Shown piece after piece: positions 1 to 64,000 of a stretch of 64,000 nucleotides of DNA. The notes under the pieces are model-generated. The model was given only the letters and a program-made list of their open reading frames with translations, was not told the origin of the DNA and searched no databases. The translations under genes and the position numbers were made by a program. Source of the DNA: an uncultured Pelagibacteraceae bacterium (GTDB lineage: Bacteria > Pseudomonadota > Alphaproteobacteria > Pelagibacterales > Pelagibacteraceae); NCBI GenBank assembly GCA_902569785.1, contig CACFVO010000003.1:1-64000 (forward strand), in the 5' to 3' direction. Each line of letters opens with the position of its first letter. Within the stretch, counting starts at the first letter, position 1.

Positions 1-759
1 GCACATCATAAATTATCTTGTAAAGAAAGATTTGAAACTTTTTTTGATAACAAACAATATGAATTAGTCAAAACGCCATTACCAAAAGATGACCCTTTGA
101 AATTTGAGGATAATAAGAAATATACAGATAGATTAAAATCGGCAAGAAAAGTTACTCAGCAGGATGATGCCGTTGCAATAGCTAAAGGTAAAGTTAGAAA
201 TATTAACGTTATAGTAGGTGCTCAAGATTTTAGATTCATTGGTGGATCTTTTGGTGCTGCCTCTGGAGAGGCGTTCATTGCAGGCATTCAACATTCTATA
301 GAAAACAATATGCCATTTATTTTTTTTAGTTGCAGTGGTGGCCAAAGGATGATGGAGTCATCCATTGCTTTAATGCAAATGTCTAGAACAACATTGGCAG
401 TGAACGAATTAAAGAAAAAAAATATTCCTTATATAGTTGTTTTAACAAATCCTACAACTGGAGGGGTAACAGCTTCTTGGGCTATGTTAGGAGACATTTT
501 AATTGCAGAACCTAAAGCGACTATTGGTTTTGCTGGAAGACGAGTAATTCAGGACACAGTAAGAGAAACTTTACCAGAAGAATTTCAGACAGCAGAATAT
601 GTAAAAGATCATGGCGGTATTGACCTTGTGGTTGAAAGAAAATATTTAAACTCAACCATAGGAACTTTACTAAATGTATTGTTGAAAAAAGCAGAGGCTC
701 AGGATAAAAATGAGTCATCTAATGTCACAATCGATCAATCTTTACAATCAGCTAGCTAA
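1..759 (+). CDS. accD: Acetyl-CoA carboxylase carboxyltransferase subunit beta, 5'-truncated by window edge
   Basis: Frame 1 is open from base 1 (AHHKLSCKERFETFFDN...), continuing into the listed ORF; GGSFGAASGEAFIAGIQHSIENNMPFIFFSCSGGQRMMES and TNPTTGGVTASWAMLGDI are carboxyltransferase motifs. Confidence 0.95.
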   Translation, partial: AHHKLSCKERFETFFDNKQYELVKTPLPKDDPLKFEDNKKYTDRLKSARKVTQQDDAVAIAKGKVRNINVIVGAQDFRFIGGSFGAASGEAFIAGIQHSIENNMPFIFFSCSGGQRMMESSIALMQMSRTTLAVNELKKKNIPYIVVLTNPTTGGVTASWAMLGDILIAEPKATIGFAGRRVIQDTVRETLPEEFQTAEYVKDHGGIDLVVERKYLNSTIGTLLNVLLKKAEAQDKNESSNVTIDQSLQSAS

Positions 760-1984
760 TCATAAGCTTTTTAATAAAACAGTTAATTTCGATCTCAAAA
801 GAATTAAATTAGCCTTAAAAAAATTAGACCACCCTGAGAAAAAACTAACTAATGTTATCCAAATAATAGGAAGTGACGGAAAATTTAGTGTACTCACTGC
901 GTTGAAGTTTTTTATAGAAGGTAACAAACAAACTGTCTCTACACATGTTTCGCCAAGTCTAAGAGATATTAGAGAAAGATTCTGGATGGGTAAAGATTAC
1001 TTAACTCATGCTGAAATCAAAAAAACAATCAAGATTATTGAAAAATTAAGAATACCATTAACTGTCTATGAAGTTCTTACATTAATTTTCATAATTAATG
1101 CCTCTCAAAAGAAGAATGACTATTGCATACAAGAAGCGGGGGCTTTATGGAGACTAGACTCAAATAATGTAATTGATTTTCCCCTGAAACAAATAGTAGT
1201 TAATATAAATAAACAACACTTAAATTTCCTTAGAAGAAAAACTTTAGATGAAGTTATCAAACAGAAAGTTGGTTTTTTAAGTCAATTTACTGATATTCAT
1301 ATTGGAAAACAAAAACCGAATGTTTTGAAGAAAATAAAACGATTATTAAAAAATAATAACAGCCAAATCAAATACTCGAGTTCTTGGAAGCTCATAAAGT
1401 TAAGAAATCATTTCTTTTACAAAGATAATAAAATAAAGATAAAATTAAATACAAAATATATACATTCAAAAGGTCTATTAGAGAATTTATGTTTGGCTAT
1501 AAACATTGCTTTAGATCTAAAAATTAATAAGGAAGTAATAGTTAAAGTGATTCCTAAAATTAGGTATCCAGCAAGGATTGACTATCTGAATAATGGTAAA
1601 CTAAGTAAAAAGATATTTAAAAATGAAAGAATCTTAATAGACGGGTGTCACTCAGAAACTAGTGGTCAAAATCTATATAACTACCTTAAAACTCTTAAAG
1701 TTCCAATTTATGGTATTTGGGCGATGACAAAAAATAAAGATCCAGATAGGTTTATAAAACAATTCAAAGGAATATTTAAAAAGATTATAACTATACCTAT
1801 AGAAAATGAATCTGCTACCTTATCAAATAAATTATTATTAAAAATAGCAAAAAAAAATAATTATGATTCAGAAACTTCTAAAAGTTTTGAAGAGTCGTTG
1901 AAAAAAATTACCTCAAAAGAAGAAAAAGTAATTTGTTGTTTTGGTAGTTTGTATTTTGCAGGAAATATTCTTAATAAAAATTAA
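710..1984 (+). CDS. folC: Divergent folylpolyglutamate/dihydrofolate synthase (Mur ligase family)
   Basis: Position after accD and before trxA; degenerate motifs IIGSDGKFSV (P-loop), EAGALWRLDSNNVI, LIDGCHSETSGQNL, CCFGSLYFAGNIL. Confidence 0.8.
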   Translation: MSHLMSQSINLYNQLANHKLFNKTVNFDLKRIKLALKKLDHPEKKLTNVIQIIGSDGKFSVLTALKFFIEGNKQTVSTHVSPSLRDIRERFWMGKDYLTHAEIKKTIKIIEKLRIPLTVYEVLTLIFIINASQKKNDYCIQEAGALWRLDSNNVIDFPLKQIVVNINKQHLNFLRRKTLDEVIKQKVGFLSQFTDIHIGKQKPNVLKKIKRLLKNNNSQIKYSSSWKLIKLRNHFFYKDNKIKIKLNTKYIHSKGLLENLCLAINIALDLKINKEVIVKVIPKIRYPARIDYLNNGKLSKKIFKNERILIDGCHSETSGQNLYNYLKTLKVPIYGIWAMTKNKDPDRFIKQFKGIFKKIITIPIENESATLSNKLLLKIAKKNNYDSETSKSFEESLKKITSKEEKVICCFGSLYFAGNILNKN

Positions 1985-2298
1985 ATTTTATTTTTCTTAA
2001 GAAAGTCAACAAGGTCAGCTTTATTTGTAGCACCAACTTTAATAGCTTTTTGTTCACCATTAACAAAAAGAATCATAGTTGGAATTCCTTTCACAGAAAA
2101 TTGCGTTGGAACATTTGGTTCTTCGTCAATATTATGCTTTGCTATTGTAACATCTTTCATCTCGTTAGAAATTTCTTCTAGAATCGGAGAAATCTGAACA
2201 CAAGGTCCGCACCATGGTGCCCAAAAATCTAAATATAAATTCTTATGTTCTTTTTTAAGTTTTTCAAAAGTTTCATCTGTTGATTTAATAGTTGCCAT
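1981..2298 (-). CDS. trxA: Thioredoxin
   Basis: FWAPWCGPCVQISPILEE active site, 105 aa. Confidence 0.95.
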   Translation of the reverse strand: MATIKSTDETFEKLKKEHKNLYLDFWAPWCGPCVQISPILEEISNEMKDVTIAKHNIDEEPNVPTQFSVKGIPTMILFVNGEQKAIKVGATNKADLVDFLKKNKI

Positions 2299-2332
2299 AC
2301 ATCTTTAATAAATAATTTTAATTTAAAGTCAA

Positions 2333-3754
2333 CTAAACAGAAGAGTAAAATTTTTCTAAATCTTCAACGTATGCGTTAATTTCATTGAGGATGACTAGCT
2401 TTTCAGGTTGTTCTTCTTTTTCGAATTTAGCTCTAAGAGTATCTATTTCCGAATAAGTTCTTGGAATTGTATTCCATTTTTCATTATTTGTGCTTAGCAG
2501 TTTTTTAGCTATGTCCTTATGAATTAAATTATACTCTGTCTTACTCAAAATTTCAGGCTTTTCAATATAAAGAAGTTTTTTTCCAAAATGTTGAAGTCTT
2601 TCGTCTTTAAATTTAGTTAGAACTGATAATTTTTTGTTCCAATCTGCCCTATGAAATTCAGGCATTATCTTATTGTCTTCATTAGAAGTAAACTTAGTAT
2701 AAATGCTTTCTTCGCTATATAAATCCTCCTGGGATTTAGATTGTTCTTTTTCTTCAATTTCAAAACGCTTTATAGATGCAATTTTTTCTGCAAATTCTTT
2801 ATTATCTTTCACAAGTTTAGCTCTTGATTCCAATTTGGCTGTTCCAATCATTTTATATTCATCAAATTTATCACCGTAAGATGGGTTCATTATAACAGGA
2901 TGCTTATTGTGTCTTACAGTTCTTATAAATTTCGGTTGTTTTTTCATAGCTACTGTAAGTTCTTGAATTGGCATTTTTAAATAAATGTTGGGATCATGTC
3001 TTAAATCGAAGCATAATGGCCATTGGTATTGAGGATGTTGGCAAATAAAAGTTTGAACATAAGGTCTGCTTTTTCCGTAAAAATATTCATTAGTACAAAA
3101 TAGTAACTCTTTCTGGATCAATTTTAATGTTTGGTTTTTATCCAAAGTTAACAAACTAGCTTTCCAAACATTGGGTGCTTTATTAGCGATTAACTTAGCT
3201 ATACCAACTGTAGCCATGACATCTCCTATTGCACTGTGGGCATCTCCATGATCAATTCCATTTAAAGGCGCCATTTGATCCAATTTGTAAACATCATTGC
3301 CTTTCTCATTTACTGAATTTTTAAGTGTATTTGGGTAATAGAGATTTGCAGCACGGGCAAGACTTAAGACGTCTCCCCTTGTATTGCCGTTAGTACTAGT
3401 AATGTATGGATATTCTAAAGTTTGAAAAAGAGTAGACCTTAAAAATTCTTCGTCAAATTCAATGCTGTTGAATCCAATATAAGTAGCTTTTCCCCAACGT
3501 TGTAGAGTTTCAACAAAACTTCTTATCATTTGATAGTGTGAGAGATTAGAGTTCTTTAACATTTTCGGTGAAGTTTTGTTTACTATCAAAGCCATTGCTT
3601 CAGGAATAATTCCTGGATTTAATCTACATCTTGCATCAAAACGATCTAATTCCTCTAAATTATCATTTGTTAGCACTGCCCCGATTTGGATGATCTGACC
3701 CCAAAATTTATTAGATGAGCTGGTCTCAAAATCATAAAAGACAAAATTTGACAT
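2333..3754 (-). CDS. sbcB: Exodeoxyribonuclease I
   Basis: DEDD exonuclease N-terminus FVFYDFETSSSNKFWGQIIQIGAV, GFNSIEFDEEFLR, HSAIGDVMATVGIAKLI; full-length ExoI architecture. Confidence 0.9.
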   Translation of the reverse strand: MSNFVFYDFETSSSNKFWGQIIQIGAVLTNDNLEELDRFDARCRLNPGIIPEAMALIVNKTSPKMLKNSNLSHYQMIRSFVETLQRWGKATYIGFNSIEFDEEFLRSTLFQTLEYPYITSTNGNTRGDVLSLARAANLYYPNTLKNSVNEKGNDVYKLDQMAPLNGIDHGDAHSAIGDVMATVGIAKLIANKAPNVWKASLLTLDKNQTLKLIQKELLFCTNEYFYGKSRPYVQTFICQHPQYQWPLCFDLRHDPNIYLKMPIQELTVAMKKQPKFIRTVRHNKHPVIMNPSYGDKFDEYKMIGTAKLESRAKLVKDNKEFAEKIASIKRFEIEEKEQSKSQEDLYSEESIYTKFTSNEDNKIMPEFHRADWNKKLSVLTKFKDERLQHFGKKLLYIEKPEILSKTEYNLIHKDIAKKLLSTNNEKWNTIPRTYSEIDTLRAKFEKEEQPEKLVILNEINAYVEDLEKFYSSV

Positions 3755-3760
3755 ATTGAT

Positions 3761-4789
3761 TTACTTTAAAACTTTTATCTTTTCAGGATTTTCTTTCAGC
3801 GAGTCTTTTATTTGTTCAGGATCTTTTATGTTTCCAAGCGTATTCATTATTGATCTAGCATCTCTACCAAAACCATCGGTGGCAGTCATAGCTTGTTCTA
3901 ACTTCTTTCTAAGATCTTTAATTCCATCGAAATGCTTTTCAAATCTCGAACTAATATTTCTCAAATCACTATAAATTTGTGTTGCATGTTGCTGAACTTT
4001 TAATGTTTGAAATCCTAAATGATAAGATTGTAACAAGGCAGATAAAGTATTAGGGCCTGAAACCGTAACCTTATATTTTATTCTAAGTTCTTGTAATAAT
4101 AATTCTTTTGTTTTTGGATCTCTATAGCTTGAGAGTTCAGAGAACAGTCCTTCAGTTGGAACATAAACAATTGCAAAATCAGTGCTTTTAGGTGGAGCTA
4201 TATATTTTGCTTGAACTGTTTTAGCTTTTAGTCTGAAAGCTGCTGCCAAATCTTTTCTTGCTTCTGCTTGAGCCTCTTTATCATTAGCATTATAGGCATC
4301 ATCAATCGCTTTATATTTTTCGACAGGCCAATGACTATCAATAGGTAATAAAACATCTTGAAGCTTTATAGCAAATTCAACTGTCTCAGATGTATCATCT
4401 TTCATTTTTGCATTAGCTATAAATTGTGATGCGGGTAATAAGTCTTTTAGAAGAGCACCTAATCCAAATTCTGCAAGTGTTCCATATGTTTTTACACCAC
4501 TTAAAATTCTACTAAAATTATCTTGGCTTTTATTTAATTCACTGACTTGTTGATTAAATATAGAAACTTTTTCATCAACTTTGGTTAGAGCTCCAGTCAT
4601 ATCTTTTGCAATCTCTTTGCTCATAGAACCAAAAGATTGGCTGAAAGAATTTTTTAAAGAATTTACTTCGTCTTTAAATATTTGCTCATTATTTTTTTCT
4701 TCAGGCTGTTTACGTTTTAATAATATTATTAAAACAAATAAATTGACGCCTAACAGAAGCAATATAACTACACTTACTATCGAATCCAT
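3761..4789 (-). CDS. rmuC: DNA recombination protein RmuC
   Basis: N-terminal TM plus coiled coil, then GTLAEFGLGALLKDLLP, FAIKLQ, VYVPTEGLFSEL, RKKLEQAMTA typical of RmuC. Confidence 0.88.
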   Translation of the reverse strand: MDSIVSVVILLLLGVNLFVLIILLKRKQPEEKNNEQIFKDEVNSLKNSFSQSFGSMSKEIAKDMTGALTKVDEKVSIFNQQVSELNKSQDNFSRILSGVKTYGTLAEFGLGALLKDLLPASQFIANAKMKDDTSETVEFAIKLQDVLLPIDSHWPVEKYKAIDDAYNANDKEAQAEARKDLAAAFRLKAKTVQAKYIAPPKSTDFAIVYVPTEGLFSELSSYRDPKTKELLLQELRIKYKVTVSGPNTLSALLQSYHLGFQTLKVQQHATQIYSDLRNISSRFEKHFDGIKDLRKKLEQAMTATDGFGRDARSIMNTLGNIKDPEQIKDSLKENPEKIKVLK

Positions 4790-4806
4790 AATACATTATA
4801 TAACAT

Positions 4807-5895
4807 TTAATTATTTAATGCTTTTTTATTTGCTAAAGAACCACATGACGCATTAATATCTCTGCCTCTGCTTCTTCTAAACAAAGAGAGAAATCCTGCA
4901 TCTTGTATAGTCTTTGAAAATTTATCAATACTCTCTTGAGTTGCTGCCTTAAAATTTTTGTTTGATAGAGGATTAAACTCAATCAAATTCAATTTTGAGG
5001 GAACTTTTTTCATAATCTTTATTAATTCTTTAGCGTGTTCATTTGTTAAGTTTTCATCTAAACATATCCACTCAATAAAAATTGGCAATTTTGTTTTTTC
5101 ATAATATTTTTTCAACTGAGGTATTAATGAATTAATCGAATACTTATCATTAATAGGCATTAACTCTGATCTATGTTTTGATATTGAGCTATGTAAACTC
5201 CATGCTAGATAAACATCTAATTCATTAGCTGCCCATTCAATAGCATCTATATTATCCTTTTTAATTCCAACACCTACAGTGCTAACTGTTATTCTTGTTC
5301 TTCCATATTCTAAACCATCCTTATTTTTTGAATTATCTATAGCAATTTTAACATTGTCTAAATTTAAAAAAGGAGATCCTTCGCCCATTAAAACTTGATT
5401 TGTAATCTTTTTTTGAGTGGACCAATCGTCAATATAATCCTTACATAAAATAATTTGAGAAATAATTTCCCCAGGAGATAAGTTTCTAACCAATTTTTTA
5501 GAAATTTGAGCGGTTGCACAAAATTCACAAGACAGGTAGCATCCCACTGAAACTGATAAGCAAATCGTATATCTGCTTTGTGCTTTATCTGGAATTAAAA
5601 CTGTTTCAACATTTCTTTTGTCTTGAAGTTCTAGAAGAAATTTGATTGTTCCATCTCTAGATTTTTGAATATCTATAATTTTTGGTTTATCCAAACTAAT
5701 CAAATTTTTAATTTTATTTCTTAACTCAATTCCAAATGTTGTTAGTTCATCAAAACTTTTTATATTTTTCTTGTAAACAGCATTAAAAAGCTGTTGGGAT
5801 CTCATTTTAGCTTTACCCGGCTCAACTTCTGCACATTCTACCAAAAATGCCTTAAGCTGATCAAAGTTTAAGTCATAGAAATTTTGTTTTTCCAT
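4807..5895 (-). CDS. rlmN: 23S rRNA (adenine2503-C2)-methyltransferase, radical SAM
   Basis: GCYLSCEFCATAQ (CxxxCxxC), NQVLMGEGSPFLNLDNV, STVGV, FRRSRGRDINASCGSL. Confidence 0.95.
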   Translation of the reverse strand: MEKQNFYDLNFDQLKAFLVECAEVEPGKAKMRSQQLFNAVYKKNIKSFDELTTFGIELRNKIKNLISLDKPKIIDIQKSRDGTIKFLLELQDKRNVETVLIPDKAQSRYTICLSVSVGCYLSCEFCATAQISKKLVRNLSPGEIISQIILCKDYIDDWSTQKKITNQVLMGEGSPFLNLDNVKIAIDNSKNKDGLEYGRTRITVSTVGVGIKKDNIDAIEWAANELDVYLAWSLHSSISKHRSELMPINDKYSINSLIPQLKKYYEKTKLPIFIEWICLDENLTNEHAKELIKIMKKVPSKLNLIEFNPLSNKNFKAATQESIDKFSKTIQDAGFLSLFRRSRGRDINASCGSLANKKALNN

Positions 5896-5914
5896 TTTAA
5901 AAATTATAAATCTT

Positions 5915-5938
5915 GAGAGGGGTTTTTAAACCCCTCTC
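5915..5938 (-). terminator. Intrinsic terminator hairpin downstream of the 63-aa gene
   Basis: GAGAGGGGTTT-TT-AAACCCCTCTC, 11-bp perfect inverted repeat, GC-rich against an AT-rich background. Confidence 0.8.
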
Positions 5939-5948
5939 TATATAAAAG

Positions 5949-6140
5949 TTAAATATTCTCTGGTGATTTTTTTAAATGCTTAAGAACTTTACCGGCATTA
6001 ATGCCCTCTTTAATTCTATATCCAGAAGTTCCATTAGCGTTAGCTTCTACTGCTTTTCTGGACTTTTGCATTTTGTTAAGAAATTCAGCCTGAGATTTGC
6101 TTCGGCTGAATTCATTTAACAATTTAGTGTGTCTACCCAT
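5949..6140 (-). CDS. Small basic protein of unknown function, 63 aa
   Basis: MGRHTKLLNEFSRSKSQAEFLNKMQKSRKAVEANANGTSGYRIKEGINAGKVLKHLKKSPENI; AAGGAGAG Shine-Dalgarno before ATG; dedicated terminator. Confidence 0.75.
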   Translation of the reverse strand: MGRHTKLLNEFSRSKSQAEFLNKMQKSRKAVEANANGTSGYRIKEGINAGKVLKHLKKSPENI

Positions 6141-6179
6141 TACACTCTCCTTGTTTTATATTATTCAACCTACTTTTAA

Positions 6180-6220
6180 CTCATGTAGATGAGCCACTTT
6201 CTTACCATGTGGATGGTAAG
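6180..6220 (-). promoter_or_regulatory. Tandem hairpins in the leader of the 63-aa gene (possible structured RNA)
   Basis: On the minus strand: CTTACCAT-CCAC-ATGGTAAG, linker AAAGTGG, CTCAT-CTAC-ATGAG; both stems perfect; loop CCAC is complementary to linker GTGG. Confidence 0.5.
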
Positions 6221-6262
6221 TGAATTATAATATATAAGTATTAAACTATCAATAGTTGTAAA

Positions 6263-6418
6263 ATGAATAATAAAACCTTAGGAATAATTGCAATAGTATT
6301 TGGAAGTCTAGTCCTATACAGCGAACAGGAATATGCTTGGATAATATCGGCAATATTTATTGGAATAGGAACTGGTATTTGGTTTTGGAAAGATAAAAAA
6401 AGCGATACAGAAAAATAA
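6263..6418 (+). CDS. Small membrane protein, 51 aa, unknown function
   Basis: ATG...TAA reads MNNKTLGIIAIVFGSLVLYSEQEYAWIISAIFIGIGTGIWFWKDKKSDTEK; ends 1 nt before the next ATG; two predicted hydrophobic segments. Confidence 0.6.
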   Translation: MNNKTLGIIAIVFGSLVLYSEQEYAWIISAIFIGIGTGIWFWKDKKSDTEK

Positions 6419-6419
6419 T

Positions 6420-6998
6420 ATGTCTAAACGAATTTTTGTTGTTTACGGTCATCATAATACAAAAAAATGTTTCAACCAGAAAATTAGAGACACTTTTATT
6501 TCTGAAGCTAAAAAATTAGGTCATGAAATTGATTTAATAAATTTACATGATGAAAAACCTATACCTTTTTACGATGGTTCAGAACCTAGTGAACAGATTT
6601 TAAATTATAGAAAAAGATTAGAAAATAGTGATGTGCTATTTATGATCTCACCATGCTACAATTTAAGGGCAACAGCTATTTTAGAAAATTGGATAGACCT
6701 TGTTCTCGCTCCTAAATGGTTTTTTGCTTTTAAAAGACTTGTTGGAAATTGGGGGTATCCTGTTGCTGGTGCGATGAAAGGCCGTCAGGCGATTATGTCG
6801 ATGAGTTATGGAGGTAACTGGTTTAGTATTCAAACCTGGTTTCAAAATATTCCTTTTAGAAGAATAAAAGCAGGAGTTCTTAAGCTTGGAGGCATGAAGA
6901 CAACTTATATAAGATTTTATGAAGTTTTACCTGGAATGACTGAGAAAAAATTTACAAATCATATGGAAAGAGTAAGAAAATTAGTAAAAAAATTATAA
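6420..6998 (+). CDS. NAD(P)H-quinone oxidoreductase-like flavodoxin-fold protein
   Basis: FVVYGHHNTKKCFNQKIRDTF, MISPCYNLRATAILENWIDLVLAPKWFFAFK, MSMSYGGNW; flavodoxin-like fold. Confidence 0.75.
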   Translation: MSKRIFVVYGHHNTKKCFNQKIRDTFISEAKKLGHEIDLINLHDEKPIPFYDGSEPSEQILNYRKRLENSDVLFMISPCYNLRATAILENWIDLVLAPKWFFAFKRLVGNWGYPVAGAMKGRQAIMSMSYGGNWFSIQTWFQNIPFRRIKAGVLKLGGMKTTYIRFYEVLPGMTEKKFTNHMERVRKLVKKL

Positions 6999-7007
6999 AT
7001 TCAATGA

Positions 7008-7118
7008 ATGTCTAAAAGGTATAGTGGTAAAAGCAACAAAGATAGAAGCTTTATGAAAAAAGCTAAACTCACTCTTAAAGAAAAAAGAAAACTTAAGAGA
7101 GAAAAGAAAAAGAAATAA
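7008..7118 (+). CDS. Very small lysine-rich peptide, 36 aa
   Basis: ATG...TAA reads MSKRYSGKSNKDRSFMKKAKLTLKEKRKLKREKKKK; stop overlaps the next start as TAATG; absent from the ORF track because of its length. Confidence 0.5.
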   Translation: MSKRYSGKSNKDRSFMKKAKLTLKEKRKLKREKKKK

Positions 7119-7744
7119 TGTGTGGAAGGTACGTAATCTCTAAACCTGTTAGTAAAACAATTGATCTTGTTAAAACTAATATTAAAGTTGAGGATACAGA
7201 CAATTATAATGCTCATCCTTCACAAAAACTACCTATTATAAAATCATATACAAACGGAAAAGCACTTGAATTATGTGAGTGGGGGCTGGTGCCTGCTTGG
7301 TCTAAAAAACTTGATAAATTTTCTCCACTTATTAATGCAAGAAAAGAAACTCTTATGGAAAAAGTTACCTTTAAAAATTTAATACAGAATTCAAGATGTG
7401 TGGTGCCGGCTGATGGTTATTATGAGTGGAAACGAGAAGATAAAAATAAAATTCCTTATTATTTTACCAAAGAGGATGATAACATGATGTTTTTTGCAGC
7501 TATTCACCAAAACAATCAATTTTGCATAATAACAAGAGAAGCTACAGAAAAAATTAACACCATTCATCATAGAGAGCCTTTGATTATTAATCAAAGTCAG
7601 ATTAATAATTATTTAAATGTTAAAAAAGAAGCTATGGAAATCTTGAATTCTATTAAACCACCTAATTTAAAATTTCATGAAATATCAAAAGATGTAAATA
7701 ATCCTATCAATAATGACCCTGCTTTAATTAAACCCATAAATTAA
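7118..7744 (+). CDS. SOS response-associated peptidase (SRAP/YedK/HMCES family)
   Basis: MCGRYV start with catalytic Cys2, NARKETL, RCVVPADGYYEWKR, ITREATEKINTIHHREPLII. Confidence 0.93.
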   Translation: MCGRYVISKPVSKTIDLVKTNIKVEDTDNYNAHPSQKLPIIKSYTNGKALELCEWGLVPAWSKKLDKFSPLINARKETLMEKVTFKNLIQNSRCVVPADGYYEWKREDKNKIPYYFTKEDDNMMFFAAIHQNNQFCIITREATEKINTIHHREPLIINQSQINNYLNVKKEAMEILNSIKPPNLKFHEISKDVNNPINNDPALIKPIN

Positions 7745-8557
7745 ATGAGCGCTCTATCTATTACCCCAGGAAAAAACAATGTTGGTGCTTACATTAATAA
7801 TATTGATTTAAAAAAATTAGATCAAAATCAAAAAAAAGAAATAAAAGATACATTAGTAAGCTTTGGAGTTGTTTTTATAAAAAAACAAAATTTAGATCCT
7901 GCCTCTTATCAAAACTTTGCAAAATGTATTGGACAACCAGTTGTCTACCCTAGATTAAGAGGATTAGATAAAAAATTTCCCTTCATCAATGTAATTGAGA
8001 GAAAACCTAACGATAAAAATTTAAGTTTTGGTTCTAGTTGGCTACACCAGGATACAAGTTATTTAGCTAGTGATAGGCCTCGTTTCACCATGCTGATGGG
8101 AATAGAAATTCCTATCGGTCAGGGCAATACTATTTTTTCGTCTGGTTTTAACGCTTATGAAAAATTACCTTCCGAAATCAAAAATAAGATTAAAAATGCT
8201 ACTGGCATTTTTTCTTCAGCAGGCCCAATAGCAGTAACGAGAATCGAAAGAGAAAAAGAAATGGGAATTAAGTCTTCTGACAGTATGGAAGCTGAACATC
8301 CAATTGTAAAAATAGTGAACGGTAAAAAAACTTTATATGTTTCGCCAGGTCATTTAATGAAAATCAAAAATGTTGATGAAAAGGACTCAGATTACTTAAA
8401 AAAATATTTAATTGAACATGTCAACAAACAAGAATTTATTTTTTCTTACGAATGGTCAAAAGGTGATATTTGTCTTTGGGACAACTTAAGCATATTACAT
8501 ATGGCTAGTGAAATTAAAAACTGTAGAAGACTAATGCATCGTATTACAATTAAATAA
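7745..8557 (+). CDS. TauD/TfdA family Fe(II)/2-oxoglutarate dioxygenase
   Basis: SSWLHQDTSYL (HxD), DICLWDNLSILHMAS distal His, 270 aa. Confidence 0.88.
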   Translation: MSALSITPGKNNVGAYINNIDLKKLDQNQKKEIKDTLVSFGVVFIKKQNLDPASYQNFAKCIGQPVVYPRLRGLDKKFPFINVIERKPNDKNLSFGSSWLHQDTSYLASDRPRFTMLMGIEIPIGQGNTIFSSGFNAYEKLPSEIKNKIKNATGIFSSAGPIAVTRIEREKEMGIKSSDSMEAEHPIVKIVNGKKTLYVSPGHLMKIKNVDEKDSDYLKKYLIEHVNKQEFIFSYEWSKGDICLWDNLSILHMASEIKNCRRLMHRITIK

Positions 8558-9604
8558 CTACTTTTTTAAAATAGTAAGGTGGCCCATTTTTCTTTTTTCT
8601 TTAATTTCTTTCTTGCCATAATCAAAGAAAAATTCATTTTCATTAAAAGTCTTTAATCTATACTCTTTGATCTCTTTTCCTAAAATATTTACCATTTCAG
8701 CGGACTTGCAGATTATACTAGGTGGTATAATTTCTAGATTGCACACTGCTCTAATATGACCTTCAAAGGAACTTACATTAAAAGCATTTATAGTAAGGTG
8801 AGCTGAATTATGCGGACGTGGTGCAATTTCATTAACTAAAAGAACATTATTTTTATTAATAAAATACTCAATTGCGATCGTTCCTACATAATCCAATTGC
8901 TCGGCTATTTTTTGTGCATTTTGTAAAGCCTCATCCGTAATTTTATCATTTATCTCTGCAGGAATTTTTGAATATTTTAAAATTTGATTCTCGTGAACGT
9001 TTTCAATAGGTGCATAAATCGACATGGCTCCATTTTGAAATCTTGTGAGAATTACTGAAATTTCTTTTTTTAAATCAACTTTTTTTTCTAAAATATAGTC
9101 AGCCGTAAAGCACCAATCTTTTTTAATATCATCTAAAGAATTCAAAACAAATTGACCATGCCCGTCATAGCCAAGAGTGTTTGTTTTCAAAATTCCAGGT
9201 AATAACTTTTTATTTCTTGAAACATCTTCTGCTTTTTCTATGAAAGCCCATTCTGTTGTTTTAATACCAAGATCATTCACAAAAGCTTTCTCTAATTTTC
9301 TGTTTTGAATAATCTTATTTATATCGGGTTTAGGATAAACTTTTTTTTCTTTATCTATACTCTTTAATATATCTACAGGGATATTTTCAAACTCAAAAGT
9401 AACAATATCTACCTTCTTTATAAATTCTTTTATCTTTATTTGATCGTCATATTTAGAAAATATAAATTGATTGCAATATTTTTGTGCAGGTCCATGTTCG
9501 TCGTCAGATATAACTACAGTTTTTACATTTAATTTTTTTGCAGCTTGGCACATCATTGAGCCTAATTGACCTGAGCCTATAATTCCTAAGGTAATGTCTG
9601 ACAT
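8558..9604 (-). CDS. purK: 5-(carboxyamino)imidazole ribonucleotide synthase
   Basis: LGIIGSGQLGSMMCQAAKKLN, FEFENIP, ATP-grasp EIAPRPHNSAHLT; adjacent to purE. Confidence 0.95.
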   Translation of the reverse strand: MSDITLGIIGSGQLGSMMCQAAKKLNVKTVVISDDEHGPAQKYCNQFIFSKYDDQIKIKEFIKKVDIVTFEFENIPVDILKSIDKEKKVYPKPDINKIIQNRKLEKAFVNDLGIKTTEWAFIEKAEDVSRNKKLLPGILKTNTLGYDGHGQFVLNSLDDIKKDWCFTADYILEKKVDLKKEISVILTRFQNGAMSIYAPIENVHENQILKYSKIPAEINDKITDEALQNAQKIAEQLDYVGTIAIEYFINKNNVLLVNEIAPRPHNSAHLTINAFNVSSFEGHIRAVCNLEIIPPSIICKSAEMVNILGKEIKEYRLKTFNENEFFFDYGKKEIKEKRKMGHLTILKK

Positions 9605-9607
9605 TAA

Positions 9608-10129
9608 TTATTTAGGTTTTTTTTTGATGGATTGAGTTTGAGTTCGTCTCCACTTTTCTAAATTTGATTTTACTTTTAAGTCTATATTGCCAATGATAGA
9701 TGCTGCAAGTAATCCTGCATTAAAAGATCCATCAATTGCTAAGCAACCTATAGGAACTGCTTTGGGCATTTGTACCATTGAAAGCAAACTATCAAGTCCT
9801 TTCAATTTTTTACTCTCTATTGGCACTCCTAGAACAGGTAATGTTGTTAAAGATGCCACCATACCTGGTAGATGAGCAGCGCCGCCAGCGCCAGCGACTA
9901 TCACTGCAAAACCATTTTTTTCAGCAGTTTCAGCAAATTCAAACATGCGTTTAGGAGTCCTATGAGCGCTGACAATTAAAACCTCATATTTTACTTTGAG
10001 AATTTTAAGAATTTTTTCGCACTCCTGCATTACGTGGTAGTCAGATTGTGACCCCATTATGATTGCTACTTTATTATTTTTTTTCTTGAGATTCACAGAG
10101 TAATTTAACAATTTTAGATATAAAAACAA
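9608..10129 (-). CDS. purE: 5-(carboxyamino)imidazole ribonucleotide mutase (listed start may be too far upstream)
   Basis: VAIIMGSQSDYHVM, VSAHRTPKRM, VAGAGGAAHLPGM, VLGVPI. Confidence 0.95.
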   Translation of the reverse strand: MFLYLKLLNYSVNLKKKNNKVAIIMGSQSDYHVMQECEKILKILKVKYEVLIVSAHRTPKRMFEFAETAEKNGFAVIVAGAGGAAHLPGMVASLTTLPVLGVPIESKKLKGLDSLLSMVQMPKAVPIGCLAIDGSFNAGLLAASIIGNIDLKVKSNLEKWRRTQTQSIKKKPK

Positions 10130-10201
10130 TAGAGTTTTAATTTCTTTTTTTGGACTAATTTATGCCAATCAAAGCACAGATTTTTTTATCATGTTAGGGA
10201 T

Positions 10202-10405
10202 ATGAAAATATTATCTATTTTATCTTTATTGTTTTTGTTAACCAATTGCGCAGGTAGCAACATGGCCAAAATCAAATTTGGTGAGCGTTGTACTGCTTCT
10301 GATGCAAAACAACTGCAGGAAAAATCTTATGTGTGGTTTGTTAGTAAAGATGCCGCAGAGGATTTTGACAAAAGAATAAATAAATCAAACTGTTTAGATA
10401 GCTAA
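10202..10405 (+). CDS. Small putative lipoprotein, 67 aa
   Basis: MKILSILSLLFLLTNCAGSN signal peptide with lipobox-like Cys. Confidence 0.65.
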   Translation: MKILSILSLLFLLTNCAGSNMAKIKFGERCTASDAKQLQEKSYVWFVSKDAAEDFDKRINKSNCLDS

Positions 10406-10446
10406 ATTAATTATTAATTTTTGTTATTTATGTTAATAAGGGGTTT

Positions 10447-11541
10447 ATGTATAAACCTTTACCCCTTATTATATCTTGTATAATCTATATTTTTTTCAAC
10501 TTAAATTTAATGGCTATGGATCAAAAACCCTATCATCACATTTACAAGGACGGCAAGCTATTTGCTTTTAGAAATTTAGAAGGTGGTCCAAAAAGAGATC
10601 CTAATTTTAAATGGAATTGGAAGCTTTTTAGGGAAGAAAAAAAGAAACTTAAAATTGATTATCCTCCTGAGCATGTCATTGATAGACAAATAGTTTTAAA
10701 AAATCTTAAGAAACATAAATCAGACTCATATGTAATGTGGCTTGACCATGCTAGCTTTATTATTAAACTTGGGAATACCACAATTATTACTGATCCGGTT
10801 TTTGAAAATTATTATGGATATTTTGGTTTCGGTACCAAAAAATATATCAAGCCTCCTTTAAAATTAAAAGAACTTCCAGAGATAAATTTATTTTTGTTAA
10901 GCCACAACCATCTAGATCACATGTCTCAAAAAACGATAAATAACTTTCCTTATAAAAATACAAAAGTTCTTGTACCTTTAAAGCTTGGAAAATATTTTAC
11001 AAGAAATGGATTCAAAAAAGATAAAGTAAAAGAGATGGACTGGTTTGATAAAGTTAAAATTAACGACGAAATCACAATAACGATGTTGCCAGCACAACAT
11101 TGGAGTAAACGTTGGATTTGGGGTGATGGAAATACTAATAGAAGTCTTTGGGGGAGTTTTTTAATTGAATACAAAGATAAGAAAATCTTTTTTGCCTGCG
11201 ATACTGGACTGGCACCTTTTTATAAAGATTTAGGAGAAAAATTTGGTCCAATTGATTTAGGTTTTGGAAACATTGGTGCTTATAATTTCTTTCCAATAAT
11301 AAATGTTAAAGATAAATCTACTGCTCATGCAAATCCTGAAGAACTATTGTCACTAATGAAAGATCTTAAAGTTAAAAAAGTAGTTGGGATGCATTGGGGT
11401 ACAGCGATCTTAAGTTTGGAACCAATTTGGGAACCTCCGGTAAGGTTTAAAGCTAACGCTGAAAAGTTTGGATATAAAAAAGAAGACACAATTATATTTA
11501 AAATTGGAGAAATTAAAAAATTAGATCAATTAATTAACTAG
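10447..11541 (+). CDS. MBL-fold metallohydrolase, exported or membrane-linked
   Basis: SHNHLDHM, LPAQHWSKR, FACDTGLAPF, GMHWGT metal ligands; N-terminal hydrophobic segment. Confidence 0.88.
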   Translation: MYKPLPLIISCIIYIFFNLNLMAMDQKPYHHIYKDGKLFAFRNLEGGPKRDPNFKWNWKLFREEKKKLKIDYPPEHVIDRQIVLKNLKKHKSDSYVMWLDHASFIIKLGNTTIITDPVFENYYGYFGFGTKKYIKPPLKLKELPEINLFLLSHNHLDHMSQKTINNFPYKNTKVLVPLKLGKYFTRNGFKKDKVKEMDWFDKVKINDEITITMLPAQHWSKRWIWGDGNTNRSLWGSFLIEYKDKKIFFACDTGLAPFYKDLGEKFGPIDLGFGNIGAYNFFPIINVKDKSTAHANPEELLSLMKDLKVKKVVGMHWGTAILSLEPIWEPPVRFKANAEKFGYKKEDTIIFKIGEIKKLDQLIN

Positions 11542-12685
11542 CTTTTCTTTTATTTCTCTCTTTATCAAGAAGCTTTGTTAAAGCATCTACCATCACATCT
11601 GAAGCTTTGAATATTTCATTAGATTTAAACTCATGCGAAACGTTTTTTTCTGGATCAGTTTTGTCTTCAATTATTATTCCCTGATCTGGGGAATTATTTT
11701 TAAGATAAATTAATATTAACCATTCTTCATCTGGGGCATCATCCCATTTGATAAAAATCTCACTTGTTTCAAAACGTCTATCGATTAATCTTAGAATGCT
11801 TAAATATTTTGGAATATACCTTTTGTTAATTTGAAAACACAAACTATGTGCAGATCTGTAAAAGCTTTCTAAAGCAAATTCTATTTTTTGTCTTTCTAAA
11901 TTATAAATTCTTTCTTTTTCGAGCAATGACTCTCTATCATCACCCTCTTCAACTTTTACCCCGAGTTGTTCAACTCTTTCTCTTATTTTTTGATCTCTTA
12001 ATGCTTGATACTTTTGTTTTATCTTATCTATACGTTCTTGAACATCGGCATATGACTCTCGTTGCGCGCTCAATACAAATTTCTCAAGATTCTTTATTTC
12101 TAAAGCTTCACGTTTTCTAAAGTTTTCAATTTTTTTCTCTAATTTAATTTGTTCTAAAAATTTCCTTTGCTTTTCCGCTTGCTCTCTTCTTACTTCAGCT
12201 TGTTCTAGTTTAATAAATTTTTGTAACTCTTGTTTTCTCTCTTTTCCAAGTTTAATCTCCTCTTTTAATTCCTGTTCTTTAGCTTTAAGCTCATTTTCCA
12301 GTTCGATCTTCGATTTATTCTGAGTCTCTTTTTTCTCTCTTTCCATTGCTTGAAGTTTGAGACGTTTTTGTTTTTCTCTTTCTTCTTGAATAACTTTTTT
12401 AATTTCTGAAATTCTATTGGATATTCCTTGAAAGAAATTTTGAAGCGATTGATCTAAATTGAAATTAAATCGAAAGACTGATTTTAACTTCTCATTAGCT
12501 TTTAGTAGACTAAGTATTACTGTTCTAGTTTTTTTTCTGGATTTTAATCTCTTTTTTAACCTGCTTTTCTTTGCTTTGTTTTTTTTTCTTTTTTTTGAAA
12601 TCTTTTTGTTCTTTTTTTTTGTAGAAACTTTTCTAACCTTTTTCTTTAGGTATCTTTTTTTAAATTTTCTTTTCTTTTTTTTCAT
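11534..12685 (-). CDS. Lysine/arginine-rich coiled-coil protein of unknown function
   Basis: About 55-residue K/R tail (MKKKKRKFKKRYLKKKVRKVSTKKKNKK...), then E/K/Q coiled coil, then a non-repetitive C-terminal region. Confidence 0.75.
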   Translation of the reverse strand: MKKKKRKFKKRYLKKKVRKVSTKKKNKKISKKRKKNKAKKSRLKKRLKSRKKTRTVILSLLKANEKLKSVFRFNFNLDQSLQNFFQGISNRISEIKKVIQEEREKQKRLKLQAMEREKKETQNKSKIELENELKAKEQELKEEIKLGKERKQELQKFIKLEQAEVRREQAEKQRKFLEQIKLEKKIENFRKREALEIKNLEKFVLSAQRESYADVQERIDKIKQKYQALRDQKIRERVEQLGVKVEEGDDRESLLEKERIYNLERQKIEFALESFYRSAHSLCFQINKRYIPKYLSILRLIDRRFETSEIFIKWDDAPDEEWLILIYLKNNSPDQGIIIEDKTDPEKNVSHEFKSNEIFKASDVMVDALTKLLDKERNKRKAS

Positions 12686-12710
12686 ACCTGATTTAATTAA
12701 ATATCAGGTT

Positions 12711-13916
12711 TTATGAATATATATAGTCTCTTGTTCTGTGTGCTGATTGAAAATTTTTCACAATTTGTAATTGAAAAACAGCCAAGTCCCTATATCTGAA
12801 AGCTGCAGCACAACTCGCTAAATAAAACTCCCACATTTTTACAAATTTATCATCAAAAAGGTCTTTCACTTCTTTTCTTTTTGATAAAAATCTTTCAAGC
12901 CAACTTTCTAATGTCTTGTCATAATGCCTAATAAGTGTCTCAGTGTCTGAGACAATTAACCCGGTTTTCTCAATAGGTTCTATAATTTGACTGAATGACG
13001 GACAGACACCGCCAGGAAAAATATATTTATTTATAAATTTGTTTGGTGGAGATGGTTTATCAACCACCCCTATAGTATGTAGGAGAAATATACCGTCGCT
13101 CTTAAGTAATTTGTTTATTGATTCAAAAAAAGCTTTATAAAATTTTTTTCCTACATGTTCAAACATCCCAACTGAATAAATTCTATCGTATTGACCTTTA
13201 ATTTCCCTATAATCAGCTAATTCAAAACTTACTTGATTATCTAGACCGAGTTCTTTAGCCTTCTTTTTGCAATAATTAATTTGGTTTTTGCTCAAAGAAA
13301 TACCTTTAACCTCGCAACTTTTTTGTTTTGCAATCTCAAAAGCCATTCCTCCCCATCCACAACCAACTTCTAAAACTCTTTGTCCTTTTTTAATGTCTAA
13401 TTTTTTTACAATGTGATTTATTTTATTTTTTTGTGCTTCCTCTAAAGTTTTTGTATCATCTTTCCAGTAAGCACATGAGTATAATCTATGATCTCTATCT
13501 AAAAATATGTCGTAAAGTTTTTCACCTTTCTCACCTCCAATATCATAATGATGCTCTACATTTTTTCTAGACTTTCCTGGCAAATTAAAGTTCGATAAAT
13601 ATCTCCACAATTGAAAAATCCTTTTAGAAATATAGCTTGCAGAATTTACTTCTCTTCTTCCTAAATTTTTCACTAAATCCATTAAAAATTCTTTCAATGA
13701 TGCATTCTCTATGATTATTTCATTTCTCATATAAGCTTCGGGAAATTCTAATTCAGGATCCAAAATAAGTTTCCAATTAAGACTCTCTTTTAATAGTTTA
13801 ACAGTAATAGGATTTTCTTTTCTTGGGTTACCACAAATATATTTTTGACCTTTGGAATCAACTAATATAATTCCGCCTTCTTTATAAATATTTGAAAATA
13901 CTCTGGCTAAAATCAT
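12711..13916 (-). CDS. cfa: Cyclopropane-fatty-acyl-phospholipid synthase family methyltransferase
   Basis: HHYDIGGEKGEKLYDIFLDRDHRLYSCAYW, RVLEVGCGWGGMAFEIAK, FEHVGKKFYKAFF, KYIFPGGVCPSF. Confidence 0.93.
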   Translation of the reverse strand: MILARVFSNIYKEGGIILVDSKGQKYICGNPRKENPITVKLLKESLNWKLILDPELEFPEAYMRNEIIIENASLKEFLMDLVKNLGRREVNSASYISKRIFQLWRYLSNFNLPGKSRKNVEHHYDIGGEKGEKLYDIFLDRDHRLYSCAYWKDDTKTLEEAQKNKINHIVKKLDIKKGQRVLEVGCGWGGMAFEIAKQKSCEVKGISLSKNQINYCKKKAKELGLDNQVSFELADYREIKGQYDRIYSVGMFEHVGKKFYKAFFESINKLLKSDGIFLLHTIGVVDKPSPPNKFINKYIFPGGVCPSFSQIIEPIEKTGLIVSDTETLIRHYDKTLESWLERFLSKRKEVKDLFDDKFVKMWEFYLASCAAAFRYRDLAVFQLQIVKNFQSAHRTRDYIYS

Positions 13917-13918
13917 AT

Positions 13919-14803
13919 CTAAGCTGCTAAATTATCCTTAATTACAAACTTCAAATTATCTAATTTATCAATTAATTCTTTTTTTTGTGTGGGGTTTAAA
14001 AGAGCTAAGGGAGGTAATAAATTCTTAAAACTATTGTCTTTAATAGACATATAGCTATGTAGAGCTGATATCAAATTATATCCATCAAACACTTCCCTAA
14101 CTGCAATTAATTTATCATTTTGCGTTTGTTTTTTCTTTTTTTCAAAATCATCAAAAACTTTTCTAGCAAGTGGAGCGGTCACGTTGCAAATTGCTGAGAT
14201 GATTCCACTATTCCCCAACTCTAGTCCGCTTAGTAATTTTTTTTCAGTTCCTGGAAACATTAAAAAGTTAGGTAGTTTTAAATTTTTGAATAAGTTAGAA
14301 GTTGAGTCTTTGCATCCAATTATATTATCTGGAAAGGCCTTAACAAGTTTAGTAACGGCTTCAACAGAAAATTTATATCCACTTAGTAATTCAAAGTTAT
14401 ATAAAATGATTTTAATTTTAGGAACTTTAGAAATGATTAATGAGTAAAAATTAAATACACCTTCATCAGTATTGCCTTTATAATATGCTGGTGGCATAAT
14501 TAGGAAATCTTTGAAACCATATTCAAATCCATATTTTATTAAATCTATTGTTTCTTTTAAAGAATTGCATCCAGTCCCTAAAAAGAATTTTTTTTTTAAT
14601 TTATGGTTTGCAATTTTAGCAATTAGTTCCTTTTTTTCTGAAGTTGAAATTAATTGACTCTGGCCAGTAGAGCCGAAAAATATAGCCCCATGTAAACCAT
14701 TATTAATTGTAGATGCTGCATGATCAATCGTAGCATCTACATTTAATGAATAATCATCCTTTAAAATACTGCATGTAGCAGAATATACGCCTCTAGTTAT
14801 CAT
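13919..14803 (-). CDS. Dihydrodipicolinate synthase family protein
   Basis: FFGSTGQSQLIS, IIGCKDST (Schiff-base Lys), SGIISAICNVTAPL. Confidence 0.85.
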   Translation of the reverse strand: MITRGVYSATCSILKDDYSLNVDATIDHAASTINNGLHGAIFFGSTGQSQLISTSEKKELIAKIANHKLKKKFFLGTGCNSLKETIDLIKYGFEYGFKDFLIMPPAYYKGNTDEGVFNFYSLIISKVPKIKIILYNFELLSGYKFSVEAVTKLVKAFPDNIIGCKDSTSNLFKNLKLPNFLMFPGTEKKLLSGLELGNSGIISAICNVTAPLARKVFDDFEKKKKQTQNDKLIAVREVFDGYNLISALHSYMSIKDNSFKNLLPPLALLNPTQKKELIDKLDNLKFVIKDNLAA

Positions 14804-14850
14804 AATCTTACCTAATTTATTTTATCTAAGTTATATAGTTAGAATCAAGT

Positions 14851-15774
14851 ATGAAAATTCTTTGTATTAACGCTAGAAAAGGAATTGGGGATCAAGTGTT
14901 ATTCATTCCCTACATTCACGCTATATCAAAAAAATTTAAAACACCAGTTTCTTTACTAGCTAAAAACAATTCTAAGGCGAAAGATCTTTTTGCTGAGGAT
15001 AATCACATAAATGAAATAATCACTCTTGAAAAAGAAATGGATGGTATAAGTGGAATTTTAAAATTATCTAATGATTTAAAAAAAAGAAATTTTGATAAAA
15101 TTTTCATTTTTAATTCATCCTTGAGATATAACTTAATTGCAAGATTAGCAGGTATTAAATCAATTAACCAATATCCATTATTTAAAAATAAAGATAATAT
15201 TGTGCTTACTGCAAAAATTTTTACTGAAAATGTAATTAATCAGGTCGTTTCCACTGAACCTAATTTAATAATTAAAAAAAATGATAATATTTTAGATAAA
15301 AATTTTAAACATCTTTGTTTAGGAGTAAGTGCTTCAGGTCCAACGAAAAGGTGGGACATTGAAAATTATATAAAATTAGCAGAAAAAATTAGTGAAAAAA
15401 TAAAATGTAAATTTTATTTAGCTGGAGGAGAAAATGACATTGATCTTATAAATAAATTTAAAAACTCAAGTGTAGGAAAAGATTCTTTTTCTTTTGAAAA
15501 GATGAGTATTAAAGAAACTTTACAATTTATCTCAGGTTGTGATTTATATATAGGAAATGACACAGGATGGGCGCACATATCTGTGGCTTTAAAAGTAAAA
15601 GCACTCACAATTTTCTGTGATAGTCCTGTTGCTGCTTATGGTTCATACAGTTCAAAAATGATTACTGTCGAGCCTGAAGGAATGGCAATAGGCACTACTA
15701 CTCATGACACTCTTGGGAAAGATAAAGTTTCGTTTGATAAAGTTTATAACAAATCAATTCAAATGCTTAACTAA
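14851..15774 (+). CDS. Glycosyltransferase family 9 (heptosyltransferase-like)
   Basis: ARKGIGDQVLFIPYIHA, LGVSASGPTKRWDIENYIKLAEKI, YIGNDTGWAHISVAL. Confidence 0.88.
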   Translation: MKILCINARKGIGDQVLFIPYIHAISKKFKTPVSLLAKNNSKAKDLFAEDNHINEIITLEKEMDGISGILKLSNDLKKRNFDKIFIFNSSLRYNLIARLAGIKSINQYPLFKNKDNIVLTAKIFTENVINQVVSTEPNLIIKKNDNILDKNFKHLCLGVSASGPTKRWDIENYIKLAEKISEKIKCKFYLAGGENDIDLINKFKNSSVGKDSFSFEKMSIKETLQFISGCDLYIGNDTGWAHISVALKVKALTIFCDSPVAAYGSYSSKMITVEPEGMAIGTTTHDTLGKDKVSFDKVYNKSIQMLN

Positions 15775-16291
15775 AATCAGTTTTGATTATTTTATCTGCT
15801 GCTTGATTTACAAGTTTACTTAATTCTTCAGTTTTAACGTCAGTATTCTTATCTGGATGAATTTTCTGTTGTAGTTTTTTTGCTACTTTTAATACTTCTT
15901 CTTTAGAACAACCTTTTTTTAATCCTAACAACTTATAAGCCTCGTCTAATGATACACTTGATGACCCTTGAGATTGATTAAACTGTCCTTGAGAAAATCT
16001 GCCTGAATTTTTTAGAAATTGAATGAGTCTCCATAATTGAAGCATTTGTAAAGCGGTAAGACCTTTAATTTTCAACCCGCTTAAAATTACAAATAAAAAA
16101 GGTAAGGAAAATAAAAACTTTCCACCTATGGTAAATAAAGTTGCGAGAATTAGAGATAAATATACCGCAATTTTTTTAAGAGTAAGAGCAATTTTTTTTG
16201 AACTTGCCCTAGCAAATGCATTTAATAAAAGATAAATAATGACAAAGATGATAGTTCCAATCAAAAACAAATTCATATAACTTTTTACCAT
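15767..16291 (-). CDS. Membrane-anchored DnaJ-domain protein (Pam18/Tim14-like layout)
   Basis: N-terminal TM segments; C-terminal SLDEAYKLLGLKKGCSKEEVLKVAKKLQQKIHPDKN with HPD motif. Confidence 0.8.
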   Translation of the reverse strand: MVKSYMNLFLIGTIIFVIIYLLLNAFARASSKKIALTLKKIAVYLSLILATLFTIGGKFLFSLPFLFVILSGLKIKGLTALQMLQLWRLIQFLKNSGRFSQGQFNQSQGSSSVSLDEAYKLLGLKKGCSKEEVLKVAKKLQQKIHPDKNTDVKTEELSKLVNQAADKIIKTDFS

Positions 16292-18374
16292 GAAAACTCC
16301 AAAATTGAAAAAAATAGAATCTGTAAAAAAACATCATGGCATATCGCTAGAAGACGATTATGCTTGGGTAGATCAACCTAATATTTTAGAAGTTTTGAAA
16401 GACCCAAGTAAATTATTACCAGATGTAAGGAACTATATTGAAGAAAATAATTCTATTACGAAAGATTATTTTAAAGATGTAAAAAATTTACAAAAAAAAC
16501 TTTTTAATGAAATTAAATCTAAAATAAAGCTAGATGATACTTCATTAAAATTTAAAGACAAAAAATATTATTATTGGTCTAAAACCGAAACTAAAGGAAA
16601 TTACGGAAAAAATATAAGACAACTTATAGATGGCTCTAAGCCAGAAGAAATTTACTTTGATGGCGATCTTGAAAAGAAAAAATGTGGATCAGAATATTTT
16701 GGTTTAGGAAGCATAAGCGTTTCTCATTGTGATAAATTTATGGCTTATTCTTTAGACCTCAAAGGATCAGAGTATTTTACAATTTATCTTAGAGATCTTA
16801 ATAGCTATAAAAATGAAAAGGATATTATAGAAAATACTAGTGGGAGTATAACTTGGTCTTTAGATAGTAAAAGCTTCTTTTATTCAAAGCTAGATAAGTT
16901 TCATAGACCTAGACAAATTTATAAACATGAAATTGGATCACCTATAAATAGTGATGAATTAATATTTGAAGAAAAAGATGAGACTTTTACTTGTGGTATC
17001 AGTTTAAGCTCAGATGAAAAATTTTTCATAATTTCTACTTCAGACCATATCACTACTGAAGAATATTTTTTTCCGTCAAATTCGAATTCTATTAACCCAG
17101 TTTTATTCCAAAAAAGAGAAAAGGATGTTCGTTACTCAATAGACTCATGGAAAGAGTATTTTTATATCCAAACAAATAAGAACGCGAGAGATTATAAAAT
17201 TCTTAGATGTAAAATAGATAATATTAATGAACTAGAGGAATTCATTCCTTCAAAAAAAGAGACAATTATTGGATCTTTAGAGTTTTTAGATAACTTTATA
17301 ATTCGAGGTGAAAAAACAGATGCTATCCCTAAACTATTTATAAGAAATATAAAAACTAATGAAGAAGAAGAAATAAAAATTTCAGATGAGGAAATAGGTT
17401 GTCCTACGGCTTCTTTAATGGAAAAAAATAGAAACACTACCAAAATTAGAGTTGGATGGGAAAGCATGAAAACCCAAAGTAAAATTTATGAATATGATAT
17501 TTTAACAAAAGAAAAAAAACTTGTTAAAGAAACTGAAATACCTTCGGGTCATAATCCAGATAAATACATCGTTGAGCGAATAAAAGCTAAATCTCATGAT
17601 GGTAGAATGATCCCCATTAGCTTAGTGCGTTTGAAAAATTCTAAACAAGATGGAAAATCTAAAATCTTACTTTATGCCTATGGAGCTTACAAGCATAGTG
17701 TATCTCCATCGTTTAGTGTCTCAAGGTTTAGTTTAGTAGATCGAGGAATTACTTTTGCAATTGCACATGTTAGAGGAGGGGGTGATCTTGGAGATGTTTG
17801 GCATGAAGAAGGAAAAAAGAAATTAAAAAAAAATACCTTCTTAGATTATATTGCATGTGCAAACCATTTGATTGATAAAAAATATACTTACAAAGGTGGG
17901 ATTTGTTTCTACGGAGGTTCAGCGGGAGGCCTAACTGGAGGAGCGCTAGCTAACATGGCGCCTGAATTATTTTTTTCTATGCTTCTACTTGTGCCTTTTG
18001 TTGACACCATGACTACCATGCTTAATGAAAAACTTCCACTTACTCCAGCTGAATGGGAGTTATGGGGAAACCCAATTGAGAGCAAAGAATACTTTGAATA
18101 TATTTATTCTTACTCTCCTTATAATAATCTTAATAATAAATTTTATCCTTCAATGCTGATTACCACATCTCTCTTTGATAATCGTGTCTTATACAGTGAA
18201 CCTGTAAAATATATTGCTAAGCTAAGGGATGTTAAAAAAGATAATAATACTCAATTATTAAAGTGCAAGATGGAAGCTGCTGGTCATGGAGGCATGAGCG
18301 GACGAGATAATGCAATTACAGAGTTAGCTGAAGAATATAGTTTTATCTTAAAAACTGCTAAAATTAATAATTAA
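16290..18374 (+). CDS. ptrB: Oligopeptidase B (S9A prolyl oligopeptidase family)
   Basis: HHGISLEDDYAWVDQPN, AYGAYKHSVSPSFS, FYGGSAGGLTGGALANMAPELF catalytic Ser, AAGHGGMSGR. Confidence 0.93.
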   Translation: MKTPKLKKIESVKKHHGISLEDDYAWVDQPNILEVLKDPSKLLPDVRNYIEENNSITKDYFKDVKNLQKKLFNEIKSKIKLDDTSLKFKDKKYYYWSKTETKGNYGKNIRQLIDGSKPEEIYFDGDLEKKKCGSEYFGLGSISVSHCDKFMAYSLDLKGSEYFTIYLRDLNSYKNEKDIIENTSGSITWSLDSKSFFYSKLDKFHRPRQIYKHEIGSPINSDELIFEEKDETFTCGISLSSDEKFFIISTSDHITTEEYFFPSNSNSINPVLFQKREKDVRYSIDSWKEYFYIQTNKNARDYKILRCKIDNINELEEFIPSKKETIIGSLEFLDNFIIRGEKTDAIPKLFIRNIKTNEEEEIKISDEEIGCPTASLMEKNRNTTKIRVGWESMKTQSKIYEYDILTKEKKLVKETEIPSGHNPDKYIVERIKAKSHDGRMIPISLVRLKNSKQDGKSKILLYAYGAYKHSVSPSFSVSRFSLVDRGITFAIAHVRGGGDLGDVWHEEGKKKLKKNTFLDYIACANHLIDKKYTYKGGICFYGGSAGGLTGGALANMAPELFFSMLLLVPFVDTMTTMLNEKLPLTPAEWELWGNPIESKEYFEYIYSYSPYNNLNNKFYPSMLITTSLFDNRVLYSEPVKYIAKLRDVKKDNNTQLLKCKMEAAGHGGMSGRDNAITELAEEYSFILKTAKINN

Positions 18375-18378
18375 AATT

Positions 18379-18693
18379 TTAAAAACAATTTTTACTAGTA
18401 AAACCTATCACTATATTGTTTTGATTTATTTCAAATTTTCTCTCGCACTTAATTTTGAATTTTTTAGTAATATAAATGTAATTTCTATTTCTAGTTTCTA
18501 AAAACTCTATTTTGTCAGGTTGACCATAAGCAATTTTAAGTTCTGACTCTGGCTTATTTAACCACTTGCTCAACTCTTTTTCCTCTTGAATTGTTTTTTC
18601 ATCTATTTTTTTGTAAACAGATTGACAGGCGTTAAGAAGCATAAATGAACTAAATATTATAAAAAAAAATTTAATTTTGCTCATAATGATCAA
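18379..18693 (-). CDS. Small lipoprotein, 104 aa
   Basis: FFIIFSSFMLLNACQS lipobox. Confidence 0.65.
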   Translation of the reverse strand: MIIMSKIKFFFIIFSSFMLLNACQSVYKKIDEKTIQEEKELSKWLNKPESELKIAYGQPDKIEFLETRNRNYIYITKKFKIKCERKFEINQNNIVIGFTSKNCF

Positions 18694-18821
18694 TTCATTT
18701 TATACCTTAAACTTATAAACAGAAATATTACCTATAGGTTGTAAAATGTGTCAAAACCTAATTTTAAAAGGATTTTTTCATCGAATCGGAGTAATTAGCA
18801 TTAAACGGAGGTTGGATTATT

Positions 18822-20132
18822 ATGATGAATAAATATTTTGAGTACAGAAAGCATAAAACTAATTTTAAAACTGAAGTAATTGCTGGAGTAACTACATTTC
18901 TTACTATGGCGTATATTATGTTTTTAAATCCTTTTATTCTTTCTGGAGAGTTTGCAGGACCAGAAAAAGGTTTCTTTGACTTTGGGGCAGTATTTACTGC
19001 AACGATAGTAGCGACTGCGCTGGCTTGTTTTATAATGGCATTTTACGGTAAGACTTGGCCAATAGGCTTAGCGCCTGGAATGGGAATAAATGCATTTGTT
19101 GCGTTTGGAGTAGTTGGAGGTATGGGATATACGCCTCAAGCAGCTCTTGGTGCAGTCTTAGTTGCAGGTGTATTGTTCTTAATTATATCCTTAACACCAA
19201 TTAGAGCATGGTTAATCAATTCAATTCCAAGAAGTTTAAAACTCGGGATAGGAGCTGGTATTGGATTGTTCTTAGCAATTATAGGGTTGGAGATTATGGG
19301 AGTTGTTGGGGATCATCCAGTAACACTTGTTACTATTGGAGATATTAAAAACCCATTAGTACTTCTAGGATGTCTAGCTTTTGTTGCGATGGTTGTTTTA
19401 GAAAAAATGAAAGTTAAAGGTAACATAATAATAGGTATACTTGTTTTTAGTGTTATAGCTTGGGGAACAGGGTTAGCTAAGTTTAATGGTGTCGTAGGAT
19501 CTATTCCACCAATGACTTATCTTTTTGATTTTGATCTAAAAGCTGCTCTAACAGCAGGAATGTCTACAGTAGTATTTACTTTATTATTTATCGACTTCTT
19601 TGATACAGCTGGAACATTAACTTCAGTAGCAAATGTTGCAGGCAAAGTTGATAGAAATGGAAAAGTTCAAGATATTAATAAAGCAATGCTATCTGATAGT
19701 GTTGGTACTGTTGCTGGAGCGATGATGGGAACTACAACGGTAACAAGTTATGTTGAGTCTGGTGCTGGAGTTAAAGCAGGTGGTAGAACTGGAATGACTT
19801 CTTTAGTTATTGGAGTTCTTTTTTTAGCTTGTTTATTTTTTTCACCATTAGCAACTAGCTTACCAAAAGAGATTGATGGTGCTGCGTTACTATATGTTGC
19901 TGTTCTTTTTGTCAGAAATATAACTGACATTGAGTGGGATGATATAGCAGAATCTGCACCAGCAGTTGTGGCTATGATTACAATGCCGCTCACGTACAGC
20001 ATTAGTAACGGAATCGCTTTAGCGTTTATTGCTTATGCGTTAATCAAATTACTGACTGGAAAGTTCGGAAAAACATCTCCAGCTATTTGGGTTATTGCAG
20101 CAGTAAGTGTATTAAGTTTTTACGTAGCTTAA
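18822..20132 (+). CDS. NCS2 family permease (AzgA/PbuG-like hypoxanthine/guanine transporter)
   Basis: GVTTFLTMAYIMFLNP, PIGLAPGMGINAF, LLFIDFFDTAGTL; convergent with a purine PRTase gene. Confidence 0.92.
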   Translation: MMNKYFEYRKHKTNFKTEVIAGVTTFLTMAYIMFLNPFILSGEFAGPEKGFFDFGAVFTATIVATALACFIMAFYGKTWPIGLAPGMGINAFVAFGVVGGMGYTPQAALGAVLVAGVLFLIISLTPIRAWLINSIPRSLKLGIGAGIGLFLAIIGLEIMGVVGDHPVTLVTIGDIKNPLVLLGCLAFVAMVVLEKMKVKGNIIIGILVFSVIAWGTGLAKFNGVVGSIPPMTYLFDFDLKAALTAGMSTVVFTLLFIDFFDTAGTLTSVANVAGKVDRNGKVQDINKAMLSDSVGTVAGAMMGTTTVTSYVESGAGVKAGGRTGMTSLVIGVLFLACLFFSPLATSLPKEIDGAALLYVAVLFVRNITDIEWDDIAESAPAVVAMITMPLTYSISNGIALAFIAYALIKLLTGKFGKTSPAIWVIAAVSVLSFYVA

Positions 20133-20139
20133 TAAATTC

Positions 20140-20163
20140 AAGGGCCAGCTTATTCTGGCCCTT
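20140..20163. terminator. Bidirectional intrinsic terminator between convergent permease and PRTase genes
   Basis: AAGGGCCAG-CTTATT-CTGGCCCTT perfect 9-bp GC-rich stem. Confidence 0.85.
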
Positions 20164-20686
20164 AATTCTTGTGTTTTTTAATTAAATCTTCAATTCTGAT
20201 CTCTTCGTAACGCTCAAAAGGTTGAACAATCCAAGGATTACTATCTAATTTTTGAGCACAATAGTCCGGTTCAAAAGTGGAGTCTTTCTTTTTCCAAAGC
20301 ACTGCCGTCTTAATTTTTTTAATATTGCCTTTTAATGGAGGATAATTTTTTAACCATTGAATACTTTTATTTAATGTTACGCCAGTATCAGATAAATCAT
20401 CACATAAAAGTATATTGCCCTTCATATCTTGAACGGTTGAGCTCATTTCTCGAGAAAATACCAGTTCTCCCTGTTGGTCTTCAATTCCTTTTCCAGAATA
20501 AGACTCGACAGCTAAATAAGCACACTTCAATTTAAAAATTCTGCTAAGAACATCTATGATAGGTGCTCCACCTCTCATAATTCCTATTAAAATATCAGGT
20601 TGAAATCCACTTTGATAAATTTGAATTGCTAATTTTTCTGTAGTTAGATTATATTCTTTCCAATCTATAATAAGTTTCTCTGCCAT
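20162..20686 (-). CDS. Xanthine/guanine phosphoribosyltransferase family protein
   Basis: PDILIGIMRGGAPIIDVLSR, NILLCDDLSDTGVTL PRPP-binding motif. Confidence 0.85.
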   Translation of the reverse strand: MAEKLIIDWKEYNLTTEKLAIQIYQSGFQPDILIGIMRGGAPIIDVLSRIFKLKCAYLAVESYSGKGIEDQQGELVFSREMSSTVQDMKGNILLCDDLSDTGVTLNKSIQWLKNYPPLKGNIKKIKTAVLWKKKDSTFEPDYCAQKLDSNPWIVQPFERYEEIRIEDLIKKHKN

Positions 20687-20738
20687 AGAAAAAACTAAAA
20701 TATTTTAAAGGAGTTGTAAATGAAATAGTAGAAGGTTT

Positions 20739-21365
20739 TTAATACTGTATAGGTTCATTGTCTATTGATCTCCAAAGATACCAGGTGGCTACTGAACAAT
20801 AAGGGCTAAATTTCTTATGAAGTCTATCTAAAAAACTTTTTGGAGGAAAATATTTCTTATTATAATTATTAGATATAGCTCTTAAAAGACCAATATCCTG
20901 TAGAGGCCAAATATTTGATCTATTAAAGGTAAATAATAAAATCATTTCAGCTGACCATCTTCCTATTTGTCTTAGTTCAGATAAATACAAAATTGCTTCT
21001 TCATCGTTCATTTTTTTAATTAAATGAGGCTTAAATTCATTATTGATTATTTTTTTTGCTAAATCTTTAATACCCTTTACTTTTTGCCTACTCAAACCAC
21101 ATCTTTTTAATGTATGAGTCGATAATTTATTTACATTTTTAGCATTAATTTTTCCTTTGCAACTTTTTTCAAATTTAGAAAAGACGGATTTAGCTGCTGC
21201 AACGCTTATTTGTTGACCAATTATACTTTTACAAAGCGAAAAAAAAACATCATTCCTTGTTACCAAAGACTCATCTTTATAATTATTAATTAATTTCCTC
21301 ATTACCTTATCTTTTTTTGATAAAATTTTTTTAGCTCTGTTCCAATATTTTGGTTTATTACTCAT
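20739..21365 (-). CDS. DNA-3-methyladenine glycosylase II family (HhH-GPD)
   Basis: SLCKSIIGQQISVAAAKSVFSKF, LRQIGRWSAEMILLFTFNRSNIWPLQDIGL. Confidence 0.88.
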   Translation of the reverse strand: MSNKPKYWNRAKKILSKKDKVMRKLINNYKDESLVTRNDVFFSLCKSIIGQQISVAAAKSVFSKFEKSCKGKINAKNVNKLSTHTLKRCGLSRQKVKGIKDLAKKIINNEFKPHLIKKMNDEEAILYLSELRQIGRWSAEMILLFTFNRSNIWPLQDIGLLRAISNNYNKKYFPPKSFLDRLHKKFSPYCSVATWYLWRSIDNEPIQY

Positions 21366-22243
21366 GACCTAGGAGTAATAATTTGTTTTTTTAATTGAGA
21401 CTCTCTAATAAAAATAATCAAAGAACTTAAAATAACTAGCATCGCACCAGTTAAGGTTAAAACTTTGGGAATTTCATTCCATATTAAAAAACCGAAGACT
21501 ATTGCAAAAACTAGACTGAGGTACTTTATTGGCGTAACAAGTGATGCTTCGGCCAACCTATAGCTTTGGGTTAACATTAAATTCGCAATACTCCCACAAA
21601 GAGCCATAATGACAAATATTAAAAAATCTATTTTAGTTGGCATAACCCATTCAACAAAAAATATAGAAACTAAACCCAAGATAGTACATAACAAAGTAAA
21701 ATAAAATGCTATAGTATAATTGGCTTCAGTTTTAGAAAGAGATCTCACACTAATCGCTACACAAGCAAAAAAAATACAAAAAATGATTGGAGAAATATAA
21801 TAATAATTTACATCAACGAATGCTGGCTGAACGATTAATAACATTCCTATAAATCCAAGGAACACAGCAAACCATCTTTTAATTCCAACTTTTTCAGATA
21901 AAAAGAAAATTGAAGCTATAGTTACGAATATAGGTCCAGCAAAAGTTAGCGAAACGACATCGGCTAATGGTAATTCTCTTAAACCAAAAAATAATGCGAT
22001 GATTGCTAAAGCACCAGCAATTGCTCTAAACGCATGAAGTCCGGGACGAGACGTTTTATAAAAGGTTAAAAGTTTATCTCTTGGAATAATAAAAAATATT
22101 GGAATAAAGCCAATAAAAAATCTAAAAAATAAAACCTGTCCTACTGGGTAATAATCTAGCCATTTAACGCAGATATCCATGATAGAAAAGCAAATCACAC
22201 TTCCGACCATGTACAATACGCCTATTTGATTTTGTGTTAACAA
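21362..22243 (-). CDS. DMT/EamA family transporter
   Basis: Ten hydrophobic segments, two EamA repeats (FRFFIGFIPI..., LAEASLVTPIKYLSLVFAIVFGFLIWNE). Confidence 0.88.
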   Translation of the reverse strand: MLTQNQIGVLYMVGSVICFSIMDICVKWLDYYPVGQVLFFRFFIGFIPIFFIIPRDKLLTFYKTSRPGLHAFRAIAGALAIIALFFGLRELPLADVVSLTFAGPIFVTIASIFFLSEKVGIKRWFAVFLGFIGMLLIVQPAFVDVNYYYISPIIFCIFFACVAISVRSLSKTEANYTIAFYFTLLCTILGLVSIFFVEWVMPTKIDFLIFVIMALCGSIANLMLTQSYRLAEASLVTPIKYLSLVFAIVFGFLIWNEIPKVLTLTGAMLVILSSLIIFIRESQLKKQIITPRS

Positions 22244-22281
22244 TTTAATATCCTCATTAATTCTAACATATTAAATAACTT

Positions 22282-22731
22282 ATGAAGAAATGTACACTTG
22301 GACTTGGCTGTTTTTGGAAACCTGAGGAAAACTTTAAAAACAAACCTGGAATTATTAAAACAGAAGTAGGTTATGCAGGAGGAATAAATCCCAAAGTTAC
22401 TTATGAAGAAGTATGTAGAGGTAACACTGGACACGTAGAGGTAGTTCAACTTTCATTTGATGAAAAAATAATTTCTTTTAGAAAAATATTAGATCTTTTT
22501 TTTAAAATGCATGATCCCACTCAAAAAGATATGCAATTTCCTGATGTTGGAACTCAATATAGAAGTGAGATATTTTATGAAAATGACGAACAAAAAAAAG
22601 AGGCTGAGGAAGTTTTGAACGAAAAAAATAAAGAATTTAACGGAAAAATTCAAACCAATATTTCAAAAATTAAAAATTATTGTAAAGCAGAACAATATCA
22701 TCAAAAATATATAGAAAAAAACAAACGATGA
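22282..22731 (+). CDS. msrA: Peptide-methionine (S)-S-oxide reductase
   Basis: LGLGCFWKPEENF, VGYAGG, GNTGHVEVVQLSFDE, HDPTQKDMQFPDVGTQYRSEIF, EQYHQKY. Confidence 0.92.
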   Translation: MKKCTLGLGCFWKPEENFKNKPGIIKTEVGYAGGINPKVTYEEVCRGNTGHVEVVQLSFDEKIISFRKILDLFFKMHDPTQKDMQFPDVGTQYRSEIFYENDEQKKEAEEVLNEKNKEFNGKIQTNISKIKNYCKAEQYHQKYIEKNKR

Positions 22732-23540
22732 AAAATTTAGTCTCTACAGATTGGCTTGAAAAAAATTTAGATAATGTAAGAATATTTGATGGAAGTTGGC
22801 ATTTGCCCAGTTCTAAGCGAAATGCTTTAAATGAATTTCAATTAGCTCATATTAAAAACTCAAATTTTTTTGACATAGACAAATATTCTAATCAGGAGTC
22901 TAATTTACCCCACATGTTGCCCAAAAAAGATCATTGGGAAGAAATAATGTCGAATTTAGGAGTCAAAAACTCTGATCATATTGTCATTTATGATAATTCT
23001 GATGTTATTAGCTCATGCCGTGTCTGGTATACTTTTTTATATTTTAATCATGATCCAAATTTAGTTTCTGTCTTAGATGGAGGTTTTAAAAAATGGTTAA
23101 AAGAAAAAAAAGAAACTACAAGAAATATTAAAAAGTTTAAAAACAGTTCTTATTCAGCTAATGAAAATACTTCATTAGTATTAAATAAAAATCAGGTAAT
23201 TGCTAATATCGAAAATAATTCTTTTGAACTTATAGATGCAAGAAGTAAAAATAGATTTTTAGGACTTCAGCCAGAACCAAGAGAAGGGCTTAAAAGCGGA
23301 AATATTAAAGGTTCCAAAAATATTCCTTTCACTGAATTAATTAATAGCGATAATACTTTTAAAAATAAAAAAGAATTAATAGATATATTTCAAAAAAATA
23401 AAGTTGATCCAAATAAAAAAGTTGCTTTTACGTGCGGATCAGGATTAACGGCATGTATTTTGGGGTTAACTAATTCTATCATAAGTGATAGAAAACCCGT
23501 TGTCTATGATGGTTCTTGGTCAGAATACGGAATTAAATAA
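22728..23540 (+). CDS. sseA: 3-mercaptopyruvate/thiosulfate sulfurtransferase
   Basis: Tandem rhodanese domains; active-site CGSGLTACILGL. Confidence 0.92.
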   Translation: MKNLVSTDWLEKNLDNVRIFDGSWHLPSSKRNALNEFQLAHIKNSNFFDIDKYSNQESNLPHMLPKKDHWEEIMSNLGVKNSDHIVIYDNSDVISSCRVWYTFLYFNHDPNLVSVLDGGFKKWLKEKKETTRNIKKFKNSSYSANENTSLVLNKNQVIANIENNSFELIDARSKNRFLGLQPEPREGLKSGNIKGSKNIPFTELINSDNTFKNKKELIDIFQKNKVDPNKKVAFTCGSGLTACILGLTNSIISDRKPVVYDGSWSEYGIK

Positions 23541-23543
23541 AAA

Positions 23544-24410
23544 ATGAAAAAAGCTTCAAAGTTAAAAACATTTTTAATAATTTTTTTTATAGCAATTTTT
23601 GCCATAATAATTGCAAGACATTTTATTGGGTTACATTTTAAAAAGAAATTTAGTGCAAGACCAGCGCCTGGAGTAATTGTTAGCAAAGTAGAAAAATCAC
23701 TATTTTATAAAAGCATAGAAACATTTGGAACAGCGATTGCTCAAAACTCAAAGGTTTACAGAGTCCAGAAAGATCAAATAGTTGGAAATTTAAATATTGA
23801 AAACCGATTTGTAAAAAAAGGAGAAATAATAATCGCCTTGAAAGATAATAAAAATATTGTTGCTGATTTCGATGGCAAGATTGGAAAAAGAGAAATTGCT
23901 CAAGGTGTCCTAGGGTCAAATAGTTTAATTGTAACGCTTGATGATTTAAAAAAGATTATAATAGATATTAAAATTCCAGAAAATTATGTTGGTGTTTTAA
24001 AACCTGGTTTAAAGGCAGAAATAAAAAATTCGGCATTTAATAAAACCTTTACAGGAAAAGTAGAGTCTATTAGTTCAAGAATAGATCCATCTACCAGATC
24101 GATCTTGGCAAGAATTATTGCCGACAATTCAAATTTTAAAATAATACCCGGACAGTTAATGACTGTTAAAGTAATTTACGATGAAATAAATCAGATTGGT
24201 GTTCCAGAAAGTGCTGTAACTATTCAAGGTAATACAGCCTTCGTTTATATTGTAAATTCTGACACGGTTGAAAAGAAAAATATTAAAATGGGTAAAAGAA
24301 ACTTTGGAAAAGTGTCTATTCTTTCTGGTTTAAATGAAGGCGATATAGTTATTAGCGAAGGTGTTTCTAAAGTTAGAAATAAAGCTAAAGTTAAAATTAT
24401 AAATCCATAA
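23544..24410 (+). CDS. RND efflux periplasmic adaptor (MFP) subunit
   Basis: Membrane anchor, lipoyl/barrel regions, GVPESAVTIQGNTAFVYIV, GLNEGDIVISEGVSKVR; directly before the RND permease. Confidence 0.9.
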   Translation: MKKASKLKTFLIIFFIAIFAIIIARHFIGLHFKKKFSARPAPGVIVSKVEKSLFYKSIETFGTAIAQNSKVYRVQKDQIVGNLNIENRFVKKGEIIIALKDNKNIVADFDGKIGKREIAQGVLGSNSLIVTLDDLKKIIIDIKIPENYVGVLKPGLKAEIKNSAFNKTFTGKVESISSRIDPSTRSILARIIADNSNFKIIPGQLMTVKVIYDEINQIGVPESAVTIQGNTAFVYIVNSDTVEKKNIKMGKRNFGKVSILSGLNEGDIVISEGVSKVRNKAKVKIINP

Positions 24411-24417
24411 AATAAAT

Positions 24418-27400
24418 ATGTTTTTAACAGACCTATCAATTAAAAGACCAGTTGTGGCCTCTGTAATGAGTTTAATACTCGTTATTTTTGGACTCGTAAC
24501 TTTTCAGGAAATACCCACCGATGAATTACCCGATGTTCAACCTCCTGTAGTTACAATCCAAACTGAATATAGAGGAGCATCAGCTGAAATTGTGGATACA
24601 CAAATAACACAAAAGATAGAAGATTTTGTAGCTGGGACACCTGGTTTAGAAACAGTTGACTCATTTAGTGAAGATGAAAGTTCAAGAATAACTCTTACAT
24701 TTGAGACTGATCTAGATCTTGACGATGTTGCAAATGACGTGAGAAGTTCGGTCTCAAGGGTAGTGGATAATTTACCTGATGGAGCAGGACAGCCAGAAAT
24801 ATTTAAACAGAGTGCAGGAATGAGAACTACTATGTGGCTCTCCTTTAACTCAGAAATAATGACAGATTTGGAGTTAACTGATTATGCTGACAGGTATTTA
24901 ACTGACGTTTTTTCTACTGTTAAAGGTGTAGGTAGAGTGCGTTTAGGAGGAGAAAGAGAACTTTCTTTAAGAGTTTGGTTGGATCCTATAGCTTTAGCCG
25001 CAAGAGACTTAACTACACAAGAAGTAGAGCAGGTCTTAAAAAAAGAAAATGTAGAATTTCCTGCTGGAAGAATTGAATCTAAAGATATAGATCTAACTAT
25101 TAAATTAGATAAAGCTTATAAAAATTTAGAAAATTATAAAAAATTACCTCTTAAAAGGGCTAATGATGGATCAATCATTACTCTTGATGATGTTGCTCGA
25201 GTAGAATTGGGTGCTGAGTCCACTAGAACCTTATTCAAAGGCAATGGTAAACAAGTTGTTGGAATTGGGATCTATCAACAATCTGATGCAAATACCATTG
25301 CTGTAGCGAATGGTATTAAGAAAAAAATTGAAGAAATAAAACCAACTTTGCCACCAGATACAACGCTTGAAGTTTCGTTTGATAGAAGTAATTATATTAA
25401 AGCTGCTATTTATGAGGTGTATAAAACTTTGATTATAGCTTTAATTTTAGTAACGATAATAATTTATTTATTCTTAGGAAATATAAGGGCCCTAGTTGTT
25501 CCATTAATTGCCTTGCCCGTTTCTTTGATCTCAACTTTTTTATCTATTTATATATTTGGTTTTTCCATAAATCTCTTTACTCTTATGGCCCTAGTCTTGG
25601 CTATTGGAATTGTAGTAGACGATGCAATTGTGATGCTAGAAAACATTGTCAGAAGAATAGAGTTAGGCGATAGTCCTCTAGTGGCTGCTTATAAAGGTGC
25701 AAAACAAGTGTCTTTTGCAATTATAGCTACAACAGTAGTTCTGGTGGCTGTATTTATTCCTCTAATCTTTATCAAAGGTATAACGGGTGTTTTATTTACC
25801 CAAACTGCAGTGACTCTTGCCTCTGCAGTAGTAATTTCTAGTTTTGTAGCTCTTTCTTTAAGCCCTATGCTTGGAAGTAAGTTTTTAAGAAAAAATATGA
25901 ACAAATCAAAAATTGTAATAAGATTTGAAAAATTTTTAAAAGATTTAACATATTTTTATAAATTATCTCTTCTAGGTTGGATAAAAAAAAAGAAGATAAT
26001 TACATCCTTTTTAGTTGGTACGCTTGCGTTGACTATTTTCTTATTTAATTTTGCTCCAAAAGAATTGATAGCACCAGAGGATCGTGGAGCTTTCTTTGTA
26101 ATTGTTAAAGCCCCTCAAGGTTCAGGTTTTAATTTTACAAAGACTAAAGCAGAAGAAATTGAAAAACTTTTATTACCTAACGTAGGAAAAGGCGAATATA
26201 GAAAACTTATAATGAGGGTTCCAGGATTTGGAAGATCGGCAAAACAAGTTAATAGTGGTTTTATTATTGTCCTTTTAGAGCCTTGGTCAAAAAGAGATCG
26301 TCATGGAGTTAAAATCATGAGGGAGTCTTTTGGAAAAATAGGAAGAGTTCCTGGCGTGCTCGCATTTCCTATAATGCCCCAAGGAATTCGAACTGGAGGA
26401 GTCGAAAGTCCAGTTCAATTTGTTATATTAGGCAATACTTATGATCAACTAATTAAGTGGAAAGAGATCATAAAAAAAGAAGCAAGAAAAAATCCTGGGC
26501 TTGTATCAATACAGGATGACTTTGACCTGAACAAACCTCAACTGAATGTTCAAATTAATCAAAAAAAAGCAGCTGATCTAGGGGTATCTACAGAAGATAT
26601 AGGAAGAACAATAGAAACTATTTTTGGTTCAAAAAAAGTTACTAATTTTACTCAAGATGGAAAAGAATATTCAATTATTCTTCAAGGAGATATCAAAGAT
26701 AGACAGGAGCCTGATAGTATCAGTAAGGTATTTGTTAGATCAAAAAATAATGGAAAACTTGTTTCTATTTCTAATTTAGTTGAATACTATGAAGAAGGCC
26801 AATCACCTTTTTTAGCAAGATATAATAGACAAAAAGCAGTTACTATTTCAGCAAGACTTGTTGGGGACTATTCATTAGATGAAGCATTAAAATTTTTGGT
26901 TAATGTTGTAGAAGAAAATATTCCTCAAGCTAAAATTGCTTATAAAGGAGAGAGCGAAGAATATAAAAAAACAAATACTGAATTATATATTATTTTTGCT
27001 TTAGCCCTAATTACTGCCTATCTTGCTATGTGTGCTCAATTTGAAAGCTGGAAACATCCGCTTACAATTATGTTAACCGTTCCTATGGCCATCCTAGGAG
27101 GATTGCTTGGTCTTTTAGTGGTTGGGTCTTCCTTGAACGTTTATAGTCAAATTGCATTAATAATACTGATAGGATTATCTGCCAAAAATGGAATTTTAAT
27201 TGTTGAATTTGCAAACCAATTAAGAAAAGAGGGAAAAAATTTAGAAGTTGCTGTTTTTGAAGCAGCTGCTATTAGGTTGAGACCAATTTTAATGACAAGT
27301 TTATCTACCATTATAGGTGTGTTGCCATTAATCATAAGCTTTGGACCTGGTGCTGCGAGTAGACTTACAGTGGGAATTACAATATTTGCTGGAATGATTT

Positions 27401-27513
27401 TTTCTACTTTTTTTACTCTTTATGTAATACCTACCATCTATACAGTGATAGGGAAAAACACCAAAAGAATTGATGCTGTTGAGATTGAGTTGAATAAACA
27501 ACTTAAAAAATAA
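24418..27513 (+). CDS. RND efflux transporter permease
   Basis: SIKRPVVASVMSLILVIFG, LALVLAIGIVVDDAIVMLENI, LTVPMAILGGLLGLL; 1031 aa. Confidence 0.95.
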   Translation: MFLTDLSIKRPVVASVMSLILVIFGLVTFQEIPTDELPDVQPPVVTIQTEYRGASAEIVDTQITQKIEDFVAGTPGLETVDSFSEDESSRITLTFETDLDLDDVANDVRSSVSRVVDNLPDGAGQPEIFKQSAGMRTTMWLSFNSEIMTDLELTDYADRYLTDVFSTVKGVGRVRLGGERELSLRVWLDPIALAARDLTTQEVEQVLKKENVEFPAGRIESKDIDLTIKLDKAYKNLENYKKLPLKRANDGSIITLDDVARVELGAESTRTLFKGNGKQVVGIGIYQQSDANTIAVANGIKKKIEEIKPTLPPDTTLEVSFDRSNYIKAAIYEVYKTLIIALILVTIIIYLFLGNIRALVVPLIALPVSLISTFLSIYIFGFSINLFTLMALVLAIGIVVDDAIVMLENIVRRIELGDSPLVAAYKGAKQVSFAIIATTVVLVAVFIPLIFIKGITGVLFTQTAVTLASAVVISSFVALSLSPMLGSKFLRKNMNKSKIVIRFEKFLKDLTYFYKLSLLGWIKKKKIITSFLVGTLALTIFLFNFAPKELIAPEDRGAFFVIVKAPQGSGFNFTKTKAEEIEKLLLPNVGKGEYRKLIMRVPGFGRSAKQVNSGFIIVLLEPWSKRDRHGVKIMRESFGKIGRVPGVLAFPIMPQGIRTGGVESPVQFVILGNTYDQLIKWKEIIKKEARKNPGLVSIQDDFDLNKPQLNVQINQKKAADLGVSTEDIGRTIETIFGSKKVTNFTQDGKEYSIILQGDIKDRQEPDSISKVFVRSKNNGKLVSISNLVEYYEEGQSPFLARYNRQKAVTISARLVGDYSLDEALKFLVNVVEENIPQAKIAYKGESEEYKKTNTELYIIFALALITAYLAMCAQFESWKHPLTIMLTVPMAILGGLLGLLVVGSSLNVYSQIALIILIGLSAKNGILIVEFANQLRKEGKNLEVAVFEAAAIRLRPILMTSLSTIIGVLPLIISFGPGAASRLTVGITIFAGMIFSTFFTLYVIPTIYTVIGKNTKRIDAVEIELNKQLKK

Positions 27514-28102
27514 TAAATTTATTTTTATCTAGATTTTTTTTACAGAGTGTAAGTTGTTTTCTGTATTTACTTGCCATATCTCTTACTGACTTAGCATAAA
27601 TTATAGCTTTTTTATCTTTTGAATAATTTTTATAATCTCCCCAGCCTTTATAATAAGCTAGATATTGTCTGTAGGCATCTTTCTTAGAGATTTTTAATAT
27701 CTTAGAAGTTTTATTTATATACCAGCCTATAAAATCAACTGAGTCTTTGAAACGAGCACGCGTTGCTAATGGGTTGTCAGTTTCTCTCTTATATTGTTCC
27801 CAAGTACCTTTTACTGCCTGAGAATAACCAAAAGAACTAGATGGTCTTTTAAAAGGAATAACTTTAAATAATTTTCTCCTAGGAGGTTTAGCTAACCAAT
27901 TAAAGTCACTCTCTTTTTTTACAAAAGCAAGCTGTAAATGTATAGGCGCTCCCCATTTTTCATATGAAGCTCTAGCATGTTTGTACCAAAGATATCTTTC
28001 TTCAAAGATCGCACAACTATTTTGAGTATTTTTTGGAATAGAAGAACAGGCAGTAACAAAGAATAATAAAATTAATAAATAAAAATTTGTTTTACGAATC
28101 AC
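27503..28102 (-). CDS. Lytic transglycosylase-like (SLT-domain) lipoprotein
   Basis: Lipobox FVTACSS; HLQLAFVKKESDFNW, SSFGYSQAVKGTWEQYKRET, YLAYYKGWGDY. Confidence 0.8.
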   Translation of the reverse strand: MIRKTNFYLLILLFFVTACSSIPKNTQNSCAIFEERYLWYKHARASYEKWGAPIHLQLAFVKKESDFNWLAKPPRRKLFKVIPFKRPSSSFGYSQAVKGTWEQYKRETDNPLATRARFKDSVDFIGWYINKTSKILKISKKDAYRQYLAYYKGWGDYKNYSKDKKAIIYAKSVRDMASKYRKQLTLCKKNLDKNKFIIF

Positions 28103-28116
28103 TTAATGATTATAGA

Positions 28117-28665
28117 TCATTTATATTTTCTTCTCCAATCCCAAGGCATATCAAATTCTCCCTGCCAAATTCCTAACTCTCTTTTTTTTGCCTGATTTTC
28201 AAATTCTACATATTTTTTAGAATATTTTTTATAAGCTACTGCATGTCCAAAAAACACCATCACAGAATTAAGAATAATTCGAGATCCTTCTACATTATCT
28301 GGAGTACTACAAATTGCTATAGGTCTGCCATAAATATCCAGATCCTTCCAATAACAGGTAACTCTTTTACTCATTGATGGAATTAGTTTTTTTGTTGTTA
28401 ACTTTTTTAAAAACTCAGTTGAGGTGTGTCCACAATTATAAGCACGACGATAATTATTTTTACAAATTTGATTTTTTTCAGGTGCATCAATACCAAATAA
28501 TCTAATTCTTATGTTATTTATTATAAGAGTATCTCCATCGACAATTTTTGCTTCTCCTTGAACATAAGAAGGCCACTCATTGCCAAAATTTGATGGTTCT
28601 TTTGAATAGACGTTATTTAATAATAAAAATAATGATGAAAATAAAATCAAATTTATCTTTTTCAT
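28117..28665 (-). CDS. Thermonuclease (SNase) family secreted nuclease
   Basis: AKIVDGDTLIINNIRIRLFGIDAPEKNQICK; signal peptide. Confidence 0.9.
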   Translation of the reverse strand: MKKINLILFSSLFLLLNNVYSKEPSNFGNEWPSYVQGEAKIVDGDTLIINNIRIRLFGIDAPEKNQICKNNYRRAYNCGHTSTEFLKKLTTKKLIPSMSKRVTCYWKDLDIYGRPIAICSTPDNVEGSRIILNSVMVFFGHAVAYKKYSKKYVEFENQAKKRELGIWQGEFDMPWDWRRKYK

Positions 28666-29108
28666 AAAATTTTTTTATATTTTTTATAAAATATGATTAT
28701 AAATATTGCTAGTAAAGTTCCAAGCAAATTGCCAAAAAGATCTAAAAATTCAAAAGATCTATTTGGTATAAAATAATGAGATAATTCTAAAATTATTGAT
28801 AAGGATATTAAAAAAATTAAAATTTGATTGAAACTTTTATCTCTCATGTAACTAATTGAACCAAGTATCGATAAATAGAAAAAAGCTAATGCATGATTAA
28901 TAGATGTTCCAATGGGATTTGGAATAAGATCTGGTTGTTTTCCAAAATCTCCATATAACAAATATCCTATAAGACTACCTGGGAATAAATATATAATGAG
29001 CAAGACTATTAAAGAGAAATAGTAAAGATACTTAATCATCTTTAAGACATTATTTTCCATTATAAGTTTAATATTACATAATATCTGATATTTATCTATT
29101 ATGAGCAA
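28662..29108 (-). CDS. VanZ-like small membrane protein (true start probably internal)
   Basis: Four hydrophobic segments; INHALAFFYLS, ELSHYFIPNRSFEFLDLFGNLLGTLL. Confidence 0.7.
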   Translation of the reverse strand: MLIIDKYQILCNIKLIMENNVLKMIKYLYYFSLIVLLIIYLFPGSLIGYLLYGDFGKQPDLIPNPIGTSINHALAFFYLSILGSISYMRDKSFNQILIFLISLSIILELSHYFIPNRSFEFLDLFGNLLGTLLAIFIIIFYKKYKKIL

Positions 29109-29820
29109 ATTAATCCTAACAAGACACGGCCAAAGTGTATGGAATGCTGAAAATAGATTTACAGGATGGGTAGATATTGATTTATCGGAAAAAGGAATTT
29201 TAGAGGCTGAAAAATCTGGTCAATTAATTAAAAATCTTAATATTAACATAGATGTTTCCTACACATCCTTTTTAAAAAGAGCCATTAAAACGCTCACCAC
29301 TATACTTAAAGAAAATGGCCTAGAGCTTAAATTTAATACTTCTTGGGAATTAAATGAAAGACATTACGGATCTTTAACTGGTTTAAATAAAGAGGAAACT
29401 AAAAAGAAAATTGGTGAGGAGCAGTTTAAAAAATATAGAAGATCTTGGGATATACCACCACCACCAATGATTGAGAATGACAAAAACCAATCTTTATTTA
29501 GTCCTTTAAATGCAAGTATACCTGTGGGGATGATACCTTTTACAGAATCCTTAAAAGATACTTATAAACGAGTTATTCCTTATTATGAAAAAGAAATTCA
29601 AAAACATATTAAGGAAAGTAAAAACGTTTTAATATCAGCTCATGGAAATTCGCTAAGAGCACTATGCAAATATCTATTTAAAATTTCTGATCAAAAAATA
29701 AATGAATTAGAAATTCCAACAGGAAATCCTTTAATAATTGAGTTTGATAATAATCTTAAAATTCAAAAATATTATTATTTAGATGAAAGTAGAGTCAAAA
29801 CTATTATCTTTAATCAGTAA
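29101..29820 (+). CDS. gpmA: 2,3-bisphosphoglycerate-dependent phosphoglycerate mutase
   Basis: LILTRHGQSVWNAENRFTGWVDIDLSEKG, ELNERHYGSLTGLNKEET, SAHGNSLRALCKYL. Confidence 0.96.
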   Translation: MSKLILTRHGQSVWNAENRFTGWVDIDLSEKGILEAEKSGQLIKNLNINIDVSYTSFLKRAIKTLTTILKENGLELKFNTSWELNERHYGSLTGLNKEETKKKIGEEQFKKYRRSWDIPPPPMIENDKNQSLFSPLNASIPVGMIPFTESLKDTYKRVIPYYEKEIQKHIKESKNVLISAHGNSLRALCKYLFKISDQKINELEIPTGNPLIIEFDNNLKIQKYYYLDESRVKTIIFNQ

Positions 29821-30505
29821 TCTTTAAATTCAATATTTTATCGTAACTTTCTTTTGTGTTTAAGTGATAAAATTTTTGTTTACTTGCATTTCCAATTAAT
29901 GAATTTTCCTTAATTAAGAAGTCCCAGATTTTGTTCATAGAAAATTTTTTATCTTTTATAGAACTAAAAACACTTTGGTCTAAAATTTGAAGACCAGTAA
30001 AAATAAATTCATTACTACTGTCCCTGGTAATCATCCCATCATTGAGATTAAAATCTCCCTTAAAAGAAGTATCAAAACTTAAATTTTTATTAACTAGTAA
30101 CAAACAAGGTTTTTTCTTTTGAAAATATAAATCTTCCAAATCTTTCAATTCGTTATAATAAGCCTTGCTCCATAGAGTATCCGGATTAATTGCTATAAAA
30201 GGTTTTTTGAAAGATCTAGTAGCTTGATGGATGCCTCCCCCAGTATCAAGTAACATGTCTTTTTCATGAGAAATCGTAATTCTAATTTTATATTTTTTTT
30301 TATTAATAAAATCTTTTATTTGACCAGGTAGATGATGAACGTTAACAGCTATTTCTTCTACACCATGACTTATTAACAATTCTATAGCTCTTTCTAACAA
30401 ATTCTTATTGCCTATTTGGATTAATGGCTTTGGAATTTTAAAAGTAATGGGTTGCATTCTTTTTCCTAATCCAGCCGCTAGAATCATCCCATGTTTAATT
30501 TTCAT
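29810..30505 (-). CDS. murU: Nucleotidyltransferase (MurU-like, N-acetylmuramate salvage)
   Basis: GMILAAGLGKRMQPITFKIPKPLIQIG, NPDTLW; next to AmgK-like kinase. Confidence 0.85.
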   Translation of the reverse strand: MKIKHGMILAAGLGKRMQPITFKIPKPLIQIGNKNLLERAIELLISHGVEEIAVNVHHLPGQIKDFINKKKYKIRITISHEKDMLLDTGGGIHQATRSFKKPFIAINPDTLWSKAYYNELKDLEDLYFQKKKPCLLLVNKNLSFDTSFKGDFNLNDGMITRDSSNEFIFTGLQILDQSVFSSIKDKKFSMNKIWDFLIKENSLIGNASKQKFYHLNTKESYDKILNLKITD

Positions 30506-31461
30506 ATTTTTACCTTTTTTAATTTTTTTAATGGCAGATGTTTTTTAAATAGTATATTTAATTTATCAAAAATAGGATTTTTCATTCTTCTTTCAATAAG
30601 CAACCAAGTATGAGGTAAATATTTTAGATAATTTGATTTTCTGTCCCTTTTATAAAGACGTACAAAAATTCCAAGTATTTTTAAATTTCTTTGAACAGAT
30701 AAAATATCAAAATCATTTTTTAGTTTAGATTGATCTTTAGATTTAAATTTTGATTTTTGTAAATAGTATTTGAATAAATTATCTTGTAAATTTTTTGGTA
30801 TTTTTATCCTCACATCATCAATCAATGAAGCAACATCATACAAGGGATTTCCAATTATTGCATCTTGACTATCTATGAGACTTAATCTTTTTTTAGTCAT
30901 CATAATATTTGATGCATGAAAATCTCTATGGGTGAAACAATTGTTTTTTAAATAAAGTTTTTTATAAATATTATTTAGCTCCTTCTTTAATATCTTTTTA
31001 ATTTTTGCAAGCTTTAAATTTTTAAAATAATACTTGAGATACCAGTCAAAAAACAAATCTGACTCTTTGTGTAGATAGTTAAGAGAGTATTTAGTAAATT
31101 TGATTTTTTTTCCACTAAAAAAATATTGTTTTTTAAGTTTAATCTTTTGTAACTTGATAATTAATTCAATTAATTTTTTATAATCTTTAAGCTTATTTCT
31201 TTTATCTTTAATATAATCATAGAAAGATTTGTCACCTAAATCTGTAATTTCTATCATATTGTCTTTGTAATAATTTTTTATAAGTTTAGGCGATAAAATA
31301 TTATGGCTACTTAAAATTTTATTAACAACGGAATAGACAATTAAATTTTTGTACTGTTCTTTTTTTGCAAAGACTATGATTGAAGTTTTATTGTTCTTTT
31401 TTACTCTATAAAATTCTCTAAAAGACGCATCCCCAGAAATTTTTTTTAATTTATAATTCAT
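30502..31461 (-). CDS. amgK: Aminoglycoside-phosphotransferase-fold kinase (AmgK-like)
   Basis: GDASFREFYRV, CFTHRDFHASNIMM, LIDSQDAIIGNPLYDVASLIDD. Confidence 0.83.
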   Translation of the reverse strand: MNYKLKKISGDASFREFYRVKKNNKTSIIVFAKKEQYKNLIVYSVVNKILSSHNILSPKLIKNYYKDNMIEITDLGDKSFYDYIKDKRNKLKDYKKLIELIIKLQKIKLKKQYFFSGKKIKFTKYSLNYLHKESDLFFDWYLKYYFKNLKLAKIKKILKKELNNIYKKLYLKNNCFTHRDFHASNIMMTKKRLSLIDSQDAIIGNPLYDVASLIDDVRIKIPKNLQDNLFKYYLQKSKFKSKDQSKLKNDFDILSVQRNLKILGIFVRLYKRDRKSNYLKYLPHTWLLIERRMKNPIFDKLNILFKKHLPLKKLKKVKI

Positions 31462-31906
31462 TTTTATTAATTTTTTTCCATTTTCCTTGTCCTATAAGGC
31501 TTAATTCTCTTTCGTTTTCTTTATTAGAATATTTTAAATGTAACTCTAATCTATTTACTAAATTTATATTAACTAATTCTGGCCATTCAATTATTTTTAT
31601 AGATTCTAGATCTTCTTGAAAAATACCAAGATGATCTAATTCTTTGGTACTTTTAATTCTATAAAGATCATAGTGCTTCACTTTTAAATTTTTAATATCG
31701 TATTCATATAATAAGTTAAATGTAGGGCTTAAAACTTCTGTTTCTTTAACCCCTTCTCTTTTTTGTAAATAATTAATAAAATTTCTTGTAAAAGTTGTTT
31801 TTCCTACGCCAATTTCACCAATTAAAAGAATACAGTCTCTCTCAGAGACTTTGTCTGCAATTTTATGTGAGATTAATCTAAGGTGATCTAAAGATTTAAT
31901 AATCAT
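31451..31906 (-). CDS. tsaE: tRNA threonylcarbamoyladenosine biosynthesis ATPase TsaE
   Basis: LIGEIGVGKTTFTRNFI Walker A, SPTFNLLYEYD, HYDLYRI, IIEWPE. Confidence 0.93.
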   Translation of the reverse strand: MIIKSLDHLRLISHKIADKVSERDCILLIGEIGVGKTTFTRNFINYLQKREGVKETEVLSPTFNLLYEYDIKNLKVKHYDLYRIKSTKELDHLGIFQEDLESIKIIEWPELVNINLVNRLELHLKYSNKENERELSLIGQGKWKKINKNEL

Positions 31907-31916
31907 TAGCTACTAT

Positions 31917-33206
31917 CTAGTAGCGATAAGTATCTGGTTTAAATGGCCCTGATGGTTTAACGCTAATATAGTCTGCTTGTTCTTTTGACATTTTAGTCAA
32001 TTTTGCACCAACTTTCTCTAAATGTAACGTAGCTACTTTTTCATCTAAATGTTTTGGTAAAACATAAACTTTCTTTTCATACTTGTCTGAATTATTCCAC
32101 AATTCAATTTGTGCGATCACCTGATTAGTAAAAGAGGCACTCATTACAAAACTTGGATGTCCTGTTGCACAACCTAAGTTTACTAATCTTCCTTCGGCTA
32201 ATAAAATAATTCTTTTTTTGCTTGGCAATTCAATTTCGTGAACTTGAGGTTTTATTTCATCCCATTTATAATTTTTTAAAGCTTCAACTTGAATTTCATT
32301 ATCAAAGTGACCAATATTACACAATATTGCTCTATCTTTCATATCTCTCATATGATCTGCTGTTACAATATCTTTGTTTCCTGTAGCAGTTACTACGATA
32401 TCTGCATCTTTAATAGCTTCATCCATTAATACAACTTCATATCCTTCCATCGCTGCTTGTAGAGCACAAATTGGATCCGTTTCGGTTACCATAACTCTAG
32501 CGCCTGCTTGTCTCAGTGATGCTGCGCTTCCTTTTCCAACGTCGCCATATCCTGCAACAATAGCTACTTTCCCTGACATCATAACATCTGTCGCTCTCTT
32601 TATTCCATCTACTAAACTTTCTCTGCAACCATATAAATTATCGAATTTCGATTTTGTAACTGAGTCATTTACGTTAATTGCGGGTATTAAAAGTTCTTTT
32701 TTTGCTTCCATTTTCTTTAACGCCAAAACACCTGTAGTTGTTTCTTCTGAAACTCCCTTGATACTTTTAAGCAAATCTTTGTAATCTTTATGCATTAAAG
32801 CCGTAAGATCTCCACCATCATCTAGAATCATATTTGGCTTCCAATCTTTCTTTCCTTCTATAGTTTGTTTAACACACCACCAGTATTCTTTCTCTGTTTC
32901 GCCTTTCCAAGCAAATACGGGTATACCAGCTTTAGCAATCGCTGCTGCTGCATGATCTTGTGTAGAAAAGATATTACAAGAAGACCATCTAACTTCAGCT
33001 CCTAACTCTACTAACGTTTCAATTAAAACAGCTGTCTGGATTGTCATGTGTAGACATCCGAGTATATGAGCTCCCTTTAAAGGTTTTTTACTTTTGTATT
33101 CTTTTCTTAACGCCATTAATCCAGGCATTTCTGTTTCTGCTAGAGAAATTTCTTTTCTGCCAAATTCAGCTAGATTAATATCTTTTACTTTAAAATCTTG
33201 AGACAT
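31917..33206 (-). CDS. ahcY: Adenosylhomocysteinase
   Basis: [60 protein letters not shown]-terminus. Confidence 0.98.
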
Positions 33207-33254
33207 ATTTTAGAGTTATTTAACAACATAAATGAACGTTATCAAGAAAGATTG

Positions 33255-34778
33255 CTAAGAAAATTTTGGTAGCAATACTTCAACCTGCGCGCCTCCTTTA
33301 TTCAGTCTATTTGAAGCAGATATTGTTCCTTCATGCAATTCAACAATATTCTTGACGATGTTAAGTCCTAAACCTGAGTGTTTTCCAAAGCTTTTAGGTC
33401 TATTGCTATAAAATCTTTTAAATATTTTTTGGGGAGAAGTTTCAGAAAAGCCTGGTCCTTCGTCTTTGATTAATATCACTAAATTATTTGAAGTTTCTTC
33501 AACTTCAATTTCTATCTTCTTATTATCATCGCTAAATGAAATAGAATTGTCTAATAAATTAGCTATTACTTGTTCTAATCTGTTTTCAATACCTAAAATA
33601 TAATGACCATTTTTAGAAACTATTTTCTTTTTAACATTTATTTGAATTTTTTTATTTTGATTTTTTAAATCTTGTCTAAAATCATCTGCAACATTCGTAA
33701 TAATATCAATCAAATTTACTTTGCTCATTTGTTCTCTAGACCATGAAGCTTCATCTTTTAACATTTGAGAATAATCAGTTATTAACCTTTCAATTCTTTC
33801 TACATCATGATTAATAATTGTTAATAATTTTTCACTTTCCATTTTTTGTGTAGTTTTATCTAATAATTCCGAAGCACTTTTCAATGAAGCCAATGGATTC
33901 CTAATTTCGTGTGCAAGATCATTAGAAAATGTTTCTGCTCTAGCAGTTCTTTTTTGAAGTTCCTTTGTCATCTCATCAATAGATTTTGTCAGCTTTCCAA
34001 TTTCATCTTCTCTAACAAAAAAGTTTTTTATATCGATATTTTTGTTAGATTTTTTTTTAATTGCTTCGCTAAATCTGACTAACAAACCAATTGGCTTTAA
34101 AATATATTTGTTTAAAAAAAGAGAAAAAATTAAAATTACCAATGCTACAGCTAACACTGTTCTAATTATAAAAGCTTTCCTCTCTTTAACTGCATTTAGG
34201 ATATCATTAGCTTCTTCCGAAACAACTATATAACCCACATCTTGTTCTTTAAGTTTAATTCTGCTCAAAGTACTAACAAAAAAATTATTTTGAATATTTT
34301 CTGAAATTGTTATTGGCTCATTTTGATATTTATTTAACAGCGTTTCTTTAATTAAATTTGTATTTTGTTCTTTAATTAATTGTTTTGCATTACTTTTTTC
34401 TTTAATTTTTCCATCAATAGTTTCTTCTATAATTACTTCTGATCTTGTAAAAACATTCTGATCTAAATCTAAAATATTAGTATCTCCAATGAGGTCACCA
34501 TTCATACTATAAAACTGTACTCTATCTAAACTCTGAAATAAAAACCGTGTCGACAATAAAAAAGTTTTAATGTCTTTTGCGTTAAAATTAATCTTTAGTC
34601 TTTGCAGATGATCGACGGTATTGTTGATTATAATATAATGATCGGCTGCTCTTTTTTTAACCAGATTAGGCTGGATGGCTTTTAGGTAAACTATGGTGAG
34701 AAGCCCTAATATAGAAAAAACACCTAGATTAAATAATAGAAATTTTTTTAGTATAGATGCTGATTTTTTTTGTCTCAT
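33255..34778 (-). CDS. chvG: Sensor histidine kinase, ChvG/EnvZ-like
   Basis: FSNDLAHEIRNPLASLKSASELL H-box, HAMP region, HSGLGLNIVKNIVELHEG; adjacent OmpR-type regulator. Confidence 0.83.
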   Translation of the reverse strand: MRQKKSASILKKFLLFNLGVFSILGLLTIVYLKAIQPNLVKKRAADHYIIINNTVDHLQRLKINFNAKDIKTFLLSTRFLFQSLDRVQFYSMNGDLIGDTNILDLDQNVFTRSEVIIEETIDGKIKEKSNAKQLIKEQNTNLIKETLLNKYQNEPITISENIQNNFFVSTLSRIKLKEQDVGYIVVSEEANDILNAVKERKAFIIRTVLAVALVILIFSLFLNKYILKPIGLLVRFSEAIKKKSNKNIDIKNFFVREDEIGKLTKSIDEMTKELQKRTARAETFSNDLAHEIRNPLASLKSASELLDKTTQKMESEKLLTIINHDVERIERLITDYSQMLKDEASWSREQMSKVNLIDIITNVADDFRQDLKNQNKKIQINVKKKIVSKNGHYILGIENRLEQVIANLLDNSISFSDDNKKIEIEVEETSNNLVILIKDEGPGFSETSPQKIFKRFYSNRPKSFGKHSGLGLNIVKNIVELHEGTISASNRLNKGGAQVEVLLPKFS

Positions 34779-35476
34779 TAACTAACATTCCATCTATACC
34801 CACTTCCATATCTAGTTTCAATTGCAGAAAACTTTTCATCTACTTTTTTAAACTTTTTTCTTATTCTTTTAACATGACTATCAATAGTTCTATCCTCGAT
34901 CTCCGTATTTTCCTTATACGCGATATCCATTAAATGAGCTCTCTCTTTTATCACACCAGGCCTCTTTGCTAATTCTTTAACAATTAGAAATTCAGTTGTT
35001 GTGAGTTTATCAGGTAAAGATTTTCCACCCCATTCGCACTCTAATTGTGAGGGATCTAATTTTAATTTTCCATGACTTATAATATTTTTAGTATCATCAA
35101 CTACGTTGTTTTTCTTTCTTAATTGAACTCTTATTCTTTCAATTAAAACTTTAGTTGAAAAACCACCAGATTTTTTTACAAAATCATCAGCGCCTAATTT
35201 TAAACCCAGTAATTCATCGACTTCCTCATCTTTTGAAGTCAAAAAAATGATAGGGATTGACATTTTTTTCCTTAATTTTTTTAATAATTCTTCTCCATCC
35301 ATTCTTGGCATTTTGATATCTAAAACTGCCAAATCAGGAGGATTTCTAGTTAATCCTATTAATGCCGACTCTCCGTCTATATAAGTTTGAACTTTAAAGC
35401 CTTCCCTCTCAAGAGCAATGCTTATTCCCGTTAAAATATTTCTATCGTCGTCTACTAATGCAATTGTTTGTGCCAT
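34778..35476 (-). CDS. chvI: Response regulator, ChvI/OmpR family
   Basis: [38 protein letters not shown], winged-helix [18 protein letters not shown]...YGSGYRW. Confidence 0.87.
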
Positions 35477-35515
35477 ATAATCATTCTCAAGATATTGATG
35501 TCAAAATTTAGGCGT

Positions 35516-38284
35516 CTAATGAGCTTCACCCCAGTTATTACCTGAATTAATACTTACCTCCAAAGGAATTGAAAACATATGATGTTCTGAGCTAGAAATT
35601 GAAGTCATGGCATCTTTTATGATTTTCTTAATTTCTTTTTCATCTTTTTGCAAACATTCAAATATTAATTCGTCATGTATTTGAAGAAGCATTTTAGCTT
35701 TATTTTTTTTATCTTCTAAAATTTTATCTATTTTTATCATGGCAAGTCTTATAATATCCGCTGCAGAACCTTGGATAGGAGCATTTATTGCCGCTCTTTC
35801 TTGAAAAGATCTTACACTAAAATTTTTATCATTAATGCCTCGAAGATGAATTCTCCTACCAAATATATTTGTAACATAGCCTTGCTTCCTACAAGTTTTA
35901 ATCGTTGAGTTCATATATTCTTTGATCTCAGGAAATTTTTTAAAGTAAGAATTTATAAAATCTAGCGCCTCCTGATTGGATACAGCTATTTGTTTAGCTA
36001 AACCATATTGTGTTATTCCATAAATAATTCCAAAATTTATTGCTTTTGCTTTTCTTCTAAAATCATCAGTGACTTTGTTTGTTGATAACCCAAAAACTTG
36101 ACTAGCAGTTAAAACATGAATGTCTTGATTATTTTTAAAAGCTTTTTTTAACTCCTTTACATCTGCCATGTCAGCAAGAATCCTCATTTCTATTTGATCG
36201 TAATCAGCTGAGATAAGAATATTATTTTTTTCAGCAATAAATGCTTTCCTAATTTCTTTTCCATCTAAAGTTTTGATTGGAATATTTTGTAAATTAGGAT
36301 CGCTAGATGCAAGTCGGCCTGTATTAGTCGCAGCTAAAAGAAATGAAGTGTGAACTCTTTTTGTTTTATTGTTAATGTGAGCTTGCAAAGCATCGGTATA
36401 AGTGCTTTTTAATTTTGATACTTGTCTCCATTCTAAAACTAGATTAGGAAATTTATGCCCTGTTAATGCTAAATCTTCTAAAATTTTAGCACTTGTTGCT
36501 AGACTACCTTTTTTAGTTTTTTTTAATTTTGCAATTTTCAATTCATTATAAATTATTTCTCCAAGTTGTTTTGGTGAACCAATGTTGAACTCTTTACCAG
36601 AAACTTTATAAATTTCTTTTTCTATTTTTCTTAATCTTTCCTCAAATTTTTTTGACAATTGTTTTAAATAGATATCATCAACTTTAACTCCATTTATCTC
36701 TAATTTTGCAAGCAACTTAATCATTGGCTTTTCAAAGACTTCATAAATTTTTTTTAATTTTTCATTATTAACTCTATCTATTAAAAGATTATGAAGTCTT
36801 AATGTTACATCTGCATCCTCAGCGGCATACTTGGTAGCCTCTTCTAAGTTTACGTCTGAAAAGTTTAATTGCTTTTTTCCTGTGCCAACAACATCTTTAT
36901 AAGAAATGGTTTTGTGACCTAGATGAATCTCTGAAAGCACATCCATATTGTGCCTATTATTACCCGCATCCAAAACATAAGATAACAACATAGTATCCTC
37001 CATGGGATCAACTTGGATTCCATTATTTTTTAGAACTATAAAATCGTACTTAATATTTTGGCCAACTTTTTTAATACTTGGGTCTTCAAGTAAAGGTTTA
37101 ATTTTTTTTAAAACTAACTTTTTGTCTAGACTTGTAATATTTTTATGCCCTAGCGGGATATAATACGCTTCATTAGGAGCATAACTAAAAGAGACTCCAA
37201 TTAGTTCTGCTTCTAAAGGGTTTAAAGATGATGTTTCTGTGTCTATAGAAATCAAAGATTTTTTATTTAAAGTATCTAATAATTTGTCTAAATCTTTTTC
37301 CTTAAGTATGCTTTTGTAAAGCTTGGAGTCTATTTTAGAGGCTTTAGTTGTTTTAATATTAGAACTAGTATCACTTATATTATCTTCACCATAAAAACTT
37401 ATAGCTTGACTTAATAATCTATTAAACTCCATTTCTCTTAAAAAATTATAAAGATTATCTTTTTTTACATCTTTAATTATAAAGCTACTTGGATCATCTT
37501 CAACGGGCACATCTTTTTTTAATGTGACTAATTTTCGGCTTAGCAACGCTTTATCTTTATTGTCAAGCAATGTTTGCCGTCTTTTATTTTGGGGAATTTC
37601 AGAAGCTTTTTTTAATAAGTTTTCTAAATTATTATATTTATTAATTAATTCAGCAGCGGTTTTAATGCCTATACCTGGCACACCAGGAATATTATCTGAT
37701 GAGTCGCCTGCTAATGATTGTACATCTATAACTTGATTAGGTTTTACTCCAAATTTTTCCAAAACTTCTTTTTCACCAATAACTTTGCTTTTCATTGGAT
37801 CGTATAATCTAATTTTATTTGATACTAGTTGCATTAAGTCTTTATCAGATGAAATCACTGTAACTTTTGCTCCAGCTTCAGTAATTTTTTTTGCATAAGT
37901 AGCTATAAGGTCATCTGCTTCGTAATTCAAAAGTTCTATTGATGGTAAATTAAATGCTTTTACTGATTTTCTTATATATTCAAATTGGGGAATTAAATCA
38001 TCTGGTGCTTCAGTTCTATTAGATTTGTATTCACTGTAAATATCATTTCTAAAATTCTTTCTAGCTGAGTCAAAAATAACTGCAAAATGAGTTGGTTTAT
38101 TAATAGAGTCATCTGATCTCGAATCTTCCAATAGTTTAAAAAGCATAGAACAAAAACCACTTACAGCTCCTGTAGGAAGTCCATCACTTTTTCGAGATAA
38201 CGGAGGTAAAGCATAATAAGCTCGAAAAATATAACCAGATCCATCTATAAGATAATAATGATCTGTTTTTTTTATTGAACTCAT
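35516..38284 (-). CDS. polA: DNA polymerase I, with 5'-nuclease, DEDD exonuclease and polymerase domains
   Basis: VQSLAGDSSDNIPGVPGIGIKTA, SIDTETSSLNPLEAELIGVSFS, SADYDQIEMRILA, RRKAKAINFGIIYG, QIHDELIFE. Confidence 0.98.
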   Translation of the reverse strand: MSSIKKTDHYYLIDGSGYIFRAYYALPPLSRKSDGLPTGAVSGFCSMLFKLLEDSRSDDSINKPTHFAVIFDSARKNFRNDIYSEYKSNRTEAPDDLIPQFEYIRKSVKAFNLPSIELLNYEADDLIATYAKKITEAGAKVTVISSDKDLMQLVSNKIRLYDPMKSKVIGEKEVLEKFGVKPNQVIDVQSLAGDSSDNIPGVPGIGIKTAAELINKYNNLENLLKKASEIPQNKRRQTLLDNKDKALLSRKLVTLKKDVPVEDDPSSFIIKDVKKDNLYNFLREMEFNRLLSQAISFYGEDNISDTSSNIKTTKASKIDSKLYKSILKEKDLDKLLDTLNKKSLISIDTETSSLNPLEAELIGVSFSYAPNEAYYIPLGHKNITSLDKKLVLKKIKPLLEDPSIKKVGQNIKYDFIVLKNNGIQVDPMEDTMLLSYVLDAGNNRHNMDVLSEIHLGHKTISYKDVVGTGKKQLNFSDVNLEEATKYAAEDADVTLRLHNLLIDRVNNEKLKKIYEVFEKPMIKLLAKLEINGVKVDDIYLKQLSKKFEERLRKIEKEIYKVSGKEFNIGSPKQLGEIIYNELKIAKLKKTKKGSLATSAKILEDLALTGHKFPNLVLEWRQVSKLKSTYTDALQAHINNKTKRVHTSFLLAATNTGRLASSDPNLQNIPIKTLDGKEIRKAFIAEKNNILISADYDQIEMRILADMADVKELKKAFKNNQDIHVLTASQVFGLSTNKVTDDFRRKAKAINFGIIYGITQYGLAKQIAVSNQEALDFINSYFKKFPEIKEYMNSTIKTCRKQGYVTNIFGRRIHLRGINDKNFSVRSFQERAAINAPIQGSAADIIRLAMIKIDKILEDKKNKAKMLLQIHDELIFECLQKDEKEIKKIIKDAMTSISSSEHHMFSIPLEVSINSGNNWGEAH

Positions 38285-38327
38285 ATATATATATTACATT
38301 AATTTTTAACCTATATTTAATCAAACT

Positions 38328-39257
38328 ATGGATAAATATGCTTTAACTGTTGAAAATCTTACAAAGATTTACTCGGATTCCAAAAACAAAAAAGAAAATA
38401 AAGCTCTTAATGATTTAAATTTTCAAGTGAAACAAGGGGAAATATTTGGTTTGCTTGGGCCTAATGGAGCTGGCAAAACTACTTTTTTAAGTATTCTAGG
38501 AGGGACCGTTTCAAAAACAAATGGTAGCGTTAATGTTTGGGGTTTTGATATTGATAAAAATCCTAGGCAAGTAAAAGCTTCTATAGGCATTGTGCCTCAA
38601 GAAGTTAATCTAGATGCTTTCTTTAGCCCGAGAAAATTACTGGAATTGCAAGCAGGTTTATACGGTATTACTAAAAAAGATAGAATTACAGATTTAATTT
38701 TGAAAATGGTGGCGTTGGAAAATAAAGCCAACGCTTATTCTAGAAGTTTGTCTGGTGGTATGAAAAGGAGATTGCTTATTGCAAAAGCAATGGTTCATCA
38801 ACCTCCTATACTAATTTTAGATGAGCCAACTGCTGGAGTTGATGTTGAGCTAAGGAAAAATCTTTGGAACAATGTAAAAGAACTTAATAAAGAAGGTGTT
38901 ACAATTATTCTTACAACACATTATTTATTTGAAGCTCAAGAAATGTGTGACCGAATAGCAATTATAGATAAAGGTAATTTAGTTGCTCTTGATACAACTC
39001 AAAGGCTTTTAGATAGAATTCAAACAAAAAGAATAAATCTTAAAGTCAAAAATATTGATAAAAATAAAGTTTTAAAAATGGATGGGATTCATTTTAAGAT
39101 CGATTCAAATGAGTCAATTTCAATTACCTACGAGAAAAATTCACTTAATTTTGAAGAAATTATTAATTATCTTAGTCAAAACAACATAAAAATACTAGAT
39201 ATTGTTACAGAAGACGGGAATTTAGAGGATGTATTTATACAACTAACAAATAGGTAG
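38328..39257 (+). CDS. ABC-2 type transporter ATP-binding protein
   Basis: LLGPNGAGKTTFLSILGG, SLSGGMKRRLLIAKAMVHQPPILILDEPTAGVD. Confidence 0.93.
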   Translation: MDKYALTVENLTKIYSDSKNKKENKALNDLNFQVKQGEIFGLLGPNGAGKTTFLSILGGTVSKTNGSVNVWGFDIDKNPRQVKASIGIVPQEVNLDAFFSPRKLLELQAGLYGITKKDRITDLILKMVALENKANAYSRSLSGGMKRRLLIAKAMVHQPPILILDEPTAGVDVELRKNLWNNVKELNKEGVTIILTTHYLFEAQEMCDRIAIIDKGNLVALDTTQRLLDRIQTKRINLKVKNIDKNKVLKMDGIHFKIDSNESISITYEKNSLNFEEIINYLSQNNIKILDIVTEDGNLEDVFIQLTNR

Positions 39258-39289
39258 ATTTAATTTAAAAAAAAGATAAATATACATAT

Positions 39290-39841
39290 ATGGAAATTGT
39301 TAAAAATTTTTCACAGTCAAAATTAGTAAAAAATTTGTTTGTAATTTTAATCGGATCTATTCTTCTCGCTATTTCATCAAAAATAAAAATTCCTTTTTAC
39401 CCTGTGCCTATGACAATGCAAACTTTAGTTGTCCTAATTATTGGTATTGGTTTTGGATGGAAACTTGGTATAGCAACTATAATGCTATATCTATTTGAAG
39501 GAATAATAGGTTTACCAGTTTTTTCAGGAACTCCAGAAAAAGGGGTTGGTTTAATTTATTTTACTGGACCAACTATGGGTTATTTGATTGGTTTTCTAGT
39601 TGCTGTATTTTTTGCTGGAAAATTTAACTATGATAATAATTTATTTAAGAACTTCCTTAAATTGACTTTTGCAACGAGCTTTATTTATATCTTGGGAATG
39701 CTATGGCTAGGAGGATTAATAGGCTGGGACAAGCCAATATTTAAATTAGGTGCTCAACCATTTTTATTAGCAGAATTATTTAAGATTCTCTTAGCAACCT
39801 TTGCTATAAACCAAATAAAAAAGATTAAAAAAAAATTTTAA
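39290..39841 (+). CDS. bioY: Biotin transporter BioY
   Basis: IPFYPVPMTMQTLVVLIIG, LYLFEGIIGLPVFSG, GPTMGYLIGFLVAVFFAG. Confidence 0.92.
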   Translation: MEIVKNFSQSKLVKNLFVILIGSILLAISSKIKIPFYPVPMTMQTLVVLIIGIGFGWKLGIATIMLYLFEGIIGLPVFSGTPEKGVGLIYFTGPTMGYLIGFLVAVFFAGKFNYDNNLFKNFLKLTFATSFIYILGMLWLGGLIGWDKPIFKLGAQPFLLAELFKILLATFAINQIKKIKKKF

Positions 39842-39842
39842 G

Positions 39843-40418
39843 TTATCTTGGGGATCTTTTAGATAAGATTCTTTGTAGAGTCCTTCTATGCATTTTTAGT
39901 CTTCTAGCTGTTTCAGAAACGTTTCGATTACATAATTCAAATACTCTGTGAATATGTTCCCACTTTACTCTATCAGCAGACATTGGGTTTTCTGGAGGTT
40001 TTGCTTTCGACTCAGGTGAAGCTAATAGTGCTGCCTCTACGTCGTCTGCATCTACAGGTTTAGCCATATAATCTATGGCGCCTGCTTTAACTGCTGCTAC
40101 AGCCGTAGGCAAATTCCCGTATCCCGTTAACATTACAATCCTGCAGTCTTTTTTGTTCTTAGATAGTTCTTTAACCACATCTAGCCCATTGCCATCTTCT
40201 AGTCTTAAATCCACTAAAGCAAAACTAGGAGGTGGACTGTTTTTAACTATCTGAAGCCCCTCAGACACCGTTTTAGCTTCTTTTACAACAAAACCCTTCT
40301 TCTCCATGGCTCTTGAAAGCCTTCCTCTTAATGGATCGTCATCATCGAGAATAAGAAGTGTCTTGTCCTGAAAATCGGACAGATTTAGTTGCTTTGGGTA
40401 ATTTTTAGAAGCTTTCAT
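39843..40418 (-). CDS. regA: Response regulator RegA/ActR/PrrA family
   Basis: LLILDDDDPLRGRLSRAMEKKGF, Fis-type HTH NVSETARRLKMHRRTLQRILSKRSPR. Confidence 0.93.
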   Translation of the reverse strand: MKASKNYPKQLNLSDFQDKTLLILDDDDPLRGRLSRAMEKKGFVVKEAKTVSEGLQIVKNSPPPSFALVDLRLEDGNGLDVVKELSKNKKDCRIVMLTGYGNLPTAVAAVKAGAIDYMAKPVDADDVEAALLASPESKAKPPENPMSADRVKWEHIHRVFELCNRNVSETARRLKMHRRTLQRILSKRSPR

Positions 40419-40490
40419 ATGGTAACCATATAGTTACTAAGATCAATTTTACAACTAGTCAAAATAGCATTTTTTTCTTTACATAAAGTC

Positions 40491-40549
40491 AAAAAAACCT
40501 TAAATGCGACTTAATAAGGTTTTTTTTGTACAAATTTTTTAAAAACCTT
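40491..40549. promoter_or_regulatory. Mutually exclusive hairpins (attenuator-like) in the regA/ODC divergent spacer
   Basis: AAAAAAACCTTA (40491-40502) pairs with TAAGGTTTTTTT (40515-40526); the latter also pairs with AAAAACCTT (40541-40549). Confidence 0.45.
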
Positions 40550-40577
40550 CTGTGTAAATTAACGAGGGACACATGAG

Positions 40578-41756
40578 ATGCGAAAATTTAAAGACGTTAA
40601 CGAATTAGTTAACGAGTTGAAACCTGATTATCCCGTATATTGTATACGGCCAGAGTCGATAAAAAAATCTACAAAGTTTTTTAAAGATAACTTTCCAGGC
40701 AAAGTTCTTTACGCTGTTAAAACGAATCCTAATGAACAATTAATTAAACAGATTATCTCGAATGGAATAGAAGATTTCGATGTAGCTTCTCTTAATGAAA
40801 TTAAATTAATAAGTAAGATTAAACCAGAAGCTAATTTATACTTTATGCATACTATAAAAAGTAAAGAAAGTATTGCATCAGCTTATTTTAATTATGGAGT
40901 TAGAAACTTTGCATTAGATCATAAAGACGAACTTAGAAAAATTCTTGAAGCCACAAATAAAGCTAAGGATTTAAATTTATTCGTAAGAATAGCTATTTCT
41001 AATGAGCATGCTGAAATTGATTTATCAAGAAAATTTGGGGCACTTCCCTCTGAAGCATTAGGTCTTGTAAGATTGTGTAAAGAACATTCAAAAAAACTTG
41101 GAATAAGTTTTCATGTTGGTTCTCAATGCATGCATAAGATTTCTTATTCGAAGGGTATTCGTGAAATTGGAAATATAATTAAAAAAACTAAAATTATACC
41201 TGAAGTTATTAATGTTGGTGGTGGCTTTCCATCATTGTATCCTGATCTTAATCCTGAACCACTTAATAACTATCTTAATGAAATAAAAAAATCTCTTAAA
41301 AATTTAAAATTACCAAAACTACCCCAAATTATTTGCGAACCAGGAAGAGCCATTGTAGCTGAAAGCGGATCAACGATAGTTAAAGTTATATTAAGAAAAA
41401 AACAAAATCTCTATATAAACGATGGTACTTATGGCTCATTATTTGATGCTGGAGTTCCAAATTTTGTTTTACCAACTAAAATGATTACTAGTGGAAGAAT
41501 TCATTCTAAAAAATTAACTTCATTTAGACTCTTCGGACCAACTTGTGATAGTTTAGATTACATGAAAGGACCTTTTTTATTACCGAATAATATAAAAGAT
41601 GGTGACTACATCGAATTGGGCCAATTAGGTGCATACGGATTGACTTTTAGAACAAAATTTAATGGTTTTTATTCAAATGAAATTTTCGAATTGAATGATA
41701 AACCAATCATGTCTTTATATGAGGATTCAAGTAAAGTCGATTACTTGGTTGCTTAA
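40578..41756 (+). CDS. Ornithine/lysine decarboxylase, fold-type III PLP enzyme
   Basis: GKVLYAVKTNPNEQLIK PLP-Lys, FHVGSQC, VINVGGGFPSLYP, ICEPGRAIVAE, FGPTCDSLDYM. Confidence 0.9.
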   Translation: MRKFKDVNELVNELKPDYPVYCIRPESIKKSTKFFKDNFPGKVLYAVKTNPNEQLIKQIISNGIEDFDVASLNEIKLISKIKPEANLYFMHTIKSKESIASAYFNYGVRNFALDHKDELRKILEATNKAKDLNLFVRIAISNEHAEIDLSRKFGALPSEALGLVRLCKEHSKKLGISFHVGSQCMHKISYSKGIREIGNIIKKTKIIPEVINVGGGFPSLYPDLNPEPLNNYLNEIKKSLKNLKLPKLPQIICEPGRAIVAESGSTIVKVILRKKQNLYINDGTYGSLFDAGVPNFVLPTKMITSGRIHSKKLTSFRLFGPTCDSLDYMKGPFLLPNNIKDGDYIELGQLGAYGLTFRTKFNGFYSNEIFELNDKPIMSLYEDSSKVDYLVA

Positions 41757-42805
41757 TGACAAAAAAAAATGGTCCAAACATCGGACATAATAAAAAATCA
41801 TTCCTAAATAATCCTGTAGAACATATAGACATAACTTCTTTTGATGCGAGAAAAATAATTGAAGGTATGGGAAAAATGTCATTTACCTCTAGAGACACCG
41901 CAAATGCAGCTAAAATTTATAATGAGATGATATCAGACGATAACTGTTCTATTTTTCTTACAATTGCAGGCTCAACCTCTGCGGGTGGTTGTATGAATCT
42001 TTATTCAGATTTAATTAAGTATAACATGGTTGACGCAGTAGTAGCCACAGGAGCCTCTATAATTGATATGGATTTTTTTGAGGCTCTAGGGTTCAAGCAT
42101 TATCAAGGGTCTCAATTCCAAGATGATACCGAACTTAGAAAAAATTATATTGATAGAATTTACGACACATATATTGATGAAGAAGAGCTTCAAGCCTGTG
42201 ATCAAGCTATTTGTGACGTCGCTAATTCATTAGAACCTAAAGCTTATACCTCAAGAGAGTTTATTAAAGAACTAGGAAAATTTTTGAAAAATAATGGGAA
42301 AAAAAAAGGTTCTTTAATAGAAACAGCATTTGACAATAATGTTCCTATTTTTTGTCCAGCATTCACAGATAGTTCTGCTGGATTTGGTTTAGTAATGCAT
42401 CAAGAACAAAATCCAAATAAGCACATCACAATTGATTCTATAAGAGAGTTAAGAGAATTAACTGAAATTAAAGTAAAATCTAAGCAATCTGGTCTATTAA
42501 TGGTAGGCGGTGGAGTGCCTAAAAATTTTGTTCAAGACACAGTTGTCTGTGCAGATCTTATAGGTAAAAAAGTCGATATGCATAAATATGCTATTCAAAT
42601 TACAGTTGCAGATACTAGAGATGGAGCTTGTAGTAGTTCAACTTTAAAAGAAGCTAGCTCATGGGGGAAGGTAGATGTTGCTAAAGAACAGATGGTTTTT
42701 GCTGAAGCTACAAGTGTTTTGCCCTTAATTGCTAGTGATGCATATCACCGTGAAAATTGGAAAAATAGAAAAAAAAGAAATTTTTCTCAGTTATTTAAGT
42801 CTTAA
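41756..42805 (+). CDS. Deoxyhypusine synthase-like protein
   Basis: IFLTIAGSTSAGGCMNLYSDLI, VVATGASIIDMDFFEALG, PIFCPAFTDSSAGFGLVMHQ, SSWGKVDVAKEQMVFAEATSVLPLI (SWGK holds the DHS catalytic Lys). Confidence 0.92.
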   Translation: MTKKNGPNIGHNKKSFLNNPVEHIDITSFDARKIIEGMGKMSFTSRDTANAAKIYNEMISDDNCSIFLTIAGSTSAGGCMNLYSDLIKYNMVDAVVATGASIIDMDFFEALGFKHYQGSQFQDDTELRKNYIDRIYDTYIDEEELQACDQAICDVANSLEPKAYTSREFIKELGKFLKNNGKKKGSLIETAFDNNVPIFCPAFTDSSAGFGLVMHQEQNPNKHITIDSIRELRELTEIKVKSKQSGLLMVGGGVPKNFVQDTVVCADLIGKKVDMHKYAIQITVADTRDGACSSSTLKEASSWGKVDVAKEQMVFAEATSVLPLIASDAYHRENWKNRKKRNFSQLFKS

Positions 42806-43686
42806 TGAATTATTTAAGTCAAAGAAAAGGTTTCCTTGGTTATGACGCGAGTCAAAAAACTAATCATAAGGTAGTTGTAGTACCATTTGGTTTAGAAAAA
42901 ACTGTTAGTTACGGAGGTGGAACAAAGAATGGTCCAAAAGAAATAATCAAAGCATCTCATCAAGTTGAATTATTTGATGAAGAGTTAAACAAAGAGCCGT
43001 ATAAAGAAATTGGAATTAAAACTCTTAAACCATTTTTAATAAAAAAAGAAATTAAGTCTGCGTTAAATCAGTTAACAAAAATTAATAAAAAAATTTTATC
43101 AAATAATAAATTTCCTATAGTTTTTGGAGGTGAACATTCTTTAACAGTTGGATCAATCAAACCTTTTGTAGAAAAATACGATGAAATAACTTTACTTCAT
43201 TTTGATGCTCATGCAGATCTAAGAGAGAGTTATAATGGAGAAAAATACTCACATGCTTCAGCAATAAAAAGATGTTTAGATTTCAAAAATGTAAAAGTTG
43301 TTTCCTTTGGGATAAGAAATTTATCTCAATCAGAGATGAACTTTTATAAAAACAATCAACATAGAATCGAGATATTTTGGGGCAAAGACAAAAAAAATTG
43401 GAATTTAAGTCGTCTAAAAAGTATTTTTAAAAAAAAAAATGTTTATATTACGTTTGACGTAGATGGTTTTGACGCAAGTATTATGCCAGCAACAGGAACA
43501 CCTGAGCCAGGAGGTTTGTTATGGGAGGAGGTGCTTCCTATTATAAAAAATGTTTGTCAAATTTCTAATATAGTTGGAGTAGATATTAATGAGTTAGCTC
43601 CAATAAAAAATTTTGACTCTTATAATTTTCTAGTAGCAAAATTGGCATACAAAATTTTATCTTATATATTTGAATTTAAACGTTAG
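42805..43686 (+). CDS. speB: Agmatinase/arginase family ureohydrolase
   Basis: FGGEHSLTVGSI, LLHFDAHADLRESYNG, VYITFDVDGFDASIMPATGTPEPGGL Mn ligands. Confidence 0.92.
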   Translation: MNYLSQRKGFLGYDASQKTNHKVVVVPFGLEKTVSYGGGTKNGPKEIIKASHQVELFDEELNKEPYKEIGIKTLKPFLIKKEIKSALNQLTKINKKILSNNKFPIVFGGEHSLTVGSIKPFVEKYDEITLLHFDAHADLRESYNGEKYSHASAIKRCLDFKNVKVVSFGIRNLSQSEMNFYKNNQHRIEIFWGKDKKNWNLSRLKSIFKKKNVYITFDVDGFDASIMPATGTPEPGGLLWEEVLPIIKNVCQISNIVGVDINELAPIKNFDSYNFLVAKLAYKILSYIFEFKR

Positions 43687-44965
43687 ACTTTAAATCTATT
43701 TGCTTCCAAACAATCTTCACAGAAGCACCGCCTAATTTATTAGATTTTAAAAAAGACAGTCGTGCTGATTTTCTCTCTAAAAGTGTTTTGCCTAGAAAGG
43801 TCCCTAATCCTGTTCCAGAGTTTGAATTTACTTCATTTGATTTAGATTTTATATAGGGTTCTCCAAGAAATTCTTTTATATCCTCTGGAAACCCAGGCCC
43901 ATCATCGTTTATTGAGACTTCTAAATCTTTATCATTGCTTTTTACCTTTATTTCTACTGTGCTTTTGGAAAATTTTACTGCATTTCCAATGAAGTTTCTC
44001 AACCCATAAGTTAATTCTGCAGATCTTAGAAATTCAAAATTTTTTTTGTTATCATCTAAATTTAATAATAATTTTTTAGAAGAAGTTTCTTTAAAAGACT
44101 CAATAACCTCATTAAGTAAGTTTTCAATTGTAGTTTTAGAAAAAAATTCATCATCTTTTATTTTTTTTTTTGAAATTTGTTTTAGTATTTCTCCACATCT
44201 TTTAGTCTGACTGATCAATAAATCTAAGTCTTTTATATGTTCATTTTTTTCTCCTAGTTCTTTTTTAAGTTCAGAGGCAACTACATTTATAGTGGCTAAT
44301 GGTGTACCTAAAGAATGAGCAGCAGCGGCAGCTTGGCCTCCGAGTGACTCTAACTCATATTCTTTGGCTATCACCTGTTGTACTTTATTGATTGCATCAG
44401 ATCTTCTTTTGCTTTCACCAGAAAATCTAATTCCAAAATAACTTAAAAATACTAAACCGACGATAATAGCTAAAAAATATCCAGTTAAATATAGTTTTGG
44501 AAATGTGATAGATTGATCATGTATACCTGGTAAAGGATAATGAAAGATTGTCAATAAAAACAAAAAAATAATAGTTAAAAATCCCAATATAATAGTTGTT
44601 CCCATGCTTAAAAATGTTGAAGAGACTATAGTTGGAATAATCATTAATATTGAAAAAGGATTTGAAATCCCGCCTGTCAAGTATAGGAGAGCTGTTAATT
44701 GGACTAGGTCATAAAATAAAAATATACTTGCATAAAAGTCTTTTATAATAGAGGACCTAATACCATAATGTAAATATAAGTTAGTTAAAAAGCCCAAAAA
44801 TAAGATTGCATGGGCAATTACAAGTGGAAAATCCAACTTTAAATAAAAATAGACTAGATTTATTGCTGCAAACTGCCCTGTTATTGCTATCCATCTTAAA
44901 ATTACTAAGGTTTTTTTATCTAAGTTAAGATTTTCTCTCAGTCTAAAGAGAGTGGAAAAATTCAT
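43676..44965 (-). CDS. regB: Sensor histidine kinase RegB/ActS/PrrB family
   Basis: LTGGISNPFSILMIIPT (GGxxNPF), AAAAHSLGTPLATINVVASELK, SQTKRCGEILKQI redox-Cys region. Confidence 0.92.
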   Translation of the reverse strand: MNFSTLFRLRENLNLDKKTLVILRWIAITGQFAAINLVYFYLKLDFPLVIAHAILFLGFLTNLYLHYGIRSSIIKDFYASIFLFYDLVQLTALLYLTGGISNPFSILMIIPTIVSSTFLSMGTTIILGFLTIIFLFLLTIFHYPLPGIHDQSITFPKLYLTGYFLAIIVGLVFLSYFGIRFSGESKRRSDAINKVQQVIAKEYELESLGGQAAAAAHSLGTPLATINVVASELKKELGEKNEHIKDLDLLISQTKRCGEILKQISKKKIKDDEFFSKTTIENLLNEVIESFKETSSKKLLLNLDDNKKNFEFLRSAELTYGLRNFIGNAVKFSKSTVEIKVKSNDKDLEVSINDDGPGFPEDIKEFLGEPYIKSKSNEVNSNSGTGLGTFLGKTLLERKSARLSFLKSNKLGGASVKIVWKQIDLKSNV

Positions 44966-44972
44966 TTGAACT

Positions 44973-47042
<2,070 letters not shown>

Positions 47043-47168
47043 TTAGATAATCTTTTATATCATTTTTTTAAGTTAATATAAAACGGCCAGAGGGCATTAC
47101 TGCTTAAAATGATTGCATATCAATGCTTTTAGACCAAAATATAAAAAAAATTGTAAATTTAAAGAAAA

Positions 47169-48284
47169 TTAGATTTTCATAGGCATTATAACATAATAAC
47201 TATTTTTATCAGAGGCATCTAAGATTAATACGGGCGAAACTGAGTCTTTTAAATTCATTTTTAAATTTTTATCTTCAATCTCGGAAGCAATATCTATTAA
47301 ATATTTTGAGTTAAAACTAATATTAAGATTGTCAGAATTAAAATTTGCTTTTATGATTTCATTTCCTTCCCCTGAGTTGGCGCTATTTACTGAAAATTGA
47401 ACATTCTCTTTGTTAATAAGTAATTTTACACCTTCTTTTCCATCCAAAGAGACACTTGCCACCCTTTCAATTGAATCTATAAAATCCTTAGAAGGTACAA
47501 CTAGAGATTTTTCATTATTTGCAGGTACAACTTTTTTATAATCTGGAAATTTTCCATCAATAACTTTAGAAATTAGCTTCATGTTTCCTAAAGAAAATTT
47601 AACTTTATTTTCACTTGTTTGCATTGAAAATTTTTCCTTAGTCTCCGTTAAAAGAGAGCAAAGTTGAAAAACAGTTTTTCTGGGTAATATTAAAGATGAA
47701 AAATTATCTGCATTTTCAATTTCTAAACTACTAGATGATAATCTATGGCTGTCAGTCGCAACTCCGGTTAAAAAATTTCTACCATGTCCCTCGGTCAAAT
47801 GTAAAAAAATACCATTTAAATAATGTCTTGTATCATCATTTGAAATTGCAATTTTAGTTTTATTTAGAAGTTTTAAAAATCTACTATTATTAAGCATCAT
47901 TTCCTGACCTTCAAATTCATCAGTAAATGTAGGAAAGTTATCAGTTGGTAAACAAAGTAAATTAAAATCTGAATTATCACTTTTTAAACTTAGTTTATTT
48001 TCTGTTTTAAGATCAAAATTTAAATCTGAATCTGAGGATATTTTTCTAAGTATATCATAAAGAATAGCTGCTGAAGTAGTAGTGCTTCCTTCTTTTAATA
48101 TTTTAACTTCTTCTATTTCATCATAAAAAACTATATCTAAATCAGTAGCAATTATAGATAATTTATTATCTTTCAATTGTAGTAAAACATTAGAGAGTAT
48201 GGGAAGAGTATTTTTCTTTTCTACTACACCTTGCACAAAACTTAATGACTTTAATAAGATATCTCTTTTAACAATAAACTGCAT
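47169..48284 (-). CDS. dnaN: DNA polymerase III beta clamp
   Basis: MQFIVKRDILLKSLSFVQGVVEKKNTLPILSNVLL; C-terminal YYVIMPMKI. Confidence 0.97.
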   Translation of the reverse strand: MQFIVKRDILLKSLSFVQGVVEKKNTLPILSNVLLQLKDNKLSIIATDLDIVFYDEIEEVKILKEGSTTTSAAILYDILRKISSDSDLNFDLKTENKLSLKSDNSDFNLLCLPTDNFPTFTDEFEGQEMMLNNSRFLKLLNKTKIAISNDDTRHYLNGIFLHLTEGHGRNFLTGVATDSHRLSSSSLEIENADNFSSLILPRKTVFQLCSLLTETKEKFSMQTSENKVKFSLGNMKLISKVIDGKFPDYKKVVPANNEKSLVVPSKDFIDSIERVASVSLDGKEGVKLLINKENVQFSVNSANSGEGNEIIKANFNSDNLNISFNSKYLIDIASEIEDKNLKMNLKDSVSPVLILDASDKNSYYVIMPMKI

Positions 48285-48292
48285 TTTTACTA

Positions 48293-49684
48293 TTACTCTT
48301 GTAGAAGATTTTTGATCTGATTTATGTTTTTTTTCATCTCATCATCTTGTTCGGATAATCTCGTTATAGTTTTTACTGCATGAATCACTGTAGTATGATC
48401 TCTATTAGCAAATCTTCTTCCAATTTCAGGAAGAGATCTTGTTGTCATTTTTTTTGCTAAATACATTGCAAGTTGTCGAGGTCTTGCTAAAGGCCTAGAG
48501 CGTCTCTGGGAAAGCATATCATTTAATGAAATATTAAAATAGTTAGATACAACATTTTGTATTTTGTCTACAGTGATAACTTTGATTTGGCTGAATAAAT
48601 CTTTCAATATATTTTTACAGTCATTAATTGTTAAGTCCTTATTATGAACTCTACTAAATGCTATTACTCGATTTAAAATACCTATAAGCTCTCTAATATT
48701 AGTTTTACTTTCGTTTGCTATATAGTTAATTACTTCCTCGCTCAAATTAATATTCTCTTTAAATTGGTTTTGCATTTCTATAATTTTTTTCTTAATAATT
48801 TTAACTTTTAATTCTAAATCAGGTATGTCAATATCAACTACTAGTCCACCAGCTAGTCTTGACTTAATTCTTTCTTGTACTCTATCTAGCTTCATGGGCG
48901 TTCTATCTGCAGATATAATTATTTGAGATCCTTTGTCTATTAAGCTGTTAAAAGTATGAAAAAATTCTTCCTGTAAGCTTTCTTTGCCTCTTATAAATTG
49001 AATATCATCGATAATAAATACTGATGATTTTCTAAAAAAATCCTTAAAGTTTACCATGTCATTTTTTTTTATAGATTTGATAAAATGATACATGAAACGT
49101 TCAGCAGAAATAAACATAACATTATTTTCTGACTGAAGTTCTAGACCAATAGCATTTAGTAAGTGAGTTTTGCCTAAACCTACTCCTCCACAAATATACA
49201 ATGGATTATATCTTGATATATGTTCACATATCTTTTTAGAATAAGATAAAGCAATATCATTACTTTTACCTTGAACAAAATTTTCAAAATTTAAATTTGG
49301 ATTCAGCCTATTATAATTTAAAATAGAGTCTTTAATAGTTGTAACTTTGTTTATTTCATCTGTTTTGATTATTAAATCTGAATTATTTTTATTATCCTCT
49401 ATGATCTTAAATTCAATTCTATTTAAACTGAGCTTAAAACCTTTTACTTGCTCTAAGATCTTATCTAAGTATCTAGAAACTATCCAATCTCTAAAGAATC
49501 TTGTCGGAACACTAAGAATTAGATAATCGTTGTATTCTTTTACCAAAGAAATTTTTTGTAGCCAACTTGTATAAATTTCCGTTCCAAAAGTTTTTTTAAA
49601 TGCAGATTGAATTTCCATCCAATCTAACGTTCTTTCTTCTTCAGAAATATAAACGTTTTGTTTTTTTATATTATTTTTGTCCAT
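48293..49684 (-). CDS. dnaA: Chromosomal replication initiator DnaA
   Basis: NPLYICGGVGLGKTHLLNAIG, VFIIDDIQFIRGKE, RPRQLAMYLAKKMTTRSLPEIGRRFANRDHTTVIHAVKTI. Confidence 0.98.
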   Translation of the reverse strand: MDKNNIKKQNVYISEEERTLDWMEIQSAFKKTFGTEIYTSWLQKISLVKEYNDYLILSVPTRFFRDWIVSRYLDKILEQVKGFKLSLNRIEFKIIEDNKNNSDLIIKTDEINKVTTIKDSILNYNRLNPNLNFENFVQGKSNDIALSYSKKICEHISRYNPLYICGGVGLGKTHLLNAIGLELQSENNVMFISAERFMYHFIKSIKKNDMVNFKDFFRKSSVFIIDDIQFIRGKESLQEEFFHTFNSLIDKGSQIIISADRTPMKLDRVQERIKSRLAGGLVVDIDIPDLELKVKIIKKKIIEMQNQFKENINLSEEVINYIANESKTNIRELIGILNRVIAFSRVHNKDLTINDCKNILKDLFSQIKVITVDKIQNVVSNYFNISLNDMLSQRRSRPLARPRQLAMYLAKKMTTRSLPEIGRRFANRDHTTVIHAVKTITRLSEQDDEMKKNINQIKNLLQE

Positions 49685-49908
49685 GAGATTATTGTCTTGA
49701 AAGATTACTTTTAACTCTGTTTTTAAAAATTATGCAAGTATCTGGAGGTTGTAATTAAAAAAAAACTTAATTCGGTTGTAGTACTAGCGCAAAGATAGAA
49801 AAAAAAATAAAAAAAAATTACAACTCAAGAAAGAAACTATATTTAGTTTAGTGAAACTAAATGTTGAATAATAAGACAACTATCAACTTAAAATTGTTTA
49901 TTATTTAA
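49685..49908. promoter_or_regulatory. dnaA upstream spacer with several inverted repeats; rpsT 3' region and candidate dnaA promoter/oriC
   Basis: Inverted repeats GTTGTAATT/AATTACAAC (49748-49756, 49816-49824), ATTTAGTTT-AGTG-AAACTAAAT (49841-49862) and a bulged stem 49867-49905; A-tracts. Confidence 0.45.
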
Positions 49909-50160
49909 TTAAATCTTTTTAGAAGTTCTTGAGATTTTTCTCGCAGCTGTTCGCTTACTTATAATGCCAGATTTAGCAACCTGCATTAGAATTGATTGAA
50001 ATTTTGAAAAATATTTTTTTGCTTTTTCCTTGTTTTTGGATTTGATTAATAAATCCATTTGTTTGATAGCATTCTTATATTTGCTTTTTCTTATTCTATT
50101 AACCTGAGTTTGTTTCTTAACCCTTCTAACCCTTCTAATTGCTGATTTTGTGTTTGGCAT
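49909..50160 (-). CDS. rpsT: 30S ribosomal protein S20
   Basis: MPNTKSAIRRVRRVKKQTQVNRIRKSKYKNAIKQ..., SGIISKRTAARKISRTSKKI. Confidence 0.96.
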   Translation of the reverse strand: MPNTKSAIRRVRRVKKQTQVNRIRKSKYKNAIKQMDLLIKSKNKEKAKKYFSKFQSILMQVAKSGIISKRTAARKISRTSKKI

Positions 50161-50245
50161 ATTTTTTAAACTGTATATATGCCAGTATTATGTGGGTCAA
50201 CTTTATTATTTTCAACTTCTGGTAATTCTGGCATATAATTTATTT

Positions 50246-50950
50246 ATGAAAAGTAGTATCCAAGATAAACCAAAGCTAGTTAATTCTGTATTTTCCAAAG
50301 TCTACAGAAAATACGATTTCATGAACGATGTTATGTCTCTTGGAATTCATCGTATTTGGAAAAATAAACTAATCGACTGGATGAATCCTCAACCAGATGA
50401 AAATCTTATTGATGTTGCTTCTGGCACAGGTGATATCGCAAAACTTTTTTCTAAAAAAAATAATAACTTATCAAACATTGCATGCGTAGAGCCTAATGAT
50501 CAAATGTTTAGTGTTGGTAAATTAAATTTAGAAAAATTTCAAAATATAAAATGGTATAAAGCTAAAGCAGAAAAGTTACCCTTTAAAAATGATACCTATA
50601 ATTTCTACACAATTAGTTATGGCATAAGAAATGTTTTAGATATAAATTTATCTTTAAAGGAGGCATTTAGAGTTTTAAAGCCTGGTGGTCGTTTTATGTG
50701 CCTAGAATTTTCTAAAATAAACAATGAAATAATTAATCTTTTTTATCAGCAATATTCAAAAGCAATACCTTTTATTGGAAAATATATTGTAGGATCATCA
50801 GAGCCCTATGAATATCTAACTAAAAGCATTAAAGAATTCTACACCCAAAAACAATTAGTCGACTTAATAAAAAAAAATGGATTCTCTAATGTAGAATATA
50901 GAAATCTTTCCAACGGTATTTCTGCTATACATTCTGGATGGAAAATCTAA
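50246..50950 (+). CDS. ubiE: Ubiquinone/menaquinone methyltransferase UbiE (start corrected from 50150)
   Basis: VFSKVYRKYDFMNDVMSLGIHRIWKNKLIDW, DVASGTGDIAK, GIRNVLDINLSLKEAFRVLKPGGRF; ATG at 50246 fits the conserved N-terminus. Confidence 0.95.
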   Translation: MKSSIQDKPKLVNSVFSKVYRKYDFMNDVMSLGIHRIWKNKLIDWMNPQPDENLIDVASGTGDIAKLFSKKNNNLSNIACVEPNDQMFSVGKLNLEKFQNIKWYKAKAEKLPFKNDTYNFYTISYGIRNVLDINLSLKEAFRVLKPGGRFMCLEFSKINNEIINLFYQQYSKAIPFIGKYIVGSSEPYEYLTKSIKEFYTQKQLVDLIKKNGFSNVEYRNLSNGISAIHSGWKI

Positions 50951-52510
50951 ATGTTTAAAAGAATTTATCGATTATTTAAAATTGCTAGAAAATTATCAAC
51001 ATCTGGAGCAATAGATACAATTAATCAGATGTATAATTTGCCCTTAATAATAAATTTTTTTTTTGAAGTTATTTCTATCGGGTCTCCAAAAAAAACAATT
51101 AATAATCAAAAAAAACCTGGAGAAAAACTTTGTATTGCCCTTCAAGGAATGGGTACTACTTTTATCAAACTTGGTCAGTTCCTAGCTACGAGGCCTGATA
51201 TCATAGGCGAAGATCTCACAAAAAATTTAGAAAAATTACAAGATAAGGTTCCTGCGTTCGACACATATGAAGCAAAAAAAATTATAAAAAAAGAAGTTGG
51301 AGATAGTCAATTTCAAAATATTTTGGAACTTAGTGAACCCATAGCGGCAGCTTCTATTGCTCAAGTTCATTTAGCAAAAATTAAAAATGAAAATAAAGAA
51401 GTTGCAATTAAGATCTTAAGACCAAATATAGAAAAATTATTTAACGAGGAGTTAGATGCTTTAATGTTATTTGCCTATATTATTGAAAATACATATTCAA
51501 AAGCCAAAAGACTTAAACTTGTAGAGGTCATACATTTATTGCGTGAAATTACAAATATTGAAATGGATTTACGATTTGAAGCGGCAGCTGCAAATGAATT
51601 ATATGAAAATACAAAAAATGATAAAAGTTTTAACGTTCCTAAAATTTACTGGAATTATACAACTAAAAATATTCTAACTCTAGATAAAGTGGAGGGAATA
51701 TCTATACGGGAACAAGTAAAACTTAAAGAACTTGGTGTCGATCTAAAAATTCTAGCTGAAAACTTAATACAAAATTTTTTAAAACAAGCTGTAAGAGATG
51801 GTTTTTTTCATGGAGATATGCATCAAGGAAATTTGTTTGTTGATCAGCAAGGAAATATTATACCTGTGGATTTTGGTATTATGGGAAGATTAGATAAAAA
51901 TAATCGAAAATTTTTAGCTGAAATTTTATACGGCTTTATTCAAAGAGATTACGTAAAGGTTGCAGAAGTACATTTTCAGGCAGGTCTTGTTCCGCAAGAT
52001 GCCTCTAAAGAAAAATTTGCTCAAGCATTAAGATCTGTTGGAGAGCCTATCTTTGGTCAATCAATTAAAGATATATCAGGAGGAAATTTATTAGCGCAAC
52101 TTTTTGAAATAACTGAAAAATTTAATATGCCAACACAAACACCGTTACTTCTTTTACAAAAAACTATGGTTGTTGTGGAAGGAGTATCAAGAAAACTGTG
52201 TCCTGAAACGAATATCTGGCAAGTTTCTAAACCCGTTTTAGAAGATTGGTTAAAAAGTGTTAAAAGTCCACAATCTACATTGGATACTGCGATTAATACT
52301 TCAACTGAAATAATAAAAAGAATCCCTGATTTTCCTGATCTGATGGATAAAGCAAATTATGCTCTTCAATTAATGGCCGAAGGAAAATTAAATTTAGGGT
52401 CGGGAAACAACAAAAATTTAGAGATAGAGCAAATGAAGTTAAAAAATTTCAAAAAAAATTTGATTATTGGTTTTTTTGGTATTGTAATTGTTGTCCTATT
52501 GGTATTTTAA
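50951..52510 (+). CDS. ubiB: Ubiquinone biosynthesis protein kinase-like UbiB
   Basis: GTTFIKLGQFLATRPDIIG, AAASIAQVHLAKI, GFFHGDMHQGNLFVDQQGNIIPVDFGIMGRLD. Confidence 0.95.
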   Translation: MFKRIYRLFKIARKLSTSGAIDTINQMYNLPLIINFFFEVISIGSPKKTINNQKKPGEKLCIALQGMGTTFIKLGQFLATRPDIIGEDLTKNLEKLQDKVPAFDTYEAKKIIKKEVGDSQFQNILELSEPIAAASIAQVHLAKIKNENKEVAIKILRPNIEKLFNEELDALMLFAYIIENTYSKAKRLKLVEVIHLLREITNIEMDLRFEAAAANELYENTKNDKSFNVPKIYWNYTTKNILTLDKVEGISIREQVKLKELGVDLKILAENLIQNFLKQAVRDGFFHGDMHQGNLFVDQQGNIIPVDFGIMGRLDKNNRKFLAEILYGFIQRDYVKVAEVHFQAGLVPQDASKEKFAQALRSVGEPIFGQSIKDISGGNLLAQLFEITEKFNMPTQTPLLLLQKTMVVVEGVSRKLCPETNIWQVSKPVLEDWLKSVKSPQSTLDTAINTSTEIIKRIPDFPDLMDKANYALQLMAEGKLNLGSGNNKNLEIEQMKLKNFKKNLIIGFFGIVIVVLLVF

Positions 52511-52517
52511 TTAAACA

Positions 52518-53747
52518 ATGTCATTAAAAAACAAAAAAATTTTATTAGTCATTGGGGGTGGAATATCTGCCTATAAATCTCTTGATCTTATAAGACTATT
52601 AAAAAAAAATAATGTTGATGTAAAAACTATCCTTACTAAAAGTGGTAAAGAATTTGTTACACCACTTTCAATTACAACTTTAACAAAAAATAAAACATAT
52701 GAAGATATTTTTGACAAAAATAGTGAGGCTGAAATTGACCATATAGCTTTATCTAGATGGGCTGATTTAATTATAGTATTACCTACAACTGCAAACTTTA
52801 TGACAAAGTTAAGCATAGGCAGGGCTGAAGATTTAGCTACAACAGTTTTACTAGCTTCTAATAAAGATATTCTTTTAGTTCCAGCTATGAATGTTCGAAT
52901 GTGGTTTCATAAAGCTACGCAACACAATTTAAAAATTTTACAAGATTATGGCTATCATTTTATTGGTCCTGAAAAAGGTGAAATGGCTTGTGGAGAATAT
53001 GGAGAAGGAAAAATGTCGAGCCCAAGACAAATTTATTTTTATCTAAAAAATTATTTTGATCAAAAAAATTTAGTCAAGAACAAAAATTTTAAAGCTTTAG
53101 TTACAACTGGACCAACTAAAGAATATTTAGACCCAGTAAGATATATTTCTAATGAGTCAAGCGGTAAACAAGGATATGAAGTTGCTTTGGCATTACAAAA
53201 ATTAGGTATAAAAACTAAACTAATAGCAGGGCCTTCTAATCTTATTTTTTCAAAAAATTTGAAAATTAAAAAAATAACTTCTGCAAAAGAAATGATGAAT
53301 GAAGTAAAAAAATCTTTGCCAGTTGACATAGCTGTTTGTGCTGCTGCTGTTTCGGACTTTAAGCCTATAAGTAAAAGTAAAAATAAAATCAAAAAAAATG
53401 CTTCAAAATTTAATGATATAAGTTTAGAAAAAAATCCTGATATTTTAGATTATTTAAGTAAAAATAATAAAGCTAGACCAAAAATAGTAGTTGGATTTTC
53501 TGCAGAAACAGAAAATGTTGTTCAAAACTCAAAAACAAAAATTAAAGAAAAGTATTGTGACTTAATTATTGCAAATGATGTTTCAAAAAAAGATTTGGGA
53601 TTTAATTCAGACTATAATAAAGTTTCAATAATTGATAAAAATGGAAAAGTTAAATCAATTCCAAAAAATAAAAAAAGTTATATTGCTAATATAATTGCAA
53701 AAATTATATTAGATAAACTTTTAATGAATGACAAAAATATTAATTAA
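52518..53747 (+). CDS. coaBC: Bifunctional phosphopantothenoylcysteine decarboxylase/phosphopantothenate-cysteine ligase
   Basis: VIGGGISAYKSLDLIRLL, PAMNVRMW, TTGPTKEYLDPVRYISNESSGKQGYEVA. Confidence 0.96.
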   Translation: MSLKNKKILLVIGGGISAYKSLDLIRLLKKNNVDVKTILTKSGKEFVTPLSITTLTKNKTYEDIFDKNSEAEIDHIALSRWADLIIVLPTTANFMTKLSIGRAEDLATTVLLASNKDILLVPAMNVRMWFHKATQHNLKILQDYGYHFIGPEKGEMACGEYGEGKMSSPRQIYFYLKNYFDQKNLVKNKNFKALVTTGPTKEYLDPVRYISNESSGKQGYEVALALQKLGIKTKLIAGPSNLIFSKNLKIKKITSAKEMMNEVKKSLPVDIAVCAAAVSDFKPISKSKNKIKKNASKFNDISLEKNPDILDYLSKNNKARPKIVVGFSAETENVVQNSKTKIKEKYCDLIIANDVSKKDLGFNSDYNKVSIIDKNGKVKSIPKNKKSYIANIIAKIILDKLLMNDKNIN

Positions 53748-54168
53748 GAGACTGTCAAAAGAAGTTCCTTTGCCTAAATACGAAACAAGTGGATCGTCTG
53801 GTATGGATTTGGCTGCAAATATAAATGCTTACATGGAAATAAATCCTGGCAAAACCGCAATTATTCCTACAGGTTTAGCTTTATCAATACCTAAAGGATT
53901 TGAAGTGCAAATCAGACCTAGATCTGGTCTAGCTGCTAATCAAAAAATAAGTGTTTTAAATACTCCAGGTACAATCGATGCTGATTATAGGGGTGAAATC
54001 AAAGTAATATTAATCAATCTTGGTCAAGAATCTTTCAAAGTAGAAAAGGGACTTCGTATTGCTCAAATGGTTGTGTGCCCAGTAATCCAAGCTCAGCTTA
54101 AAGAGGTAGATGATTTAAATGAAACAGAGCGGGGAAAAGGCGGATTTGGATCGACAGGAATTAAATAA
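53728..54168 (+). CDS. dut: dUTP diphosphatase
   Basis: SSGMDLAAN, IRPRSGLAANQKISVLNTPGTIDADYRGEIKVILIN, RGKGGFGSTGI. Confidence 0.97.
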   Translation: MTKILIKRLSKEVPLPKYETSGSSGMDLAANINAYMEINPGKTAIIPTGLALSIPKGFEVQIRPRSGLAANQKISVLNTPGTIDADYRGEIKVILINLGQESFKVEKGLRIAQMVVCPVIQAQLKEVDDLNETERGKGGFGSTGIK

Positions 54169-54176
54169 TTCTAAAA

Positions 54177-54920
54177 ATGAAAATTAACTTGAGTCAATTT
54201 AAAAGATTCGAAAAACAAATAATCTTAAAAAAGATTGGTTTAGCAGGACAAAAAAAAATATTTTCTGCAAACGTCTTAGTTATAGGTTTGGGAGGGTTAG
54301 GGTGTCCGTTGATAACTTATCTAGTAGCTTCAGGTGTTGGTAAAATCGGTATTGTTGACTTCGATAAAGTTGAGATTTCAAATTTAAATAGACAAACTCT
54401 ATTTAATCCCAACGACATAGGTAAACTTAAAGTAAAACAAGTAAAAAAAATAATAAATAAGATAAACAAGAAAATAAAAATTATTTCATTTAAAAGAAGA
54501 CTTACATCAAAGAATATTAAAAAAATTTTTAATAGTTTTGATATTATATGTGATGGTACTGATAATTATAATACAAGATATTTAATTAATGATTATTGTT
54601 TAAAAAGTAAAAAAATATTAATTTCGTCTGCTATAAGTAAGTTTGATGGCCAGCTTATGAAGTTTAATTTTCAAAAAAAAGGACCTTGTTATAGATGTTT
54701 TATGCCAAGTCCTCCTGATTTTGAAAATAATTGTCAGACGGAAGGAATATTTTCCCCAGTAGCAGGTATTATGGGATCGTTGCAAGCAAATGAAGTTTTA
54801 AAATGTATTTTAAATCATAAAAACAACTTGAGTAACCAAGTACTTATATTTGACTCTCTAAAAACTGAATTTAGAAAATCTAAAATTTCTATTAACCCAA
54901 AATGTATTAATAAATGTTAA
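54177..54920 (+). CDS. HesA/MoeB/ThiF family adenylyltransferase
   Basis: VLVIGLGGLGCPLITYLVASGVGKIGIVDFDKVEISNLNRQTLF, CDGTDNYNTRYLIND, CYRCFMPSPP. Confidence 0.92.
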   Translation: MKINLSQFKRFEKQIILKKIGLAGQKKIFSANVLVIGLGGLGCPLITYLVASGVGKIGIVDFDKVEISNLNRQTLFNPNDIGKLKVKQVKKIINKINKKIKIISFKRRLTSKNIKKIFNSFDIICDGTDNYNTRYLINDYCLKSKKILISSAISKFDGQLMKFNFQKKGPCYRCFMPSPPDFENNCQTEGIFSPVAGIMGSLQANEVLKCILNHKNNLSNQVLIFDSLKTEFRKSKISINPKCINKC

Positions 54921-55360
54921 GAATTATTATTATTATCTCTAGTATTTTTTTTTTTGAAAGTGTTTCTTTTTCTCAAGATGAATATTTTTTAACTTTACGT
55001 TATAACAAAGTTAATCTTAGACAAGGTCCATCTCGTGATTATCCAATTAAAATTTTCTATAAAAAAAAATTTTTACCTGTTTTAATACAGGATAAATCTG
55101 ATAATTTTAGAAAAATTAGAGATCATGAAAATAATACCGGTTGGATTCATGTATCTCAACTTTCAAAAAAGAAAGCTGCAATAGTAATTGATGAAGAATT
55201 GATAATGTTCAAAAATCCAACAATTTATTCACAACCAATAGCCATACTTAAGAAAGGACGTCTTACGCAAATTATAAAATGTAAAGAAATTTGGTGTAAG
55301 GGTAAGTCTGACAAATACACAGGATGGTTAAAAAAAGATAGTTTATGGGGCCGACTTTAA
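54914..55360 (+). CDS. Exported bacterial SH3-domain protein
   Basis: Signal-like N-terminus, FLTLRYNKVNLRQGPSRDYPIKIFY, GWIHVSQLS, GWLKKDSLWG. Confidence 0.85.
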   Translation: MLRIIIIISSIFFFESVSFSQDEYFLTLRYNKVNLRQGPSRDYPIKIFYKKKFLPVLIQDKSDNFRKIRDHENNTGWIHVSQLSKKKAAIVIDEELIMFKNPTIYSQPIAILKKGRLTQIIKCKEIWCKGKSDKYTGWLKKDSLWGRL

Positions 55361-55599
55361 TTTTTTACTTTTGAAGCCCAAAATTTATCTAAAAGAAAGT
55401 ACCAAATCGCATTAGCTAATGGTTCAACTATAGCATCTGTAAGTGCAATCATGAATGAGACATCTGCTATGGCCATTAAAACAACAATTGCTATTGCAAA
55501 ATGACCAATCGTATAGATTATTGTTCTAAGTATTGATCCTTTATTATTTTTATAAATATTTTTAGCTGTTGAAAAAATACCCTGTGTTAATTCTGTCAT
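55357..55599 (-). CDS. Small DUF2061-like membrane protein, 80 aa
   Basis: SILRTIIYTIGHFAIAIVV..., DAIVEPLANAIWYFLLDKFW layout. Confidence 0.6.
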   Translation of the reverse strand: MTELTQGIFSTAKNIYKNNKGSILRTIIYTIGHFAIAIVVLMAIADVSFMIALTDAIVEPLANAIWYFLLDKFWASKVKN

Positions 55600-55838
55600 T
55601 TAGTTAAATCTCTCCGTGGATCTTTAATTTTTTTTACTTTATCTAAAACTCCAGATATTTTTGCCGTAATATATATAGTATAAACTATTGCAAAGCCTAA
55701 GGCCATTGTTGATAGAACAGTATATATTGCTGATAAAATTCTTTCTTCAAACCAATTTTCTACTCCAGAATTTGAATGGTATAAAATATTCCAGAATAAA
55801 ACAAAAGAGACTTCATAAATTAGTATTAATTTAAACAT
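55596..55838 (-). CDS. Small membrane protein of unknown function, 80 aa
   Basis: Two hydrophobic segments; 4-nt overlap with the downstream gene. Confidence 0.55.
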   Translation of the reverse strand: MFKLILIYEVSFVLFWNILYHSNSGVENWFEERILSAIYTVLSTMALGFAIVYTIYITAKISGVLDKVKKIKDPRRDLTK

Positions 55839-55863
55839 TAAATAATTTAAGATTAGTTAGGTT

Positions 55864-58026
<2,163 letters not shown>

Positions 58027-58045
58027 TTATGTAAGATAATAGTAA

Positions 58046-58072
58046 TCCAGTTTATAATTATTCTAAACTGGA
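58046..58072 (-). promoter_or_regulatory. Irr/ICE-box-like palindrome upstream of katG
   Basis: TCCAGTTTA-TAATTATTC-TAAACTGGA; core TTTATAATTATTCTAAA differs at one position from TTTAGAA-N3-TTCTAAA. Confidence 0.6.
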
Positions 58073-58086
58073 AGTCAATATGAAAG

Positions 58087-58506
58087 TTATTTCTTTTGTA
58101 AACTGATTACAATCTCTAGATCTTTAATCTTTTTTCCTTTAGGTGGATTAGGAATTTTCTTTAAAATAACTTCTTGATAATCAATATCAGTAAGTTTTTT
58201 TGTTTGAGGATCATAGAAATGATGGTGCGACTTAATGTTCGTATCATAATAGCTTTTACTATTATTGGTTAAAATTTCTCTTATGTGTCCAGCTTTCTTA
58301 AAAGCTTCAACAGTATTGTAAATAGTGGCTAAAGAAATTCTTGTCTGCCCTTTTCTATTAACAACTTTATTTAATGTTTCAGCTGTAAAATGAAAAGTTT
58401 CTTTTCTATCAAACAATTTTTTAGCTATTAAAATTCTTTGCTTGGTTGGTCTTAAGTTAGATGATCTTAGTTTATTTATAATTTCTTTTTTTTGGTGCAT
58501 AAACAA
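58087..58506 (-). CDS. irr: Fur-family regulator, Irr-like
   Basis: LRSSNLRPTKQRILIAKKLF, FHFTAETLNK, ISLATIYNTVEAFKKAGHIRE, KSYYDTNIKSHHHFYD with HHH. Confidence 0.88.
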   Translation of the reverse strand: MFMHQKKEIINKLRSSNLRPTKQRILIAKKLFDRKETFHFTAETLNKVVNRKGQTRISLATIYNTVEAFKKAGHIREILTNNSKSYYDTNIKSHHHFYDPQTKKLTDIDYQEVILKKIPNPPKGKKIKDLEIVISLQKK

Positions 58507-58591
58507 TAGCTTTTTACTAAGTATTTAAAGTTTTCTACAATTATTTATATAAAATTGTATATAAATCAAGTAAAAACTATTAACTAAATCT

Positions 58592-59095
58592 ATGCAAAAA
58601 AATAGTTTTAATTATGAGGAATTGATTGCTTGTGGCAATGGAGAATTATTTGGAGAAGGTAATGCCAAGCTTCCTTTGCCTCCAATGTTAATGTTTGACA
58701 GAATTACTGAAATTAAAAAAGATATAGGTGAGTTTAAAAAAGGTTTTATAAAAGCAGAACTAGATATAAAAGATAATTTATGGTTTTTTGATTGTCATTT
58801 TAAAAATGATCCGGTTATGCCAGGTTGTCTAGGATTAGATGCGATGTGGCAATTGGTTGGCTTTTATTTGGGATGGATTGGAGAACCAGGAAAAGGAAGA
58901 GCACTAGGTGTCAATACTGTAAAATTTACTGGGGAAGTTCTAAAAAAAGCCAAAATGGCAACTTATGAAATAAATATGAAAAGAATTTTAAAAAAAGAAG
59001 GTGCTGTAGTTGGTCTTGCTAATGGTATATTGAGTGCCGATGGAAAGATAATTTACAAAGCTGAAAATTTAAAAGTAGGGTTATTTAAATCATGA
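58592..59095 (+). CDS. fabA: 3-hydroxydecanoyl-ACP dehydratase/isomerase
   Basis: [46 protein letters not shown]. Confidence 0.97.
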
Positions 59096-60303
59096 AAAGA
59101 GTAGTAGTAACAGGTATTGGAATAGTGTCTTGTCTTGGAAATAATCAACAAGAAGTTTATCAATCTCTTCTGAACTCGAAATCAGGAATATCTTTTTCAG
59201 AAGAATACAAAGAACATAATTTAAAGAGCCACATTCACGGAAAACCTAATATTAAACTTCAAGATCATGTTGATAGAAAAACAATGAGATTCATGGGATC
59301 AGGTTCAGCTTATAATTACATTGCTATGAAAGAAGCGGTTAAAGATTCAGGATTAGAAGAAAAAGATATAAGTAATATCTCAACTGGAATTGTTATGGGT
59401 TCAGGTGGTCCTTCAATAGAAAATGTTATCTTAGCAGCAGATAAAACTAGAGCAAAAACTCCAAAATTAATGGGTCCTTTTATTGTGCCTAGAACAATGG
59501 CAAGTACAGCTTCTGCAACTTTGGCTGTTCCTTTCAAAATTAAAGGAGTAAATTACACTATGAGTTCTGCTTGTGCTACAAGTGGACACTGTATAGGAAA
59601 TTCAGTTGAACTTATACAATCTGGTAAACAAAAAATTATGTTTGCGGGTGGAAGTGAAGAACTACATTGGGCTATGACTGCAATGTTTGATGCTATGACA
59701 GCTTTATCTTCAAAATATAATGATACTCCTGAAAAAGCTTCAAGAGCATATGATAAAACTAGAGATGGATTTGTTATTGCTGGAGGCGGAGGAGTTTTAG
59801 TTCTTGAAGAATATGAGCACGCAAAAGCGAGAGGTGCTAAAATTTATGCTGAGATAACTGGATATGGAGCAACATCAGATGGGTATGATATGGTAGCGCC
59901 CTCTGGAGAAGGAGCCGTTAGGTGCATGAAGATTGCATTAAAAACAACTAGAAATAAAATAGATTATATTAACACTCATGGTACATCTACTCCTGTAGGA
60001 GATATTACAGAATTAAAAGCCATAGGTGAAACGTTTAAAGATAAAATTCCAAAAATAAGTTCTACTAAATCTTTATCGGGTCATCCTTTGGGTGCTGCAT
60101 CAGTACATGAAGCTATCTATAGTTTAATAATGATGAAAAATAATTTTATAACTGGATCCGCTAATATCAATGAAATGGATGAAGAAGCAAAAAAATTTCC
60201 AATAGTTAGTAAAACTGAAAAAGAAGTAACTTTAAATGCAGTTATGTCTAATAGTTTTGGGTTTGGTGGAACAAATGCAACATTAATTTTTGAAAAGGTA
60301 TAA
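59092..60303 (+). CDS. fabB: Beta-ketoacyl-ACP synthase I
   Basis: [19 protein letters not shown] active Cys, [40 protein letters not shown]. Confidence 0.96.
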
Positions 60304-61089
60304 ATGAGTTTAGCTAAAGGTAAAAAAGGACTGATTATGGGTGTAGCCAACGATCGATCAATTGCTTGGGGCATATCACAAAAACTTGCAGGAGCTGGTG
60401 CTGAATTGGCTTTTACATATCTTGGAGATGCATTAAAAAAAAGAGTTGTTCCATTAGCTAAATCTCTAAATTCTGAATTTACATTAAGTTGCAACGTAGA
60501 AAATAAGCAAGAGGTAGTAAAACTTTTTGAAGATATCAAAGCAAAATGGGGGCAAATTGATTTTGTTGTTCATGCAGTGGCTTTTTCAGATAAAGCAGAA
60601 TTATCAGGTGAATATTTAAATACTACAAGAGAAAATTTTTTAAAAAGCATGTTGGTTTCATGTTTTTCTTTTACTGAAGTTGCAAAAGAAGCCTCTAAGA
60701 TAATGAAAAAAGGTGGAAGCATGCTAACTTTAACTTACGAGTCTACTAAAGCAATTCCTAACTATAACGTAATGGGTGTTTGTAAATCTGCTCTAGAAGC
60801 AAGTGTAAAATATTTAGCTAGAGATCTAGGTTCAAAGGGTATTAGGGTTAACGCTATTAGCGCAGGTCCAATTAAAACCCTTGCAGCATCTGCTATAGGA
60901 GATGCAAAGTTTCTTTACAAATGGAATGAAGATCACTCTTTTTTGAAAAGAAACGTAGACATAAATGATGTAGGAAATTCAGCTTTATATTTACTAAGTG
61001 ATTTAGCTTCTGGTGTTACCGGAGAGATTCATTATGTTGATGCTGGATATAATAAAGTAGGTATGCCTAATCCTAAAAATATCTCTTAA
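60304..61089 (+). CDS. fabI: Enoyl-ACP reductase
   Basis: GLIMGVANDRSIAWGISQKLAGAGAELAFTY, YNVMGVCKSALEASVKYLARDLG, RVNAISAGPIKTLAASAIGD. Confidence 0.97.
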   Translation: MSLAKGKKGLIMGVANDRSIAWGISQKLAGAGAELAFTYLGDALKKRVVPLAKSLNSEFTLSCNVENKQEVVKLFEDIKAKWGQIDFVVHAVAFSDKAELSGEYLNTTRENFLKSMLVSCFSFTEVAKEASKIMKKGGSMLTLTYESTKAIPNYNVMGVCKSALEASVKYLARDLGSKGIRVNAISAGPIKTLAASAIGDAKFLYKWNEDHSFLKRNVDINDVGNSALYLLSDLASGVTGEIHYVDAGYNKVGMPNPKNIS

Positions 61090-61164
61090 CCTGCAAAAAT
61101 TGCATATCTGAAATAAAATCATAACAATTATAAGACAAAAATAAAAACCGTAACTAAACACTAA

Positions 61165-61683
61165 ATGATTAAAAAATTTAACACAAAAGTAAAAGAAAAG
61201 TTAAGTAACTTTTTTGATTGGATTAAAGGTGCTGAGTTGGTCGAACTTAACAGTTGTGATGTTAAAGAAGACCCAGTTAGACCAGAACTAGACAATAATT
61301 TCAGAACCGAATATGGACGTAAAATCTACGGAGTTAAATATAGAGATGAAATTTGTGCAATTATGTGCTTCGGCTTTACAAATGATATTCCAAAAACAGT
61401 TGAAGAACTGGACTTAATGACTAAAGACGCCCATTTACAAAGTGCTTTGAGAGATCAAAAGGTAGGAAGAATAGCTATTGCTTACACAGTTTGGTCTAAA
61501 AAAAAGGGTGGAGGAAAACTAATTGTTAAGGAAGTTTTTAAAAAAATAAAAAAATCAAATCATTTAAATAGATTGATTACTTTATCTCCGTTAACAGAAA
61601 TGGCTAGAAATTTTCATTTACGAAACGGAGCCTTCGAACTTCAAGTAAATGAAAAAACTCAAAACTTTGAATATAAAATTTAA
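61165..61683 (+). CDS. Conserved protein of unknown function, GNAT-like
   Basis: GRIAIAYTVWSKKKGGGKLIVKEVFKKIKK, LITLSPLTEMARNFHLRNGAFELQ resembles an acyl-CoA-loop/GNAT C-terminus. Confidence 0.55.
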   Translation: MIKKFNTKVKEKLSNFFDWIKGAELVELNSCDVKEDPVRPELDNNFRTEYGRKIYGVKYRDEICAIMCFGFTNDIPKTVEELDLMTKDAHLQSALRDQKVGRIAIAYTVWSKKKGGGKLIVKEVFKKIKKSNHLNRLITLSPLTEMARNFHLRNGAFELQVNEKTQNFEYKI

Positions 61684-61687
61684 GACT

Positions 61688-63760
61688 CTAAGCTACGGCT
61701 TGCTTAATAGATAATTTTACTTTACCTCTATCAAATCCTACAACTTTTACTGAAACCTCATCACCTTCTTTTACGACATCACCTACTTTTGCAACCCTTT
61801 TGGTAGCAAGTTCTGAAATATGCACTAAACCATCTTGTTTTCCTAAAAAGTTTACAAATGCTCCAAACTCCATAATCTTCACCACTTTTCCTTTGTAAAT
61901 TTTTCCCATTTCAGGTTTAGCTATAAGACTTTTAATAAATTCTATTGCTTTATTTCTTGAATCTTCATCAGGAGCCGCAACGGTGACTTCCCCTGTATCT
62001 TTCACATCTACTTTCGCACCTGACATTTCAACTATTTCTCTAATCGTTGCACCACCTTTTCCTATAACTGTAGCAATATCTTTTTTATCTACTTTTATTG
62101 TTTCCATTTTAGGTGTATGTTTTGAGAATTCTTTTCTTGATGATTTTATAGTTTTGTTCATCTCCAATAAAATATGTTCTCTTCCAGATTTAGCTTGTTC
62201 TAAAGCCTTTTCCATAATTTCAAATGTAATGCCTGTAATTTTAATATCCATTTGAAGAGATGTTATACCATCTTTAGTTCCAGCTACTTTGAAATCCATA
62301 TCACCTAAATGGTCTTCATCTCCTAAAATATCTGATAGTACAGAAAATTTATCACCTTCCTTAATTAAACCCATGGCTATACCGGCTACTGGTTCCTTTA
62401 TAGGGACTGCAGCATCCATTAAAGATAAAGAAGTGCCACAAACTGTTGCCATCGAAGAAGAGCCATTTGACTCAGTAATTTCTGAAACAACTCTTAAAGT
62501 ATAAGGAAAATCCTCTTTTTTTGGCAAAGATGATCTTATAGCTCGCCAAGCTAATTTACCATGTCCGATTTCTCTTCTACCAGTTCCTATTCTTCCACAC
62601 TCACCTACTGAAAATGGAGGAAAATTATAGTGAAGCATAAAATTGGATCTTTGCATTCCGTCTAGGCTTTCTAATCTTTGCTCATCATCAGACATCCCTA
62701 AAGTGGTAACTACTAAAGCTTGGGTCTCACCTCTTGTGAATAGAGCTGAACCATGTGCTCTTGGTAATACACCCACCTCACATTTAATTTGTCTTACATC
62801 TGCAAGACCTCTGCCATCAATTCTTTTTTCATCTTTTAAAATTGCTGTTCTAACAATATCTTTTTCTAGCAACTTAAGTTGAGCCATTGCTTGATTTTCT
62901 GTTACATTTTCATCTTCTACGAACATCTCTTTACATTTAGCATCTATCTCTGAAATAGCAGTTGATCTTTTCTTTTTATCAACTTCTTTAAATGCTTTTC
63001 TTAAATCTTTTTCAAAAGCACTAACGATTTTCTTTTTAACATCAGAGTGATCTATCTCTTCGACTTTCCATTTAGGTTTCCCTGCTTTTTTAGCTAAAGT
63101 TTCAATTGCTTTTATAATTGGAATAAAATTTTCATGTCCAAACTTTACAGCATCCAGCATTACTTTTTCTGTTAGACCGGATGTTTCTGACTCTACCATT
63201 AAAACTGCCTCTTTTGTTCCAGCAACAACTAAATCTAATTTAGAATCTAGCAATTCTGCTGGTGAGGGATTTAATAAAAATTTTCCATCTTTATATCCAA
63301 CTCTACTTGCTGCAATTGGGCCTTGAAAAGGAAGTCCTGATATAGCTAAAGCTGCAGAAGAAGCAATTATAGATAAAATATCCGGCTGATTTTCTCCATC
63401 ATAAGACAGTACAGTAGGTAGTAATTGTACTTCATTCATAAAGCTTGACGGAAATAATGGTCTAATTGGTCTGTCAATTAATCTAGAAATTAAAGTTTCA
63501 GCTTCAGTAGGTCTTGCTTCTCTTTTAAAGTATCCTCCAGGTATTTTACCAGCAGCATAATATTTTTCTTGATAATTTACAGATAATGGAAAATAATCTT
63601 GCCCGTCCTTTAGATTTTTAGCACCCACTGCAGTTGCTATTATCATTGTTTCACCGCAAGTTGCTATGATCGCACCATCTGCTTGTCTTGCAATTTTTCC
63701 TGTTTCTAAAGTTATTTTTTTTCCATTTATTTCGACTTCTTCTTTGTGAGACTTAAACAT
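61688..63760 (-). CDS. pnp: Polyribonucleotide nucleotidyltransferase
   Basis: [49 protein letters not shown] ([12 protein letters not shown]) and S1 domains. Confidence 0.98.
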
Positions 63761-64000
63761 TATTTCCTTAAATTTAGTTGTTTTATTACTTTTTTATATG
63801 AATCTGCATTTTTCTTTTTAAGATAAACTAAAAGTTTTTTTCTTTTATTTACAGACTTTGCTAAACCCATTGAAGAGTGCTTGTCTTTTTTGGCATTCTT
63901 AAAGTGTTCTGAAAGTTTAGAGATTTTATCAGTTAATAAACCGATTTGTATTTCTGTAGATCCAACATCTTTACTATGAATAGCTAATGATTTAATTGTA
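63760..64000 (-). CDS. rpsO: 30S ribosomal protein S15, 5'-truncated by window edge
   Basis: Minus-strand translation [84 protein letters not shown] overlap with pnp start. Confidence 0.95.

Follow-up and report, generated by a model that had tools for sequence, protein, structure and literature searches.

The stretch of DNA analyzed here (the window, 64,000 nt) is a piece of the SAR11 genome G000, which comprises 857 kb in 23 contigs. The relatives named below are all genomes of Pelagibacteraceae or Pelagibacterales, for the most part from single cells. A sigma-70-type promoter on the minus strand is followed by a structured leader, a 63-aa open reading frame (ORF), a GC-rich hairpin, and an rlmN-like gene. 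The ORF, which a first-pass annotation of this DNA had claimed, was found at 5949-6140 (−) and encodes a basic protein with the motif NANGTSGYxIKxGxNxGK (PHROG 32989). A divergent ORF for a 51-aa membrane-protein-like product (window 6263-6418, +) begins approximately 10 bp away from the 63-aa gene's −35 box, and both promoters therefore lie in one short intergenic region.

The promoter scan placed the promoter of the 63-aa gene at 6252-6224 (−), with the arrangement TTGATA-17-TATAAT. Its −35 element (TTGATA, 6247-6252) and −10 element (TATAAT, 6224-6229) together score 11/12, and the −10 element ends 6 nt ahead of the first stem of the leader. Among the 78 leaders that we parsed into two units, 62 have a promoter score of at least 9/12, and in 52 of these 62 the −10 element ends 6-7 nt before unit 1. 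Given this conserved spacing, transcription is expected to start on the initial base of unit 1 or no more than a few bases away from it, which puts the predicted +1 at approximately 6217. The idea of a structured leader had been tied in the first-pass annotation to a transcription start no further downstream than about 6180, and the predicted start lies upstream of that position.

The leader occupies 6217-6170 (−) and consists of two abutting 24-nt units. Each unit comprises a 5-bp hairpin with a 4-nt loop, a 6-nt A-rich linker that ends in AAA, and a 3′ tail that is the reverse complement of the loop. In unit 1 (6194-6217, −; ACCAU-CCAC-AUGGU-AAGAAA-GUGG), the first stem pairs ACCAU (6217-6213) with AUGGU (6208-6204) around the loop CCAC (6212-6209), and the linker AAGAAA (6203-6198) leads to the tail GUGG (6197-6194), which pairs with the loop. 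This unit was delimited from the sequence, from covariation, and from a match to covariance model R1 at 6163-6217. In unit 2 (6170-6193, −; CUCAU-CUAC-AUGAG-UUAAAA-GUAG), delimited from the sequence and covariation, the first stem pairs CUCAU (6193-6189) with AUGAG (6184-6180) around the loop CUAC (6188-6185), followed by the linker UUAAAA (6179-6174) and the tail GUAG (6173-6170), which pairs with that loop.

The minus-strand string quoted in the first-pass annotation, CTTACCAT-CCAC-ATGGTAAG-AAA-GTGG-CTCAT-CTAC-ATGAG, matches the window sequence exactly. Both of its hairpins are present, but the conserved stem of unit 1 has 5 bp (ACCAU:AUGGU) and not 8. The extra CTT:AAG pairs of the window lie at or before the predicted transcription start, and the 8-bp stem is not conserved, as relatives hold 4-5 bp and a few slightly more. 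The suggested pairing of CCAC with GUGG is supported by covariation, although the geometry given for it (8-bp stem, 3-nt linker) was wrong. In H-type pseudoknots, a 5-bp stem can be spanned by a 6-nt linker, but 8 bp cannot be spanned by 3 nt. Therefore, the conserved form is the feasible one. The second loop:tail pair, CUAC:GUAG, with its tail 6 bases 3′ of the stem, had been overlooked. If the loop is wholly paired, a 4-bp second stem uses up every nucleotide that could form the other loop. The outermost pair, on the side away from the junction, may therefore open, and the second stem perhaps has 3 bp.

Between unit 2 and the start codon lies an A/U-rich stretch, GUUGAAUAAUAUAAAACAAGGAGAGUGUA (6141-6169, −), which contains the Shine-Dalgarno sequence AAGGAG (6152-6147, −). 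When the window leader is folded with nested pairs only, AAGGAG is paired at its first two bases and nowhere else. All 78 leaders have 18-29 nt separating the end of unit 2 from the start codon, which places this end at the edge of the footprint of an initiating ribosome.

The energy of folding by itself is unremarkable (minimum free energy z = −1.26 for the minus strand and −1.61 for the plus strand). Chance hairpins would be compatible with these values and are ruled out by covariation. The 78 leaders derive from family proteins found in 126 of the 169 genus genomes. The helix between a unit's own loop and tail (first three pairs) is intact in 77 of 78 leaders for unit 1 and in all 78 for unit 2. 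The loop of unit 1 pairs with the tail of unit 2 in none of the 78, and the loop of unit 2 with the tail of unit 1 in 30. Because the parser itself seeks complementarity, independent evidence had to come from alignments made without structure. A MAFFT alignment of all leaders set unit 2 against a hairpin that is inserted in some of them, and each leader type was therefore given its own alignment. For the 14 insert-type leaders (alignment A4), 99.3% of cells are paired and 11 of 20 pairs changed on both sides, with a covariation of 0.318 compared with 0.079 for shuffles and at most 0.039 for slid partners. For the 11 window-type leaders (alignment A3), 97.0% of cells are paired and 8 of 18 pairs changed on both sides, with a covariation of 0.183 compared with 0.088 for shuffles and at most 0.058 for slid partners. 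In both alignments, the first stems covary as well. For the contig scans, alignment A1 was too diverse, and A5 was used instead.

The second stem of unit 1 occurs as CAC:GUG, GUC:GAC, AGC:GCU, and CUC:GAG, and that of unit 2 as UAC:GUA, GAC:GUC, CGC:GCG, AUC:GAU, CUC:GAG, and CAC:GUG, with GCC:GGC in addition in genus g9. On the protein tree, which has few columns and many unresolved forks, helix identity changed at least six times in unit 1 and at least eight times in unit 2. A one-sided break was seen in a single parsed leader (L032). The constant parts are the linker AAA and the pairs at the helix junctions, and hardly any unpaired bases are conserved. The extra hairpin of some leaders lies in unit 2, inserted after the first stem and ahead of the AAA linker; one clade has it in both units. 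Unit 1 is degraded in, or missing from, a few leaders (L014, L035). Collectively, covarying substitutions, on which the first-pass annotation had staked its proposal, are present in stems and pseudoknot pairs alike. The existence of a structured, pseudoknotted RNA element is thus strongly supported by covariation among relatives: each loop pairs with a downstream strand, and both helices show compensatory change, as in H-type pseudoknots.

We then examined the distribution of the leader. Covariance model R1 yielded one strong match each in 35 genus genomes, and model R2 one strong match each in 76 other genomes of the 169. Wherever checked, strong matches precede a gene of the 63-aa type. Four weak R1 strays lie within or overlap ORFs. 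With one strong site per genome and only these weak strays beside it, a many-gene regulon was rejected. Within the family, genera g1, g4, g7, g9, and g12 have the leader. It also occurs in another family of the order, again ahead of an NGTSGY-type protein. Since the element occurs in single copy before one gene and ends 18-29 nt from the start codon, it is reasonable to infer from its placement that it is cis-regulatory.

Several loci depart from this arrangement. In genus g9 (L281 and L282, approximately 1501-1556), a leader with UCAC:GUGA in unit 1 and AGCC:GGCG in unit 2 is followed by a basic protein of 48 aa (MFYKDFKLLRK...) with no NGTxGY motif. This protein is either a homolog that has diverged or the product of a gene swapped in behind the same RNA. 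Genus g5 (L143-L145) has another leader, seemingly a single pseudoknot when read by eye (GCAUA-ACUGA-UAUGC ... UCAGU; the pseudoknot pair is UCUGA:UUAGG in L144), which is possibly an ancestral or reduced form. In L062, L133, and L134, a conserved leader of unrelated appearance, GACGGAAGUAGCGAAAGCGAAGGAACGCACC, replaces the tandem pseudoknots. At G030:C1:356323-356585, the leader is intact (R2 E value 4.5e-14) and the protein match contains several stop codons, possibly through frameshift or decay of the gene. In insert-type clades (L030, L040, L042, L045, L046, and similar), the ORF is open in frame back to the AUG in the first stem of unit 1 (MEKKTRHSHAG...). Automatic annotation may therefore place the start codon too far upstream and mask the RNA. 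A leader peptide was rejected, as the first-stem AUGs open unrelated, variously terminated frames across clades (sequences read by eye).

The 63-aa protein is under purifying selection, with dN/dS of approximately 0.1-0.24 against close relatives (Nei-Gojobori), which indicates a real protein. Searches of the family against Pfam, NCBIfam, PADLOC, and PDB sequences returned no usable match. AlphaFold2 predicted a confident N-terminal helix (residues 3-29), with the remainder at low confidence. In a class-wide sample of 289 genomes, protein matches were confined to the window's genome and one other genome of the same taxonomic family. Judged from these and the other sequence matches, the protein family is SAR11- and pelagiphage-specific, with a core-gene-like distribution. 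Some homologs, mostly of the MRDTK type, lie directly 3′ of an erpA/iscA-like gene (NETERCGCGESF; loci L066, L073, L074, L076, L077, L079, L139-L142, L146, L148-L155, and L158-L160). They have no pseudoknots, and a -10-like sequence stands almost at the ATG, which suggests a leaderless mRNA.

Downstream of the gene, the minus strand carries a GC-rich hairpin of 10-11 bp, GAGAGGGGUU-UAAA-AACCCCUCUC (5915-5938, −), 10 nt past the stop codon and before rlmN. The first-pass annotation had called this a strong terminator. The hairpin is real and recurs, with widely different sequences, in 64 of 90 examined relatives. However, a U-tract follows it in only 1 of the 64 and is absent in the window, where the terminator scan reported nothing at this position. 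The 3′ end of the gene therefore does not combine a GC-rich hairpin with a U-tract as an intrinsic terminator does. The hairpin is possibly a SAR11-style 3′-end or processing element.

More than 20 deposited records of pelagiphages (podo-, sipho-, and myovirus types) also contain members of the protein family. These copies resemble the erpA/iscA-adjacent (mostly MRDTK) type, and the leader was not found in 11 inspected pelagiphage records with the protein. In eight viral contigs, the promoter, the tandem pseudoknots, and the gene occur together, and in one type of these contigs unit 2 has switched to CCAC:GUGG. Two of the eight, L254 and L255, share helicase- and primase-like proteins, and L255 has matches to phage DnaB-like helicase, DNA primase, and phage thymidylate synthase (thyX) families. 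Owing to these matches, both look like genuine phage genomes. The L254 module has no DNA-level match among deposited phages. As a negative control, a viral scan with the loose pattern CTCATNNNNATGAGTTAAAAG retrieved 26 unrelated contigs, none of which keeps the loop:tail pairing. Twelve further viral contigs (L241-L252) have the protein in the version MTNxKFDRTMAIYSANQEIEKKEKALL... and lack the leader. In phage HTVC008M, an unannotated homolog is flanked by the DNA end protector gene and baseplate genes (18220-18390; approximately 1150-1330 of L095), with an apparent interruption of its frame near the N-terminus.

To place the leader among known RNAs, we searched the whole window against Rfam 15 and obtained no match at the gathering cut-off. 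At E values up to 10, there were only chance-level matches, none covering the leader as a unit and none to a riboswitch. The open-access literature yielded no description of the tandem-pseudoknot leader. Meyer et al. 2009 described SAR11 motifs (rhtB, pntA, bablM, and SAR11_0636) that are similar in being conserved intergenic RNA candidates limited to SAR11-type genomes, and two of them, pntA and bablM, likewise have several stems one after another. In contrast to the leader, the motifs of that study have other gene contexts, and by their descriptions in the text and Table 1 of that study, none is two pseudoknots or precedes this gene. The leader is thus a new structured-RNA family within a known general kind, pseudoknotted mRNA leaders.

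Within this kind, the closest layout is that of the gene 32 operator of phages T4 and RB69, in which a 5′ H-type pseudoknot (approximately 28 nt) is followed by an A/U-rich ribosome-binding-site stretch, and the gene encodes a nucleic-acid-binding protein (PMC535899). In T4, both the pseudoknot and the adjoining, less structured A/U-rich stretch are bound by gp32 itself (PMC535899). The SAR11 leader likewise places pseudoknots before a less structured ribosome-binding region, and its gene product is basic. However, it has two tandem 24-nt pseudoknots, and the 63-aa protein shows no relation to gp32. The likeness is one of layout and is no evidence of descent.

We propose, with a probability of roughly one half, that the tandem pseudoknots are a cis-acting leader that functions as a translational operator, read probably by the gene's own basic protein, or else by another RNA-binding protein. 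The pseudoknots would form the 5′ end of the small-protein mRNA, and the basic product, or the other RNA-binding protein, would bind both of them cooperatively. The bound protein would then extend over the adjoining A/U-rich ribosome-binding region, so that plentiful protein would lower translation of the mRNA. Phages that carry the module would import the same feedback control. The terminator scan found none between the RNA and the gene, which makes control of translation or mRNA stability likelier than attenuation. A translational operator is favored because the leader is essentially confined to this gene family and moves with it into phages, and because it ends at the ribosome-binding region without a terminator, for which T4 gene 32 is a precedent. 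The protein does not need the leader, since the MRDTK-type and cultured-pelagiphage homologs are leaderless. The g9 leader, which precedes a 48-aa protein without the family motif, weakens a strict model in which the RNA binds its own product. This case could be accommodated if recognition of the RNA fell to a basic helix rather than to the NGTSGY part, or to a third factor. The variability of the helices leaves little for base-specific recognition beyond CAU:AUG, the first C:G of the second stem, and AAAG.

The pseudoknots might instead be a constitutive 5′-terminal stabilizer that shields a short mRNA from 5′-end-dependent decay and has no specific protein partner. The coincidence of the predicted +1 with the first base of unit 1, the conserved hairpin that closes the 3′ end of the mRNA as well, and the freely varying helix sequences, which suit a purely structural role, all fit this explanation. 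We nevertheless regard it as doubtful, because a generic stabilizer would be expected on several genes, whereas the strong matches number one per genome and are gene-specific, and because the near-fixed 24-nt period in two units and the conserved AAA and CAU:AUG are more than a blocker needs. A metabolite or ion riboswitch with two tandem aptamers is unlikely, even though a conserved 5′ leader in tandem layout is what one might look like. SAM-II and SAM-V are small H-type pseudoknot aptamers, and SAM-V is found in SAR11, so that a (single) H-type pseudoknot close 5′ of a start codon is known from the same organisms (PMC2704228). The leader has two units and lacks an Rfam riboswitch match even at E values up to 10, conserved ligand-pocket bases, and a methionine gene. 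Its loops are wholly or nearly paired and, of the unpaired bases, only the linker AAA is constant, which leaves little for a pocket. It also lacks a terminator, and it serves a single gene family that has no metabolic annotation.

Tandem pseudoknot units before a small, phage-shared gene in bacteria also recall the ToxIN layout, and the leader could by this analogy be released and act as an independent small RNA, titrating a protein in the way of the ToxI repeats of type III toxin-antitoxin systems (PMC5772629). ToxI consists of 5.5 repeats of 36 nt, with a terminator before toxN, which encodes a ribonuclease toxin (PMC5772629). The SAR11 leader has no 36-nt repeat array, only two non-identical units, and no terminator ahead of the gene. 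No ToxN-like ribonuclease was found downstream, and the core-gene-like 63-aa protein has no toxin or defense match in Pfam, NCBIfam, or PADLOC, making a released RNA very improbable. The palindromes adjoin the −10 box, begin at +1, and have conserved, palindromic CAT/ATG cores, as DNA operators at the promoter might. Their compensatory changes, however, tie each loop to a tail that follows the stem on its 3′ side, which is meaningless for a DNA palindrome. This loop:tail covariation refutes a DNA operator as the sole explanation, and we give such a reading in place of an RNA structure next to no weight.

A translational operator thus remains our preferred reading, and the leader probably acts as an RNA gene switch of a new kind. 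More tentatively, and with appreciably less confidence, it may represent a SAR11/phage class of RNA regulators read by an encoded pseudoknot-binding protein, which pelagiphages would have acquired with or without the operator and which would act on the expression of host or phage genes during infection. SAR11 are the most abundant bacteria of the ocean and among the most numerous cells on Earth, and few of their regulators are known. A single-copy, covarying element that extends across the order and occurs also in phages offers regulation that is directly testable in this poorly understood group. It would give databases a new structured-RNA family and would highlight a small protein that several kinds of pelagiphage have repeatedly kept.
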